DNA from: Burkholderiales bacterium Ga0077543
GTDB lineage: Bacteria > Pseudomonadota > Gammaproteobacteria > Burkholderiales > Burkholderiaceae_C
Length of the DNA stretch: 64,000 nucleotides
Assembly (NCBI GenBank): GCA_001464055.1
Contig: LNET01000100.1
Location: forward strand, 1 to 64,000
Direction: 5' to 3'
The notes under the pieces are model-generated. The model was not told where the DNA came from, ran no database searches, and saw only the letters and a program-made list of their open reading frames with translations. Made by a program: the position numbers and the translations under genes. Positions 1 through 64,000 of this stretch are shown piece by piece (position 1 is the first letter of the stretch; each line of letters starts with the position of its first letter).

Positions 1-2422
1 AGCCGTTGCTCAGCGTGAAAGCCAGCTGGCTGATCGGGTTGGCCCCGGCCTCGGCGATGTGATAGCCGCTGATGCTGACGCTGTAGAAGTTGCGCACGTC
101 GTGGTGCACGAACCATTCGGCGATGTCGCCCATCACCTTCAGGCTGAACTCGGTACTGAAGATGCAGGTGTTCTGGCCCTGGTCTTCCTTCAGGATGTCG
201 GCCTGCACCGTGCCGCGCACGTTGGCCAGGGTCCAGGCGCGGATCTTCTGCGTTTCGTCATCAGTGGGTTCGCGGCCGTTGTCGGCGCGGAACTTGTCCA
301 GGTTCTGGTCGATGGCGGTGTTCATGAACATCGCCAGGATGGTCGGCGCCGGGCCGTTGATGGTCATGCTGACGCTGGTCGCCGGGTTCGTCAGGTCGAA
401 GCCGCCGTAAAGCACCTTCATGTCGTCCAGCGTGGCGATGGAAACACCGCTGTTGCCCACCTTGCCGTAGATGTCGGGGCGCGGGTCGGGGTCGTTGCCG
501 TAGAGCGTGACGCTGTCGAAGGCGGTACTCAGGCGCTTGGCCGGCTGGCCGTCGCTCAACAGCTTGAAGCGCCTGTTGGTTCTGAACGCGTCGCCTTCGC
601 CGGCGAACATGCGGGTCGGGTCTTCGTTCTCGCGCTTGAAGGCGAAGACGCCGGCGGTGTAAGGGAAGCTGCCGGGCACGTTGTCCAGCAGCAGCCACTT
701 CAGTACTTCGCCTTCGCATTCGAACTGCGGCAGCGCCACCTTGCGGATCTTGTTGCCGCTGAGCGTGGTGTGGGTCAGCTGCGTGCGGACCTCCTTGTCG
801 CGGATCTTCACCACGTACTCGTCGCCGGCGTAGGCCTGCTGCATGGCCGGCCACTGCGCCAGCAGCTTGCGCGCGGCCGGATCCAGCCGCGCTTCGCGCT
901 GCTGCGCCAGGTCGATGCAGGCCTCGGCCGCCGGCGCGCGCGTGGGCTTGTCCACGCGCAGCATGGCCGCGGCGGCAAACAACTGCTGCACTTCACGCGC
1001 CAGCCGGCTTTGCGCCAGCGCGCGCTGCTTGTAGCCGCGCACGGTGTCGGCAATGTCGGCCAGATACCGCACCCGCGCACCGGGCACGATGGCCACTTGG
1101 TGCGTGCTGTGGCGCGTGGCCACGGCCGGCAGCCGGCCCGGCCGCACGGGCAGGCCCAGGGCCTGCAGGCGCGGCAGCAGGGCCTGGTACAGCGCGGTCA
1201 CGCCGTCGTCGTTGAAGCGGCTGGCCATCGTGCCGAAGACGGGCATGTCCTCGGTCTTCCGGCCCCAGGCTTCCTGGTTGCGCTGCACCTGCTTGGCCAC
1301 GTCGCGCAAGGCATCGGCGGCGCCCTTGCGGTCGAACTTGTTGATGGCGACGAATTCGGCGAAGTCGAGCATGTCGATCTTCTCGAGCTGGCTGGCGGCG
1401 CCGAACTCCGGCGTCATCACGTACATTGGCACGTCCACCAGCGGCACGATGGCGGCGTCGCCCTGGCCGATGCCGCTGGTCTCCACCACGATCAGGTCGA
1501 AACCTGCGGCCTTGCACGCGGCCAGCACGTCGGGTAGGGCCTGGCTGATTTCGCTGCCGAAGTCGCGCGTGGCCAGGCTGCGCATGAACACGCGCGCGCC
1601 ACTTTGCCATGGGCTGATCGCGTTCATCCGGATGCGGTCGCCGAGCAAGGCGCCACCGCTCTTGCGGCGGCTCGGGTCGATGCTGATGACGGCGATGCGC
1701 AGGGCATCGCCCTGGTCCAGCCGGATGCGGCGGATGAGTTCGTCGGTCAGGCTGCTCTTGCCCGCGCCGCCGGTGCCGGTGATGCCCAGCACAGGCACCT
1801 TCGCAGCCTGCGCAGCGGCCGCGATGCCGGACTTCAGCGCCGCCGATGCCTTGCCGTTCTCCAGCGCCGTGATGGCCTGCGACAGTGCACGCCAGGCCGC
1901 GTCGCCGTGGGGCTGGCCGTGCCCCTGGAGCGCGGCCACGTCGGCAGGCGCATGCGGCGTCAGGTCGGTGTCGCAGCGCATCACCATCTCGCCGATCATG
2001 CCCTGCAGCCCCATGCGCTGGCCGTCTTCCGGGCTGTAGATGCGGGCCACGCCATAGCCCTGCAGTTCACGGATCTCGGCCGGCACGATGACACCGCCGC
2101 CGCCGCCGAAGACCTGGATGTGCTGGCCGCCGCGCTGGCGCAGCAGGTCGACCATGTACTTGAAGTATTCGACGTGCCCGCCCTGGTAGCTGCTGATGGC
2201 GATGCCCTGCACGTCTTCCTGCAGCGCCGCGGTGACGACCTCGTCGACGCTGCGGTTGTGGCCCAGGTGGATGACCTCGGCGCCCATGCCCTGCAGGATG
2301 CGGCGCATGATGTTGATGGCGGCGTCGTGGCCGTCGAAGAGGCTCGCGGCGGTGACGAAGCGCACCTTGTGCACGGGCCTGTAGTTGGCCAGGGCCTTGA
2401 ATTCGGCAGACAGATCGGTCAT
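1..2422 (-). CDS. icmF: Fused isobutyryl-CoA mutase IcmF (C-terminus beyond window)
   Basis: Adenosylcobalamin enzyme that interconverts isobutyryl-CoA and n-butyryl-CoA, with its G-protein chaperone fused in. About 807 residues are in the window, against roughly 1,090 in known IcmF; the C-terminus lies left of base 1. Order seen: N-terminal B12-binding domain (DGHDAAI near residue 30), a MeaB-like GTPase domain with Walker A GITGTGGAGKS near residue 215 and an NKFD guanine-specificity motif, then a linker and the start of the mutase barrel, including ISGYHIAEAGANPI near the window edge. The B12-GTPase-mutase order separates IcmF from plain methylmalonyl-CoA mutase. The start is ATG at 2422 (MTDLSAEF). 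It is transcribed divergently from coaX across about 100 bp. Confidence 0.93.
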   Translation of the reverse strand, partial: MTDLSAEFKALANYRPVHKVRFVTAASLFDGHDAAINIMRRILQGMGAEVIHLGHNRSVDEVVTAALQEDVQGIAISSYQGGHVEYFKYMVDLLRQRGGQHIQVFGGGGGVIVPAEIRELQGYGVARIYSPEDGQRMGLQGMIGEMVMRCDTDLTPHAPADVAALQGHGQPHGDAAWRALSQAITALENGKASAALKSGIAAAAQAAKVPVLGITGTGGAGKSSLTDELIRRIRLDQGDALRIAVISIDPSRRKSGGALLGDRIRMNAISPWQSGARVFMRSLATRDFGSEISQALPDVLAACKAAGFDLIVVETSGIGQGDAAIVPLVDVPMYVMTPEFGAASQLEKIDMLDFAEFVAINKFDRKGAADALRDVAKQVQRNQEAWGRKTEDMPVFGTMASRFNDDGVTALYQALLPRLQALGLPVRPGRLPAVATRHSTHQVAIVPGARVRYLADIADTVRGYKQRALAQSRLAREVQQLFAAAAMLRVDKPTRAPAAEACIDLAQQREARLDPAARKLLAQWPAMQQAYAGDEYVVKIRDKEVRTQLTHTTLSGNKIRKVALPQFECEGEVLKWLLLDNVPGSFPYTAGVFAFKRENEDPTRMFAGEGDAFRTNRRFKLLSDGQPAKRLSTAFDSVTLYGNDPDPRPDIYGKVGNSGVSIATLDDMKVLYGGFDLTNPATSVSMTINGPAPTILAMFMNTAIDQNLDKFRADNGREPTDDETQKIRAWTLANVRGTVQADILKEDQGQNTCIFSTEFSLKVMGDIAEWFVHHDVRNFYSVSISGYHIAEAGANPISQLAFTLSNG

Positions 2423-2521
2423 GGCATCGCGCTCGTTGAATGCAGCTGGACATGATGCCACCGGCCATCGCCCGAGCGAGCGCCCCGACCGCGCCGTGGG
2501 CGTTTACCATCCCGGCCCACC

Positions 2522-3298
2522 ATGAGCTTCCTGGCCATCGACATCGGCAACACGCGGCTGAAGTGGGCGCTGTACAGCGTCCCGCGGCCCGGGGCCGTGT
2601 TGCTGCAACAGGGCGGCGTTTTCCTCGAGACCATCGAGGAACTGGCAGAAACCCAATGGAAAACCCTGAAGCCACCGCACAGCATGCTGGGCTGCGCAGT
2701 GGCGGGCGAAGCCGTGCGGCGGCGTGTGGAAGAGCAGATGGAGCTGTGGGACATCGCCCCGAACTGGGTGGTGCCCACGGCCCGGGACTCGGGCCTGGTC
2801 AACGGCTACGACCACCCGGGTCGGCTGGGCGCCGACCGCTGGGTGGCGCTGGCGGGCGCACGTTCGCGCGTGCTGGCGGCCACGCCGCCAGGTGGCACGC
2901 CGCGACCGGCGCTGGTGGTGATGGTGGGCACGGCGGTCACGGTCGACGCGCTGGATCCCAGCGGCGTGTTCCTGGGCGGGCTGATCCTGCCGGGCTTCGG
3001 GCTGATGCAGAAGGCGCTGGAAATCGGCACGAGCAGCCTGCGCGTGCCCACCGGCGAGGTCGTCGACTTCCCCACCAACACCAGCGACGCGCTGATGAGC
3101 GGCGGCGCCAACGCCATGGCCGGCGCCATCGAACGGCAGTACCGTCGCCTGCTGCAGCGCACCGGTGTCGCGCCCGTGTTGCTGATGACCGGCGGCGCCG
3201 CAGCCAAGCTGCAGACCATCACCGACCTGCCCTTCGAGACCGTGGACACGCTCATCTTCGAAGGGCTGCTGTTGATGCGCGGCAGCCGCCAGGCCTGA
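2522..3298 (+). CDS. coaX: Type III pantothenate kinase
   Basis: Phosphorylates pantothenate in the first step of coenzyme A synthesis, in the cytoplasm. The 258-residue product is normal for CoaX. It has the ASKHA phosphate-1 motif DIGNTR (7-12), GADRW (103-107), the phosphate-2 GTAVT (136-140) and the [10 protein letters not shown] segment (151-160). It diverges from icmF. Many Burkholderiales place coaX next to birA; no birA is present here, so it appears to stand alone. Confidence 0.95.
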
Positions 3299-3326
3299 GC
3301 CAGGCCGGGCCCCGGCGCGCCGGGGC

Positions 3327-3758
3327 TCAGGTGTTGATGTAGGACTCGAGCTGGCCGATGGTGGTGTCCTGCTCGGCGATCAGGTGGTCGAGCAGGTCGC
3401 GTACGGCGATCATGCCCAGCACCATGCCGCCGTCGACCACCGGCAAGTGACGCACCTTGCGTTCCTTCATCAGCGAGATGCATTCGCGGATGTCGGTGCG
3501 CGGGCTGACGGTGAAGACGTTGCGGCTCATGATGTCGGCCACCGTCGTGTCGCGTGAATTGCGGCCCTTCAGCGCCACCTTGCGCGTGTAGTCGCGCTCG
3601 CTCAGCACACCGACCAGCTGACCGCCGTCCATCACCATCAAGGCCCCGGCCTCGTATTCGGCCAGCAGCTGCAGGGCTTCGAACACGGTGTCCTGCGGAT
3701 GCACATGCCAGAGGGTGCCGTGGACCTGCTGAGCCAGAAGTTCGGAAACGGGTTTCAT
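3327..3758 (-). CDS. Tandem CBS-domain protein
   Basis: A small 143-residue protein made almost wholly of two CBS domains (Bateman module), which in this family bind adenine nucleotides. The segments VLSERDYTRKV and GMIAVRDLLDHLI are typical ends of CBS repeats 1 and 2. I place the start at ATG 3758 (MKPVSELL) because GGAGG lies 8 nt upstream on the minus strand; the frame is open further but has no other good ribosome site. No effector domain is attached, so the regulated partner is unknown. Divergent from the lipoprotein hydrolase gene. Confidence 0.85.
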   Translation of the reverse strand: MKPVSELLAQQVHGTLWHVHPQDTVFEALQLLAEYEAGALMVMDGGQLVGVLSERDYTRKVALKGRNSRDTTVADIMSRNVFTVSPRTDIRECISLMKERKVRHLPVVDGGMVLGMIAVRDLLDHLIAEQDTTIGQLESYINT

Positions 3759-3879
3759 GCCTGTGACCTCCAGATTGGGGCCGGGACGGATCGGCCCTGG
3801 CCCCGAGCATGGCACCGACCGCCGGCCACGCCAACCCTGGCGGTGCAGGGTTTGCCCGGGTCATGCGAGGATCACGGCC

Positions 3880-4755
3880 GTGCCGATTCGAAAGTCCCTG
3901 CGCCCTCGTTGGCGACGCATGGCGCTGGCCGCTGCCCTGGCCGTGGCCGGGCTGGCCAGCCTGGCGGGCTGCGCGGCGCTGGACCGGCAGCAGCGCGAAT
4001 GGATCTTCCAGCCCAGCGACCGCACCTGGTGGGGCGGCCTGGCCGCGGCCGAAGGCATGCAGGACGTCTGGATCGACTTTGCGCCCCCTTCCGCCGACGG
4101 CGCGGTGCGCCTGCACGGGCTGTGGCTGCCGCAGGAACGCGCCGATGCCCCCGTGCTGCTGTACCTGCACGGGGCGCGCTTCGACGTTCGCGGCAGCGCG
4201 CCGCGCATGCGCCGAATGCACGAGCTCGGGTTCTCGGTGCTCGGGGTCGACTACCGCGGCTTCGGCCGCAGCACCCCGGGCCTGCCATCCGAAACCCAGG
4301 CCTACGAAGACGCCCGCGCCGCCTGGGACTGGCTGGTGCAGCGCCACCCGCAGTCGCGCCGCTTCGTGTTCGGCCATTCGCTGGGTGGTGCCATCGCGGT
4401 GAACCTGGCGGCCGAAGTCGCCGACGAGGACGGACTCATCGTCGAGGGCAGCTTCCCGTCGATACCCGACGTGGTGTCCACCTTCAAGTGGGGCTGGCTG
4501 CCCCTGGCGCCGCTGATCACGCAGAAACTCGACGCCGGCTCGCGCATCGGCCGGGTGGGTTCCCCAGTGCTGGTGGTGCACGGCGGCAATGACAGCCTGA
4601 TCCAGCCCAACCTGGGCCGCCAGCTCTTCGAACGCGCAGCCGAACCCAAGCGCTTCGTGCTGGTGGAAGGCGGTTCGCACCACAACACCAACGCCGTGGG
4701 CCAACCGCTGTACCGCCAGGCCTTGGCCGACCTGTTCGGCCTGGACCCCAAATGA
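3880..4755 (+). CDS. Alpha/beta-hydrolase lipoprotein
   Basis: Predicted membrane-anchored serine hydrolase of 291 residues. A basic N-terminus and hydrophobic stretch end in a lipobox (LAGC), so it is probably lipidated and faces the periplasm. The nucleophile elbow is GHSLGG (FVFGHSLGGAIAV), with an HGG-type segment (LVVHGGND) carrying the acid and a C-terminal GGSHHN histidine. The start is set at GTG 3880, with GAGG about 9 nt upstream; ATG 3919 would cut into the signal region. It resembles the BEM46/FrsA-like hydrolases; substrate unknown. The stop overlaps the next gene as ATGA. Confidence 0.8.
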   Translation: MPIRKSLRPRWRRMALAAALAVAGLASLAGCAALDRQQREWIFQPSDRTWWGGLAAAEGMQDVWIDFAPPSADGAVRLHGLWLPQERADAPVLLYLHGARFDVRGSAPRMRRMHELGFSVLGVDYRGFGRSTPGLPSETQAYEDARAAWDWLVQRHPQSRRFVFGHSLGGAIAVNLAAEVADEDGLIVEGSFPSIPDVVSTFKWGWLPLAPLITQKLDAGSRIGRVGSPVLVVHGGNDSLIQPNLGRQLFERAAEPKRFVLVEGGSHHNTNAVGQPLYRQALADLFGLDPK

Positions 4756-4979
4756 CACGCCGCAACTCGCCCAACGACATCCAGGACCTGGGCGACCTGA
4801 GCCGGCTGGCTGAATTCGTCGTCGACAAGCGCCTGGGCCAGCGTGCTTCGGCGAAAAAGAACAGGCGCAACCGGCACTACGAAAAGCAGTTCATCCGAAA
4901 TGCCCTGGCGCATCTGCCAGCGACACGGCCGGCAGGAGCCGTGGCCGACATCGACAACGATGCCCTCGACGCGTCTTGA
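4752..4979 (+). CDS. Small conserved hypothetical protein (75 aa)
   Basis: A 75-residue soluble, charged protein. Its start overlaps the hydrolase stop as ATGA (4752-4755), which implies translational coupling, and its own stop overlaps the next start. The middle is strongly basic (SAKKNRRNRHYEK), which could contact nucleic acid. No domain is recognised. Supported as a real gene by the two tight overlaps and by no competing frame. Confidence 0.55.
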   Translation: MTRRNSPNDIQDLGDLSRLAEFVVDKRLGQRASAKKNRRNRHYEKQFIRNALAHLPATRPAGAVADIDNDALDAS

Positions 4980-5281
4980 ACCCGCCGGCCAACGACCCCG
5001 TGCTGTGCCCGTTGTGCGAACGCGCCATCCCGCCGGCGCAGCGCGACGCCCACCACCTGATCCCCAAGAGCAAGGGCGGCCGGCAGACGGAGGTTCTGCA
5101 CCGCGTCTGCCACCGCCAGATTCACGCGCTGCTGAGTGAAACCGAACTCGCCCGCCGCTACAACACCGTCGACGCCCTGCTGGCCCACCCGGAACTGCAG
5201 GCCTTCGTGGCCTGGGTGAAGACCAAACCCGACGACTTCTTCGTGCGCACGAGAAAGAGCACGCGCATGCGGCGGCGCTGA
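4976..5281 (+). CDS. Small HNH-endonuclease-like protein
   Basis: A 101-residue protein with the HNH fold pattern: a zinc knuckle CPLC near residue 10, then DAHHLIPKSKGG, the catalytic-type AHH with the following metal-site residues, and VCHRQIHALL. Small stand-alone HNH proteins of this kind are common in Proteobacteria and mostly uncharacterised. The start is TTG 4976, overlapping the previous stop; no ATG lies upstream in frame within the gap. It forms a coupled trio with the hydrolase and the 75-residue protein. Whether it cuts DNA in vivo is unknown. Confidence 0.75.
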   Translation: MNPPANDPVLCPLCERAIPPAQRDAHHLIPKSKGGRQTEVLHRVCHRQIHALLSETELARRYNTVDALLAHPELQAFVAWVKTKPDDFFVRTRKSTRMRRR

Positions 5282-5337
5282 ACCGGCGGCAAGGTGCCCA
5301 CGGCGACAGCCAGGTCGGCAGGAAAGGATGCGGGGAC

Positions 5338-5343
5338 TATCAT
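5338..5343 (+). promoter_or_regulatory. Candidate -10 element for the kyn operon
   Basis: TATCAT lies 7 nt before the kynB ATG. No good -35 hexamer is present at 17 nt and no ribosome site lies between, so the transcript would be nearly leaderless. Confidence 0.35.
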
Positions 5344-5350
5344 TTCCCGC

Positions 5351-6007
5351 ATGCATCCGCCGCCGCCCCGTCTGTGGGACATCTCGCCTCCCGTGCAGGC
5401 GGGGTCGCCGGTGTTTCCTGGCGACGCCGAATTCCAGATGGCCTGGCCGGCCCGCATCGGCCCGGGCTGCCCGGTGAATGTCAGCACGTTGACGTTCAGC
5501 CCGCACACCGGCGCCCATGCCGACGCCCCGCTGCATTACGACCCGCAAGGCCAGCCCGTGGGCGCTCTGGATCTGGCGCCTTATCTCGGCCGCTGCCGCG
5601 TCATCCACGCCATCGACTGCGGCCCGCTGGTGCAGCCGGGCCACATCGAACATGCCCTGCCCGGCCTGCCACCCCGGGTGCTGGTGCGCACCTACCGAAG
5701 CGCGCCCGTCGACCGCTGGGACCCCGACCTGCCCGCCTATGCGCCGGCCACGGTGCTGCGCCTGGCTGATCTGGGCGTGCAGCTGATCGGCATCGACTCC
5801 GCCAGCATCGACCCGGCCAGCAGCAAGACGCTGGACAGCCATCAAATCATCCGCCAACGCGGCCTGCGGGTGCTGGAAAACCTGGTGCTGGACGATGTGC
5901 CCGAGGGCGACTACGAACTGATCGCGCTGCCATTGAAACTGATGACGGCCGACGCATCGCCGGTGCGGGCGGTGTTGCGGGAACTGCGCGCGGGCGGAAC
6001 GTCTTGA
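5351..6007 (+). CDS. kynB: Kynurenine formamidase
   Basis: Hydrolyses N-formylkynurenine to kynurenine and formate. The 218-residue product has the cyclase-family metal site HTGAHADAPLH (52-62), which in KynB holds zinc. The start is ATG 5351 (MHPPPPRLWD), matching the usual KynB N-terminus; upstream in-frame codons look non-coding. It is followed after 55 bp by kynU and then kynA, the full kyn route from tryptophan to anthranilate. No dedicated regulator lies next to the operon. Confidence 0.94.
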   Translation: MHPPPPRLWDISPPVQAGSPVFPGDAEFQMAWPARIGPGCPVNVSTLTFSPHTGAHADAPLHYDPQGQPVGALDLAPYLGRCRVIHAIDCGPLVQPGHIEHALPGLPPRVLVRTYRSAPVDRWDPDLPAYAPATVLRLADLGVQLIGIDSASIDPASSKTLDSHQIIRQRGLRVLENLVLDDVPEGDYELIALPLKLMTADASPVRAVLRELRAGGTS

Positions 6008-6062
6008 TGGCCGCTCCGGCCCGCAGCGGCCGACAGCAGGCCTACAGAAGGAAACCCCCGCC

Positions 6063-7310
6063 ATGAATCGAGACGACGCCATCGCGCTGGACCATGCCGA
6101 CCCACTGGCCGGCCTGCGCGAGCAATTCAACCTGCCCGAAGGGCTGATCTACCTGGATGGCAACTCGCTGGGGGTGCTGCCCCGCAGCACCGCTGCCCGC
6201 GTGCAGCAGGTGGTGACACAGGAATGGGGTGAAGGCCTCATCCGCAGCTGGAACAGCGCCGGCTGGATCGACATGCCGCGCCGGTTGGGCGACAAGATCG
6301 CGCGGCTGGTGGGGGTAGGCCCGGGTGAACTGGTGGTGGCCGACTCGACCAGCGTGAACCTGTTCAAGGTGCTCAGCGCCGCGCTGACCATGGTCAGGGC
6401 AGACGCGCCTGGCCGCACCACGATCATCAGCGAACGCAGCAACTTTCCCACCGACCTCTACATCGCCCAGGCCCTGGCCGCGCAGCAGGGCTTCGAACTG
6501 CTGCTGGCCGAGCCCGACGAGCTGCCCGCGCTGCTGGACGAGCGCAGCGCCCTGCTGATGCTCACCCACGTGAACTACCGAACCGGCCGCATGCACGACA
6601 TGGCCGCGCTGTCCAAATCCGCGCACGACGCCGGCGCGCTGGTCGTCTGGGACCTGGCGCACAGCGCCGGCGCAGTGCCGGTGGACCTGTCGCGCGACGG
6701 TGCCGACTTCGCCGTGGGCTGTGGCTACAAGTACCTGAACGGCGGGCCCGGCGCGCCGGCCTTCGTCTGGGCCCATCCACGCCACGCCGGGCGCTTCTGG
6801 CAGCCGCTGGCGGGCTGGATGGGGCATGCTGCGCCCTTCGAATTCACGCCCGGCTACAAGCCCGCCGAAGGCATCTCGCGCTACCTGTGCGGCACGCCGC
6901 CGGTGCTGTCGATGGCGGCGCTGGACTGCGGCGTCGACACCGTGCTGGCGGCCGAGCCGCTGGGCGGCATGGTCGCGCTGCGTTCGAAGTCGCTGGCACT
7001 CACGCGGCTGTTCGCCGACCGCGTGGCCGCCACCTGCCCGCAGTTGCGCCGGGTGTCACCGCAGGACGACGCCCGTCGCGGCAGCCAGGTCTGCTTCGCG
7101 CACGACGAGATCGGCTACCCGGTGATGCAGGCACTGATCGCGCGCGGTGTGATCGGCGACTTCCGTGCGCCGGATGTGCTGCGCTTCGGCTTCACCCCAC
7201 TCTACGTGCGCTTCGTCGACGCCTGGGACGCCGCAGAACACCTGCGCGAAGTGCTGGTCAGCAGTGAGTGGCAGCGCCCGGAATTCAACCGGCGCCACGC
7301 GGTGACCTGA
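6063..7310 (+). CDS. kynU: Kynureninase
   Basis: PLP enzyme that cleaves kynurenine to anthranilate and alanine. It is 415 residues, a normal length. The PLP lysine sits in GCGYKYLNGGPGAP near residue 223, and the family signature LDGNSLG lies near residue 34. A purine-rich GAAGGAAA about 9 nt before the ATG is the ribosome site. Middle gene of kynB-kynU-kynA. Confidence 0.96.
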   Translation: MNRDDAIALDHADPLAGLREQFNLPEGLIYLDGNSLGVLPRSTAARVQQVVTQEWGEGLIRSWNSAGWIDMPRRLGDKIARLVGVGPGELVVADSTSVNLFKVLSAALTMVRADAPGRTTIISERSNFPTDLYIAQALAAQQGFELLLAEPDELPALLDERSALLMLTHVNYRTGRMHDMAALSKSAHDAGALVVWDLAHSAGAVPVDLSRDGADFAVGCGYKYLNGGPGAPAFVWAHPRHAGRFWQPLAGWMGHAAPFEFTPGYKPAEGISRYLCGTPPVLSMAALDCGVDTVLAAEPLGGMVALRSKSLALTRLFADRVAATCPQLRRVSPQDDARRGSQVCFAHDEIGYPVMQALIARGVIGDFRAPDVLRFGFTPLYVRFVDAWDAAEHLREVLVSSEWQRPEFNRRHAVT

Positions 7311-7343
7311 AGCGGCGATTGCAGTCTTGAAGGCGATTTCAAC

Positions 7344-8195
7344 ATGAGCGGCTGCCCCGTCCACCCCCAGAACAGCGATCACCCCGACGGCGCTCGCCTG
7401 GACTTCAGCGCCGAGATGAGCTATGGCGACTACCTGCAGCTCGACGCGGTGCTGAACGCGCAGAAGCCGCTGAGCCCGGCGCACGACGAGATGCTGTTCA
7501 TCGTGCAGCACCAGACCAGCGAACTCTGGATGAAGCTGCTGCTGCACGAATTGCAGGCGGCCACGGTGGCGGTGTCACAAGACCGGCTGCAGCCCGCCTT
7601 CAAGATGCTGGCGCGCGTGTCGAAGATCATGGAACAGCTGGTGCACGCCTGGGACGTGCTGGCCACCATGACACCGCCCGAGTACAGCGCCGTGCGCGAA
7701 TACCTGGCCAGCAGCAGCGGCTTCCAGAGCTGGCAGTACCGCTGCATCGAATTCCGGCTGGGCAACAAGAACGGCCTGATGCTCAAGCCCCACGCGCACC
7801 GGCCCGACCTGCTGGCGCACGTGGAAGCCGCGTTCCAGGCCCCGTCGCTGTACGACGAGGCCTTGCGCCTGCTGTCGCGGCGCGGGCTGCCCGTGCCGGC
7901 CAGCCACACGCAGCGCGACTGGACCCTGCCCTACGCGGCCAGCGACGCGGTCGAAGCGGCCTGGCTGCAGGTGTACCGCGCGCCCCAGACGCATTGGGAC
8001 CTGTACCAGCTGGGCGAGGAACTGACCGATCTGGAAGACGCCTTCCGCCTGTGGCGTTTCCGCCATGTGACGACGGTGGAGCGGGTCATCGGCTTCAAGC
8101 GCGGCACCGGCGGCACCGGCGGCGTGAGCTATCTGCGCAAGATGCTCGACGTGGTGCTGTTTCCGGAAATCTGGCGGCTGCGCACCGAGCTGTGA
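7344..8195 (+). CDS. kynA: Tryptophan 2,3-dioxygenase
   Basis: Haem enzyme that opens the indole ring of L-tryptophan with O2 to give N-formylkynurenine, the first step of the pathway although its gene is last here. It is 283 residues. The family signature [11 protein letters not shown] is at 52-62, and the distal [11 protein letters not shown] near the C-terminus is the conserved substrate loop. The 33-bp gap after kynU fits one operon. The end faces the aminotransferase gene 25 bp away. Confidence 0.97.
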
Positions 8196-8220
8196 AGCCG
8201 GTGGCGCAGCCGGAACAAGT

Positions 8221-9348
8221 TCAGAGCAGCGCGTTCAAGGCCCGTTCGAAGCTGGCCACGGTGCGGTCGACGTTCTTCAGCTTGTCCAGCCCGAACAGGC
8301 CCACCCGGAAGGCGCGGTAGTCGGCCGGTTCGTCGCAGGCCAGCGGCACGCCGGCGGCGATCTGCAGGCCCTGTGCGGCAAAGGCCTGGGTGTTGGACCA
8401 GTCCAGGTGGTCGGTGTAGCTCACGACCACGCCGGGCGCCTGGAAGCCCGGTGCCGCGACGCTGCGGATGCCCTTGGACACCATCAGCGCGCGGATGCGC
8501 TCGCCCAGTTGCTGCTGCGCTGCACGCGCGTTGGCGAAGCCGAAGGCCTCGGCTTCCTTCATCACGTCGCGCAACTGGGCCAGGCCGTCTGTGGGCAGGG
8601 TGGCGTGGTAGGCGGTGGTGCCCTTCTCGTGGCTTTCCATGATGGCCAGCCACTTCTTCAGGTCCAGCGCGAAGCTGCTGCTGGTGGTGCCTTCGATGAC
8701 GGCGCGGGCATGCTCGCTCAGCATCACCAGGCCGGCGCAGGGCGTGCTGCTCCAGCCCTTTTGCGGTGCGGTGACGATGACATCCACGCCCGTGGCGGCC
8801 ATGTCCACCCAGATTGCACCGCTGGCCACGCAGTCCAGCACGAACAGGCCGCCGTGTTCGTGCACTGCGGCGGCCACCGCGCTCAGGTAGCCATCGGGCA
8901 GGATCATGCCGGCCGAGGTTTCGACGTGCGGGGCAAACACCAGGTCGGGCTTGCCGGCGCGGATGGCGGCAACGACTTCCTCGACGGGCGCCGGCGCAAA
9001 GGGCGACTTCGACGCCGGCGCCACCATGCGCGCCTTCAGCACCGTGATGTCGCTGGCGACGCCGGCCATCTCGAAGATCTGGCTCCAGCGGTAGCTGAAC
9101 CAGCCATTGCGCACCACCAGCACCTTCTTGCCGCCGGCGAACTGGCGCGCCACCGCTTCCATGCCGAAAGTGCCGCTGCCGGGCACGACGATGGCCGAAC
9201 GCGCTGCGTAGACATGCTTGAGCGTGCGCGACACGTCCTGCATCACGCCGTGGAAGCGTTTGGCCATGTGGTTCAGCGCACGGTCGGTGTAGACCACCGA
9301 GTACTCGAGCAAGCCGTCGGGGTCGACGTGGGGCAGCAGTCCGGGCAT
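8221..9348 (-). CDS. Class V aminotransferase, alanine-glyoxylate/serine-pyruvate type
   Basis: PLP-dependent fold-type I aminotransferase of 375 residues. The Schiff-base lysine is in APQKGWSS near residue 198, and IVVPGSGTFGMEA near residue 55 binds the phosphate. It resembles the alanine-glyoxylate / serine-pyruvate branch, so a transamination with glyoxylate or pyruvate as acceptor is likely; the exact donor is not visible. The start is ATG 9348, with GGAGG 5 nt upstream. It is convergent with kynA and divergent from the aminopeptidase gene. Kynurenine cleavage releases alanine, so a link with the kyn operon is possible but only inferred. Confidence 0.82.
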   Translation of the reverse strand: MPGLLPHVDPDGLLEYSVVYTDRALNHMAKRFHGVMQDVSRTLKHVYAARSAIVVPGSGTFGMEAVARQFAGGKKVLVVRNGWFSYRWSQIFEMAGVASDITVLKARMVAPASKSPFAPAPVEEVVAAIRAGKPDLVFAPHVETSAGMILPDGYLSAVAAAVHEHGGLFVLDCVASGAIWVDMAATGVDVIVTAPQKGWSSTPCAGLVMLSEHARAVIEGTTSSSFALDLKKWLAIMESHEKGTTAYHATLPTDGLAQLRDVMKEAEAFGFANARAAQQQLGERIRALMVSKGIRSVAAPGFQAPGVVVSYTDHLDWSNTQAFAAQGLQIAAGVPLACDEPADYRAFRVGLFGLDKLKNVDRTVASFERALNALL

Positions 9349-9456
9349 GAAAGCCTCCGGTTTGGAACAAGGAACAGGGGCCGGCAGCTTAGCAGCCCTG
9401 CGCCATCCGCGTTGGCATGGTCGACCCTGCCCAGGGCGCGCGAAGCCTGGCGAATC

Positions 9457-9462
9457 TAGAAT
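9457..9462 (+). promoter_or_regulatory. Candidate -10 element for aminopeptidase P gene
   Basis: TAGAAT, 34 nt before the ATG. I see no matching -35 hexamer at the right spacing. Confidence 0.3.
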
Positions 9463-9496
9463 CCCGACCTTTCCCCGTGCCCACCCGGAGCGCCCC

Positions 9497-11311
9497 ATGG
9501 ACACCCGCACCTCGCCCATCCGCCTGCGCATCACCCAGCTGCGCGAAGTGCTGGCCCAGCAGGGCGTGCACGCCCTGCTGGTGCCGTCCAGCGATCCGCA
9601 CATCAGCGAATACCTGCCCGAACGCTGGCAGGGCCGGCAGTGGCTGTCGGGCTTCACCGGCAGCATGGGCACGCTGGTGGTCAGCGTCGACGAGGCCGTG
9701 GTCTTCGCCGACAGCCGCTACTGGGTGCAGGCCGAAGCCGAACTGGCCGGCACCGGGGTGGCGCTGGTGAAGATCGCCACCGGCGCATCGGTCGACCATG
9801 TGCACTGGCTTGCCCGCCAGGTGCCGCGCGGCGGCACGGTGGCGGTGGACGGCCAGGTGCTGGGACTGGGCGCGGCGCAATTGCTGAAGTCGGTGCTCGA
9901 CGCCGCCGGCGTGAACCTGCGCACCGACCTGGACCTGCTCGACAGCATCTGGCCCGACCGCCCCGGCCTGCCCTCCGCCCCCGTGTACGAACACGCCGCG
10001 CCCCAGGCTCCGCTGGCGCGCACGGCCAAGCTGGCTGCGGTGCGCGAAGCCATGGCCAGGCATGGCGCGACACACCATTTCGTTTCGACCGTCGACGACA
10101 TCGCCTGGATCACCAACCTGCGCGGCAGCGACGTTTCCTACAACCCGGTCTTCCTGGCCCACCTGCTGGTGACATTGACACGGGCCACCCTCTTCGTCGG
10201 CGAAGGCAAGCTGCCGACGGCCCTGGCCGCGCGGCTGCAGGCCGACGGCCTGGCCTTGGCGCCCTACGGCGACGCAGCCCAGGCGCTGGCCGCCCTGGGC
10301 GGGCCCGACGGGGAACAGACCCTGCTGCTCGATCCCAAGCGCGTCACCCTGGCCTTCCGCCAGCAGGTGGGCACGGGCTGTGCCGTGGTCGAAGCCATCA
10401 ACCCCAGCACGCTGCTGAAGAGCCGCAAGACCGCAGAAGAAGCGGCCTTCATCCGCGAAGCCATGGCCGAGGACGGCGCCGCGATGTGCGAGTTCTACGC
10501 CTGGTTCGAAGCCGCACTGGCCCGTGGCGAAGCGCTGACCGAATTGACGGTGGACGAACAGCTGAGCGCCGCCCGCGCCCGCCGCGCCGGCTTCGTGGGC
10601 CTGAGCTTCCCTGTGATTGCCGGCTACAACGCCAACGGCGCGATGCCGCACTACCGCGCCACGCCCGATGCCTTCGCCGCCATTGCCGGCGACGGCCTGC
10701 TGCTCATCGACAGCGGCGGCCAGTACCTGGGCGGCACCACCGACATCACCCGCGTCTGGCCCATCGGCACCGTGACCCCGGCGATGAAGCGCGACTACAC
10801 CCTGGTTCTGAAAGGCACGATGAACCTGAGCCGGGCGCGATTTCCACGCGGCACGCTCAGCCCCATGCTCGACAGCCTGGCGCGCGCGCCGCTGTGGGCC
10901 GAAGGCATCGAGTTCGGTCACGGCACCGGCCACGGCGTGGGCTACTTCCTGAACGTGCACGAAGGCCCGCAAAGCATCAGCAAGGCCATCCCCGACGCCA
11001 ACATGGCGATGGAGCCGGGCATGGTCACCAGCATCGAACCCGGTGTCTACCGGCCGGGCCAGTGGGGTGTGCGCATCGAGAACCTGGTGATGAACGTGCC
11101 CGCACCCACCGACGGCGTGTTCGGCGAGTTCCTCGAGTTCGAGACCCTGACGCTTTGCCCCATCGACACCCGCTGCATCGACCGGGGCCTGATGCGCGCC
11201 GACGAACTGGCCTGGCTCAACGCTTACCACGCCACCGTGCGCGAACGGCTGGCTCCGCGCGTGCAGGGCGACGCTCTGGCCTGGCTGATGGCTCGTACCG
11301 AGCCGATCTGA
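9497..11311 (+). CDS. pepP: Xaa-Pro aminopeptidase (M24B, long form)
   Basis: Dinuclear-metal peptidase that removes an N-terminal residue ahead of proline. The 604-residue product is the three-domain long form: two creatinase-like N-terminal domains, then the pita-bread catalytic domain from about residue 320. Metal ligands are visible in LLIDSGGQY and TTDITR (two Asp), GHGTGHGVG (His), IEPGVY (Glu) and RIENL (Glu). It starts at ATG 9497 behind CGGAG. Soluble, no signal peptide. The gene symbol denotes the family; the length matches APP1-type enzymes better than short PepP. Confidence 0.88.
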   Translation: MDTRTSPIRLRITQLREVLAQQGVHALLVPSSDPHISEYLPERWQGRQWLSGFTGSMGTLVVSVDEAVVFADSRYWVQAEAELAGTGVALVKIATGASVDHVHWLARQVPRGGTVAVDGQVLGLGAAQLLKSVLDAAGVNLRTDLDLLDSIWPDRPGLPSAPVYEHAAPQAPLARTAKLAAVREAMARHGATHHFVSTVDDIAWITNLRGSDVSYNPVFLAHLLVTLTRATLFVGEGKLPTALAARLQADGLALAPYGDAAQALAALGGPDGEQTLLLDPKRVTLAFRQQVGTGCAVVEAINPSTLLKSRKTAEEAAFIREAMAEDGAAMCEFYAWFEAALARGEALTELTVDEQLSAARARRAGFVGLSFPVIAGYNANGAMPHYRATPDAFAAIAGDGLLLIDSGGQYLGGTTDITRVWPIGTVTPAMKRDYTLVLKGTMNLSRARFPRGTLSPMLDSLARAPLWAEGIEFGHGTGHGVGYFLNVHEGPQSISKAIPDANMAMEPGMVTSIEPGVYRPGQWGVRIENLVMNVPAPTDGVFGEFLEFETLTLCPIDTRCIDRGLMRADELAWLNAYHATVRERLAPRVQGDALAWLMARTEPI

Positions 11312-11325
11312 CACTGCGGCGGCTC

Positions 11326-12354
11326 CTAGGCTGCGAACTCCCGAGCTCCAGTCGCGATGACAACACGATTGCGGCCCTTGCGCTTGGCCTCGTAGAGCGC
11401 ATCGTCGGCCGCGGCCAGCCACGGGCTGGCCACCTGCCCCGGAACCTGCAGGCTCAGGCCGATGCTGACGGTGACGCACAGTCCAGGCACCAGTTCAGTG
11501 TTCTCCACGCGCTGGCGCAGGTCTTCGGCCACCCGGCGCGCGTCGTCGGGCTGGATGCGGGGCAGCAGCAGCACAAATTCCTCGCCACCCGTCCGGAACA
11601 ACTGGTCGCCTTCACGCTTGCGCTGGTTGATCAGCCGCACCAGCGCCTTCAACACCTCGTCGCCGACGCCATGGCCATGGCGGTCGTTGACGGTCTTGAA
11701 GTGGTCGATGTCCAGCGCCAGCAGCACGTTCGGTAGACGTCCGCTGCCGGACGGGGGCTGCATCCGTGCCAGCTGATCCTCGAAGTAGCGGCGATTCCAG
11801 GCGCCCGTCAGGGGATCGGTGATGGCCTGCTGCACCAGGGCCGTCTGAAGTTCACCGATGACACTGAGCACGACATTGATCATCGCCAGGGTCAGGGCGA
11901 TGGCGGCAAAGGCCCGCAGGCCGGCGCTGACGCCGACGATCGAATAGACCGCCGCGGGCACCGCCAGCGCCATCAGCAGGCCTGCCACCTGCGCCTGTGG
12001 GCGCGGCAACAGGAAATAGCCGATGAACAAGGCCGGGAAGGCCCAGACGACGGTGTTCAGCCCCTGCACCAGCACCGAAGCCAGCACGGCACAGCAGAAC
12101 GCCATCACCATGATCCACATCGGCACTGGCGCGGCGCGGCCCTGGCTGAGCCGGTAGCCGTTGACGAACAGCACCGCCTGCGCCAGAGCCACCATCGCTC
12201 CGATGGCGTAGCGTCCGACGATGAAGTGATTGATGGTGAACGGCAGCAGCAGCAATGCCGAAAAGACGCACAGCTGCTGCGCAATGCGGTCGCGATAGGC
12301 AGCAAGCGAATCTTCAGCCCACAGATGCTTCCAGGACACCAGCCAGCGTTTCAT
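11326..12354 (-). CDS. Membrane diguanylate cyclase (7TM-like plus GGDEF)
   Basis: Makes cyclic di-GMP from two GTP. The 342-residue product has about six hydrophobic segments in residues 30-175, a short linker with ITDPLTGAWNRR, then a GGDEF domain with the active-site GGEEF. The inhibitory I-site is intact (REGD five residues before GGEEF), so product inhibition is expected. The membrane part is not a recognised MASE domain by eye. It lies 47 bp downstream of a close paralogue in the same direction, a tandem duplication. A sigma-28-like site precedes the ATG. Confidence 0.9.
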   Translation of the reverse strand: MKRWLVSWKHLWAEDSLAAYRDRIAQQLCVFSALLLLPFTINHFIVGRYAIGAMVALAQAVLFVNGYRLSQGRAAPVPMWIMVMAFCCAVLASVLVQGLNTVVWAFPALFIGYFLLPRPQAQVAGLLMALAVPAAVYSIVGVSAGLRAFAAIALTLAMINVVLSVIGELQTALVQQAITDPLTGAWNRRYFEDQLARMQPPSGSGRLPNVLLALDIDHFKTVNDRHGHGVGDEVLKALVRLINQRKREGDQLFRTGGEEFVLLLPRIQPDDARRVAEDLRQRVENTELVPGLCVTVSIGLSLQVPGQVASPWLAAADDALYEAKRKGRNRVVIATGAREFAA

Positions 12355-12361
12355 CCCGCAG

Positions 12362-12388
12362 ATTTCGGCATCCGGCGGCGCAGCTTGA
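12362..12388 (-). promoter_or_regulatory. Sigma-28-like promoter before diguanylate cyclase gene
   Basis: On the minus strand TCAAG (12388-12384), 14 nt, GCCGAAAT (12369-12362), then 7 nt to the ATG. The FliA consensus is TAAAG/TCAAG, 14 nt, GCCGATAA. The site leaves almost no leader and no ribosome site. Confidence 0.5.
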
Positions 12389-12401
12389 GCGCCCGGCGAC
12401 T

Positions 12402-13424
12402 TCAGGCGGCTGCAGCCATCACCCGGTTGCGGCCGGCACGCTTGGCAGCGTAGAGCGCCGTGTCGGCGCGCTTCAGCCAGGTTCGCGTGTCCTGGCCCGG
12501 GTGCAGCACGCTCACGCCGATGCTGACCGTCACGCGATGGTCGGGCAGCAAGGGGCTGGCGGCAATGCGTTCGCGCAGTTCCTCGGCCATCTGCAGCGCC
12601 GCCGCTTCGTCGATGCGGGGCAGCAGCAGCATGAATTCCTCGCCACCTGTACGGAACAACAGGTCACTGCTGCGCTTGCGCGAGTTCAGCACTGCCACGA
12701 GCCGGCGCAGGACCTCGTCGCCGACGTCATGGCCGTGCCCGTCGTTGATGTCCTTGAAGTGGTCGACATCCAGCGCCAGCAAGGCGTTGCCGGGTCCGGG
12801 CGTCGCCGGCGCAGGGCCTGGGCGAACCAGTTCGTCCAGGCGGGTCTGCAGATGGCGGCGGTTGTAGGCGCCCGTCAGCGGGTCGGTGACCGCCTGCGCC
12901 AGCAAGGCCTGCTGAAGTTCACCCAACAGGCTCAGCACGATGTTGATCATCAGCACCACGAACACCTGCGACAGCAGCACGCGCAGCATGAGCCCTGTCC
13001 CCAGCACCGGCCAGGCCAAAACCGCCACGCCGGTCACCAGCACCGCGGTCAGCAGGGTGGCCACGTAACGCGGCAGGGCGAAATAGGCCACGAATATGAG
13101 CGGAAAGCTCCAAAGCACACCCACCATGCCCTGCAAGTGCACCGAGGCCAGCACGGCCAGCACCAGCAGCACCGCCATCACCGGCAAGGGCAGGCGCGAC
13201 GAGGCGCCGTGCCGCATGCTCCAGTTCGTCAGCAGCAGCAGCGCGACGACCGTGCCGTTCATGGCCACCAGCGGCCAGTTGCGGTTGAAGAGATGGATGC
13301 TCGTGATGCCCAGCAGCATCAGCCCGCCCAGCAGGCACAGGCTCCTGACGATGGCATGGCGATGCTCGGCCAGCGCATCGTTGCGCTGGTCGATGGCCTT
13401 GAACAGCGCAACGAATGAATCCAC
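12402..13424 (-). CDS. Membrane diguanylate cyclase, paralogue of the next gene
   Basis: 340 residues: about six membrane segments in residues 25-180, the linker VTDPLTGAYNRR, then GGDEF with the active-site GGEEF and an intact I-site RSSD. It aligns along its whole length with the downstream cyclase (same HxxDxGDEVL block and TGGEEF context), so the two are tandem duplicates that may sense different signals through diverged membrane parts. The start is GTG 13424. It follows hutH by 57 bp but is functionally unrelated to it. Confidence 0.88.
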   Translation of the reverse strand: MDSFVALFKAIDQRNDALAEHRHAIVRSLCLLGGLMLLGITSIHLFNRNWPLVAMNGTVVALLLLTNWSMRHGASSRLPLPVMAVLLVLAVLASVHLQGMVGVLWSFPLIFVAYFALPRYVATLLTAVLVTGVAVLAWPVLGTGLMLRVLLSQVFVVLMINIVLSLLGELQQALLAQAVTDPLTGAYNRRHLQTRLDELVRPGPAPATPGPGNALLALDVDHFKDINDGHGHDVGDEVLRRLVAVLNSRKRSSDLLFRTGGEEFMLLLPRIDEAAALQMAEELRERIAASPLLPDHRVTVSIGVSVLHPGQDTRTWLKRADTALYAAKRAGRNRVMAAAA

Positions 13425-13431
13425 GCCACGG

Positions 13432-13458
13432 ACATCGGCTGGCGTTCTCCAGGATGAA
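13432..13458 (-). promoter_or_regulatory. Weak sigma-28-like site before second cyclase gene
   Basis: On the minus strand TTCAT, 14 nt, GCCGATGT, then 7 nt to the GTG start. The -35 half is poor, but the geometry is the same as at the paralogue. Confidence 0.3.
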
Positions 13459-13481
13459 GTCTGGTCGCTTCCGAACCCGGA

Positions 13482-15086
13482 TCAAGTGCCGAATAGTGCC
13501 TGCCCGCCCAAGCTGGCCAGCATCGCACCGGCCTGCCCGCTGCGCACCAGCCGGCTGGCGTTTTCGATGTCGGGCGCCAGATAGCGGTCCTGCGGCATCG
13601 CCGCACAGTCCTGGCGCAGCAGCGCATGCGCGGCTTCCAGCGGCGCAGAACTGCGCAGCGGCCGCAGGAACTCGATACCCTGGGCGGCGGCCAGCCATTC
13701 GATTCCCAGGATATGCGCCACGTTGTCGATCATTGGCAGCAGGCGCCGCGCCGCGAAGGTGGCCATCGAGACATGGTCTTCCTGGTTGGCGCTGGTGGGC
13801 AGGCTGTCGACGCTGGCCGGGTGGGCCAGGCTCTTGTTTTCGCTGGCCAGCGCGGCGGCGGTGACGTGGGCAATCATGAAACCGCTGTTCAGCCCGGCGT
13901 TGGCGGTCAGGAAGGGTGGCAGGCGCGAAACGTTGCTGTCGATCAGCATGGCGATGCGGCGTTCGGCGATCGCACCCACTTCGGCGATGGCGCAAGCCAT
14001 CGCATCGGCCGCCAGCGCCACCGGTTCGGCGTGGAAGTTGCCACCGGAAATGATTCCCCCCCCGATGCGACCTGTGGCGGCCGCTTGAGCATCGACATCG
14101 CTGCGCTCGTCGACGAACACCAGGGGGTTGTCGGTGACGGCATTGGCTTCGCGCAGCAGCACGCCGGCCGCATGGCGCAGCTGGTCCAGGCAGGCGCCCA
14201 CCACCTGGGGCTGGCAGCGCAGGCAGTAGGGGTCCTGCACCCGGTCGTCGCCTTCCTCGTGGGAAGCGCGGATGGCGCTTCCGGCCAGGAGCGCGCGGTA
14301 GTGCTGCGCCACGTCGATCTGTCCGGGCTGGCCGCGCAGCGCGTGGATGCGCGGGTCGAAGGGGCCGTCGCTGCCACGCGCGGCATCCACCGTCAGCGCG
14401 CCGATCACGAGCGCGGCTTCGAGCACGGGCTCGAAACTGAACAGCGCGTGCAGGGCAAGCGCGGTGCTGGTCTGGGTGCCGTTGATCAGCGCCAGGCCTT
14501 CCTTGGCCGACAGCACCAGCGGCGCGATGCCATGCTGGCGCAGCACGGCCGCTGCGGGCACGCGCCGGCCTTCGACCAGGAACTCGCCCTCGCCCAGCAA
14601 GGCCAGCGTCATGTGCGCCAGCGGCGCGAGGTCGCCACTGGCGCCCACGCTGCCCTGGCTGGGCACGAAGGGCACGAGGCCGGCGTTGTACACCGCCAGC
14701 AGGGTGTCGATGACGACCGGCCGCACGCCAGAAACCCCACGCGCCAGGCTGGCGGCCTTGGTTGCCAGCATCACGCGCAGCACGGCCGGTGCCAGCGGTT
14801 CGCCCACGCCCACGCTGTGGCTGCGGATCAGGTTCAGCTGCAGCGTGGCCAGGTCGGCTTCGCTGATGCGTGTACTGGCCAGCTTGCCGAAGCCGGTGTT
14901 GACGCCATACACCGCAGCACTACCTTCGGCGGCGGCCTTCACCACCGCGGCGCTGGCCAGGATGGCGGGCAGCGCACGCGGGTCCATGACCAGCGGCTGC
15001 GGCCGCGCAGCGGTCACGGCGGCATCGGTGCTGCCGTGGATGGCGCGCAGTTCTTCCAGTGTCAGCTCACCCGGGCGCAGCAGCAT
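13482..15086 (-). CDS. hutH: Histidine ammonia-lyase
   Basis: Converts L-histidine to trans-urocanate and ammonia, the first step of histidine breakdown. The 534-residue product carries the Ala-Ser-Gly triad that forms the MIO cofactor (A149-S150-G151 in [12 protein letters not shown]). The selectivity pair is Ser-His (89-90 in IRSHSVGVG), as in histidine lyases; tyrosine lyases have His-Leu there. This matters because a PYP gene elsewhere in the window would need p-coumarate. The start ATG 15086 overlaps the hutU stop by one base (TGATG), so the two are coupled. Confidence 0.95.
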
Positions 15087-16837
15087 CAGGCCTTCTCCTG
15101 CACTGCGAGCATCGGCAGGTCCAGGCCCTGTTCGGTGGCGCATTGGCGGGCACTGTCGTAACCGGCATCGGCATGGCGCATCACGCCGGTGCCAGGGTCG
15201 TTCCACAGCACACGTTCGATGCGCCTGGCGGCCTCCGGCGTGCCGTCGCAGACGATGACCACGCCACTGTGCTGGCTGTAGCCCATGCCCACGCCGCCGC
15301 CATGGTGCAGGCTGACCCAGGTGGCGCCGCCGGCGGTGTTCAGCAGCGCGTTGAGCAGCGGCCAGTCGCTGACGGCGTCGCTGCCGTCCAGCATGCCTTC
15401 GGTCTCGCGGTTCGGGCTGGCGACGCTGCCGCTGTCCAGGTGGTCGCGGCCGATGACGATGGGCGCCTTGAGCTCGCCCGACTTCACCATGTCGTTGAAG
15501 GCCAGGCCGGCGCGGTGGCGCTCGCCCAGACCGATCCAGCAGATGCGCGCCGGCAGGCCCTGCAAGGCGATGCGTTCAGCGGCCATGTCCAGCCAGCGGT
15601 GCAGGTGGGTGTTGTCCGGGAAGAGCTCCTTCATCTTCGCGTCGGTCTTGCGGATGTCTTCCGGGTCGCCGCTCAGCGCCACCCAGCGGAACGGACCCAC
15701 GCCGCGGCAGAACAGCGGGCGGATGTACTGCGGCACGAAGCCCGGAATGTCGAACGCGTTCTTCACGCCGGCATCGAGGGCCACCTGGCGGATGTTGTTG
15801 CCGTAGTCGACCGTGGGCACGCCCATGGCCTGCAGGTCCAGCAAGGCCTGAACGTGCACGGCGCAGCTCTTGGCCGCGGCTACGCGCAGCGCGGCGTGCT
15901 GGCCGGCGTCGGCGCGGGCGGCCTGCCACTGTTCCACCGTCCAGCCGGCAGGCAGGTAGCCGTTGACCAGATCGTGGGCGCTGGTCTGGTCGGTGGCCAG
16001 GTCGGGCCGAATTTGCCCAGCTCGGCCACGGCGCACCAGCTCGGGCAGCACCTCGGCGGCATTGCCCAGCAGCGCGATCGACACCGCCTGCCTCAAAGCG
16101 GTGTACTTCGCCACCCGGGCCAGCGCGTCGTCCAGGTCGGTGGCCTGTTCATCGACATAGCGGCTGCGCAGCCGGAAGTCGATGCGGCTCTGCTGGCATT
16201 CGATGTTCAGGCTGACGGCGCCGGCAAAGGTGGCGGCCAGCGGCTGCGCGCCGCCCATGCCGCCCAGGCCGGCCGTGAGGATCCACTTGCCGGCCAGGCT
16301 GCCACCGAAGTGCTGCCGGCCGGCTTCGACGAAGGTTTCGTAAGTGCCCTGCACGATACCCTGGCTGCCGATGTAGATCCAGCTGCCGGCGGTCATCTGG
16401 CCGTACATCATCAGGCCCTTGCGGTCGAGCTCGTCGAAGTGTTCCCAGGTGGACCACTTCGGCACCAGGTTGGAGTTGGCGATCAGCACGCGCGGTGCGT
16501 CGGCATGGGTGCGGAACACGCCCACGGGCTTGCCGCTCTGCACCAGCAGGGTCTCGTCGGGCTGCAGCCGGCGCAGGCTGGCCGTGATGGCGTCGAAGCA
16601 GGCCCAGTTGCGCGCTGCCTTGCCGATGCCGCCGTAGACGACCAGGGCGTCGGGGTTTTCGGCGACTTCGGGGTCGAGGTTGTTGTGCAGCATGCGCAGC
16701 GCTGCCTCGGAAAGCCAGTTGACGCAGCTGATTTCAGTGCCGCGCGGTGCACGCACCGGGCGCGGGCCGGCGCTGGCGGCGGCGTTGCGGGCGGCAGACG
16801 CCGCGGCGGCTTCATGGATGCTGGACAGGTCGGTCAT
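15086..16837 (-). CDS. hutU: Urocanate hydratase
   Basis: NAD-dependent urocanase, turning urocanate into imidazolone propionate. It is 583 residues, slightly longer than the usual 555 or so, the extra being an Ala-rich N-terminus. The [10 protein letters not shown] loop binds NAD, and [15 protein letters not shown] is the signature segment. First gene of the hutU-hutH unit, divergent from hutC with 75 bp between the start codons. Confidence 0.97.
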
Positions 16838-16869
16838 GGCGGGGCCCTGGTGTCGCTTGGGTGGCGTGG

Positions 16870-16905
16870 ACTCTACTTGTCTAGACAACTCTAGGCAAGT
16901 AGCAT
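16870..16905. promoter_or_regulatory. Overlapping divergent hut promoters with palindromic operator
   Basis: The plus strand has TTGTCT (16877-16882), 17 nt, TAGCAT (16900-16905), reading into hutC with only 7 nt to its ATG. The minus strand has TTGCCT (16898-16893), 17 nt, TAGAGT (16875-16870), reading into hutU. The perfect 12-bp palindrome TTGTCTAGACAA (16877-16888) covers the hutC -35 and the spacer of the hutU promoter, and an outer ACTTG/CAAGT pair (16875-16900) frames it. HutC-type GntR regulators bind such palindromes, so one repressor could shut both promoters. Confidence 0.7.
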
Positions 16906-16912
16906 ACAGACC

Positions 16913-17623
16913 ATGTTGACCCCTACCCTGGCGCCTTATGCCCGCGTCAAGCAATACCTGAAGCAGGGCCTGGCTGCCGGCCGCTGGCTGCCGGGCGCGC
17001 TGATGCCGTCCGAAGCCGAACTGGTGGCCGAATTCGGCGTCAGCCGCATGACCGTGAACCGTGCGCTGCGCGAACTGCAGGCCGAAGGGCTGGTGCAGCG
17101 CACCCAGGGCGTGGGCACCTTCGCCGGTGCCCTGCACCATGTCAGCAGCACGCTGAACATCCGCGACCTACATGCCGAAATCGAAGCCCGTGGCCATCGT
17201 CACCAGGCCGTCGTCCACCTGCAGCGCGCCGAGCCGGCCACCCTGGCCCTGGCCGGCCAGCTGGGCGTGGCCCCGGGTGCCGAGGTCTTTCACACCCTGA
17301 TCGTGCACCTGGACAACGGTGTGGCGCTGCAGTGCGAAGACCGCTATGTCAACCCGGCCTGCGCCCCTGGCTACCTGCAGGCCGACTTCACGCAGACCAC
17401 GCCCACGCAATACCTGTTCGGCGCCACGGCCTTGTGGCGGGCGCAGTACACCATCGAAGCCAGCCGGCCCACCGCCCAGGAAGCCCGGTTGCTGGCCATC
17501 GCGCCCGACGCCCCCTGCCTGGTGGTGGTGCGCCGCACCTTCACCGTGGACGCCGCCATCACCATCGCCCGGCTCGTTCACCCGGGTGCCCTCTACCAGC
17601 TGGAAGGTCAGTTCACACCATGA
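16913..17623 (+). CDS. hutC: Histidine-utilisation repressor (GntR/HutC)
   Basis: 236-residue GntR-family repressor: an N-terminal winged helix-turn-helix (residues 10-75, with [20 protein letters not shown]) and a C-terminal UTRA ligand domain, which in HutC binds urocanate and releases DNA. Divergent from hutU-hutH and first in hutC-hutD-hutI-hutF, so it is autoregulated if the palindrome upstream is its operator. The hutC stop overlaps hutD as ATGA. Confidence 0.93.
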
Positions 17624-18174
17624 GCATCCACCGTGTGAAACTGGCACAGGCACGTGAACAGGCCTGGCGCAACGGCGGCGGCAGCACGCGCGAACTGCTG
17701 GCCTGGCCACAGGTGCAGGCCTGGCAGGTGCGGGTGAGCGTGGCGCACATCGGCCAGGACGGGCCGTTCTCCGCCTTCCCCGGCATCGACCGCTGGTTCG
17801 CCGTGCTGGCCGGTGCGGGTGTGGTGCTGACGCTGGCGGATGGCGAGCGCCGCCTGTCTGCCGCATCGCGCCCGCTGGCCTTCGACGGCGCGGCCGCGCC
17901 CGGCTGCACGCTGGTGGGCGGCGCTACCGACGACCTGAACCTGATGGTGCGCCGCGGCATCGGACAAGGCGAGATGTGGCGTGCCGAGCCTGGTGCCAGC
18001 ATCGACGGCGCCACCCGCTGGCGCGCGGTGTATGCCGCCGGCGCCACCTCGGTCGACATCGACTTCCGCACCGAGACCCTGGCCGCGGGCGACCTGCTGT
18101 GGTCCGACACTGCCGACCCCGAGCCCTGGCTGGTGCACGGCGCCGGCCCGGCCTTCTGCATGGCGGTGCGCTGA
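17620..18174 (+). CDS. hutD: HutD family protein
   Basis: 184-residue bicupin-fold protein found in hut clusters. Its role in Pseudomonas is thought to be to limit or govern hut expression, possibly by binding urocanate or formimidoylglutamate; the mechanism is unsettled. Signature WRNGGGSTRELL near residue 14 and FPGIDRWFAVLAG near residue 50. The start ATG 17620 overlaps the hutC stop; hutI starts directly after its stop. Confidence 0.92.
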   Translation: MSIHRVKLAQAREQAWRNGGGSTRELLAWPQVQAWQVRVSVAHIGQDGPFSAFPGIDRWFAVLAGAGVVLTLADGERRLSAASRPLAFDGAAAPGCTLVGGATDDLNLMVRRGIGQGEMWRAEPGASIDGATRWRAVYAAGATSVDIDFRTETLAAGDLLWSDTADPEPWLVHGAGPAFCMAVR

Positions 18175-19395
18175 ATGACGACGCCGCTGCACCTGTGGCG
18201 CAACGCCCGGCTGGTGACGCTGGACGGGCCGCGTGGCTGGGGTTTGGTCGAGGGTGGTGCACTGCTCGTGGGCGGCGACAGACTGCACTGGGTCGGCCCG
18301 ATGGCTGAACTGAACCGGTCAGGTTCGGCCGGCCCGGACATCGTTGCCGAACACGACCTGGGTGGCGCGCTCGTCACGCCCGGCCTGGTGGACTGCCACA
18401 CCCACCTGGTCTATGGCGGCCAGCGGGCGCAGGAATTCGAAGCACGGCTGAACGGTGCCAGCTACGAAGACATCGCCAAGGCCGGCGGCGGCATACGCTC
18501 GACCATGGCGGCCACGCGCGCAGCCAGCGGTGATGAACTCTTCGCGAGCGCCGCCCAACGCGCCCGCGGCTTCATGGCCGAAGGCGTGACGACGATGGAG
18601 ATCAAGTCCGGCTACGGCCTGAACGAAGCCGACGAGGCCCGCTGCCTGACGGTGGCCCGCCGCCTGGGGCGCGAACTGAGCCTGGGCGTACGCACCACTT
18701 CGCTGGGCGCGCACGCACTGCCCCCGGAATTCGAAGGCCGCCCCGACGACTACATCGCCGCCGTCTGCCGCTGGCTGCCGGCCCAGCAGGCCGCGGGCCT
18801 GGTCGACGCCGTGGACGCCTTTTGCGACCGCATCGGCTTCACGCCCGCGCAGACGCGTCGTGTCTTCGAAGCCGCCCAGGCGCTGGGCCTGCCCGTGAAG
18901 CTGCACGCCGAACAGCTGAGCGACCAGCAGGGCGCCGTGCTCGCCGCCGAATTCAAGGCGCTGAGCTGCGACCACCTGGAACACCTGTCGCCCGCGGGCG
19001 TGCAAGCGATGGCCGCCGCCGGCACCGTGGCCGTGCTGCTGCCGGGCGCCTGCTACTTCCTGCGCGACACCACCCTGCCCCCGGTGCAGGCCCTGCGCGA
19101 CGCCGGCGTGCCCATGGCCGTGGCCAGCGACCACAACCCCGGCTCCTGCCCCACCGGCAGCCTGCGGCTGATGTTGAACATGGCCTGCACCCTGTTCCGC
19201 CTGACACCCGAAGAAGCCTTGCGCGGCGCCACCACCGTGGGCGCGCTCGCACTGGGCCTGCACGACCGCGGCGTGCTGCGCGCCGGGCTGCGTGCCGACT
19301 TCGCAGTCTGGGATCTGTCGCACCCCAGCGAGCTGGCCTACGGCTTCGGCGGCAACCCCTGCCGTCGGGTGGTGGCCGGCGGCGTCGAACGATGA
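18175..19395 (+). CDS. hutI: Imidazolonepropionase
   Basis: Metal-dependent amidohydrolase that opens imidazolone propionate to N-formimidoyl-L-glutamate. It is 406 residues with the HxH metal pair at H75/H77 ([10 protein letters not shown]), LHAEQLSD carrying a further metal His, and SDHNPGSCP with the catalytic Asp. Its stop overlaps hutF as ATGA. Confidence 0.96.
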
Positions 19396-20786
19396 GCCCG
19401 ATGGACCGGGCTCAGCCGACAGGCCAGCCGGCGGGAACGCTGTTGTGGGCGCCCAGGGCCTGGATCGACGGCGCCTGGCGCGAACGCGTCGTGCTGGCCA
19501 TCGACGCGCAAGGCCACTGGCAACAGATCACCCCCGACCAGCCCTGCCCGCCACAGGCCCAGACCCTGCCCGGCCCGGCGCTGCCCGGCCTGGTGAACGC
19601 CCACAGCCACGCTTTCCAGCGTGCCTTCGTGGGCCTGGCCGAACGCCGCGACAGCCCACACGACGACTTCTGGAGCTGGCGCGACCGCATGTACGGCGTG
19701 GCGCTGCGCATCACGCCCGAACAACTGCGGGCCGTGGCCACCCACCTGTACACCGAACTGCTGGCCGGCGGCTACACCCAGGTCTGCGAATTCCACTATC
19801 TGCAGCACGCGCCTGATGGCCAGCGCTATGCTGAACCCGCCGCCATGGCGCTGGCACTGGCCCGCGCCGCGCAGGACACCGGCATCGGCCTGACCCTGCT
19901 GCCGGTGCTGTACGAACGCGCCGGCTTCACCCAGCCGCAGCTGCGCCAGGACCAACGCCGCTTCGCCACCCAGGTGGCCGAGGTGCTGGCCCTGCAGCAC
20001 GCGCTGCACGGCGCCGGGCCCAGGGTGACGGCCGGCGTGGCCGTGCATTCGCTGCGGGCTGCGCATGCGGCATCGATCACGGCGCTGGCCAGCGCCTTCG
20101 AAGGCGGGCCGCTGCACATCCATGTGGCCGAACAGACCGCCGAGGTCGAAGACTGCATCGCCGCCACCGGCTGCCGCCCCATCGAATGGCTGGCCCGCCA
20201 AGCGCCGCTCGATGCACGCTGGCACCTGGTGCATGCCACCCACGCCACGCCCTGGGAGATCGACGCCGTGGCCGCCAGCGGGGCCAGCGTGGTGCTGTGC
20301 CCGGGCACCGAGGCCAACCTGGGCGACGGCCTGCCCGACCTGCCGCGCTGGCTGGCCGCGGGCGTGCCCCTGGCCGTGGGTTCGGACAGCCAGGTCATCC
20401 GCGCCTGGCCCGAGGAACTGCGCTGGCTCGAATACGGCCAGCGGCTGGTGCTGCGCCAGCGCAACGTGGCCGCCCTTCCCGGGGTACAGCCCGCGACTGC
20501 AGCACGACTGTTCGACCGCCTGCTGGCCGGCGGCGCCGCTGCAGCCGGTTTCCAGCGCTGGGGCCTGGTGGCTGGCGCGCGGGCCGACCTGCTGGTGCTG
20601 GATCAAGGCGGCGCTTCCCTGGCCGGGCTGCCTGGCAGTCACCTGCTGGACGGGCTGGTGTTCGCAGCGCCTGGCCGGCCTTTCAGCGCGGTGATGGTGG
20701 CAGGCCGCTGGGCGCTGCTGGACCGGCCCGAAGCCCAGGCCGCGCATGGCCGCGTGTTGCAGGCCCTGCATGCCGTGCCGGGTTGA
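19392..20786 (+). CDS. hutF: Formimidoylglutamate deiminase
   Basis: Deaminates N-formimidoylglutamate to N-formylglutamate and ammonia, the first half of the five-step route. 464 residues of the amidohydrolase superfamily; metal ligands H71/H73 in [16 protein letters not shown], and a late GSDSQV aspartate. The presence of hutF rather than a HutG-type formiminoglutamase means an N-formylglutamate deformylase is needed, and none is in this window. Confidence 0.95.
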
Positions 20787-20882
20787 AGAACCAGCCTGAG
20801 CTCGACCGCGGGACACCCAGGGGAAAGCCGCCTGCAGCGGCGCGCCGCCAGCCTTGTCGACAGACCGTCCTATGCTCTGAGC

Positions 20883-22031
20883 ATGACGAACCCGCCCACC
20901 CTCGAGAGTTTCCGCCACGCCCCGGTCGTCTTGGCCCTGGTCCTGGCCCTGGTCCTGCTGGCAGCTTGTGGCGGGGGCGGGGGTGGCGAAGGAAATGCCG
21001 CGCCACCCGTTGCCCCGGTCCCCAGCAGCACCAGCGTCAGCGCCGCCAACCTGGCCGTGCTGATCGCCGAAGGCGACGCCACCAGCGAAGCCATCGGCCT
21101 GGCCTACCAGCGCGCCCGCGGCGTGCCTGACAGCCAGCTCATCCGCCTGGCCGTGCCGCGCGGTGGTGGCGCAGCGCTGACGGTGGCCGAGTTCAATGCC
21201 TTGAAGGCATCGATCGACGCCCGGCTGCCCGCCAATGTGCAGGCCACGCTGGTGACCTGGGCACAGCCTTCGCGCGTGGCCGGGCCCTGCAACATGGGCC
21301 TGAGCAGCGCGCTGGCCTTGGGCTATGCCGCCGGCTATTGCGGCGAATGCAACGCCACCACGGCCAGCCCCTATTACGACAGCGCCACGCGACAGCCTTT
21401 CACCGACCTGCGTCTGCGCCCGTCCATGATGCTGGGTGCGGCCACGCTGGCCGAAGCCGAAGCGCTGATCGCCCGCGGCCTGGCGGCCGATCGAAGCTGG
21501 TCACCGCAGGCGGCCAGCCCGGCCAGCGGCCGGGCAGTGCTGATCCGCACCACCGACGCCGCGCGCAGCGTGCGCTTCAGCGACTTCCAGAGCCTGCCGC
21601 AGAACCCCGTGGCGCGGCTCACGCTCAACGTCATCGACAACGCCGGCGCTCAGTTCAGCGACTTCGTCGTCAACCAGGCTGGCCTGATGTTCTATTTCAC
21701 CGGGCTGCCCGTGGTGCCGCAGATCAGCAGCCACCAGTGGCTGCCCGGCGCCGTGGCCGACCACCTGACCAGCCTGGCCGGCGTCACCGAGCCCGGCGGA
21801 CCCAACCTGGGCCAGATGCCGGCCACGGCCTGGCTGCAGGCCGGCGCCACTGGCAGCTACGGCACGGTCGAAGAACCCTGCAACCTGGTCGACAAGTTTC
21901 CCCGAGCTTCGGTGCTGGTGCGCCGCTACGCCTCCGGTGAAACCTTGGTCGAGGCCTACTGGAAAAGCGTGCGCACCCCCGGCCAGGGCAATTTCTACGG
22001 CGAACCGCTGGCCCGGCCCTGGGGCAACTGA
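20883..22031 (+). CDS. TIGR03790-like exported lipoprotein, unknown role
   Basis: 382 residues. The signal peptide is very hydrophobic, partly encoded by a 12-bp tandem repeat near 20931-20957, and ends in LLAAC, so a lipoprotein is likely. After a Gly/Pro linker the body (SAANLAVLIAEGDATSEAIG, RGVPDSQLIRLAV) resembles the TIGR03790 family of exported hypotheticals, whose function is unknown. TATGCT lies 6 nt before the ATG. It is convergent with dctP, 9 bp apart. The family call is by eye only. Confidence 0.65.
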   Translation: MTNPPTLESFRHAPVVLALVLALVLLAACGGGGGGEGNAAPPVAPVPSSTSVSAANLAVLIAEGDATSEAIGLAYQRARGVPDSQLIRLAVPRGGGAALTVAEFNALKASIDARLPANVQATLVTWAQPSRVAGPCNMGLSSALALGYAAGYCGECNATTASPYYDSATRQPFTDLRLRPSMMLGAATLAEAEALIARGLAADRSWSPQAASPASGRAVLIRTTDAARSVRFSDFQSLPQNPVARLTLNVIDNAGAQFSDFVVNQAGLMFYFTGLPVVPQISSHQWLPGAVADHLTSLAGVTEPGGPNLGQMPATAWLQAGATGSYGTVEEPCNLVDKFPRASVLVRRYASGETLVEAYWKSVRTPGQGNFYGEPLARPWGN

Positions 22032-22040
22032 AGGGCCTGC

Positions 22041-23081
22041 TCAGCCCCGGTGCTTGACGATCAGCGCCTTGGCCGCAGACAGCAGTTCCGCACCCTTGAA
22101 GCCGCGCTTGTCCATGTCGGCCACCCACTCGTCGTCGATGGCCGCTGAACGCTTGATGAATTCCTGCGTCTCGGCGGCGCTGAAGGTGTGGATGGTGTTG
22201 TTGCGGTCGGTGGCACTCTTGCGGCCGATGGGGTCATTGCCCTGCTGGGTGCGGCCCAGGAAGGCGCTGGCGGCCATGCCGGAATTGGCGTCGATCACCC
22301 GCTTAAGGTCGGGCGCCAGGCCGTCGTAGCGCGCCTTGTTCATCGCCATCACGAAGGTGGTGGTGTACAGCGCCGGGCTGCCGGCCGGGAATTCGCCGTG
22401 GAACTTGGTCAGCTCGTGCACCTTGACCGAGGGCACCACTTCCCAGGGAATGACGCAGCCGTCGATCGTGCCCTTGCTCAGCGCGTCGGGAATCTGCGGC
22501 AGCGGCATGCCCACGGGGATGGCGCCCACGCTGCCCAGCAGCTTGGTCACCTGGCGCGTGGGGCCGCGCAGCTTCAGGCCGCGCAGGTCGGCCACGCTCT
22601 TGACTTCCTTGTTGGCCGTGTGGATGACGCCGGGGCCGTGCACCTGCAACGCCAGCACCTGGGTTTCCTTGAACTCGTCGGGGCATTGCGTCTGGAAGTA
22701 CTCCCAGTAGGCCTTCGACGTGGCCTCGGCGTTGTTCATGATGAAGGGCAGCTCGAAGACCTCGATGCGCGGGAAACGGCCGGCGGTGTTGCCGGGCAGG
22801 GTCCAGACGATGTCGACCACGCCGTCGCGGGCCTGGTCGTACAGCTGCACCGGCGTACCGCCCAGCTGCATCGCCGGAAAGGCCTCGAACTTGATGCGGC
22901 CGCCGCTGTCCTTTTCCACCTTCTCCATCCAGGGCTTGTGCATGGTCAGCCAGACGTTGGACATCGGCGCCATGAAGGTGTGGAACTTCAGCGTCACGGT
23001 CTGCTGCGCCAGGCCGCTGAGATGGGGCACGCCCAGAACGGCCGCCGCGGCGGCGCTTTGAACGAAGGAACGACGTTGCAT
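22041..23081 (-). CDS. dctP: TRAP transporter substrate-binding protein (DctP family)
   Basis: 346-residue periplasmic receptor for a TRAP secondary transporter. The N-terminus has a twin-arginine-like RRSF and a hydrophobic stretch ending near LAQQ, so export is expected. DctP-family features include the carboxylate-clamp Arg in LRGLKLRGPTRQ near residue 150 and the PLPQIPDALSKGTIDG block. Ligand not evident. The start is ATG 23081 with GGAG 6 nt upstream. Its membrane partners are not adjacent; the only dctQ-dctM pair in the window lies 4.3 kb away on the same strand. Confidence 0.88.
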   Translation of the reverse strand: MQRRSFVQSAAAAAVLGVPHLSGLAQQTVTLKFHTFMAPMSNVWLTMHKPWMEKVEKDSGGRIKFEAFPAMQLGGTPVQLYDQARDGVVDIVWTLPGNTAGRFPRIEVFELPFIMNNAEATSKAYWEYFQTQCPDEFKETQVLALQVHGPGVIHTANKEVKSVADLRGLKLRGPTRQVTKLLGSVGAIPVGMPLPQIPDALSKGTIDGCVIPWEVVPSVKVHELTKFHGEFPAGSPALYTTTFVMAMNKARYDGLAPDLKRVIDANSGMAASAFLGRTQQGNDPIGRKSATDRNNTIHTFSAAETQEFIKRSAAIDDEWVADMDKRGFKGAELLSAAKALIVKHRG

Positions 23082-23185
23082 CAAGGGCTCCAGGACGAAT
23101 GAAAGGACAAGCCTGCGAAGTTAACGTCTGCGCCGCGTTGCTGCCGACCTGACTTTCCCTGGGACGGGCAACCGGCGCAGCCAGA

Positions 23186-24211
23186 ATGCGGTGGATGCCC
23201 GACCGCCCGAACCGAAGAAGGACCCCGATTTTGGCCACACTGCTGCTGCTGGCACTGCTGCTGGGCGCCGGCTGGGCCTGGACGCCCGACCGGCCCCGCG
23301 CCGAGCTCGAAGCGCGCTGGGCCACCCCGCCCAGCCGCTTCGTCGACGCCGCGGGCCTGCGCTGGCATGTGCGCGACACCGGCCCGGCTGCGGGCGCGCC
23401 CGCTGTGCCGCCCGTGCTGATGCTGCACGGCTTCGGCAGCAGCCTGCACACCTGGGAAACCTGGGCCCTGGGCCTGCAGGCCAGGCAGCGCGTGGTGCGC
23501 GTCGACCTGCCCGGCGCCGGCCTGTCCGGACCCGACCCCGCCCGCCAATACGACGACGAGCACGCCCTGCGGCAGCTGCTGGCCTTGATGGACACGCTGG
23601 GCCTGCAGCGCGCCAGCCTGGTGGGCCATTCGATGGGCGGCCGGCTGGCCTGGCGCCTGGCCGCGGAGCACCCGGAACGGGTGGAAAGGCTCGTGCTGGT
23701 CGCGCCCGACGGCTTCGCCAGCCCGGGTTTCGAATACGGCAAACCGCCCGACGTGGGGCTGATGGCGCAGTTGCTGCCGCATGTGCTGCCGCGGGCCGTC
23801 TTGCGCGCCGGCCTGGAGCCGGCCTATGCCGACCCGCAGCGGCTGCAGGAAGACACCGTGACCCGCTACCACGAGCTGCTGCTGGCCCCGGGTGCGCGCG
23901 GCGCCATCATCGACCGGCTGCAGCAGCTGAAGCTGCAGGAACCGTCGGCGCTGCTGGGCCGGGTGCAGGCGCCCACCTTGCTGGTCTGGGGCGAACGGGA
24001 TGCGATGATCCCGGTGGCCAACGCTCAGGACTACCTGCGTGCACTGCCCGCCGCCACGGCCGCGCGGCTGGTGGTGCTGCCCGGTCTGGGGCATGTGCCG
24101 CACGAAGAAGACCCGGCGGCGGGGCTGCCGGCGGTAGGCGACTTCCTGGCAGCCGTGCCCGCCAGCCCCCCGTCCCCGACGGGACCCCCTGCAGGAACCC
24201 TTGCCCGATGA
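23186..24211 (+). CDS. Membrane-anchored alpha/beta hydrolase
   Basis: 341 residues: one N-terminal membrane segment (about 13-32) and an alpha/beta-hydrolase domain with the oxyanion HGFGSS, nucleophile elbow GHSMGG, acid in WGERDAMIP and base in GLGHVPHEE. The full triad is present. The domain resembles carboxylesterases or C-C hydrolases; substrate unknown. ATG 23195 is an alternative start. It overlaps the next gene by ATGA, so the three genes here are coupled. Confidence 0.82.
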   Translation: MRWMPDRPNRRRTPILATLLLLALLLGAGWAWTPDRPRAELEARWATPPSRFVDAAGLRWHVRDTGPAAGAPAVPPVLMLHGFGSSLHTWETWALGLQARQRVVRVDLPGAGLSGPDPARQYDDEHALRQLLALMDTLGLQRASLVGHSMGGRLAWRLAAEHPERVERLVLVAPDGFASPGFEYGKPPDVGLMAQLLPHVLPRAVLRAGLEPAYADPQRLQEDTVTRYHELLLAPGARGAIIDRLQQLKLQEPSALLGRVQAPTLLVWGERDAMIPVANAQDYLRALPAATAARLVVLPGLGHVPHEEDPAAGLPAVGDFLAAVPASPPSPTGPPAGTLAR

Positions 24212-24756
24212 AGAACCAGCCCACCGCAGCCAGAGCCCCCGCCGGCAGCCAGATCGACCGCCTGGTGCCCGGCAGCGATTTCCACGACGCCTGGTCCATC
24301 CCGCCCGCAGACGCGGCGCTCGACGCGCTGGGCCAGTTCCTGCGGGTGGCCCGTTCCACCCCCGGATGGATCGACGCGGCGATGCGCTTGCGCAACCGCC
24401 TGGTCGGACTGGTGGGCCTCAAGAACCTGGGTGGCCTGTCGGACATCGACACCGCCAAGCCCGCCGCGAGCTACCGGCCCGGCGACCGCGTCGGCATCTT
24501 CACCTTGCTGTCGGTTTCCGACACCGAAGTGCTGCTGGGCGACAGCGACAAGCACCTGGACGTCGTGGTGTCGGTGCACCGGCAGCCCGCGGATTTGCCA
24601 GCACAGGCCCTCGTCACCGTCACCACCGTGGTCAAGGTGCACAACTGGCTGGGTCGCTTCTACATGGCCCCGGTGCGCCCGGCGCATCGGGTGATCGCGC
24701 AAGCCATGGTCAGAGCCGTCGGCAATCCACTGCCACCGCTTCGGCAGGCTCGATGA
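24208..24756 (+). CDS. DUF2867-type protein
   Basis: 182 residues. The C-terminal half (VTTVVKVHNWLGRFYMAPV followed by HRVIAQAMV) is typical of DUF2867, a START-like fold of unknown ligand. Both ends overlap neighbours as ATGA, giving a hydrolase-DUF2867-hypothetical operon. Confidence 0.72.
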   Translation: MKNQPTAARAPAGSQIDRLVPGSDFHDAWSIPPADAALDALGQFLRVARSTPGWIDAAMRLRNRLVGLVGLKNLGGLSDIDTAKPAASYRPGDRVGIFTLLSVSDTEVLLGDSDKHLDVVVSVHRQPADLPAQALVTVTTVVKVHNWLGRFYMAPVRPAHRVIAQAMVRAVGNPLPPLRQAR

Positions 24757-24980
24757 GCACGGTGACCACCGAGGACACCGCCCTGCCCTTCATCGATGTC
24801 CAGCAGGTGTTCCAGACCTGCGAACACCGCGCCTTCGACCAGACCGAACTGCAGGCGGTGCTGCAGGCCACGCAGATCACGGCGCGCCACAGCGAGCCCC
24901 TCAGCCACACCAGTGGCTTCGGACCCCGCGCCACGGTCGTGGCGGCCGCCCGGCTGGACGTCGGGCCTGGCGGCCGCTGA
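24753..24980 (+). CDS. Hypothetical protein (75 aa)
   Basis: 75 residues, no recognised domain. The ATGA overlap with the DUF2867 gene is the main support. The C-terminal third is low-complexity Ala/Gly/Val, so the real end of conservation may be earlier. Confidence 0.4.
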   Translation: MSTVTTEDTALPFIDVQQVFQTCEHRAFDQTELQAVLQATQITARHSEPLSHTSGFGPRATVVAAARLDVGPGGR

Positions 24981-25004
24981 AGAGTCCGAAAACCGTGGCT
25001 ACAA

Positions 25005-25095
25005 ACCGGCTGAGGAACAGCCGGTGCCGGCGGCGACGAGCCCGAGATCGGGCCTGGAGCGCTTTGCTGGACGCACCCGGGACGAGCCCGGGTGC
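25005..25095. terminator. Hairpin cluster between convergent genes
   Basis: Two perfect stems: ACCGGCTG/CAGCCGGT (25005-25025, loop 5) and GCACCCGGG/CCCGGGTGC (25073-25095, loop 5), with a short palindrome between them at 25041-25052. No U-tract follows, so these may be Rho-assisted or mRNA-stabilising ends shared by the two convergent operons. Confidence 0.45.
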
Positions 25096-25105
25096 CTTGC
25101 TGCGC

Positions 25106-25726
25106 TCAGTTCTTGGCCAACGCGGCCGAGATCGGTGCGCAGTTGCTCATGCAGCGCACGGCCTTGACGTCGGGGCGATCGTCGACGATGAAGCCGTCCC
25201 GGTTGGGCATCTTCAGCGCCGCCAGCGACGGCCCGTTCACCGTCGCGTCCGCGGGCAGCAGGCCGTTCAGGTGCAGCAGGTAGCCGGTGACCGCATAGAC
25301 CTCGTCGTCGCTGAGCGACTGCGGCGCATTCATCGGCATCGCACGCTTGACGTAGTCGAACAGCACCGAGGCATACGGGTACATGCTGCCCGGTGTCAGC
25401 ACCCGCGTGTTCGTGGTGAAGGAGCCGATGCCCCCGACCATCGTGCCGAACATCGAACCGCCCTTGGCACCCTCGCCGTGGCAGGCCAGGCACTGTGCTT
25501 CATAGACCTTCTTGCCGGCCTGCACGCTGCCCGAGCCTGCCGGCAGGCCCAGGCCATCGGGCGTGCGTATATCGATGTTCCAGGCCACCAGCTCACGCTC
25601 GCTGACGGGCTTGCCCAGCTTGGGCGGCGGCGCCGAAGCGCTGGTGCCCTGGGAGGGTGCCTGTGTGGCGCAGGCGGCGATGCCGACTGCCGCCAGCAAC
25701 ACCAGCACAGTTTCAACCGATCGCAT
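25106..25726 (-). CDS. Monohaem cytochrome c subunit of sulfite/sulfane dehydrogenase
   Basis: 206 residues. A lipoprotein-like or Sec signal (VGIAACATQ) leads to a c-type haem site CLACH near residue 84 and the SoxD/SorB-like block MPMNAPQSLSDDEVYAV, which should supply the Met ligand region. It is the electron acceptor for the molybdenum subunit encoded just upstream: its ATG lies 14 nt inside the end of that gene, with GGAGG ahead of it. At about 200 residues it is shorter than classical dihaem SoxD and closer to SorB-size subunits. Confidence 0.82.
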   Translation of the reverse strand: MRSVETVLVLLAAVGIAACATQAPSQGTSASAPPPKLGKPVSERELVAWNIDIRTPDGLGLPAGSGSVQAGKKVYEAQCLACHGEGAKGGSMFGTMVGGIGSFTTNTRVLTPGSMYPYASVLFDYVKRAMPMNAPQSLSDDEVYAVTGYLLHLNGLLPADATVNGPSLAALKMPNRDGFIVDDRPDVKAVRCMSNCAPISAALAKN

Positions 25727-27032
25727 TTTTCACCTCCCCGGAAGCGCTGATGGACCACGGGAAGATCCCGTTGTGGTGCTGCACGAAGCCGACGATCGCG
25801 CGCACCTTGCGGATCTCCTCCACCGTGGGCTGCACGTAGCCCGTGGTGTCGGTGGCGCGCGAGGCGATCGTCACCGGCGAGCCGTCCCAGTTCCAGTTGA
25901 AGCGGAAACGGGTCAGCGTCTTGTCCAGCACGGGTTCCTCCAGTCGCGCCTCGCGCCAGTTGCGGCCGCCGTCCAGGCTGATGTCCACGGCGCGGATCTT
26001 GCCCACACCGGACCAGGCGAAGCCCTGGATCTCGACCGGCCCGGGCCGCAGGTTCATGCCACCCGAGGGCGAGGTGATGACGGACTTGGCCTCCATCTCG
26101 AAGCTGAACTGCCGCCACTTGCCACCGGGCATGGGGTCGGTGTAGCGCGCGGTCTCGCTGCGCAGGTGCCAGGGCTTGTCGCCCAGCTTCAGCCGGCGCA
26201 GCCACTTCACGCTGGTGTTGCCCTCCCAGCCGGGGGTGAACATGCGCAGCGGGTAGCCGTTCTCCGGCCGCAGCATCTCGCCGTTGCAGGCGTAGACCAG
26301 CAGCGCATCGTCCAGCAGCTTCTTGATCGGGATGCTGCGCGCGTGCGCCGCGCCGTCGGCACCCTCGGCCAGCGCCCATTGCGCTTCCTTCAGCACGCCG
26401 GCTTCCTCCAGCAGCGTGGACACGGGCACGCCCGTCCACTGCGCGCACGACAGCAGGCCGTGGGTCTGCTGCACCGTGCGCGAGCGCGGCTGCAGCCAGT
26501 CGGTCAAGCCGTTGCCCGAGCACTCCATGAAGTAGAAGCGCGAGACCGACGGGTACTTGACGATGTCCGCCATCGTGAACTTCAGCGGCTGCCGCACCAT
26601 GCCATGGACGACGAACAGGTGCTGGTCGGGGTCGATGTCGGGCACGCCGTTGTGGTGGCGCTCGAAGATCAGGCCCGAGGGCGTGACGATGCCGTGCTGC
26701 TGGTGCAGCGGCGTCATGCTCCAGTCCGACGAGTTCTGCCGGTTGACGAAGACGTCGGTGCGCCGGCGCTTCACGTGCGCCTCGTGCCTGGAGGGCATCC
26801 CGTATTCCTCGGGGGGCATCGTCCGCCCCATCGTCTTGTTCGAGGCGGGCACGGGCAGCGCGTCCTGCGCGCGTGCCACGGCCGCGGCGCCGGCCATGCC
26901 GGCCGCACCGGCATAGGCCACGGTGCGCCCGAGCAGGGCTCGTCGATGCGGGTTGTGGGTGATGGATGTGGCCGCCTGCAATTCCTTGCGGGCGTCCTCC
27001 ACGAGCGCGTGCGCGCCGTCCTTGACCTTCAT
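25713..27032 (-). CDS. soxC: SoxC-type molybdenum sulfite/sulfane dehydrogenase
   Basis: Periplasmic molybdopterin enzyme of the sulfite oxidase family, 439 residues. The N-terminus has a twin-arginine motif (HRRALLGR near residue 28) with an Ala-rich hydrophobic region, so it is exported folded. The SoxC signature SDWSMTPLHQQHGIVTPSG is present near residue 100, and the Mo-ligand Cys is in FMECSGNG. The start is ATG 27032 with AGGAG about 8 nt upstream. No soxA, B, X, Y or Z is nearby, so direct sulfite oxidation is as likely as a Sox-cycle role. The gene symbol reflects sequence type, not proven function. Confidence 0.86.
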   Translation of the reverse strand: MKVKDGAHALVEDARKELQAATSITHNPHRRALLGRTVAYAGAAGMAGAAAVARAQDALPVPASNKTMGRTMPPEEYGMPSRHEAHVKRRRTDVFVNRQNSSDWSMTPLHQQHGIVTPSGLIFERHHNGVPDIDPDQHLFVVHGMVRQPLKFTMADIVKYPSVSRFYFMECSGNGLTDWLQPRSRTVQQTHGLLSCAQWTGVPVSTLLEEAGVLKEAQWALAEGADGAAHARSIPIKKLLDDALLVYACNGEMLRPENGYPLRMFTPGWEGNTSVKWLRRLKLGDKPWHLRSETARYTDPMPGGKWRQFSFEMEAKSVITSPSGGMNLRPGPVEIQGFAWSGVGKIRAVDISLDGGRNWREARLEEPVLDKTLTRFRFNWNWDGSPVTIASRATDTTGYVQPTVEEIRKVRAIVGFVQHHNGIFPWSISASGEVKNAIG

Positions 27033-27364
27033 GGCCTTGTCTCCTGTCTGACTGAACTGTTGTTCGAAAGGCTCAGGCCGTGCGCGGCAGGGGCCGGCAA
27101 GCACCCGCCGTGCAGGTCCTTGGCCCGCTGCTGAACACGTCGGCGTCTCGTGCGATGCGCGCCGTTCCTGGAAACAAGGCGCCCCTTGGCCTTGTATTGG
27201 CTGGGGCTTTCATACAGGTTAGTGAGTGAGCTGAAGACCTGTCAAGTCATTGCGCCCCGCATTTACCCGGGGTAAGCGGATCCGTCGCGGCGCCTGCACC
27301 CAGGCCGGCGCGAATGGCGCGGCCCTGGCCGGAAGCCGTCAATCGCCCTTCGTCTTCCCACCCG
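27033..27364. other. 332-bp intergenic region between dctM and soxC
   Basis: No gene seen. On the minus strand a perfect TTGACA (27245-27240) faces soxC, but the hexamer at 17 nt is poor. ACAGGT and ACCTGT (27214-27242) form an inverted repeat whose outer arm overlaps TTGACA, operator-like. TTACCC-G-GGGTAA (27263-27275) is a second perfect inverted repeat. Base composition is less GC-rich at 27190-27270 than the surroundings, as expected of a promoter. Confidence 0.5.
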
Positions 27365-28681
27365 CTAACCGACGAACTGCACGAGCCACAGCGACAAGGC
27401 CGGGAAGAACAGCAGCAGCAGCGTGCGCAGCACGTCGCTGGCCAGGAAGGGCATCACGCCGCGGTAGCTTTCGGCGATGGGCACGCCGCCCGACAGGCTG
27501 TTGACGACGTACACGTTCAGCCCCACCGGCGGGGCCAGCAGGCCGAAGCCCACGGTCATCAGCACCATGATGCCGAACCAGATGGCGACGCTTTCGCGCG
27601 GCAGGCCGAAGTCCAGCCCGATGACGGCCGGAAAGAAGATGGGAATGGTCAGCAGCAACATGCTGAGCTCGTCCATCACCGCACCCAGCACCACGTACAG
27701 CAGCAGGATGCCACCGACGATGGCCAGCGGCGGCCAGCCCAGGCCCTGCACCAGCGTGGCCAGCTGTGCCGGCACCTGGGTCAATGCCAGGGCCGCGTTC
27801 ATCAGGTCGGCGCCGAGGAAGATCATGAAGATCATGGCCGAAGACACCGCCGTGGCGTAGAAGCATTCCTTGAACTTGGCCCAGGTCATCTCGCGCTTGG
27901 CCAGGGCCGCGACGAAGGTGGCGGCAGCCCCCACGGCCGCGCCTTCGGTGGGCGTGAACAGACCGCCATAGATGCCGCCGAAGACGACGAGGAAGACCGC
28001 GGCGATGGGCAGGATGCCCGACAGCGCGCGCAGCGTCAGGGCCGGCACCTCGCTGTGCTCGGGCGCGTGCCCGGGCACCAGGCGCACGTAGACGGCAATC
28101 GCCAGCATGTAGCCCAGCACCGCGATCAGGCCCGGAACGATGGCCGCGGCGAACAGCTTGGCCAGGTTCTGCTCGGTCAGGATGGCGTAGATGACCAGGG
28201 GCACCGAAGGCGGGATCAGGATGCCCAGCGTGCCGCCGGCAGCCAGCGTGCCGGTGGACAGGCGCCCCGAATAGCCATGCTTGCGCATCTCGGGCAGCGC
28301 CACCTGGGTGATGGTGGCCGCGGTGGCCATCGACGAACCGCAGATGGCGCCGAAGGCCGCGCAGGCCAGCACGGAGGCCATCGCCAGCCCGCCCTTGAAG
28401 CGCGCCATCACCGCGGCCGCGAACTCGAACAGCGCGCGCGACAGCCCGCCTTGCGTGGCGAAGTGACCCATCAGGATGAACAGCGGGATGACGCTCAGGT
28501 CGTAGCTGGCAAAGCGCGCGAAGGCCTGGGTGTTGAGGAAGCTCGACAGCGGCAGCCAGCCGGCCTGCAGAACGTAGCCGGCGGCGCCGGCGCTGAACAT
28601 GGCCACCGCAATCGGCACGCGTACCGCCATCAGCACCAGCATCACGCCGAAGATCAAGACCGTCAGGCTGATCGGCGTCAT
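27365..28681 (-). CDS. dctM: TRAP transporter large permease
   Basis: 438-residue membrane protein of about 12 hydrophobic segments that carries the transport path of a TRAP system. DctM features: GTLGILIPPSVPLVIYAI near residue 150, and FGLLAPPVGLNVYVVNSL near residue 385. The start ATG 28681 overlaps the dctQ stop as ATGA. Confidence 0.93.
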   Translation of the reverse strand: MTPISLTVLIFGVMLVLMAVRVPIAVAMFSAGAAGYVLQAGWLPLSSFLNTQAFARFASYDLSVIPLFILMGHFATQGGLSRALFEFAAAVMARFKGGLAMASVLACAAFGAICGSSMATAATITQVALPEMRKHGYSGRLSTGTLAAGGTLGILIPPSVPLVIYAILTEQNLAKLFAAAIVPGLIAVLGYMLAIAVYVRLVPGHAPEHSEVPALTLRALSGILPIAAVFLVVFGGIYGGLFTPTEGAAVGAAATFVAALAKREMTWAKFKECFYATAVSSAMIFMIFLGADLMNAALALTQVPAQLATLVQGLGWPPLAIVGGILLLYVVLGAVMDELSMLLLTIPIFFPAVIGLDFGLPRESVAIWFGIMVLMTVGFGLLAPPVGLNVYVVNSLSGGVPIAESYRGVMPFLASDVLRTLLLLFFPALSLWLVQFVG

Positions 28682-29157
28682 GCCGGCGACCCCGCCCGTT
28701 CGAAGCCCCGTGCGGCCTGGACCGCGGCGATCAGTGCGGTCAGCGCCAGCGCCGGCACCATGGCCGCGTAGACCCACCATTCAGGCACGCCCAGCATCAT
28801 CGAACCGGACTGGGACCGGTAGGCGCTGATGCCGCCCAGCGCCGTACGCCAGGTCAGCAGCGCCATCACCAGGGCCAGCAGCGCGGCACCGGCGCGGTCC
28901 AGCAGCGCCTGGGTGCGGGCGCGGGCGCGGGTGGTGAAGAAGTCGACGATGATGTTGCCGCGCCGGGCCTGGCACAGCGGCATGAACAGCGCGATGGCTG
29001 CACCGGCGGCGAAGGCCGAGATCTCGAAGTCGCCGCTGATGGTCCAGCCGGTGGTGTTGCGGCCGATCAGGCTGGCGCAGGTCATCAGGGTGATGCCGGT
29101 CAACAGCAGGCCGGCCAGCACCGCGCACAGGCGGGCCAGGGTGTCGAGCAATTTCAT
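28678..29157 (-). CDS. dctQ: TRAP transporter small permease
   Basis: 159 residues, four membrane segments, with the DctQ-type [14 protein letters not shown] block near residue 33 and [10 protein letters not shown] near residue 65. Coupled to dctM. The start is ATG 29157 (TTG 29160 is also possible); no strong ribosome site. The substrate is set by the receptor, which is not adjacent. Confidence 0.88.
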
Positions 29158-29393
29158 CAAGGGCGAGCTTCCTCGGGCGGGACGGGCGGCAGTATGGCGG
29201 CCGGCCGGACCGCTGCTGCCTGTGGAAAGCCCGTGGACGCCACAACCCCCAGCCCGGCTGTGGCCATGTCGGCGACAAGCGGCAGGCCTGCGGACAGCGA
29301 ATCAGGGCGCGACGAAAGGTTCAAGGCCGCGACGATAGCGGCCCGCCGCTAGACTCCCGCGCTGTCGTCGTCGACAACCCACGAAAGGCCGCC

Positions 29394-30922
<1,529 letters not shown>

Positions 30923-30926
<4 letters not shown>

Positions 30927-31414
30927 GGTGGTTCAAGCGCATCCTGTGGACCGTGCTGCTGCTGACGCTGGCCACCGTCGGCGCCGGCCAGGCCGGCCTG
31001 TTCAAGGGCACGGCCCCCACCGACCTGGGTGTGCGCGACGGGAAGCTGAAGGCGCCGTCCACCAGCCCCAACAGCGTCAGCAGCCAGGCCGGCCTGTGGC
31101 CCGGCCACCCCCGGGCCCAGGAAGCCCAGGTGGCGCCGCTGGCACTGAAGAACGGCGACGGCCCGGCCACGATGGCAGCCTTGCTGGAGGTGGTGCGCGT
31201 GGCGCCGGGGGCCGTGGTGATGCAGTCCGGGCCCGACTATCTCTACGCGCAGTTCACCACACCGCTGATGAAGTACACCGACGACGTCGAGTTCTGGCTG
31301 GACCCGGCTGCCGGCGTCGTGCAGGTGCGGTCGGCTTCGCGCGTGGGAAACAGCGACCTGGGTGCAAACCGGCAGCGGGTCGAAGCCGTGCGTGCGCATT
31401 TGGCCAGGCGCTGA
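30923..31414 (+). CDS. DUF1499 family exported protein
   Basis: 163 residues: an N-terminal membrane anchor or signal, then the DUF1499 pattern with PNSVSSQA and a C-terminal [20 protein letters not shown]. Function unknown; the family occurs widely in proteobacteria and plastids. Translationally coupled to the DUF853 ATPase. Confidence 0.82.
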
Positions 31415-31446
31415 AGGCTCCCGGCTCACTGGGCCAAAAGCCGGCC

Positions 31447-31473
31447 TCAAGTCGAGCGCCAGCCCGCCGATAG
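31447..31473 (+). promoter_or_regulatory. Sigma-28 (FliA) promoter of the PYP operon
   Basis: TCAAG (31447-31451), 14 nt, GCCGATAG (31466-31473). This matches the flagellar sigma factor consensus TAAAG/TCAAG, 14 nt, GCCGATAA at nearly every position and at the exact spacing. Transcription would begin near 31480, about 30 nt before the PYP ATG. No sigma-70 promoter is evident in the gap. Confidence 0.7.
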
Positions 31474-31508
31474 GAAAGGCGACCCCTACCCGATCCAGGC
31501 GCCCGACC

Positions 31509-31901
31509 ATGACCACTGCCCAAGCTGTCTCTTTCGTCGACGCCCAGCTCCTGTGTGAGCTCGACCGCCTTGGCGACGAGGAACTCGACGCCCTGGACTT
31601 CGGCGTCATCGGCATCGATGCCGAAGGCGTGGTCCGCCGCTACAACGCCTTCGAGAGCAAGGCCGCCGGCCTCTCTCTCGCAAGGGTGCTGGGCCAGCCG
31701 CTGTTCACGGTGGTGGCGCCGTGCATGAACAACTTCATGGTGGCTCAGCGCTTCGACGAAGCCCGCGAAACCGCCAGCACGCTGGACGCCACCGTGGACT
31801 ATGTGCTGACGCTGCGCATGCGGCCGGTGAAGGTGAAGTTGCGCCTCTTGGCCGCGCCCGGCGGGGCCAATCGCTACGTACTGGTCCAACGCGCACTGTA
31901 A
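31509..31901 (+). CDS. pyp: Photoactive yellow protein (PYP)
   Basis: Small PAS-fold blue-light receptor, 130 residues (Halorhodospira PYP has 125). PYPs bind p-coumaric acid by thioester to a Cys; light isomerises it and starts a photocycle. Aligned by eye with a constant offset of 3: Cys72 in VAPC equals Cys69, Tyr45 equals Tyr42, Glu49 equals Glu46 and Met104 equals Met100, so the chromophore site is there. Two pocket residues differ: Thr50 is Ala53 and Arg52 is Leu55. The ending (RPVKVKL... YVLVQRAL) also matches. It starts at ATG 31509. The cyclase gene starts 2 bp after its stop, so output through cyclic di-GMP is likely. No tyrosine ammonia-lyase or coumaryl ligase gene is in the window. 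Confidence 0.87.
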   Translation: MTTAQAVSFVDAQLLCELDRLGDEELDALDFGVIGIDAEGVVRRYNAFESKAAGLSLARVLGQPLFTVVAPCMNNFMVAQRFDEARETASTLDATVDYVLTLRMRPVKVKLRLLAAPGGANRYVLVQRAL

Positions 31902-31903
31902 GC

Positions 31904-33241
31904 ATGGAAGCCAGCCTCGAAGACGACTACGAAGCGCTGGTCCAGTTCCTGTACATGGCCCCGATCGGGCTGGTGCAGGCGCGGCTGGACGGCGAGATCC
32001 TGATGGTCAATCCGCTGTGCGCGCAGCTGCTGGTGCCGCTGTCGCGAGACGGCAGCCTGACCAACCTCTTCACCGCCCTCGAAGCCGTGGCCCCCGACCT
32101 GCGCCACCGTGTCGCCGACTTCGGCGCCGGGCACGGCATGGTCTGCGAAGGCCTTCAATTGCGCGTGGCCCTGAACCCGGCCGACCGGCGAGCAGTGCAG
32201 CACTTGTCGCTGACCTTGCTCAAGCTCGACGCCGAGCGCGTGATGGCCGTGCTGGGCGACATCACGCAGACCGTGGCGCGTGACCGCGAACTGCGCCAGA
32301 GCCAGGCCTGGCTGAACACCATCGTGACCGGCCTGACCGACTACGCCCTGATGACGCTGGACGAAGAAGGCCGCCTGGAGCAATGGAACCCCGGCGTCGA
32401 ACGTGTGACGGGCCACACCCGTGCCAGTGCCGAAAAACAGCCCTACAGCCTCTTCTACCCGCCCGACGCGACCACGCCTGACAGCATCAGGGACCGCCTG
32501 TTCGAGGCCGACCGCAGCGGCTGGAGCGTGGACGAAGGCTGGATGCTGCACGCCAACGGCAGCCGCTTCTGGGGCAGCTGCCTGATCGCGCCGCTGCACG
32601 CACCCGGCAGCGGGCTGGGCGAGGAGCCGCGTTACAGCCTGATCATCCGCGACGTCAGCGACCGCCGCGAGGCTTCCGACGCGCTGCGCCGCGCCGTCAG
32701 CTGCGACCACCTCACCGGCCTGGCCAACCGCCGCACCCTGTACGACGCAGCGGAACTGGAGCTGCAGCGCTGGCGCCGAACGCCGCGGCCGCTGTCGCTG
32801 CTGCTCGTCGACGCCGATCACTTCAAGGCCATCAACGACAGCCATGGCCACGCTGCCGGCGACGCCGTGCTGCGCCACCTGGCGGCAGGCCTGTCGGCCA
32901 CGTTTCGTGCTGTCGACATCGTCGCCAGGCTGGGTGGCGAGGAATTCGTCGTGCTGCTGCCCGGGGCCACGCTGGACAGTGCCGAGGCCGGCGCATTGCG
33001 GCTTTGCCAGAGCATTGCCAGTCAGACCGTGCACGTGGCGGGCGTGCCGATCCGCTACACCCTGAGCGTGGGGCTGGCGACGATGGAGGCCGAAATCGAC
33101 AGCGTCGATGCGCTGATTGCGCGAGCCGACCGCGCCATGTATGCGGCCAAGTCTGCCGGCCGCAATCGGGTCATGCGCTGGCTGCCCGACATGCAGGTGC
33201 CAACTCCCAGGGCCTCCAAGGCCGGCACGACCACGGCCTGA
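31904..33241 (+). CDS. PAS-PAS-GGDEF diguanylate cyclase beside PYP
   Basis: 445 residues, soluble. Order: an N-terminal PAS (about 8-125, with QFLYMAPIGLVQARLDG), a second PAS (about 130-262, with WNPGVERVTGHT) and GGDEF (265-430). The active site GGEEF lies near residue 344 and the I-site RAVD five residues before it, so it should make cyclic di-GMP with product inhibition. The first PAS is nearly the same as that of the next gene product. Two bases separate it from the PYP stop, so the two are co-transcribed and probably coupled; a direct PYP-PAS contact is my inference. Confidence 0.88.
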   Translation: MEASLEDDYEALVQFLYMAPIGLVQARLDGEILMVNPLCAQLLVPLSRDGSLTNLFTALEAVAPDLRHRVADFGAGHGMVCEGLQLRVALNPADRRAVQHLSLTLLKLDAERVMAVLGDITQTVARDRELRQSQAWLNTIVTGLTDYALMTLDEEGRLEQWNPGVERVTGHTRASAEKQPYSLFYPPDATTPDSIRDRLFEADRSGWSVDEGWMLHANGSRFWGSCLIAPLHAPGSGLGEEPRYSLIIRDVSDRREASDALRRAVSCDHLTGLANRRTLYDAAELELQRWRRTPRPLSLLLVDADHFKAINDSHGHAAGDAVLRHLAAGLSATFRAVDIVARLGGEEFVVLLPGATLDSAEAGALRLCQSIASQTVHVAGVPIRYTLSVGLATMEAEIDSVDALIARADRAMYAAKSAGRNRVMRWLPDMQVPTPRASKAGTTTA

Positions 33242-33264
33242 GCGGCGGTCCCGGTGCGCCAGCG

Positions 33265-36015
33265 ATGAGCGAATCCAGCCAGGCCGCCGCCGAGGCGCTG
33301 ATGCAGTTCCTCTACCAGGCCCCGATCGGCCTGGTCCAGACGACGCTCGACGGGACGATCACCATGATCAACCCGATGTCGGCGCAGCTGCTGATGCCGC
33401 TGGCAGCCGACGGCGACATGACGAACCTATTCGAGGTGCTGAAGCCGGCGGCGCCTTCCCTGCGGGCCGAGGCGGCCGCCGCTGCCTGGCCCGGAGGCAC
33501 GGTCTGCGACGGGCTGCGCCTGCCGCTGCCGGGCGGCCCGGCGGGCGATTCGGCCGGCAGCATGCTGTCGGTGCGCCTGCTGCGCCTGGACGCCGATACG
33601 CTGATGGCCAGCGTGGCCGACATCACGGCCGAAGTGCGCCAGGAGCGCGAACGTGTCGCATCCGAGCTGCGTGTGGCAAGCCGCATCGACCCGCTGACCG
33701 CCTTGCCCAACCGCAGCGTCGCGCTCGAACGCATCGAGGCCGCCCTGGCGCAGCCCGTCGGCCCGGTCGGTGGCAGCCTGGCGGTGCTCTTCATCAACTG
33801 CGACCGCTTCAGCCGCGTCAACGTCACGCTCGGACAAGCCGCGGGCGACGAACTGCTGCGGATGATGGCCGCCCGCATCGGCGGGGCACTGCGCCAGCGC
33901 GATACCTCGCGCCTGACCACCGACTGCGGGCAAACGGCCGCACGCCTGGGCGTGGACGAGTTCGTCGTCGTGCTCGAGGGCCTGCAGTCCGGCCAGTCCG
34001 CCGCGGCAGTGGCCCAGCGGCTGGTGGACGCGCTGGGGCAGCCTTATTGCATCGGCGCCGAACAGGTGCACATCAGCGCCAGCATCGGAGTGGTGGTCAG
34101 CCCCGACGGCAGCGCCGATGCCGAAGCCGTGCTGCAGGACGCCAGCCTGGCCATGCGCGAAGCCAAACGCCAGGGCGGTGGACGCTACTGCGTCTTCGAA
34201 GCCGGCATGAAGACCCGGGCCCAGCACCGCGCCAGCCTGGAAGGCGAACTGCGTCAGGCCCTGGCCGACGAGCAGCTCTTCGTCGTCTACCAACCCATCG
34301 TTCGACTGAACGGCGGTGGCGTGGATGGCGTGGAAGCCCTGGTGCGCTGGCAACACCCGGTGCGTGGTCTGATACCGCCCATCGAATTCATCGGAGTCGC
34401 TGAAGAAACCGGCCTCATCGTGCCGCTGGGCCGGCGCGTGCTGGACCTGGCTTGCCGGCAGCTCGCGCAATGGCGGCAGCAGCTCGGCGCACAGGCGCCG
34501 CAGGTGTTGTCGGTGAATCTGTCACGTGCGCAGATCACCCAGCCCGGCCTGCACGATGGGGTACGCGAAGCACTTGCCGCCAACGACCTGGAACCTGGCT
34601 GCCTGCAGCTGGAGATCACGGAAAGCCTGGCCGCCGAAGACCCGACCATCCAGCATCGCCTGCAGCAGCTCAAGCGCCTGGGCGTGCTGCTGGCGCTGGA
34701 CGACTTCGGCACCGGCTATTCCTCCCTGTCCAGCCTGCACCAGTGGCCGGTGGACGTGATCAAGATCGACCGGTCTTTCGTCAGCCAGATCGACACCAGC
34801 CCGCACCACCGGGTGCTGGTCGAGGCCACGATGCTGGTGGCCCGCAGCCTGGGCATGAAGACGGTGGCCGAGGGCGTGGAAACCGCGGCTCAGGCCCGGG
34901 TGCTGGCCAGCCTGCAGTGCGACAAGGCGCAGGGCTACCTGTACGCGCGCCCGCTGGAAGCCGGACAGGCCACGGCCTGGCTGGAGGCGCGCGCGCATCA
35001 GCCGCAGCCGGAAACTCCCGCCGCCCTGCCGGGCGACCCGGAGCAGATGGACAGGCCGCCGTCGCGCGCCATGGCCGCCGAAAGGCTGCTGCAACTGCTG
35101 GACGACACCGAGGTCGCCGTGGCCTTGTTCGACCCCGAGGAACGGCTGGCCTATGCCAACCACCGCTTCCGCCTGGCCCATTGCCTGGGCCTGGGGCCTG
35201 ATCCGTGCTGGGAAGAGATCATGCGCCAGGCGCACCGGGAGCAGACCGGCCTGCTGATCGAAGACCCCGACATCGAGCGCTGGCTGGCCCGTGTCCGCAA
35301 GCACTATCGACGCCAGCCCCGCCGGGTGTTCGAGTCCGACTTCACCGACGGCCGGTGGATGCGCGTGACCGAGGAAACGGCGGCCGACGGCTGGCAGCTG
35401 TGTGTACTGAGCGACGTCACCTCGCTGAAGGCGCACGAGGCCGAACTCCGCCGCGCCCGGGACGCGGCCTGGGTCGCCAGCATCACCGACCCTCTGACCG
35501 GTCTGCCCAACCGCCGTCATGCGTTCGACCGTCTGCAGTCGCTGCTGACGCAAGCCTTGCTGCAGCGGGTGCCCCTGACCGTGGCCGTGATCGACATCGA
35601 CCTGTTCAAGCTGATCAACGACAGCCACGGCCATGGCGGCGGCGACCGCGTGCTGGTGGGCTTTGCGCACACCCTCGGCCGGGTGCTGCGCCAGGGCGAC
35701 ATGCTGGGGCGCATCGGTGGCGATGAGTTCCTGCTGGTGCTGGCCAACAGCGGCCACGCCGGTGGCGAACGTGTGCTGGCGCAGGCACGGGCGGCGCTGC
35801 GGGCCGAGCTGCTGATACCGGGCCAGCCACAGTTGCGCGTCAACTTCTCTTCAGGCATGGCGATGGCGCAGGCCGGCGACACCCCAGACTCGCTGTGGCA
35901 ACGCGCCGACCGCGGCCTGCTGGCCGCCAAGTCCTCCGGCCGCGGCCGCGACCTGTACGTCGAAAGCCCGGACACCGCGGCCGAACTGGTGCATCGCCTG
36001 CTGGACACCGACTGA
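33265..36015 (+). CDS. PAS-GGDEF-EAL-PAS-GGDEF cyclic-di-GMP enzyme
   Basis: 916 residues with an unusual five-part order. PAS (about 8-120); GGDEF-1 (150-310), whose motif is GVDEF (near 230) with no I-site and an insert before it, so probably not a cyclase; EAL (315-565) with EALVRW, ITESLA and DDFGTG (near 478), so a likely phosphodiesterase; a second PAS (600-725); GGDEF-2 with an intact GGDEF near 818 and I-site RQGD. It may therefore both make and break cyclic di-GMP. It starts at ATG 33265, 23 bp after the cyclase gene. It looks like a fusion of a GGDEF-EAL protein and a PAS-GGDEF protein. Confidence 0.87.
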   Translation: MSESSQAAAEALMQFLYQAPIGLVQTTLDGTITMINPMSAQLLMPLAADGDMTNLFEVLKPAAPSLRAEAAAAAWPGGTVCDGLRLPLPGGPAGDSAGSMLSVRLLRLDADTLMASVADITAEVRQERERVASELRVASRIDPLTALPNRSVALERIEAALAQPVGPVGGSLAVLFINCDRFSRVNVTLGQAAGDELLRMMAARIGGALRQRDTSRLTTDCGQTAARLGVDEFVVVLEGLQSGQSAAAVAQRLVDALGQPYCIGAEQVHISASIGVVVSPDGSADAEAVLQDASLAMREAKRQGGGRYCVFEAGMKTRAQHRASLEGELRQALADEQLFVVYQPIVRLNGGGVDGVEALVRWQHPVRGLIPPIEFIGVAEETGLIVPLGRRVLDLACRQLAQWRQQLGAQAPQVLSVNLSRAQITQPGLHDGVREALAANDLEPGCLQLEITESLAAEDPTIQHRLQQLKRLGVLLALDDFGTGYSSLSSLHQWPVDVIKIDRSFVSQIDTSPHHRVLVEATMLVARSLGMKTVAEGVETAAQARVLASLQCDKAQGYLYARPLEAGQATAWLEARAHQPQPETPAALPGDPEQMDRPPSRAMAAERLLQLLDDTEVAVALFDPEERLAYANHRFRLAHCLGLGPDPCWEEIMRQAHREQTGLLIEDPDIERWLARVRKHYRRQPRRVFESDFTDGRWMRVTEETAADGWQLCVLSDVTSLKAHEAELRRARDAAWVASITDPLTGLPNRRHAFDRLQSLLTQALLQRVPLTVAVIDIDLFKLINDSHGHGGGDRVLVGFAHTLGRVLRQGDMLGRIGGDEFLLVLANSGHAGGERVLAQARAALRAELLIPGQPQLRVNFSSGMAMAQAGDTPDSLWQRADRGLLAAKSSGRGRDLYVESPDTAAELVHRLLDTD

Positions 36016-36029
36016 GAACTGGCTGCGGC

Positions 36030-36044
36030 CTGGCGACGCGCCAG
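36030..36044. repeat. Hairpin after the PYP operon
   Basis: CTGGCG-ACG-CGCCAG, a perfect 6-bp stem 15 bp after the stop. It has no U-tract; it may mark the operon end or slow readthrough into the kinase gene. Confidence 0.35.
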
Positions 36045-36130
36045 CCGCCGTCGCCGGCACTTCGCGAACGCCGGCACCCGTCGGTCGCAGCCGCCACCTG
36101 GCCTGAAACCGCGGGCGCGATACTGCAGCC

Positions 36131-37375
36131 ATGTCGAACAGCGGCCTGACCCTGCCCCATCCTCCGGCGCTGCCCGCCAATGCGCTGAGCTCGGTCGTTC
36201 GGCGCTGGCAGAAGCGACTCAGACGCACGGCCCTGGTGCTTTTCTGCGTTTGCCTGGGCATCGCCACCCTGCTGACGGCCCTGGACGGAGGCGGCTTCCA
36301 CGTGAAGCTGACTTACGGGCTGTGCATCGGCATCTGCTGCACCCTCGTCAACGATCTGTCCTGGTTCGCCCAGGCCTGGGCCTACGACAAGCTGCGCAGC
36401 CTGCGCGGGCTGCCGCCCACACCCGGACCCTATCTCAGCGGCTGGGCTGGCACCCTGCCCTCGGCCGCACTGTGCGTGCTGATCGGACCGACGCTGGGGC
36501 AGACGATCGCCGACGCCATCTTCGGCTTCAGTTCACCCAGCCTGCTGAACCTGGACAGCACCGCCGCCCGCGTCACGCTCGTCATCAGCGGCCTGGCCAC
36601 CCTGGTGCTGATCCTGGCGGTGAGCGCGGCCGAACGTGTCAGCGCCGCCCGCGCCGAAGCCGAGGCCGCGCGTCGACAGGCTGCAGAAACCCAGCTGCGA
36701 CTGCTGCAAAGCCAGCTCGAACCGCACATGCTCTTCAACACCCTGGCCAACCTGCGCGTGCTGATCGGCCTGGACACAGTCCGCGCCCAGGCCATGCTGG
36801 ACCATCTCATCGCTTTCCTGCGCGCCACGCTGCAGGCCTCGCGCCGGGGCGAACACCCGCTGGCCGACGAATTTGCGCGCCTGGCCGACTATCTGGCGCT
36901 GATGACCGTGCGCATGGGCCCGCGCCTGCAGGTGCGGCTGGACCTGCCGACCGAGCTGAATGCGGTGCCGGTGCCGCCACTGCTGCTGCAGCCGCTGGTT
37001 GAAAACTGCATCCAGCATGGGCTGGAACCCAAGGTCGAAGGTGGCAGCGTCCACGTCAGCGCCCGCCGTGACGGACCTTTCCTGGTACTGACGGTGCAAG
37101 ACAGCGGCATCGGCCGCGGCGGCGCAGCCGTGCAGGCGGCGGGCCGCGCAGCATCTCTGCCCGGCCAGGCCGCCGGCGGCTTCGGGCTGACCGGTGTGCG
37201 CGAGCGGCTGGCCACGCTGTACGGCGAGCGCGCCGGCCTGAGCCTGGCCGACGGCCCGCAAGGGCGCGGCACGCTGGTCACCGTGCGGCTGCCGATCGTG
37301 CCTGTGCCTTCGGCGCATGCCGCCCCCGTCTCCACGGGCCCCACGCCCAACCCCTCCAACACCACGACTTCATGA
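36131..37375 (+). CDS. LytS-type sensor histidine kinase
   Basis: 414 residues. Four to five membrane segments in residues 30-180, then a coiled stretch and the His_kinase (LytS/AlgZ) domain with the phospho-acceptor in EPHMLFNTLANL near residue 199 and an ATPase segment with LVENCIQHGL and GFGLTGVRERL. It resembles the AlgZ/FimS class that pairs with LytTR regulators. It overlaps the regulator gene as ATGA. Confidence 0.88.
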   Translation: MSNSGLTLPHPPALPANALSSVVRRWQKRLRRTALVLFCVCLGIATLLTALDGGGFHVKLTYGLCIGICCTLVNDLSWFAQAWAYDKLRSLRGLPPTPGPYLSGWAGTLPSAALCVLIGPTLGQTIADAIFGFSSPSLLNLDSTAARVTLVISGLATLVLILAVSAAERVSAARAEAEAARRQAAETQLRLLQSQLEPHMLFNTLANLRVLIGLDTVRAQAMLDHLIAFLRATLQASRRGEHPLADEFARLADYLALMTVRMGPRLQVRLDLPTELNAVPVPPLLLQPLVENCIQHGLEPKVEGGSVHVSARRDGPFLVLTVQDSGIGRGGAAVQAAGRAASLPGQAAGGFGLTGVRERLATLYGERAGLSLADGPQGRGTLVTVRLPIVPVPSAHAAPVSTGPTPNPSNTTTS

Positions 37376-38223
37376 CTCCAGCCCGCGCCCTGATTGCCGA
37401 AGACGAACCCCTGCTGGCTGCCGGTCTGCGTGCAGACCTGGCCGCGCTATGGCCCGACTTGCAGGTGGTGGCCAGCGTCGGTGACGGCATCAGCGCCGTC
37501 ACCCAGGCCCTGGCCTTGCAGCCCGACATCTGCTTCCTGGACATCCGCATGCCCGGCAGCACGGGGCTGGAAGCGGCCCAGGCGCTGGCCGAGGACTGGC
37601 CAGACACGGCCTCGGGCGCGGCGTTTCCGCTGCTGGTGTTCGTCACCGCCTACGACCAGTACGCGCTGCGGGCCTTCGAGGCCCAGGCCGTCGACTATCT
37701 GGTCAAGCCCCTGGACCGCCAGCGCCTGGCCGCCTGCGTGCTGCGCCTGCAGGCCAGGCTGGCCGAGCGCGCCCGCACGGCGGCCACGCCGATGGCAGCC
37801 GCTTTGCCAGGCCCGGCGGCCAGGGCGGACACCGACCTGAACCACACCCTGGCGCAATTGCGCGCGCTGCTGGGCGGTGTGGCCCCGCCACCGGGTACGC
37901 GGCTGGAGGTCATCCAGGCCCAGGTCGGCAACCTCGTGCACATGGTGCCGGTGCACGAGGTGCTGTACTTCGAAGCCGCCGACAAGTACGTGCGCGTGGT
38001 CACCGCCGAACGCGAGCACCTGATCAGGATGTCGCTGCGCGAGCTGCTGCCGCAGCTGGACCCTCAGGTGTTCTGGCAGGTGCACCGCGGCACGGTGGTG
38101 CAGGCGCGCTGCATCGCCACCGCGCGGCGCGAGGAAACGGGAAAAGTCACGCTGACCCTCGGCGGGCGCCCGGAAAAGCTCACGGCAAGCCGGCTTTACG
38201 CCCACCTGTTCAAGGGCATGTGA
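37372..38223 (+). CDS. LytTR response regulator (AlgR-like)
   Basis: 283 residues: a receiver domain (5-125) with acidic pair E10/D11, phospho-acceptor D57 in CFLDIRMPG and a late KPLD lysine, then a LytTR DNA-binding domain (about 175-283). Partner of the kinase gene it overlaps. In Pseudomonas, AlgR of this class activates the minor-pilin operon; a similar operon lies 20 kb away in this window, but a link is only inferred. Confidence 0.9.
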   Translation: MTPARALIAEDEPLLAAGLRADLAALWPDLQVVASVGDGISAVTQALALQPDICFLDIRMPGSTGLEAAQALAEDWPDTASGAAFPLLVFVTAYDQYALRAFEAQAVDYLVKPLDRQRLAACVLRLQARLAERARTAATPMAAALPGPAARADTDLNHTLAQLRALLGGVAPPPGTRLEVIQAQVGNLVHMVPVHEVLYFEAADKYVRVVTAEREHLIRMSLRELLPQLDPQVFWQVHRGTVVQARCIATARREETGKVTLTLGGRPEKLTASRLYAHLFKGM

Positions 38224-38408
38224 ACCGCCCGGCCGTCGAGCACGACGCAGCTGCGGCCATGCTTGCCCGGCCACCTGCAGCGCGCGCAAGCTTGTGCCGC
38301 GCTCGCACAGCGCGTCCACATCATCCAGCGTCGCTGGGGGGCAGGGTGTCGGGCGATGGTTTCATGGTCGCTGGGAGCCTGAGCCGGCCCGGATGACAAA
38401 ATCCAGCG

Positions 38409-40214
38409 ATGGCCCATGACAACCCCACCGGCAACGCCCCTGGCAACGCCGCGAAGCCCGCCGCCGCGAACTTCCTGCGCGGCATCATCGAACGCGACCT
38501 GGAGGCCGGCACCTGGACGCAGCGCCAATGGGGCGCAAGCCCTGGCGACGGCGCCCACCACGCCGCCGGCCCGCTGGACCCGGCGAAGATCCGCACCCGC
38601 TTCCCGCCCGAACCCAACGGCTACCTGCATGTGGGCCACGCCAAGAGCATCTGCCTGAACTTCGGCCTGGCGCGCGACTACGGCGGCGTGTGCCACCTGC
38701 GCTTCGACGACACCAACCCGGAAAAGGAAGAGCAGGAATACGTCGACGCCATCATCGAGGCCGTGCGCTGGCTGGGCTTCGACTGGAACGCCAACGGCAC
38801 GGAACACCTGTTCTACGCCAGCAACTATTTCGACTTCATGCTGCGCGCGGCCCAGGCGCTGATCGACGCCGGGCTGGCCTACGTGGACGAGCAGAGCGCA
38901 GAGGCCATGCGCGCCAACCGCGGCGACTTCACCACGCCCGGCACCAACAGCCCCTTCCGCGACCGCAGCCCGGCCGAGAACCGCCAGCGTTTTGCCGACA
39001 TGCAAAGCGGCAGCATGCCCGAGGGGGCCGCCGTGCTGCGCGCGAAGATCGACATGGCCAGCCCGAACATCAACCTGCGCGACCCGGCGCTCTACCGCAT
39101 CAAGCACGCCACGCACCACAACACCGGCGACCGCTTCTGCGTCTACCCGATGTACGCCTACGCCCACCCGATCGAGGACGCGCTGGAAAACATCACCCAC
39201 AGCATCTGCACGCTGGAATTCGAAGACCAGCGACCCTGGTACGACTGGCTGCTGGAACGCCTGGCCGACATGGGCCTGCTGAACCGGCCGCTGCCCAAGC
39301 AATACGAATTCGGCCGCCTGAACCTGAGCTATGTCGTCACCAGCAAGCGCAAGCTGCGCGAACTGGTCAGTGAAGGCATCGTCGAAGGCTGGGACGACCC
39401 GCGCATGCCCACGATCTTCGGCATGCGCCGGCGCGGCTACACGCCGGCCTCCATCCGCGCCATGGCCGACGGCAGCGGCGCCAGCAAGACCAATATCTGG
39501 CTCGATTACGGCGTGCTCGAAGGTTGCCTGCGCAACGACCTGGAAGGCCAGGCCCCGCGCGCCATGGCGGTGCTGGACCCCGTGCCGCTGGTGCTGACGA
39601 ACTGGGCCGAAGTCTTCGGCAGCGACGGCCACATCGAAACCTGCCAGGCCCCTGCGCACCTACAACGGCCGGAACTGGGGCAACGCCAGTTCGCCCTGGG
39701 CGCGGCGGTATGGATCGAGCGCGATGACTTCGCCGAAGTGCCAGCCAAGGGCTTCTTCCGCTTGTTCCCGGGCAACAAGGTGCGACTGAAATACGGCATG
39801 GTCGTGGAATGCACGGGCTGCGAGAAAGACGCAGCCGGCCAGGTGACGAAGGTGTTGGCCAGGGTGGTGCCCGACACCCGCAGCGGCACACCCGGTGCCG
39901 ATGCCGTCAAGGTGAAGGGCACGATCACCTGGGTGGGCGCACACGACGCCGTGCCCGCCACCGTGAACCTGTACGACCGCCTGTTCACCGAGGCCCAGCC
40001 CGACGCCGGTGGCCGCGACTTCCGCGAGGTGCTGAACCCCGCCAGCAAACGCGTGGTGCAGGCCTGGCTGGAACCTGGCCTGGCCAGCGCGCAGCGCGAA
40101 GACCGCTTCCAGTTCGAGCGCCACGGCTACTTCGTCGCCGACCGTGTGCAGCATGCGGCAGGGGCCCCGGTGTTCAACCGCATCACCACCTTGAAAGACA
40201 GCTGGGGAACTTGA
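38409..40214 (+). CDS. glnS: Glutaminyl-tRNA synthetase
   Basis: Class I aminoacyl-tRNA synthetase, 601 residues. The HIGH-type motif is HVGH in PNGYLHVGHAKS near residue 75 and the KMSKS-type motif is VTSKRKL near residue 315; the FDDTNPEKE and KIDMASPNINLRDP blocks are GlnRS hallmarks. The N-terminal 55 residues before the catalytic domain are longer than in E. coli. CAAAAT lies 6 nt before the ATG as a possible -10. Confidence 0.97.
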   Translation: MAHDNPTGNAPGNAAKPAAANFLRGIIERDLEAGTWTQRQWGASPGDGAHHAAGPLDPAKIRTRFPPEPNGYLHVGHAKSICLNFGLARDYGGVCHLRFDDTNPEKEEQEYVDAIIEAVRWLGFDWNANGTEHLFYASNYFDFMLRAAQALIDAGLAYVDEQSAEAMRANRGDFTTPGTNSPFRDRSPAENRQRFADMQSGSMPEGAAVLRAKIDMASPNINLRDPALYRIKHATHHNTGDRFCVYPMYAYAHPIEDALENITHSICTLEFEDQRPWYDWLLERLADMGLLNRPLPKQYEFGRLNLSYVVTSKRKLRELVSEGIVEGWDDPRMPTIFGMRRRGYTPASIRAMADGSGASKTNIWLDYGVLEGCLRNDLEGQAPRAMAVLDPVPLVLTNWAEVFGSDGHIETCQAPAHLQRPELGQRQFALGAAVWIERDDFAEVPAKGFFRLFPGNKVRLKYGMVVECTGCEKDAAGQVTKVLARVVPDTRSGTPGADAVKVKGTITWVGAHDAVPATVNLYDRLFTEAQPDAGGRDFREVLNPASKRVVQAWLEPGLASAQREDRFQFERHGYFVADRVQHAAGAPVFNRITTLKDSWGT

Positions 40215-40265
40215 GCGCAAGATACGGGGTCGACCCTGTCTTTGCGATTTGTCGAGGAGAACGCC

Positions 40266-40772
40266 ATGCGCAAGCCCCTGTTCACCCTGTCACGTCTGGC
40301 TCTTTCGGCACTGGCCGTGGCCGGCCTGCTGGCCCTGCCGGCGCATGCCGCTGGCACGGTCGAGGTGAAGTACGTCGAAGCCGAGAAGTTCATGGACTTC
40401 GGCTTCGGCAAGTTCGAACGTGACCGCAACCAGGCCAGCCTGGACCAGTCGTTCCAGCGCCTGGCCAGGCTGCTGCCGGACGGCCAGACCCTGAAGATCG
40501 ACGTGCTCGACGTCGACCTGGCTGGCGAGGTTCGGCATGGCGCGGTGCGTGACGTCCGCGTGGTGCGCGGTGGCGTCGACTGGCCCCGCATCAAGCTGCG
40601 CTACAGCCTGCAGGCCGGCACCACCACGCTGAAGTCGGGCGAACAGAGCGTCGCCGACATGCACTATCTGTTCGGAGTGCGCAGCTTCGGCCCGCGCGAT
40701 GGCGCCCTGCCCTACGAACAGCGGCTGATCGACCGCTGGTTCAGCGAAACTATCGCTTCTTCCAACCACTGA
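40266..40772 (+). CDS. DUF3016 family exported protein
   Basis: 168 residues with a clear Sec signal peptide (cleavage after AHA near residue 25), so probably periplasmic. The VEVKYVEAEKFMDFGFG and DWPRIKLRYSL segments fit DUF3016, function unknown. The start is ATG 40266 behind GAGGAG. It may be co-transcribed with the FKBP gene 10 bp downstream. Confidence 0.8.
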   Translation: MRKPLFTLSRLALSALAVAGLLALPAHAAGTVEVKYVEAEKFMDFGFGKFERDRNQASLDQSFQRLARLLPDGQTLKIDVLDVDLAGEVRHGAVRDVRVVRGGVDWPRIKLRYSLQAGTTTLKSGEQSVADMHYLFGVRSFGPRDGALPYEQRLIDRWFSETIASSNH

Positions 40773-40782
40773 CAGCCTGCCC

Positions 40783-41238
40783 ATGACCTGCCTCGCCCGC
40801 CTTGCCTGCACTTCCGTCCTGGCCGCCTTGTTGATCACCAGCGCCTGGGCCCAGGCACCTGCCAGCGACGCACTGGCCAAGGCCGCCGCCGCCAAGGGCG
40901 CGGTCGTCACCGGCAGCGGCCTGGTGTATCTGTCGATGAAGGAAGGCAGCGGCGCTTCACCGGCAGCCACCGACACCGTGCGCGTGCACTACCGCGGCAG
41001 CTTTCCCGACGGCAAGGAATTCGACAGCAGCTATTCGCGCGGAGAACCCACCAGCTTCCCGCTGAACCGCGTCATCAGGTGCTGGACCGAAGGCGTGGCC
41101 AAAATGAAGGTGGGCGGCAAGGCCAGGCTCACCTGCCCGGCAGCCATCGCCTATGGCGAGCGCGGCACGCCGGGCGGCCCGATCCCGCCGAACGCGGTGC
41201 TGCAGTTCGAAGTGGAATTGCTGGCGATCAACAAGTAG
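40783..41238 (+). CDS. Periplasmic FKBP-type peptidyl-prolyl isomerase
   Basis: 151 residues: a signal peptide (cleavage after AWA near residue 23), then one FKBP domain with VRVHYRGSFPDGKEFDSSY and the IPPNAVLQFEVELL ending. Speeds proline isomerisation during folding of exported proteins. The usual VIPGWTEG motif reads VIRCWTEG, an odd Cys in the pocket edge. No dimerisation domain as in Mip/FkpA. Confidence 0.9.
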   Translation: MTCLARLACTSVLAALLITSAWAQAPASDALAKAAAAKGAVVTGSGLVYLSMKEGSGASPAATDTVRVHYRGSFPDGKEFDSSYSRGEPTSFPLNRVIRCWTEGVAKMKVGGKARLTCPAAIAYGERGTPGGPIPPNAVLQFEVELLAINK

Positions 41239-41265
41239 CGCCCGGCAGCGCCTGCGTCGGGAAGC

Positions 41266-42186
41266 TCAGGCCGGCCTGGCCGCGGGCAGCAGCTTTTTCA
41301 CCAGCATCACGGCGCCGACGATCACGGCGCCGGCCGCCACCCCCACCAGGCCATTGGCCAGCGTTGGAAGCAGCGCCTGCGCCAGCGTGCCCAGGCCCAG
41401 CGCGTAGCCTTCGACGCCGTGGGCGATGACCGGGACGCCGTGCACCAGGATGCCGCCGCCCACCAGGAACATCGCGGCGGTGCCCACCACCGACAGCGTC
41501 TTCATCAGCCAGGGCGCCGCTGCCAGGATCCCGCGGCCCACGGCCTGCTGGGCGCCCGTCTGGCGCTGGGTCAGCCACAGCCCCAGGTCGTCCAGCTTCA
41601 CGATGCCGGCAACCAGACCGTAGACCCCCACGGTGAACAGCAGGGCCAGGCCCGACATCACCGTCACCTGCGTCGAGAACGGCGCATCCGCCACCGTGCC
41701 CAGCGTGATGGCGACGATTTCCGCCGACAGGATGAAGTCAGTGCGCACTGCGCCCTTGATCTTGTCCTTCTCGAAAGCCACCAGATCGACCTTCGGGTCT
41801 GCCAAGGCCGCTTCCAGCTCGGCCTTGCGCGCCTGGTCGAGCTCTGGCGGGTGGAGGAACCGGTGTGCCAGTTTCTCGAAGCCTTCGTAGCAGAGAAAGG
41901 CGCCGCCGAGCATCAGCAGGGGCGTCACCAGCCAGGGCGCGAAGGCGCCGATGGCCAGCGCCGAAGGCACCAGGATGAGCTTGTTGACGAACGAGCCCTT
42001 GGCCACCGCCCAGACCACCGGCAGTTCGCGCTCGGCACTGACGCCCGTGACCTGCTGCGCGTTCAGCGCCAGGTCGTCGCCCAGCACGCCGGCGGTCTTC
42101 TTCGCCGCCACCTTGCTGAGCACGGCAACGTCGTCCAGCACCGTGGCGATGTCGTCGAACAGCGCGAAAAAACTACTACCAGCCAT
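41266..42186 (-). CDS. DUF808 (YedI-like) inner-membrane protein
   Basis: 306 residues. N-terminal [19 protein letters not shown] is the family signature; about six membrane segments follow. Function unknown. On the minus strand CAGAAT ends 6 nt before the ATG. It diverges from the HDOD gene across 63 bp. Confidence 0.87.
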
Positions 42187-42212
42187 AGGGCTATTCTGCC
42201 TGCAACCAGGCC

Positions 42213-42239
42213 TTCAGCCGCGCTGTCCGCGGCCGATAA
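42213..42239 (+). promoter_or_regulatory. Sigma-28-like site before HDOD gene
   Basis: TTCAG, 14 nt, GCCGATAA (42232-42239). The -10 is a perfect FliA match and the -35 is partial. It ends 10 nt before the ATG. Confidence 0.4.
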
Positions 42240-42249
42240 ACCGGGGGCC

Positions 42250-43191
42250 ATGAGCCAAACCACCTTGCCCGCCCCCGCCGCCCCTGCCACCGCCAGCGCC
42301 ACTGCCGCAGCCCAGACATCCGCCGCCGCAGGAACCAGTCAGCGGGTCGCCCAGGAACTCGACCAGGCCCGACGGACCGGGCCGCTGCGCCAGATCCAGA
42401 TTCCGCCCTGCCCGACCCTGCTGGTGCGCCTGCGGGCGGCGATGGCCCACGCCGAGCCCGACCTGGGCGAGGTGTCGCGCATTGCCGGCAGCGACGTGGC
42501 CATGTCGGCCACGCTGCTGCGCAATGCCAACGGGCCCCTGCATGCCGCAGGGCAGCCGGTGCACACGATCGGACAGGCCATGAACCGCCTGGGCCTGAAG
42601 CAGACCGCGGCATTGATGACGGGCTTCCTGCTGCGCCATGCCGTGCCGGTGAACCACCCGCAGCTGCGCCGCTTCTGGGAACGCTCGGCCCTGCGCGCTG
42701 CAGCCATGCGTTTCCTGGCCGGGCAACTGCCCGGGCTGGACCCGGACCTGGCCCACCTGTACGGGCTGTTCAGCCATGTCGGCCAGCCGGTGCTGCTGCA
42801 GTGCGTGAAGGGCTACGGCGGCACCCTGGTGGAGGCCGGCGCGCGCATCGACCGGTCTTTCGTCGCCACCGAGAATGCCAACCACCGCACCGACCACGCC
42901 GTGGTCGGCGCGATGGTCGCGCGGGCCTGGCATGTCGCGCCGGTGGTGGTGTCGGCCATCCGCCTGCACCACGACCTGGGACTGGTCGGTGGCCAGACGG
43001 TCGACCCCGAAGTGCAGACCCTGGTGGCCGCCGGTCTGGTGGCCGAACACCTGATGCGCGATCACGAAGGCCTGGACGCCGAGGCCGACTGGACCCAGCA
43101 CCAGGCTGCAGCGCTGCACTGGCTGGGCTTCAGCAGCGACGACCTGGCGGACTGGCAGGAAGCGCTGCAGGCGGCCATGGATGCCGCCTGA
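42250..43191 (+). CDS. HDOD-domain signalling protein
   Basis: 313 residues: an Ala/Thr-rich N-terminal 40, then an HDOD domain (about 50-290) with PPCPTLLVRLRAA and RIAGSDVAMSATLLRNANGP. HDOD proteins are HD-GYP relatives without the full metal site and often act in motility or cyclic-di-GMP signalling. The ATG 42250 sits just after a GCCGATAA element. Confidence 0.85.
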   Translation: MSQTTLPAPAAPATASATAAAQTSAAAGTSQRVAQELDQARRTGPLRQIQIPPCPTLLVRLRAAMAHAEPDLGEVSRIAGSDVAMSATLLRNANGPLHAAGQPVHTIGQAMNRLGLKQTAALMTGFLLRHAVPVNHPQLRRFWERSALRAAAMRFLAGQLPGLDPDLAHLYGLFSHVGQPVLLQCVKGYGGTLVEAGARIDRSFVATENANHRTDHAVVGAMVARAWHVAPVVVSAIRLHHDLGLVGGQTVDPEVQTLVAAGLVAEHLMRDHEGLDAEADWTQHQAAALHWLGFSSDDLADWQEALQAAMDAA

Positions 43192-43269
43192 GCCGGTTCG
43201 GCGCCCGATCTGGTCCGGCCCGTTGCTTTAGCTGCGGCTCCGGCTGGGGCTGCGGCATCATCGGCCGCC

Positions 43270-44475
43270 ATGCGCGAGCATTTTCTGCTGGACCCGGCGG
43301 TCCGCTTCCTGAACCACGGCTCGTTCGGCGCCTGCCCGGCCGAGGTGTTCGACGAACTCCAGCGCTGGCAGCGCGAACTGGAGCGCAATCCGGTGGCCTT
43401 TCTCGGCCGCCGCTCGGGCGAACTGCTGGCGCAGGCGCGCACCGTGCTGGCCGACACGATGGGCGCCCACGCCGACGACCTGGCCTGGGTGCCCAACGCC
43501 ACGACCGGCGTGAACACCGTGGCGCGCTCGCTGCGGCTGCAGCCGGGCGACGAGGTGCTGGGCACCGACCACGAATACGGCGCGTGCGTGGCCACCTGGC
43601 AGCAGGTGTGCGCCCGCGCCGGCGCGCACTACCGCGAGCTGGCCCTGCCCCTGCCCTTCGAGCCCGCCGAGGTGCTGCCGCGGGTGCTGGCAGCCATCGG
43701 GCCGCGCACGCGTGTGCTCTTCCTGAGCCACATCACGTCCACCACGGCCCTGGTGCTGCCGGTGGCCGAACTCTGCGCCGCCGCGCGGGCGCGCGGCATC
43801 ACCACGGTCATTGACGGCGCGCACGCGCCGGGTCAGATCGACCTGGACCTGGCCGCCATCGGCGCCGACTTCTACACCGGCAACTGCCACAAGTGGCTGT
43901 GCGCGCCCAAGGGCGCGGCTTTCCTGCACGTGCGACCCGAGCACCAGGCCGAGATCGAGGCCCCGGTGGTCAGCTGGGGCCATGTCGCCGACGGCCTGGG
44001 CGGCCACACCGGCTTGGACGCCTACACCGGCCGCACGCGGCTGGAGCGGCGGCTGCAATGGCAGGGCACGCGCGACCTGGCGGCCTTTCTCAGCGTGCCG
44101 GCGGCCATCGCCTTCCAGCGCCGCCACGGCTGGGCAGCCTGGCGCCAGCGCTGCCACGAAGCCGCCTGCGCCACGCGTGCGCGGGTGCTGGCCGCCACCG
44201 GCTTGCCGCTGCCTTCACCCGATGCGGCGCACGGGCAGATGGTGATCATCCCCGTGAAGCTGCCCGCCGCCCTGGATGCAGACGGCCTGCGCCGCTGGCT
44301 GCAAGAGACTCACCGCATCGAGGTGCCGGTGACCCAGCACGCCGGACAGGTGTTCGTGCGCCTGTCGGTGCAGGCTTACAACCAGCCCGACGAACTGGAC
44401 GCGCTGGTCAGCGCTCTGCTGCAGATGCCAGGCGCCGACGCGCCAGCACGCCAAAGCCGATCAGGCCAGCCATGA
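43270..44475 (+). CDS. Isopenicillin-N-epimerase-like class V PLP enzyme
   Basis: 401 residues, fold-type I. The start FLNHGSFGACP (residues 13-23) and PLP lysine in GNCHKWLCAPKG near residue 205 are typical of the CefD-like/cysteine-desulfurase-like branch. In non-streptomycetes these are not antibiotic enzymes; substrate unknown. Its last 68 bp overlap the end of the SGNH gene on the other strand. Confidence 0.83.
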   Translation: MREHFLLDPAVRFLNHGSFGACPAEVFDELQRWQRELERNPVAFLGRRSGELLAQARTVLADTMGAHADDLAWVPNATTGVNTVARSLRLQPGDEVLGTDHEYGACVATWQQVCARAGAHYRELALPLPFEPAEVLPRVLAAIGPRTRVLFLSHITSTTALVLPVAELCAAARARGITTVIDGAHAPGQIDLDLAAIGADFYTGNCHKWLCAPKGAAFLHVRPEHQAEIEAPVVSWGHVADGLGGHTGLDAYTGRTRLERRLQWQGTRDLAAFLSVPAAIAFQRRHGWAAWRQRCHEAACATRARVLAATGLPLPSPDAAHGQMVIIPVKLPAALDADGLRRWLQETHRIEVPVTQHAGQVFVRLSVQAYNQPDELDALVSALLQMPGADAPARQSRSGQP

Positions 44476-45463
44476 ACAGCCACACCGTGCCCGGCTCGGG
44501 CACGGCCGCCAGCATGGCACCGGCCACCAGGGTCTGCGTGTAGGCCGTGGGGTGAATGCCGTCCCAGAACAGCGCCGTTGCCGGGTCGCAGCCGTTGCCG
44601 GCAAAGCCGCAGGCCTGGGTGACATTGGTGAAGCCAAAGGCCGCCGGGTTGGCCGCGTAACTGCCGACGAGACCGAACAGGTCGAAGATTTGCGCGCCGC
44701 TGCCCGCCAGCGCCGCGCCCAGCGCGGTGTTGTAAGCCGCAGAGATGAAGCTGGCCGCCCCTGCCGCCGCAGGGCCGCCGGCCAGCGCCGCCGGCGACAG
44801 GCCGACGTTCGGCACGTTCCAGACCACGATGTTGCTGGCGCCGGCAGTTCGCAGGCTGCCGACCATCTGCGCCGTGGCGGTGGCAAAGGCGGTGGCCCCG
44901 GCCGAAGTCAGGGCCCCGATGTTGGCGGGGTTGGCTGCCACGGCCTCGAGTGTGTCGCGCACGTCGTTGCCACCGCCAGCGATGACGTACAACGCGCTCG
45001 AAGACACGGTGGTCGAGGCGAGGTGCGCGTTGAGCTGCGTGCGCACGCTGGCGGGGAAGGGCGCCGGGATGAAGGGCGGGGCACCGACACCGTCGGCCGT
45101 CATCCGGGCACCGCCGAAGGCGTAGTTGCCGCCGCCTGCCAGCGAAGGCAAGGCGAAGCTGGCCAGCCCAAGGCCCGCGGCAAAGCTGTTCACCCACACC
45201 GGCCCGTTGCTGTAGGTGGGCCGCTGCCCCGGCGCCGAGGCGTAGGGCAGAGAAGGGATGAAGGTGGCGCTGGTCGGGTTCGGGCCGGTCAGGCCGCCGA
45301 ACACCAGGTTGTTGTTGCCGCCATCGGACAGGCTGTCGCCGAAGACGTACAAGGCGCTGAAGCCGGGTGTGTCGCCCAGCGCCGAGGTCTGGGCCTGCGC
45401 GCCCAGGCTGCACAGGGCGATGGCGGCGGCGATGGCCAGCCGGCTGGAAAGTGTGTGGTTCAT
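44408..45463 (-). CDS. SGNH/GDSL esterase with PEP-CTERM anchor
   Basis: 351 residues: a signal peptide (cleavage after AQA near residue 25), an SGNH esterase domain with GDSLSD (catalytic Ser, near residue 43), NDVRDTL and the DGIHPT Asp/His pair near residue 310, then VPEPGTVWLFMAGLIGFG and a basic tail. The last part is a PEP-CTERM sorting signal, so the protein is probably handled by exosortase and secreted or outer-surface. The start is ATG 45463. The anchor is encoded opposite the C-terminus of the convergent gene. Confidence 0.9.
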   Translation of the reverse strand: MNHTLSSRLAIAAAIALCSLGAQAQTSALGDTPGFSALYVFGDSLSDGGNNNLVFGGLTGPNPTSATFIPSLPYASAPGQRPTYSNGPVWVNSFAAGLGLASFALPSLAGGGNYAFGGARMTADGVGAPPFIPAPFPASVRTQLNAHLASTTVSSSALYVIAGGGNDVRDTLEAVAANPANIGALTSAGATAFATATAQMVGSLRTAGASNIVVWNVPNVGLSPAALAGGPAAAGAASFISAAYNTALGAALAGSGAQIFDLFGLVGSYAANPAAFGFTNVTQACGFAGNGCDPATALFWDGIHPTAYTQTLVAGAMLAAVPEPGTVWLFMAGLIGFGVLARRRLASAAER

Positions 45464-45575
45464 GACGAGGGTCCGCAAGGCTTCCTGTAAGGCCGGGAAA
45501 GTACCACGCGCTTCGCGCGCAGGGATCGGGCCATCCCCTGCCGTCCCCCGCGATCGCGGGGCCTGCCGCCGGCCT

Positions 45576-47909
45576 TCAGCGCGGCTTTTTACGCACCGGC
45601 GGCTTGGCCACACCCGGCCGTGGCGGCAGGCCGGTGTGCTGGGTCAGCAGGCGGCCCTGGGTCACCACCGAGGTGCGTGCGCCCTGGGCAGTACTGTTCT
45701 TGCGACGTGTGCTGGTGTAGGCGCCTTCGCTGCCGGCCGCAGGCTGGTAGCTGGGAATGAGCTGGTGCCTGCCGTTGCCGATCAGGTCGGCGCGGCCCAT
45801 GGCCTTGAGCGCATCGCGCAGCAAGGGCCAGTTGTTCGGGTCGTGCCAGCGCAGGAAGGCCTTGTGCAGCCGGCGGCGCTTTTCGCCACGCACGATGTCG
45901 ACTTTTTCGGCGCGGGCCTCGGGACCCTCGGTCTGCCGGCTGATGCCCTTCAGCGGGTTCAGGCCGCTGTGGTACATCGCCGTGGCGGTGGCCATCGGGC
46001 TGGGGTAGAAGGTCTGCACCTGGTCGGCCTTGAAACCGTGCTGCTTGAGCCACAGCGCCAGGTTCATCATGTCCTCGTCGCGCGTGCCGGGGTGCGCGGC
46101 GATGAAGTAGGGGATGAGGTACTGCTTCTTGCCGGCCTCGGCGCTGTACTGGTCGAACAGCTGCTTGAATCGGTCGTAGCTGCCGATGCCCGGCTTCATC
46201 ATCTTCGACAGCGGCCCGCCTTCGGTGTGTTCGGGCGCGATCTTCAGGTAGCCGCCCACGTGGTGCGTGACCAGTTCCTTGATGTATTCCGGGCTCTTCA
46301 CGGCCAGGTCGTAGCGCAGGCCGCTGCCGATGAGGATCTTCTTCACGCCGCGCAGCGCGCGGGCGCGGCGGTACATCCTGATCAGCGGGCCGTGGTCGGT
46401 GTTCAGGTTCGGGCAGATGCCGGGATAGACGCAGCTGGGCTTGCGGCAGGCGGCTTCGATTTCCGGGCTCTTGCAGCCGATGCGCCACATGTTGGCCGTG
46501 GGCCCGCCCAGGTCGCTGACGACACCGGTGAAGCCCTTGACCTTGTCGCGCATCTCCTCGATTTCGCGGATCACGCTGTCTTCACTGCGGCTCTGGATGA
46601 TGCGCCCTTCGTGCTCGGTGATGCTGCAGAAGGTGCAGCCACCGAAACACCCGCGCATGATGTTCACGCTGAAGCGGATCATTTCCCAGGCCGGGATCTT
46701 GGTCACGCCGTCGTGTCCGCCCTGCTCGTCGGCGTAGGCCGGATGCGGGCTGCGCGCATACGGCAGGTCGAAGACATGGTCCATCTCGGGCGTGGCCAGC
46801 GGAATGGGCGGCGGGTTGACCCACAGGTCCCTGTCGCCATGCGCCTGCACCAGCGCCCGGGCATTGCCGGGGTTGGTTTCCAGGTGCAGCACGCGATTGG
46901 CGTGGGCGTAGAGCACGGGGTCGCTTTTCACCTGCTCGTAGCTGGGCAGGCGGACGACCGTCCGGTCGCGCGGGGGCAGCTTCACGGCACCGGCCGCCTT
47001 GCGCGACACCGGCATCGCCACGGTCAGCCCGGCCGGGGCCGCGGCGCCGTCCTTGCTGCAGCTGGCGCCCTTGGCCTGGGCCACTTCCTCGGTCGTCAGA
47101 TAAGGGTTGATGAATTCGTCGACCCGGCCGGGGCGGTCGACTTCGGTCGAATCGAGCTCGTAGCAGTCGGCAAAGGCCGTGACACCGCGGTCGTCGGTGC
47201 GGCGCATGAAGGCGGTGCCGCGCACGTCGGTGATCTGCTCGACGGGCTCGCGCGCCGCCAGCCGGTGCGAGATCTCGATGATGGCGCGTTCGGCATTGCC
47301 GTAGACCAGCAGGTCGGCCTTGCTGTCGACCAGGATGCTGCGGCGCACCTTGTCCTGCCAGTAGTCGTAATGCGCAATGCGGCGAAGGCTGGCTTCGATG
47401 CCGCCGATGATCACCGGCACGTCCTTGTAGGCTTCGTTGCAGCGCTGGGTGTAGACCAGGGTGGCGCGGTCGGGCCGCTTGCCGCCCACGCCGCCTGGCG
47501 TGTAGGCGTCGTCGCTGCGCAGCTTGCGGTCGGCGGTGTAGCGGTTGATCATCGAATCCATGTTCCCGGCGGCGACGCCGAAGTACAGGTTCGGGCGGCC
47601 CAGCGCGCGAAAGGGGTCGGCGCTTTGCCAGTCGGGCTGGGCGATGATGCCGACGCGGAAGCCCTGCGCTTCCAGGGTGCGCCCGATCACGGCCATGCCG
47701 AAGCTGGGGTGGTCGACATAGGCATCGCCGGTGACGATGACGATGTCGCAGCTGTCCCAGCCCAGCTGCTCCATTTCCGCCCGGCACATGGGCAGGAAAG
47801 GCGCAGGGCCGAAACGCTTGGCCCAATGGGGCTTGTAGGCCGTGATGGGCTTGGGGGCCGCAGCGCCTGGAGCCAGGCCTGCGGGACGTTCGATGACGAC
47901 GCGTGACAT
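45576..47909 (-). CDS. YgiQ family radical SAM protein
   Basis: 777 residues. An N-terminal UPF0313 domain ([22 protein letters not shown] near the start), then radical SAM with the 4Fe-4S motif CFGGCTFC near residue 420, and a C-terminal Arg/Lys-rich tail. Reaction unknown. The long open frame on the opposite strand (45258-47906) is a high-GC shadow of this gene. CCTGGA-N3-TCCAGG (47911-47925) overlaps a GACAAT that ends 6 nt before the ATG. Confidence 0.93.
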
Positions 47910-47975
47910 CCCTGGATTGTCCAGGGTTTGCCACGACCTTGGGGCAACCGGGGCAACCGGGTTGCCAACAGGGCC

Positions 47976-48003
47976 TCAAGTGCCGGCTCAACCGCGCCGA
48001 TAC
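47976..48003 (+). promoter_or_regulatory. Sigma-28-like site before small membrane protein gene
   Basis: TCAAG (47976-47980), 15 nt, GCCGATAC (47996-48003), then 7 nt to the ATG. Spacing is one base longer than consensus. Confidence 0.45.
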
Positions 48004-48010
48004 ACCGTCC

Positions 48011-48418
48011 ATGAACGAGGTCCTGTCCTGGCTGGCATGGGGCGTTGGCATTCTGGTGCTGGCGGCCTTCGTCGTGGCCGGCTGGGAGCACCTGGTCCGC
48101 GAAGCCCATGGCCGGCGGCGGATGGCCCGTGATGAGGACAGCGACATGCCGCGCCATGCCATGTCGATCGATGTGCGCCTGGACACCCAGGCCGCGGCAC
48201 TGGCCGCGGAGACACCCGAGCCTGCCGACCCGCCCACCGATCGCCAGAACCGCCTGAGCGCGTTGGCCGAGGCCCTGGCCCGCGCGGCCGACCCGAGCCG
48301 CGCACCGCTGGACCGGGGTCACTGGATGGACACCACGCCGAGGGTCGTCGGCCTGGATCGGCCAGCCCTGGCTGAACGCGACAGGCCGCGCGAAAAGGGC
48401 AGCAGCTCTCACGGCTGA
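48011..48418 (+). CDS. Single-pass membrane protein, unknown (135 aa)
   Basis: 135 residues: one N-terminal membrane segment (WLAWGVGILVLAAFVVAGW, 7-25) followed by a charged, Pro/Ala-rich cytoplasmic-type tail. No known domain. The start is set at ATG 48011, just after a sigma-28-like element; upstream codons in frame look non-coding. Confidence 0.65.
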   Translation: MNEVLSWLAWGVGILVLAAFVVAGWEHLVREAHGRRRMARDEDSDMPRHAMSIDVRLDTQAAALAAETPEPADPPTDRQNRLSALAEALARAADPSRAPLDRGHWMDTTPRVVGLDRPALAERDRPREKGSSSHG

Positions 48419-48493
48419 GACCGGGAGAGAATCGGGCGCCCCGGCCTCGCCCGGCCAACCTGCCCCACAGCTGCCCGAACCCCGGCGTTGCAG

Positions 48494-49081
48494 ATGGAAG
48501 TCAAGCTCGACAAACGTTATCCCGTTGCCGCCAGCCCCGCGCAGGCCTGGCAGGTGCTGGCCGACATCCGTGCCACCGCAGCCTGCATGCCCGGTGCGCA
48601 GATCACCGAGCAGGTCGACGACCGCCACTTCAAGGGCACGGTGAAGAGCAAGATCGGGCCGGCCGTCATGAGCTTCGGCGGCGACATCGAACTGCTGGGC
48701 GTCGATGCCGGCGCCATGGAGCTGAAGCTTCTGGGCAAGGGGGCCGACAAGGCCGGATCGTCGGCAACGATGAACCTGGTGGCGCACCTGGAAGCGGGTG
48801 CGACGCCGGACACCTCGGTGCTGGTGGGCCGGGCCAGCATCGTGGTCAGCGGCAAGCTGGCGCAATTCGGCAGCCGCTTGCTGGTGCCGGTGTCAGACGC
48901 CATGCTCGGTCAGTTCGCGGGCAACTTCAGCAACGCGGCCATGGCTGTACCGGCACCCCAGGCGGCATCCATTTCGCCAGCCGGCTTGCCTGCTGCACCG
49001 GCGGCGGAATTGAATGCACTGGCCCTGCTGTGGGCCGCACTCCGCAGCTGGTTCGCCCGCCTGTTCGGAAAGTCGCGCTGA
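48494..49081 (+). CDS. CoxG-like SRPBCC protein
   Basis: 195 residues. Residues 1-145 match the carbon monoxide dehydrogenase subunit G (CoxG) family, a START-like fold: VLADIRATAACMPGA, FKGTVKSKIGP and LLGKGADKAGSSA. A Pro/Ala linker and an amphipathic or membrane-binding C-terminal helix (WAALRSWFARLFGK) follow. CoxG proteins help membrane attachment of CO dehydrogenases, but no coxLMS genes are here, so a role in CO oxidation is not supported. Confidence 0.85.
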   Translation: MEVKLDKRYPVAASPAQAWQVLADIRATAACMPGAQITEQVDDRHFKGTVKSKIGPAVMSFGGDIELLGVDAGAMELKLLGKGADKAGSSATMNLVAHLEAGATPDTSVLVGRASIVVSGKLAQFGSRLLVPVSDAMLGQFAGNFSNAAMAVPAPQAASISPAGLPAAPAAELNALALLWAALRSWFARLFGKSR

Positions 49082-49107
49082 GTGCAACAGGTGCCGCAAG
49101 GGCACTC

Positions 49108-49134
49108 TCAAGTCCAGCCGGCGGAAGCCGATTC
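49108..49134 (+). promoter_or_regulatory. Sigma-28-like promoter
   Basis: TCAAG (49108-49112), 14 nt, GCCGATTC (49127-49134), then 7 nt to ATG 49142. Spacing is exactly that of the FliA consensus. Confidence 0.5.
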
Positions 49135-49141
49135 CGTGGCC

Positions 49142-49541
49142 ATGGAAGCAATCGCGTGGTTTGGTGCCGTGATCGGCGTGACGATGCTGCTGGCTGGCGT
49201 CGGCTGGGCCTGGTGGCGCCACCGCGCCCACCTGGACGACATGCAGCGGCGCCTGGCCTGGAACGAGCAATCGCGGTTCGAGCTTGAACAGCACACGCAG
49301 GAGCTCGACCTGCGCCTGGCTTCGATGGCGCAGACCCTGAAATCGCTCGAAACGACCCGTGCGCTGGATGCGGCGCTGAGCCGCGGCGACGCCAAGTCGG
49401 CAATGCGCCCCAGGCCCGTTGCTTCCTGGCGGGACACAGAACCGATGCCGGTCGAGGCCAACCCCTATGCCGAGACCATGCCGCTCGAGTTGGGCAGCCA
49501 CGACCAGCCGGCATCTGCGCCGACGACGGGGCGCCCGCCAG

Positions 49542-49552
<11 letters not shown>
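49142..49552 (+). CDS. Single-pass membrane protein with coiled coil, unknown (136 aa)
   Basis: 136 residues: a membrane segment (AIAWFGAVIGVTMLLAGVGW, 3-22), then a heptad-like region (LDDMQRRLAWNEQSRFELEQ... to about 75) and a Pro-rich tail. No domain recognised. A GTG start at 49082 is possible, but ATG 49142 fits the membrane start and lies 7 nt after a sigma-28-like -10. It overlaps the ABC transporter gene tail-to-tail by 11 bp. Confidence 0.6.
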
Positions 49553-51431
<1,879 letters not shown>

Positions 51432-51484
51432 GGGCGGGCTCCTGGAAGGGAGCGGGATTATGCGGACGCTTCGATGTCCCACCG

Positions 51485-51490
51485 TACACT
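51485..51490 (+). promoter_or_regulatory. Candidate -10 for nitrile hydratase operon
   Basis: TACACT, 6 nt before the ATG; no clear -35. Confidence 0.3.
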
Positions 51491-51496
51491 GCCTTG

Positions 51497-52126
51497 ATGA
51501 GCCTGTCCGCCGAACCCCACAGTCATCTGGACGACATGGACCTGCGCGTACGCGCGCTGGAGACCCTGCTCGTCGAGAAGGGCTACGTCGATCCCGCCGC
51601 CATCGACCGGCTGATCGAGACCTATGAAGTCCACGTAGGCCCGCACAACGGCGCGCGCGTGATCGCCCGGGCCTGGGCTGAGCCCGCATTCCGCGACTGG
51701 CTGGCGCGCGACGCCACCGCAGCCATCGCGTCGCTGGGCTACAGCGGCCGTCAGGGCGAGCACATGGTCGCGGTGTTCAACACGCCGCAAACCCATCACA
51801 TGGTGGTATGCACGCTGTGCAGCTGCTACCCCTGGCCGGTGCTGGGCCTGCCACCGGCCTGGTACAAAAGCGCGGCCTACCGCTCGCGCGCCGTGGCCGC
51901 ACCGCGTTCGGTGCTGGCCGACTTCGGCGTGACGCTGCCCGAAGGCACGCAGCTGCGCGTGTGGGACTCGACCGCCGAGGTGCGGTATCTGGTGGTGCCG
52001 ATGCGGCCGGAGGGCACCGAACACCTGCGCGAAAGCGAACTGGCGGCGCTGGTCACCCGCGACTCGATGATCGGCACCGGTCTGGCCCTGCCAGCAGGCT
52101 CCACACCCGAGTCTCGCGCGCCATGA
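51497..52126 (+). CDS. nthA: Nitrile hydratase alpha subunit, cobalt type
   Basis: Hydrates nitriles to amides. 209 residues; the metal-binding motif VCTLCSC has Cys105, Cys108, Ser109 and Cys110. Thr at the second motif position marks the non-corrin cobalt class (iron enzymes have VCSLCSC). Two of the Cys are normally oxidised to sulfinic and sulfenic acid. The stop overlaps the beta gene as ATGA. Confidence 0.95.
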
Positions 52127-52803
52127 ACGGCGTGCACGACATGGGCGGCCTGCACGGCTTCGGCCCGGTGCAGCCCGAAGGCGAGTCCGAGCCGCTGTTT
52201 CATGCCCCCTGGGAGCGCCGTGCGCTGGGCCTGACACTGGCGATGGGCGCCACCGGCCTGTGGAACATCGACCAATCGCGGGCGATGCGCGAAAGCCTGC
52301 CACCGGCCACCTACCTGTCGGCCGGCTACTACGGCATCTGGATCCTGGGGCTGCAGCGCCTGTTGCTGTCGCGCGGTCTGGTGCAAACCGATGAACTCGC
52401 CGCCGGCCAGACCTTGCACCCTGCCTTGCCGGTGGCGCGGGTGCTGCGTCCCGAGGCGGTGGGCGCCGCACTGGCCCGCGGCACGCCCACCGAACGCACC
52501 CCGGCGGCCCCCGCGCGCTTCGTGGTCGGCGACCGGGTGCTGGCGCGCAACAGCCATCCGGCGAGCCACACCCGGCTGCCGCGTTACGTGCGCGGCCATG
52601 TCGGCCGGGTCGTACTGGTGCACGGCGCGCATGTCTTCGCCGACCGCCATGCGGCGTCGGCACCGGGCGCCGTCTTCGACGAGGCGCCGACCTGGCTGTA
52701 CACGGTCGAGTTCGACGGCCGCACGCTCTGGGGTGACAGTGCTGAAGCCGGCACCAGCGTCTCGGTCGACGCCTGGGAACCCTATCTGGAGGCCGCCGCT
52801 TGA
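52123..52803 (+). CDS. nthB: Nitrile hydratase beta subunit
   Basis: 226 residues, starting [16 protein letters not shown], the family's conserved N-terminus that wraps the alpha subunit. The C-terminal half is an SH3-like barrel ([23 protein letters not shown] first, split here for brevity). Coupled to alpha by ATGA and to the activator by an overlapping TTG. Confidence 0.95.
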
Positions 52804-53150
52804 AGCCCGAACTGGCCAGCCGCCCGCCGCGCCCCTTCAACGCCCCGTGGGAAGCCCAGGCCTTCGCCCTGGTGCTGGCACTGCACGAACGCGGCGCCTT
52901 CACCTGGCCGGAATGGGCCGCTGCGCTAGGCGCCGCCATCGCCCGCGCCCAGGCCGCTGGCGACCCCGACAGCGGCGACACCTACTACCGGCACTGGCTG
53001 GATGCACTGGAAACGCTGACCATCGAGCGCGGCCTGGCCGACGCCGACCGCCTGCACGCCCTGGAGCACGCCTGGGAGGCCGCCGCCGAACGAACCCCGC
53101 ACGGCCAGGCCATCGTGCTGAGTCCGTCAGAGCGCGCCCTGGCGCGCTGA
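52800..53150 (+). CDS. Nitrile hydratase activator (cobalt-insertion chaperone)
   Basis: 116 residues, similar to the N-terminal half of beta subunits (FNAPWEAQAFALVLALHERGAF... WPEWAAALG), as in NhlE/P14K-type activators that carry cobalt and oxidise the alpha Cys residues. It starts at TTG 52800, overlapping the beta stop. Completes an alpha-beta-activator operon. Confidence 0.87.
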   Translation: MKPELASRPPRPFNAPWEAQAFALVLALHERGAFTWPEWAAALGAAIARAQAAGDPDSGDTYYRHWLDALETLTIERGLADADRLHALEHAWEAAAERTPHGQAIVLSPSERALAR

Positions 53151-53170
53151 ACATGAGCAAGGAGATACCG

Positions 53171-53635
53171 ATGTCCGACCCCACCCCCCGCTGGAAACAC
53201 GATGGTGTGCGCGTGGTGCCCGCCGGCCAGCTGGACGGCAACACCGCCCAGACGCCCGGCATGGACCGCAAGGCGGCGATCAACTTCGCCCGCGTCGGCG
53301 CCCAGAAGCTCTGGGCCGGTACCGTGCACATCCATGCCAATGCCAAGACTGGCGCCCACCACCATGGCCCGCTGGAAAGCGTGATCTACGTGATCAAGGG
53401 CCGCGCCCGCATGCGCTGGGGCGAAAGTCTGCAATTCACCGCCGAAGCCGGCCCGGGCGACTTCATCTACGTGCCGCCTTTCGTGCCGCACCAGGAAATC
53501 AACGCCAGCGCCACCGAAACCCTGGAATGCGTGCTGTGCCGCAGCGACGGCGAGGCCGTGGCCGTGAACCTGGACATCGAGCCCGTCGAGAAGCCCGAAG
53601 GCGTGGCCTGGGTGGACCCGACGCACCGTGGCTGA
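53171..53635 (+). CDS. Cupin-domain protein
   Basis: 154-residue single cupin. Metal ligands are likely in HIHANAKTGAHHHGPLES near residue 60 and PPFVPHQEINAS near residue 103. The start is ATG 53171, since AAGGAG lies 6 nt ahead; ATG 53153 is in frame but lacks a ribosome site. It follows the nitrile hydratase activator by 20 bp, so co-transcribed. Role unknown. Confidence 0.82.
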   Translation: MSDPTPRWKHDGVRVVPAGQLDGNTAQTPGMDRKAAINFARVGAQKLWAGTVHIHANAKTGAHHHGPLESVIYVIKGRARMRWGESLQFTAEAGPGDFIYVPPFVPHQEINASATETLECVLCRSDGEAVAVNLDIEPVEKPEGVAWVDPTHRG

Positions 53636-53852
53636 GCCCATCGATTTCGCCCTGCGCGGCGAGCACATCACGCTGGACGCGCTGTTGAAGGCCACCGGCC
53701 TGGCGCCCAGCGGTGGAGGTGCCAAGCAACTGATCGCCGCAGGCCACGTGCAGGTCGACGGTCAGGTGGAACTGCGCCGCGGCGCGAAGATCCGTCCAGG
53801 GCAGGTGGTGTCGCTGGCTGGCCAGCGCATCCGGCTCGTCGCAGGGCCGTGA
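53628..53852 (+). CDS. Small S4-domain RNA-binding protein
   Basis: 74 residues, one S4 domain: ITLDALLKATGLAPSGGGAK followed by a VQVDGQVELRRGAKIRPGQ turn, like YbcJ. Probably binds structured RNA. GTG start at 53628, overlapping the cupin gene. Last gene before a strong terminator. Confidence 0.82.
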   Translation: MAEPIDFALRGEHITLDALLKATGLAPSGGGAKQLIAAGHVQVDGQVELRRGAKIRPGQVVSLAGQRIRLVAGP

Positions 53853-53873
53853 AAGCCGCACCCTGAAAAGCGA

Positions 53874-53924
53874 ACCCCCCGGAACCGTTGCCGGCCGGGG
53901 GGTGGGTGACTGCCGTCACCTTTT
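53874..53924 (+). terminator. Terminator of the nitrile hydratase operon
   Basis: Two hairpins in a row: ACCCCCCGG/CCGGGGGGT (53874-53903), then GGTGAC-TGCC-GTCACC-TTTT (53905-53924), a classic Rho-independent end. Confidence 0.75.
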
Positions 53925-53958
53925 GGGGCTCTGCAGAGATTCGGTGCAGCGCCCCTGA

Positions 53959-54000
53959 GGCGCAGTGACTGCGCCGTCCTTGATGCGCTGCATTCAGCGC
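53959..54000. repeat. Two perfect hairpins before ubiD end
   Basis: GGCGCAG-TGA-CTGCGCC (53959-53975) and GCGCTG-CATT-CAGCGC (53985-54000). These lie between convergent operons and may protect or end the ubiD transcript. Confidence 0.45.
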
Positions 54001-54062
54001 AGGGCCAGATTACGCCCACTGCCGCCACTGTGCAATAGGCCGGGCCCGCAGCGGCACCCTCT

Positions 54063-55619
54063 TTACAAAGGCCGCTGCAAGGCTTCGACGATGCTGGCCA
54101 CGCGCGCATCCACCGCCTTGTCCATGGTGATGGTGCGGCCCCACTCGCGCAAGGTTTCGCCCGGCCACTTGTTCGTCGCGTCCAGCCCCATCTTGCCGCC
54201 CAGGCCGCTGACCGGGCTGGCGAAGTCCAGGTAGTCGATGGGCGTATGTTCCACCAGCGTGGTGTCGCGCACCGGGTCCATGCGGGTGGTGATGGCCCAG
54301 ATCACTTCCTTCCAGTCGCGGATGTCGACGTCGTCGTCGGTGACGACGATGAACTTGGTGTACATGAACTGCCGCAGGAAGCTCCACAAGCCGAACATCA
54401 CGCGCTTGGCGTGGCCGGGGTAGGCCTTCTTGATGCTGATCACCGCCATGCGGTAGCTGCAGCCCTCGGGCGGCAGGTAGAAGTCGACGATTTCCGGAAA
54501 CTGCTTCTGCAGGATGGGCACGAACACTTCGTTCAGCGCCACGCCCAGGATGGCGGGTTCGTCGGGCGGCTTGCCGGTGTAGGTGCTGTGATAGACCGGG
54601 TCGCGCCGGTGGGTGATGCGCGACAGCCGGAACACCGGGAACCAGTCCTGTTCGTTGTAGTAGCCGGTGTGGTCGCCGAAGGGCCCTTCCAGCGCGTGCA
54701 GGTAGCCGTTCTTTTCCTTCACCCGCACGCCATGGGCGCTTTCGCCTTCGAAGCCCTGGGGCGCCGTGGGAATATGGCCTTCGAGCACAAATTCCGCACT
54801 GGCCGGCACCTGCAGCATCACGCCAGCTTCGCCCACGCCGCTGTTCACCAGCTCGGTGCGGCCGCCGCGCAACAGGCCGGCGAACTGGTATTCGCTCAGG
54901 GTGTCGGGCACGGGTGTCACTGCGCCCAGGATGGTGGCCGGGTCGGCGCCCAGGGCCACCGCCATGGGAAAAGGCTGGCCCGGGTTGGCGCGCGCGAATT
55001 CGCGGAAGTCGAGCGCGCCGCCGCGGTGGGCCAGCCAGCGCATGATGACTTCGCGAGGGCCGATGACCTGCTGGCGGTAGATGCCCAGGTTCTGTCGCTG
55101 GCGCGGCTGTGCCACACCCTGAGGGCCGCGCGTGATGACCAGGCCCCAGGTGATGAGCGGGCCCACATCGCCTGGCCAGCAATGCTGCACCGGCAGCATG
55201 CCCAGGTCGACGTCCTCGCCCTCGATCACCACGTCCTGGCAGGCTGCGCTGCGCTGCAGCGCCGGCTTCATGTCCCACACCGCCTTGGCCATGTGGAACA
55301 GCTTGCCGGCCTCCTTCAGGCCCTTCGGCGGCTCGGGTTCCTTCAGTCGGGCCAACAGTCGGCCGACGTCGCGCAGGTCGGCCAGGCTGTCGGCGCCCAT
55401 GCCCAGGGCCACTCTTCTAGGGGTGCCGAACAAATTGATCAGGCAGGGAATTTTGTAACCGAGGGGCTGGGTGCACAGGACCGCCGGCCCGCCCGCGCGC
55501 AGCAACTTGTCGCCGATTGCGGTCATTTCCAGCTTCGGCGACACCGGATCAGGCAGTTTTCGCAGTTCGCCCAGAACTTCCAGCTGGGCCATGAAGTCAC
55601 GCAGGTCACGGTACTTCAT
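54063..55619 (-). CDS. ubiD: UbiD 4-hydroxy-3-polyprenylbenzoate decarboxylase
   Basis: Decarboxylates the ubiquinone precursor using prenylated FMN made by UbiX. 518 residues, typical for UbiD (E. coli 497). Starts [14 protein letters not shown]; conserved [14 protein letters not shown] near residue 63, and the catalytic region [13 protein letters not shown] near residue 295 with its Glu. No ubiX in the window. Confidence 0.96.
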
Positions 55620-55652
55620 GCGTTTTCGATCTGACTAAAGAATCTCATATTC

Positions 55653-55681
55653 TTGACCGGGTATGAAGCGGTTCCTAGAAT
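55653..55681 (+). promoter_or_regulatory. Sigma-70 promoter for lytic transglycosylase gene
   Basis: TTGACC (55653-55658), 17 nt, TAGAAT (55676-55681). The start site would be near 55688, giving a leader of about 160 nt. Confidence 0.65.
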
Positions 55682-55847
55682 CCGGCCCAGATCGCGAATC
55701 TAGGGTTTACCCGGGAACGTGGACAGGGCTGATCGAGACCAGCCCCGCTGCCTAAACGCAAGAGGCGGCCCTCAAAACGACATTTTGCCGCGCCCACAAG
55801 GCATCGCTTGCAGCGGTGTCTCGCCGAGCGGGCGCGAGGAGAAGACG

Positions 55848-56780
55848 ATGAACGCAGAACCGAATCCTTCGGTGTCGCGAGCCCAGCGCTGGCGCCAGTG
55901 CTGGAAAGATGCCGTGCAATCCTTCAGCGTGTTCACGCGCGACGTCGGCCATGGCCTGATGGAAATCAGCCACAACTCGCTGGCGCTGGTGGGCCTGGCC
56001 GCCGTGGCCCTGCTGGTGTTTGCAGCCGGCCGTGCCGACATCCGCCACCAGGTCGAGGTGGTGACCCTGGACTGGTTGCAGACCCGCCATGTCGAGCGCG
56101 AACTGGCTTCGGGCAACCTGCTGGCCGGCGCGGCCGAGCCCGACGCCATCGCCCGCGCCACCGCTGCCGACCCCAGCGAACTGACCCGGCAGCAAGCTGC
56201 AGTCGCACAGTGGATTTCCAGGCGCTACAAGGTGGCACCCGAACCCATCAGCGCCCTGGTGAAGGAAGCCTGGACCCTGGGCGAGCGAGCCAAGCTCGAC
56301 CCGACGCTGATCCTGGCGGTGATGGCCATCGAGTCACGCTTCAACCCCTTTGCGCAGAGCCCGGTCGGAGCCCAGGGCCTGATGCAGGTCATGACGCATA
56401 TCCACGACGACAAATATGTCTCCTTCGGTGGCAACCATGCAGCGTTCGACCCGATCAGCAACCTGCGCGTGGGGGTGCAGGTCCTAAAGGAATGCATCGC
56501 CCGCGCTGGCAGCCTGCATGACGGTTTGCGCTACTACGTCGGCGCGGCATTTCTCAGCAGCGACGGCGGCTACACAGGCAAGGTGCTGTCTGAACAGGCC
56601 TACCTCCAGGCCGTGGCCGAGGGCAAGCGCGTGCCGTTGAACGCGCCCCACAACCCGCCGCCGCTGCCCGCGCCGCGACTGATCGAGGTGGATACTGATC
56701 TGGCGCCAGCACCGGAAACCCCCGCCTCTGCACCAGAAACGCCTGCCGATCAGGTGGCCCTGCTCGCGCCAATCCGCTGA
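55848..56780 (+). CDS. Membrane-anchored lytic transglycosylase (SLT)
   Basis: 310 residues: a cytoplasmic start, one membrane segment (about 46-63), then an SLT domain with the catalytic Glu in AIESRFNPFAQS near residue 163 and GAQGLMQVM near residue 176. A Pro-rich tail follows. Cuts peptidoglycan glycan strands. ATG 55848 is preceded by GAGGAG. Confidence 0.88.
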   Translation: MNAEPNPSVSRAQRWRQCWKDAVQSFSVFTRDVGHGLMEISHNSLALVGLAAVALLVFAAGRADIRHQVEVVTLDWLQTRHVERELASGNLLAGAAEPDAIARATAADPSELTRQQAAVAQWISRRYKVAPEPISALVKEAWTLGERAKLDPTLILAVMAIESRFNPFAQSPVGAQGLMQVMTHIHDDKYVSFGGNHAAFDPISNLRVGVQVLKECIARAGSLHDGLRYYVGAAFLSSDGGYTGKVLSEQAYLQAVAEGKRVPLNAPHNPPPLPAPRLIEVDTDLAPAPETPASAPETPADQVALLAPIR

Positions 56781-56799
56781 ACCCCGCTCGGGCGCACGC

Positions 56800-56930
56800 A
56801 CGGCTACACTGGCTGGCCGCGCAACTGGCGATAGGGGCCCAACCGCCCTGAGGTGGACGACCACCAGGAAGCGCGGGCCGGTTCCAGGCAGACCGAAGCC
56901 TGCCGGCGTTCTGCCGTTCGCCTGGGCAGG
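56800..56930 (+). ncRNA. ZTP (pfl) riboswitch upstream of glyA
   Basis: Matches the pfl-motif core by eye: stem CCGCGC (56817-56822) with GCGCGG (56871-56876) enclosing the conserved ACTGGCG, a small GGTGG/CCACC hairpin (56852-56865), GGAAGCGCG, and, after a variable hairpin, the invariant CGCCTGGGCA (56919-56928). These RNAs sense ZTP/ZMP, a sign of low 10-formyl-tetrahydrofolate, and commonly switch on glyA. No U-rich terminator follows, so control of translation is more likely. Confidence 0.8.
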
Positions 56931-56998
56931 CCCCGAACGCACGAGGCAGTATCCGCTTCGCGCCGATCGACGGCCCGTCGTCATTTCACAGGACCGCC

Positions 56999-58249
56999 AT
57001 GTTCGACCGCAACCAATCCACGCTCGCCCTCGTCGACCCCGAGGTCTGGACCAGCGTCCTGGCCGAAAACCGCCGCCAGGAAGAGCACATCGAGCTCATC
57101 GCCAGCGAAAACTACACCAGCCCGGCGGTGATGCAGGCCCAGGGCAGCCAGCTGACCAACAAGTACGCCGAGGGCTACCCCGGCAAGCGGTACTACGGCG
57201 GCTGCGAGAACGTCGACGTCGTCGAGACCCTGGCCATCGAACGCCTGAAGCAGCTGTTCGGCGCCAACTTCGCCAACGTGCAGGCCAACAGCGGCAGCCA
57301 GGCCAACCAAGCGGTGTTCTTCGCGCTGCTGAACCCGGGCGACACCATCATGGGCATGAGCCTGGCCGAAGGCGGCCACCTCACGCACGGCATGCCGCTG
57401 AACATGAGCGGCAAGTGGTTCAAGGTGGTCAGCTACGGGCTGGACGCGAACGAGGCCATCGACTACGAGGCCATGGAACGCCTGGCGCACGAGCACAAGC
57501 CGAAGATCATCATCGCCGGCGCCAGCGCCTACAGCCTGCGCATCGATTTCGAACGTTTTGCCAAGGTGGCCAAGGCCGTCGGCGCCTACTTCATGGTCGA
57601 CATGGCGCACTACGCCGGCCTGATCGCCGCCGGCGTCTACCCGAACCCGGTGCCGCATGCCGATGTCGTCACGAGCACCACCCACAAGAGCCTGCGCGGC
57701 CCGCGTGGCGGCATCGTGCTGGCGCAGGACGAGGCCATCGCCAAGAAAATCAACAGCGCGATGTTCCCCGGCATCCAGGGCGGGCCGCTGATGCACGTCA
57801 TCGCCGGCAAGGCCGTGGCCTTCAAGGAAGCGCTGACGCCGGAATTCAAGGTCTACCAGCAGCAGGTGCTGGCCAACGCCAAGGTGCTGGCAGAAACACT
57901 GATCGAACGCGGCCTGCGCATCGTCAGCGGCCGCACCGAGAGCCACGTGATGCTGGTCGATCTGCGGCCGAAGAACCTCACGGGCAAGGAGGCTGAAGCC
58001 GTGCTCGGCCATGCCCACATGACCTGCAACAAGAACGGCATCCCGAACGACCCCCAAAAGCCCATGGTGACCAGCGGCATCCGCCTGGGCACCCCGGCCA
58101 TGACCACGCGCGGCTTCAAGGAGGAACAGGCACGCCAGACCGCCCACCTGATCGCCGACGTGCTCGACAAGCCGCACGACGAAGGCCACATCGCCACCGT
58201 GCGCGCGAAGGTCGCCGCACTCACGCGCGACTTCCCCGTCTACCGCTGA
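56999..58249 (+). CDS. glyA: Serine hydroxymethyltransferase
   Basis: PLP enzyme that converts serine and tetrahydrofolate to glycine and methylene-tetrahydrofolate. 416 residues. PLP lysine in [12 protein letters not shown] near residue 230; [14 protein letters not shown] near residue 36 is the substrate loop. Under a ZTP riboswitch. 18 bp before nrdR. Confidence 0.98.
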
Positions 58250-58267
58250 CGGCCGCGGCAGCCGCCC

Positions 58268-58711
58268 ATGCGCTGCCCTTATTGCAGCCACGACGACACC
58301 CAGGTCGTCGAGACCCGGGAATCCGAGGAAGGCGACGCCATTCGTCGTCGCCGCCGCTGCCTGGGCTGCGACAAGCGCTTCACCACCTACGAGCGCAGCG
58401 AGATCAGCCTGCCGGCCGTGGTGAAGAAGGACGGCTCCCGGGTCGAGTTCGACCCGGCCAAGCTGCGTGCGAGCATGATCCTGGCCCTGCGCAAGCGGCC
58501 GGTGAGCATCGAGCAGGTCGACTCGGCCATCGAACGCATCCAGGACAAGCTGCTGACCAGCGGCACGCGCGAAGTGCCCAGCGCGCGGGTGGGTGAACTC
58601 GTGATGCGCGAGCTCAAGCGCATCGACAAGGTCGCCTATGTGCGCTTCGCCTCGGTCTACCGGCAGTTCGAGGACGTCGACGCCTTCCGGCAGTTGATCC
58701 GGGACATCTGA
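58268..58711 (+). CDS. nrdR: Transcriptional repressor NrdR
   Basis: Represses ribonucleotide reductase genes in response to ATP/dATP. 147 residues: a zinc ribbon (C3, C6, C31, C34) with RRRR after it, then an ATP-cone (about 49-139). glyA-nrdR adjacency is common in proteobacteria. Confidence 0.97.
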
Positions 58712-58799
58712 ACAGCGCCCCCGCGGGGGGGGGGCACCCTGGCAGGGGAGGCAGGCTTGCAAGGGTTGGGGGCACCCCACGGAGTAGGGCCTGAACCCA

Positions 58800-58818
58800 C
58801 CAGCGCGGGTCGCGCTGG
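58800..58818. repeat. Hairpin in the fimT upstream region
   Basis: CCAGCGC-GGGTC-GCGCTGG, a perfect 7-bp stem 53 nt before the fimT ATG. A run of ten G (58725-58734) preceded by CCCCCGC lies 65 bp further upstream. Confidence 0.4.
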
Positions 58819-58870
58819 CGGCGGCATGTTCCTACAGTGGTGGCAAGCCATCACCCCCGGAGCCGCCCCC

Positions 58871-59413
58871 ATGACTGTCCTTTGCCAAGCCACCGGCCGC
58901 CCCCGCGGCCTGACCCTGGTCGAGTGCCTGATGGTGCTGACGATCGTGGCCCTGCTGCTGGGATCGGCGCTGCCGGGCTTCGGAAAACTGACGGAAAAGC
59001 GCCACCTCGAGGGCACCGTGGCACAACTGGCCACCGACATCCGCCACACCCGCAGCCTGGCCGTGGCCAGCGACGGCGGGCGGCGTCTGAGCTTCAGGGC
59101 CGGCGCCGGCGGCAGTTGCTATGTCGTGCACGACGGACCGGCCCAGGCCTGCCAGTGCGAAGCCGGCGGCAGCGTGCAGTGCACCCAGGGCGCCACAGCG
59201 CTGCGCAGCGTGTTCTTTCCCGCCGAGGGACCGGTGCAGGTGCGGGCCAACGTCGGCTCGATCCTGTTCCATCCCGTCCATGGCACCAGCACGCCCACCG
59301 GCACGCTGCGGGTCGTGGCACGCAGCGGCGCGACGGTCCATCAGGTCGTGAACCTGATGGGCCGCACCCGCGCCTGCAGCCCGAACGGCGTGCCGGGCTT
59401 TCCGGCGTGCTGA
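58871..59413 (+). CDS. fimT: Type II-like pseudopilin FimT/GspH
   Basis: 180 residues. Prepilin peptidase site RG|LTLVE (Gly13, Glu18 at mature +5) followed by a hydrophobic helix; a GspH-like C-terminal domain with several Cys (CQCEAGGSVQC). Probably a minor pilin that primes pilus assembly. The start is ATG 58871. Confidence 0.8.
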   Translation: MTVLCQATGRPRGLTLVECLMVLTIVALLLGSALPGFGKLTEKRHLEGTVAQLATDIRHTRSLAVASDGGRRLSFRAGAGGSCYVVHDGPAQACQCEAGGSVQCTQGATALRSVFFPAEGPVQVRANVGSILFHPVHGTSTPTGTLRVVARSGATVHQVVNLMGRTRACSPNGVPGFPAC

Positions 59414-59489
59414 GGCAGTGCGACAGGCGGGCGCTGTCGAGCGACGAGCGGTCGAAGCCTGTTCATGACGGAATTCACATAATCAAGCC

Positions 59490-60002
59490 ATGATGGCCTT
59501 CGTGAACCCCTCCACGTCAGCCCGCTCCGCCGCGGCCGGCATTCGGCGCGGGTTCACGCTGGTTGAACTGATGGTGGTGCTGCTCGTGGTCGGTGTGCTG
59601 CTGGGCATTGCCTACCCCAGCTTCGCCGAGCAAATGCGCAAGAGTCGCCGTGCCGACGCCATCGCCGCGCTGACGGCCGTGCAGCAGGCCCAGGAACGCT
59701 GGCGCGCCAACAACCCGGCCTACGCCCCCTTCAACACGGCCGCGGCCGACCTCTCGGCCAATGGCCTGATCGTGCCGAATGAAAGCCCGTCCGACTACTA
59801 CACGCTGACGATCGAAGGCCTGTCGCCCACCACCTACACCTTGTTGGCCAAGGCAAGGGAGAAAAGATCTCAGGCCAACGACTCGCACTGCACGACCATC
59901 GGCATCCGCGCCAACGCCGGCAATCTGATCTACGGTTCAGGCGCCGGCAGCATCAACTGGCAGGCCGACAACCCGGATGCCGGCAACTGCTGGTCACGTT
60001 GA
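59490..60002 (+). CDS. pilE: Type IV pilin, PilE-like
   Basis: 170 residues: RG|FTLVE (Gly21, Glu26), a long N-terminal helix, an AQERWRANNPAYA PilE-type segment and two C-terminal Cys (in DSHCTTIG and AGNCWSR) forming the usual disulfide loop. It may be the major pilin or a PilE-type minor pilin. ATG 59490 or 59493. Confidence 0.83.
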   Translation: MMAFVNPSTSARSAAAGIRRGFTLVELMVVLLVVGVLLGIAYPSFAEQMRKSRRADAIAALTAVQQAQERWRANNPAYAPFNTAAADLSANGLIVPNESPSDYYTLTIEGLSPTTYTLLAKAREKRSQANDSHCTTIGIRANAGNLIYGSGAGSINWQADNPDAGNCWSR

Positions 60003-60640
60003 TGGCAGCGACCATGCCCCAGGTGCCCGGCAGTCAGCCAAGGGGCTTCACGCTCGTCGAGCTGATGGCCGTGGTTGCCGTAGTGGCGGTGATTCTGGCG
60101 CTGGCCGCACCCAGCTTGTCCCGGCTCATCGAAATGCAGCGGTTTCGTGGCGTCCAGGCCCAGCTCGTCACCGACATGCAGTTCGCCCGCAGCGAGGCCA
60201 TCTCGCGCAACACGGTGATGCGCGTCGACTTCCGCAACACCCTCGAACTGAGCTGCTACACCCTGTACACCGCACCGTTCGTCCAGGGGGATGAGGGTCC
60301 CTGCGACTGCAGCCGGGGTGCCGGCAACGCCTGCGCCGGGATGGCCAACCGCACCGAGATCAGAACCGTGCAGATTCCCACCGGCAGCGCGGTCACGGTC
60401 AGGCCGGTTGAACCCCCGGACCAGGTGTTCACCTCGTTCGGCTTCGATCCCGCCACCGGCGGCCTGCTGTCGAATCCCAACGACGTCGGCCCCACCGCCA
60501 TCGACGACTTCCGGATCGATGTCTTCCTTGACGCCCAGCGCAAGCTGCGCACCTGGATCGAGCGCTCGGGTCGGCCCATGACCTGCCGGCCCGCCAGTTC
60601 GACCATGCCGGAGGCAGCATGCCCGATCAGGCAACCCTGA
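60002..60640 (+). CDS. fimU: Minor pilin FimU/GspH-like
   Basis: 212 residues, RG|FTLVE (Gly15, Glu20) and a GspH domain. The start overlaps the pilE stop by one base (TGATG). A second GspH-type protein beside FimT, matching the FimT/FimU pair of Pseudomonas. Confidence 0.77.
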   Translation: MAATMPQVPGSQPRGFTLVELMAVVAVVAVILALAAPSLSRLIEMQRFRGVQAQLVTDMQFARSEAISRNTVMRVDFRNTLELSCYTLYTAPFVQGDEGPCDCSRGAGNACAGMANRTEIRTVQIPTGSAVTVRPVEPPDQVFTSFGFDPATGGLLSNPNDVGPTAIDDFRIDVFLDAQRKLRTWIERSGRPMTCRPASSTMPEAACPIRQP

Positions 60641-61320
60641 GGCCTTCCCGCCAGCGCGGCATGTCACTGGTCGAGCTGATGGTGGGTGTCACCATCGGCC
60701 TGTTCATCGTCGCTGCCGCAGTCACCCTGGTGGCAGGGCAGCTGGCCGACAACCGCAAGCTCACGCTCGAACTGCAGGTGCAGCAGGACCTGCGCGCCAC
60801 GGGCGACATCATCACCAGGCAATTGCGGCGGGCGGGCTTCGCCGGGGTCGAAGGCGCCCAGAACGGCGTCTCCTCGCCAGACGGTGCGCTGCCCGCAGCC
60901 AACAACATGGCCGCGGTCGCCACCAGCGCGCCCGACTTCGACCGCGTCGACTTTTCCTACTTCTACAACGCCGGCGACAACGGGCCTTACGGCTATCGGC
61001 TCGTCAACGGGGTGATCGAAGCCCGCATGGGGGGCGCCTGGCAGCAGCTGACCGACCCCCGCACCGTGCGCGTGACCACCTTCACCATCACCCCCACGCC
61101 CGGTCTGCAGAGCCGTCTGCCCTGCCCCGTACCCTGTGCCGACGGCACGTCGAACTGCTGGCCGGAACTGGTGGTGCGCGAACTCGACATCACGATTCGC
61201 GGCGAAGCAGTGGGCAGCCCCGAGGTGATCCGCGAGATCAACAGCCGCGTGCGCCTGCGCAACGACTTCGTGCGCTTCAACGACATCGACAACCCTGGCC
61301 GGGCCTGCCCGCCGGGCTGA
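60619..61320 (+). CDS. pilW: Type IV pilus assembly protein PilW
   Basis: 233 residues, RG|MSLVE (Gly14, Glu19) and a PilW-type body (LRATGDIITRQLRRAGFAG). The start overlaps the preceding gene by 22 bp, with GGAGG 5 nt before the ATG. Minor pilin of the tip complex. Confidence 0.87.
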   Translation: MPDQATLRPSRQRGMSLVELMVGVTIGLFIVAAAVTLVAGQLADNRKLTLELQVQQDLRATGDIITRQLRRAGFAGVEGAQNGVSSPDGALPAANNMAAVATSAPDFDRVDFSYFYNAGDNGPYGYRLVNGVIEARMGGAWQQLTDPRTVRVTTFTITPTPGLQSRLPCPVPCADGTSNCWPELVVRELDITIRGEAVGSPEVIREINSRVRLRNDFVRFNDIDNPGRACPPG

Positions 61321-62747
61321 TGACTCGACCGACGCACCCAAGCAATCCCATGCGCCGCCCTCACGCCCCTGCCGCCCCACGCTCACCGCGCCGGGGTGCC
61401 GCGTCCCTGATTGTCGTGATGGTGCTGTTCTTCATCATGGCGCTGGCCGGGGCCTACAGCAGCCGAAACCTGATCTTCGAGCAGCGCACCTCGGCCAACC
61501 AGTATCGGTCGACGCAGGCCATCGAGGCCGCTGAAGCCGGTGTCGAGTGGGCGCTGGCCATGCTCAACGGCGGGCGCATCGGCGCCGACTGCCGCGAAGC
61601 CGGTGCCGCGGCCAATGCCACGAGCTTCAGGCAACGTTATCTCCAGGTGCTGAACGACGGCAGGCTTCGGCCCGTGGCCGACCCCGCCGGCATCCCCCCC
61701 GTCGCGCCTACGCCCGCCTTGCAACTGATGGCTGGATGTGTGTTCGACGGCACCGACTGGATCTGCAGTTGCCCGGCACAGAACCGGCCCGTTTTGGCCA
61801 CGCCAGCGGGTGCCGGGCCGTTCCCGGCTTTCCGGGTTCGCTTCAGCATCCACGACCCCTTCGTGCCCGACATCGGCAATCCGGTGATCACCAAACCCGG
61901 CCTGGTCATGGTCGAAGTCAACGGCTGCACGCGGCTGGACGGCCTGGGCGACAGCTGCCTGGACTTCCCGGGCTCGGCTTCCAACCAGGAAGGGCGCGCC
62001 ACCCTCCGGGTCGTGGTCGCCCTGAAGCCGGCACTGGCCTCGCTGCCCAGCGCGGCGCTGACCGTGCGCGACAGCGTGCTGGGCGGCACCCTGCAGGTCG
62101 TCAACACCGATCCCGAGGCGGGTGGCCTGACGATCCAGGCCGGTGGCACGATCAACACGGCCGACCTCTCGCTGCTGTCGGTGCCGGGTTCGACCAGCGA
62201 CTCCTTCGTCGAGGAAGAACCGCTGCTGAACGATGTCTCGCCCGTTTCGCTGAAGGTGGCCGTGCCTCCGCTGAACCCGAACCGGGTCTTCAACTGGATG
62301 TTCGGCACCCTGCCAGACACCTACCGGCTGCAGCCTGCGGCGATCGTCACCAACTGCAACGCAGGCAACTGCCGTCAGGCGCTGGCCGACCTGGCCAGTC
62401 GCAACCCCGGGCGGGTGATCTGGGTCGAAGGCGATCTGCTGCTCGATTCCGCGGGCGACATCGGCACTCTGCCCGACCCGGCCAACCCCGCCGTCGCCGG
62501 CCCGGTGCTCATCGTGACCACGGGCAACGTCATCACCACGGCCAACGCCCGGGTGTTCGGTTTCGTCTACAGCCAGTCTGGCGCCTGGACCGGCACGCCC
62601 GACATCCAGGGCGCCGCCTTCGTCGAGGGCGCGCTCGAAGCCACGGCTGCCGGCCGCGTGGTCTTCAACCGCGAAGTCCTGCTGCATCTGCAGCAGCACT
62701 CTGGATCGTTCGTCCGGGTCCCGGGCGGATGGAGGGATTTCCAATGA
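61320..62747 (+). CDS. pilX: Type IV pilus assembly protein PilX (large form)
   Basis: 475 residues, much longer than typical PilX (about 200). N-terminus RRGAASLIVVMVLFFIMAL with no Glu at +5, as usual for PilX; QRTSANQYRSTQAIEAAEAG follows. The C-terminal 300 residues are a beta-rich region (TIQAGGTINTADLSLL, VWVEGDLLL-like). The start overlaps the pilW stop (TGATG). Confidence 0.84.
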   Translation: MTRPTHPSNPMRRPHAPAAPRSPRRGAASLIVVMVLFFIMALAGAYSSRNLIFEQRTSANQYRSTQAIEAAEAGVEWALAMLNGGRIGADCREAGAAANATSFRQRYLQVLNDGRLRPVADPAGIPPVAPTPALQLMAGCVFDGTDWICSCPAQNRPVLATPAGAGPFPAFRVRFSIHDPFVPDIGNPVITKPGLVMVEVNGCTRLDGLGDSCLDFPGSASNQEGRATLRVVVALKPALASLPSAALTVRDSVLGGTLQVVNTDPEAGGLTIQAGGTINTADLSLLSVPGSTSDSFVEEEPLLNDVSPVSLKVAVPPLNPNRVFNWMFGTLPDTYRLQPAAIVTNCNAGNCRQALADLASRNPGRVIWVEGDLLLDSAGDIGTLPDPANPAVAGPVLIVTTGNVITTANARVFGFVYSQSGAWTGTPDIQGAAFVEGALEATAAGRVVFNREVLLHLQQHSGSFVRVPGGWRDFQ

Positions 62748-63991
62748 ACACGAATCGCCCTGTCCGCCTGCGTCGCGGTGTGTCTCTCATCGAAGCCGTC
62801 GTCGCGCTGGCGGTGATGGCCTTCGGCCTGGTGGCCATCGTCGGGCTTCAGGCCACGCTGCGGAGCAACGCCGACATGTCCAAGCAGCGGGCCGAAGCAG
62901 TGCGCATTGCACAAGAGGAAATCGAACGCTGGCGGGCCTTCGTCACGCTGCAGGCCGACGCCGGCGTCGACTTCACCGACATCGCCGACATGCCTGACAT
63001 CCAGACCGTCGGCCTGAATGCGAATTACACCGTCAGCCGCAGCGTGCCACAGCTGCAGGCACCGGCGCCGAAGACCGTGGCCGTCAACGTCAGCTGGGTC
63101 GACCGCACGGGCCAGACCCAGACCATCGCCCTGAACACCGCCATCGCAGGCATCTCCCCTGAACTCGCCGGAGCGCTGGTGCTGCCGCAAAACAGCGGCA
63201 GCGCCAATCGTGTGAACAATCGCCACCCGCTCATCCCGCGCAAGGCCAGGGACTTCGGCGACGGCACCAGCGGCTTCGTGCCGCCCCAGGGCGCTGGCGA
63301 GAAGGTCGCCTGGGTGTTCAACAACGTCACCGGCCTGATCGAGCGCACCTGCCTGGTCGAGGCCGACGCGTCGACGGAAACACTCAGCGCAGCCTCGGTG
63401 GCAGCCAACCTCGACAGCTGCGACACCAGCCGCACGGCGCAGTTGCTCAGCGGTCATGTGAACTTCGCCGGCTGGCAGGAACAGCCCGACGAGACCGAGG
63501 CCGAGGCCCCCACCGGCCTGCCCTTGAACCTGGACATGAAGCTCAGCCTGACGAGCACGGGTCACCCCGAACCGGCTTATGCCTGCTTCGACGACAGCCC
63601 GCAAACACCCGAGGACAGCACAGGGCCCGTGACCTACTTCTGCGCCATCTATTCGAACCAGGACCGCACCTGGTCGGGCCGGCTGCGCGTGCTGCCCCTG
63701 GCCTTCAGCGACCAGGCCAGCGAGGCCGCCTGGTCGATCGGCACCGAAGCCAGCGAGCACAAGGTCTGCCGCTACACGGTGCTGGCGGACGACGGTAGCG
63801 CCAAGTCGAAGAACAGCGCCCATCCGCTGGATTACAGCCAGGAGGGCAGTGTCCCGGGGGCGTCGCTGCGCGACCAGAACTTCCTGGTGGTCCGCGGCTC
63901 GCACAGCTGCCCGGCGGATGCCCTGACCAGCGTCGACCCGGTGAACTCGAACACCCGCGTGCACCAGAACGGCCTGCACCCCTACACCTGA
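62744..63991 (+). CDS. pilV: Type IV pilus modification protein PilV (large form)
   Basis: 415 residues, again longer than the usual 180 or so. RG|VSLIE (Gly12, Glu17), a PilV-type helix, then an extended Cys-containing C-terminal region. GGAGGG precedes the ATG, which overlaps the pilX stop as ATGA. The window ends 9 bp after its stop; a pilY1 adhesin would be expected next. Confidence 0.85.
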   Translation: MNTNRPVRLRRGVSLIEAVVALAVMAFGLVAIVGLQATLRSNADMSKQRAEAVRIAQEEIERWRAFVTLQADAGVDFTDIADMPDIQTVGLNANYTVSRSVPQLQAPAPKTVAVNVSWVDRTGQTQTIALNTAIAGISPELAGALVLPQNSGSANRVNNRHPLIPRKARDFGDGTSGFVPPQGAGEKVAWVFNNVTGLIERTCLVEADASTETLSAASVAANLDSCDTSRTAQLLSGHVNFAGWQEQPDETEAEAPTGLPLNLDMKLSLTSTGHPEPAYACFDDSPQTPEDSTGPVTYFCAIYSNQDRTWSGRLRVLPLAFSDQASEAAWSIGTEASEHKVCRYTVLADDGSAKSKNSAHPLDYSQEGSVPGASLRDQNFLVVRGSHSCPADALTSVDPVNSNTRVHQNGLHPYT

Positions 63992-64000
63992 GCACCCCTG

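Follow-up and report, generated by a model that had tools for sequence, protein, structure and literature searches.

The window, a stretch of 64,000 nucleotides from Burkholderiales bacterium Ga0077543 (contig LNET01000100.1), carries three genes that encode a stand-alone homologue of photoactive yellow protein (PYP) and two cyclic di-GMP enzymes (Table 1). The sequence-only reading had started pyp at 31447, which is wrong; the layout that it described was otherwise recovered. All three genes run in one direction with short gaps: 2 bp between the pyp stop and the PAS-PAS-GGDEF cyclase and 23 bp between the cyclase and the third gene, which begins 1,364 bp after the pyp stop (about 1.36 kb in that reading). 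A scan for promoters and terminators found none.

Table 1. Features of the pyp operon, in window positions.
Feature	Position	Strand	Remarks
PYP homologue, 130 aa	31509..31901	+	ATG 31509, stop 31899-31901
Diguanylate cyclase, PASn-PAS-GGDEF, 445 aa	31904..33241	+	ATG 31904; GGEEF active site, RxxD I-site
Cyclase PASn, a PAS fold flanked by helices at both termini; putative PYP receiver	31904..32290	+	structure model
PASn-GGDEF-EAL-PAS_7-GGDEF protein, 916 aa	33265..36015	+	ATG 33265
PASn of the GGDEF-EAL protein	33265..33651	+	sequence comparison
PAS_7-GGDEF extension at the C-terminus, following EAL	35107..35946	+	third gene

Proteins of the operon

The solved-structure search with the window PYP gave as top match the PYP domain 1mzu (E 1.2e-19, query residues 13-125). 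The protein is a single PAS domain of 130 residues, close to the roughly 125 of the family, and PAS_4 scores above its cut-off. Against the equivalog model TIGR02373 (photo_yellow) it reaches 81.3 bits, below the curated cut-off of 143.05. Its Y45, E49 and C72 occupy the positions of Y42, E46 and C69 in Halorhodospira PYP, and positions 50 and 52 of that numbering are A53 and L55. Tyr42 and Glu46 occur in 85 of 85 aligned PYP rows with a letter and Cys69 in 86 of 86, a set in which five rows represent another PYP type; in 96 rows of the window PYP type the three stand at 99%, 99% and 100%. Conservation of Cys69 among the named loci is partly by construction, since the scan patterns came from the window PYP type. 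At one locus (L052), PASn adjoins a PYP that lacks both Tyr42 and Glu46.

The cyclase has both the GG(D/E)EF active site and the RxxD I-site (RAVDIVARLGGEEF), and Pfam places GGDEF and PAS_9 in it. In the third gene EAL, two GGDEF and PAS_7 were matched, which, together with an N-terminal PAS fold taken from the model, agrees with the PAS-GGDEF-EAL-PAS-GGDEF architecture proposed earlier. Its EAL motifs are intact (EALVRW, LDDFGTGYS), with both EAL and DDFG present, and it is a predicted phosphodiesterase; the first GGDEF is degenerate (GVDEF), and the last is intact with RxxD. The PAS_7-GGDEF extension is found in five of 70 PASn-EAL open reading frames (the window, L081, L092, L130 and L145).

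We use PASn as a name for the N-terminal PAS domain common to both enzymes. The sharing of such a domain, suggested before, is seen in the 50% identity of the two copies in the window. According to a structure model and Foldseek, PASn has a PAS fold. None of 13 members reaches a Pfam gathering score (the best is PAS_4 in one member, E 0.055), and the solved-structure search with PASn as query returned no match.

Co-occurrence of PASn and PYP

Relatives were collected by a contig scan with two peptide patterns (VAPC[ML]NN[FY] and one other) derived from the window PYP type. The best 80 of 180 were kept as named loci, 57 of which span 20 kb or more. PASn adjoins the window PYP type in 79 of these best 80, and the exception (L139) ends at a contig edge. 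Genomes were surveyed in three overlapping samples drawn from the order (399), the class (369) and the phylum (398). In these surveys, as in that of the family, each genome was scored on its top 10, 11 or 17 first-look candidates. Named loci and sampled genomes overlap (e.g., L100 with the G269 locus, L094 with the G380 locus), so that the counts of the two sets are not additive.

For TIGR02373, 66 genomes of the order sample have any match; those at or below 30.5 bits were discounted as ordinary PAS domains, which left 12 genomes with 17 places scoring at least 59 bits. Among the best candidates per genome, only the G380:C1 copy passes the curated cut-off. PASn accompanies all 12 places of the window PYP type in this sample, one in broken frames, and all 22 places of that type fetched in the family sample, where 49.9 bits was the lower limit for fetching a place in its own right and two incomplete places in G937, at 49.9 and 49.7 bits, were left out. 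On plasmids, PASn occurs in 11 records, all within the 13 with any PYP match and including Alphaproteobacteria; plasmid CP099603 has a PYP of the window type (66.7% identity) and no PASn match.

PASn matches below 29 bits were dropped as background; a 34.8-bit PASn fragment in G393 is part of one of the retained loci. When the best candidates per genome are considered, strong PASn lies without a PYP nearby at one of 23 places (G164:C41) in the 399 order genomes. Strong PASn occurs only in the window's genome among the 369 class genomes and only in G000 and G056 among the 398 phylum genomes, again for the best candidates, and across the three overlapping samples one strong PASn place has no PYP nearby. 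Other PYP types (G380:C1, the four G125 copies and L204-L207) have no PASn of their own, and EAL proteins without PASn are located next to PYP in Rhizobium and Methylobacterium loci.

The outputs joined to PASn comprise a cyclase, a cyclase/phosphodiesterase and two kinds of histidine kinase, and in one kinase (L196) PASn is found at the C-terminus. On the PYP tree the outputs vary; the histidine kinase label changes five times, one of these changes being forced by well-supported branches. Since PASn is near-exclusive beside PYP while the joined outputs vary, kinases included, the constant partner of PYP is PASn and not the enzyme. The HerA, DUF1499 and GlnRS flanks of the window are present in one (L081) of the best 80 of 180 loci; the gene order thus recurs where the flanking genes do not, which excludes chance. 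The loci are related by descent, and therefore their counts are not independent. The expectation that the gene order would be kept in relatives held among relatives within the order; two genomes of the same genus, however, have no PYP.

Chromophore supply

The ammonia-lyase at 13482-15206 was considered as a tyrosine ammonia-lyase and rejected: it proved to be HutH, accompanied by HutC and HutI in a hut cluster. In the window's genome (94.5% complete) no tyrosine ammonia-lyase was recognised, HutH being the only lyase. Nor was a p-coumarate:CoA ligase recognised there, where 20 of 27 AMP-binding matches were typed at a strict threshold under which seven of the 20 matched nothing. The genome does carry a benzoate-CoA ligase family protein.

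Among the best 80 of 180 loci, a ligase gene lies near pyp in 35, which makes dedicated loading common in kin, and a lyase gene in eight. Lyase, ligase, PYP and PASn cyclase stand in one row in Methyloversatilis and Indioceanicola. Of 31 genomes with the window PYP type, 27 entered the lyase comparison; nine of these have no aromatic ammonia-lyase match, including the single-contig G817. A full-length 4-coumarate:CoA ligase match is present in eight of the 27, three over the family cut-off and five at 266-322 bits.

Signalling through PASn and its alternatives

The best reading of these comparative data is that PYP signals through PASn. We consider it probable that PYP acts in trans, via PASn, on the two cyclic di-GMP enzymes of its own operon and that blue light shifts cyclic di-GMP; binding, photochemistry and the direction of signalling are what we infer. 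PYP would be loaded with p-coumarate; light would alter its shape, and the altered PYP would bind or leave PASn, whose flanking helices may relay the change to the GGDEF and EAL domains. PASn would be a receiver specialised for PYP, to which evolution has coupled various outputs. It is likewise rather likely that PASn constitutes a separate PAS family that binds PYP and hands the signal to a cyclase, a cyclase/phosphodiesterase, a HisKA kinase or, with PASn at the other end, a HisKA_3 kinase. Docking of PYP on the shared PAS, as put forward in the sequence-only reading, fits the comparative data; a single-chain PYP-PASn pseudo-complex (one model, without control) gave a pTM of 0.61 and no confident docking, and the partial correlation of PYP-PASn divergence exceeds that of other domains, not significantly. 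Also weighing against signalling through PASn are plasmid CP099603, the PASn-free EAL proteins of Rhizobium and Methylobacterium, the L052 PYP without Tyr42 and Glu46, the shared descent of the loci, the PYP-less genomes of the same genus and, in the window's genome, the unrecognised ligase and the lack of any recognised lyase but HutH.

The docking and correlation results would also fit a case in which PYP and the enzymes belonged to one cyclic di-GMP programme without contact, with PASn sensing a small molecule of its own and co-inheritance coming from operon descent alone. The loci are indeed homologous, and CP099603 has the PYP without PASn; however, PASn stays with PYP while outputs, flanks and even the place of PASn in the chain change, and among the best candidates of the sampled genomes a strong PASn hardly ever stands without PYP. 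We regard such an arrangement as unlikely.

Two further alternatives concern the chromophore. It is conceivable, though doubtful, that the operon reports plant phenolics together with light, PYP being loaded from scavenged p-coumarate via a general acyl-CoA ligase, so that cyclic di-GMP would respond to light only with p-coumarate. The genomes with the window PYP type that lack an aromatic ammonia-lyase match, those with a full-length ligase match, and the window's own genome, with HutH and a benzoate-CoA ligase family protein, all point in this direction. Absence from draft genomes is weak evidence, however, the more so under the strict, partial typing of AMP-binding matches, and a dedicated ligase near pyp is frequent among the best 80 loci. 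It is quite improbable that the window's PYP stays without chromophore altogether, acting as a ligand sensor or a PAS partner of the usual kind in a system blind to light. Such a role would agree with the unrecognised lyase and ligase, with the TIGR02373 score under the cut-off and with the description of the clade, in the accessible text of PMC9664959, as not thoroughly characterised. Yet almost all rows retain Tyr42, Glu46 and Cys69, a conservation not easily accounted for unless there is selection for p-coumarate, and relatives have chromophore genes near this PYP type.

If PYP does signal through PASn, alpha- and betaproteobacteria would possess in this pair a split, plug-in module for blue light, and the signalling route of the single-domain PYPs of this clade would be explained. 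That PASn follows PYP across outputs and genomes defines an exact fragment pair, PYP plus about 130 residues: potentially a small switch of two parts with which other enzymes might be equipped.

Comparison with known PYP systems

PYP is among the best studied photoreceptors in biophysics. How single-domain PYPs relay their signal is stated as an open question in the accessible parts of PMC9664959 and PMC12826048. Separate PYP genes beside GGDEF/EAL genes were described for Burkholderiales 'clade C' (PMC9664959, 2022, as far as its accessible text goes), and of 113 predicted pyp operons 29 encode GGDEF, listed as downstream, and 22 EAL (PMC12826048, 2025, likewise). The view that a separate PYP with separate cyclic di-GMP enzymes is a new split version is thus superseded: with PYP beside GGDEF/EAL in Burkholderiales already in print in these accessible portions, the window operon is a case of a known kind. 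Like the window's, clade C PYPs are stand-alone, with adjacent GGDEF and EAL genes, and from host group and neighbours we infer that the window PYP very probably belongs to clade C.

In Idiomarina loihiensis a single-domain PYP is believed to target a neighbouring GGDEF protein, as proposed for the window, and blue light lowers biofilm (cited in the accessible text of both papers); unlike the window PYP, it is placed in clade A (PMC9664959, same text). PYP is also joined to cyclic di-GMP domains in Ppd of Thermochromatium, a PYP-phytochrome-GGDEF/EAL fusion; Ppd is one chain with a phytochrome, whereas the window has separate chains and no phytochrome. In the accessible text of PMC9664959 the clade C neighbours are named only as GGDEF/EAL, and a shared PAS domain, its near-exclusivity and kinase versions are not mentioned; that of PMC12826048 names no receiver domain and has no word beginning 'Burkholderi'. 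New here are PASn, common to both enzymes, and its near-exclusive co-occurrence with the window PYP type.

Results

The PYP gene stands beside two GGDEF/EAL-type enzymes on one strand with short gaps (2 and 23 bp), as the sequence-only reading had it. The first ~125 residues of the two enzymes are homologous (50% identical), and we call this shared N-terminal PAS domain PASn. The cyclase carries GGEEF plus an RxxD I-site; the third protein has a degenerate first GGDEF (GVDEF), both the EAL and the DDFG motif, and an intact last GGDEF. Among the 80 named loci, the best 80 of 180 relatives, related copies of the downstream kinase/LytTR pair are found downstream in L081 and L118 as well, and the flanking genes HerA, DUF1499 and GlnRS recur in none but the nearest relative, L081. 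The conserved unit is therefore made of three genes, PYP and the two PASn enzymes.

Features of the PYP operon and of the histidine utilisation cluster in the window
Feature	Position	Strand	Remarks
Histidine utilisation cluster	13482-19395		HutH on the - strand
HutC	16913-17623		part of the cluster
HutI	18175-19395		part of the cluster
PYP gene	31509-31901	+	first of the three-gene row
PAS-PAS-GGDEF cyclase	31904-33241	+	second gene, 2 bp after PYP
PAS-GGDEF-EAL-PAS-GGDEF protein	33265-36015	+	third gene, 23 bp after the cyclase
Sensor kinase (His_kinase) and LytTR response regulator	36131-38223	+	same strand as the operon, directly downstream

None of 13 PASn members reached the Pfam PAS gathering score, and a profile search by sequence found no relatives of solved structure. 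The model built from 95 sequences (pLDDT 90.4, pTM 0.77) predicts a PAS fold with one helix at each end; Foldseek returned PAS-containing proteins for it (21 matches with E up to 0.001) and PYP itself at E 1.2e-3.

The order sample comprised 399 genomes; 66 of them gave some PYP match, and 12, with 17 places, reached 59 bits or more, taken as a clear PYP. The window's PYP type accounts for 12 places in 11 genomes, and PASn adjoins all 12; the five copies of other types (G380:C1 and four in G125) had no PASn within the ~20 kb fetched. In the reverse direction, strong PASn (at least 84 bits) has 23 places, all inside those same 11 genomes and 21 of them at the PYP loci already counted. Of the other two, G164:C110 borders a diverged piece of PYP where the contig ends, and G164:C41 had no PYP in the 13.5 kb fetched. 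The latter (L208) is a PASn-PAS-GGDEF gene whose GGDEF site looks degenerate; PYP occurs elsewhere in this genome. Next to PYP at L049, one of the 12 places, and at L096, the reading frames of the PASn genes are broken, by decay or by assembly error; the MAG concerned is 64% complete.

The same association was seen in 250 genomes of the window's family, where the window's PYP type (100 bits or more) has 23 places in 21 genomes: PASn is adjacent at all 22 places outside the window's genome (36 to 182 bits). Four loci with other PYP types showed no PASn in this sample, and its two genomes of the window's own genus had no PYP match. PASn is present in 79 of the named loci; in the remaining one, L139, the contig stops right after pyp. 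Among plasmids, PYP was found in 13 records and PASn in 11 of these and no others. In ten of the 11, 9 to 34 bp separate the PASn and PYP matches as listed; for the eleventh, a PASn cyclase follows pyp after 5 bp according to the gene table. The pair thus extends beyond Burkholderiales, to plasmids of Rhizobium, Methylobacterium, Sphingomonas, Polymorphobacter and Indioceanicola among others. PYP occurs without PASn on two plasmids: CP025613 (32% identity) and, as a true exception within the window's PYP type, CP099603 (66.7% identity), whose PYP faces a convergent PAS/kinase gene lacking PASn. Further out, PASn was found only in the window's genome among 369 genomes of the class, apart from one 23-bit match, and strong PASn only in the window's genome and G056 among 398 of the phylum, the remaining matches being below 27 bits.

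Two observations concern labels. The operon in L138 lies on a contig assigned to a Gemmatimonadaceae MAG, by transfer or wrong binning. In five of the 13 PYP-matching plasmid records, the window-type PYP is annotated 'phosphonate transporter', apparently a wrong name (CP099603.1, NZ_CP071131.1, NZ_CP048421.1, NZ_CP049319.1 and NZ_CP049159.1; loci L260, L262, L295, L296).

PASn is joined to several outputs. In the window and the named loci it occurs in 65 GGDEF ORFs without EAL (GG(D/E)EF in 63, RxxD in 59), in 70 ORFs with EAL (EAL motif in all 70, DDFG in 69) and in three HisKA kinases. The family set adds kinases headed by PASn (L195, L197, L202) and a HisKA_3 histidine kinase with PASn at its C-terminus, adjoining PYP (L196:5090-6625). 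In a PYP tree of 110 rows, the 96 rows of the window's type group together on a single well-supported branch. Explaining the kinase label takes 5 changes, of which strongly supported branches force only 1; for this tree L203 (PASn 36 bits) was entered as without PASn, and the L088 PYP of another type was credited with c-di-GMP partners on account of its nearness. At L261 and L263 (Methylobacterium and Rhizobium loci) PASn is on the cyclase only, the neighbouring EAL proteins having other N-termini; the cyclase may thus be the older partner.

The window's PYP keeps the three key chromophore residues, Tyr42, Glu46 and Cys69 (its Y45, E49 and C72), and has Ala and Leu at positions 50 and 52, the family consensus according to PMC12826048. 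Wherever a row has a letter at the position, Tyr42 and Glu46 are conserved (85 of 85) and so is Cys69 (86 of 86), five rows being another PYP type; for the 96 rows of the window's type, conservation stands at 99, 99 and 100%, respectively. Cys69 conservation among the named loci is partly by construction, the contig scan having used two peptide patterns derived from this PYP type, among them VAPC[ML]NN[FY]. At L052 (G164:C71), a PYP with Cys69 and other residues for Tyr42 and Glu46 adjoins a PASn kinase.

Of the 80 named loci, 35 contain a p-coumarate:CoA ligase gene and 8 an aromatic ammonia-lyase. At Methyloversatilis L102, L106, L108 and L122, the genes for lyase, ligase, PYP and both PASn enzymes all run the same way; the Indioceanicola row reads pyp (so annotated), ligase, lyase, window-type PYP and GGDEF with PASn; and in Rhizobium the PASn cyclase is followed by a gene annotated 4-coumarate--CoA ligase. 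Five loci (L082, L085, L088, L140, L141) have a second PYP of another type a few kb from the PYP-PASn operon, accompanied by the ligase and, where in view, by the lyase. Such neighbours in relatives argue that the clade would be loaded with p-coumarate.

In the window's genome, HutH is the sole aromatic ammonia-lyase match, and the best match to the p-coumarate ligase family covers a fragment, at 52 bits. Typing 20 of its 27 AMP-binding matches (NCBIfam, strict threshold) named no p-coumarate ligase among them, 7 of the 20 having no match at all. In 27 of the 31 genomes with the window's PYP type (the four less complete ones omitted), the lyase is absent from 9 and a full-length ligase match is present in 8, four right beside the window's PYP type and four beside another PYP.

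Discussion

The docking of PYP on the PAS domain shared by its neighbours, proposed by the sequence-only reading, is now the best-supported reading, and we infer it. Pyp and the next PASn gene were in one frame at 20 listed loci, 16 of which were used (two duplicates and two with a long gap or cut PASn were left out); reading through the stop, with Gly in its place, gave a single chain, and the pseudo-complex model of it from 99 rows has pLDDT 91.3 and pTM 0.61. We estimate that two well-folded halves free in relative position would give a somewhat lower pTM, and a value only somewhat above this estimate neither supports nor refutes docking. In each of the two enzyme types, distances correlate best between PYP and PASn (partial correlation 0.43 over 69 loci and 0.31 over 64), with subsampling intervals against other domains that include no difference.

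Type-specific PYP positions, kept in at least 90% of 96 sequences and different in seven other PYPs, lie behind Cys72 (75, 78-81, 84-85, 93), in further clusters (100-103, 105, 111-114) and at some other positions (33, 35, 50, 53, 55, 59, 122, 123, 125). Some of them are candidate PASn contacts.

The split arrangement of PYP and c-di-GMP enzymes, taken at first as a novelty, is not a new kind of operon, since such neighbours are described in PMC9664959 and PMC12826048. Clade C PYPs occur mainly in Proteobacteria, especially Burkholderiales, often adjoin GGDEF proteins, which they may modulate, and have so far lacked thorough characterisation (PMC9664959); GGDEF is encoded in 29 of 113 predicted pyp operons (PMC12826048). 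The main texts of these papers contain no mention that we found of a PAS domain common to the PYP partners, and what is added here to the known operon kind is a new handle, PASn as the constant partner of PYP.
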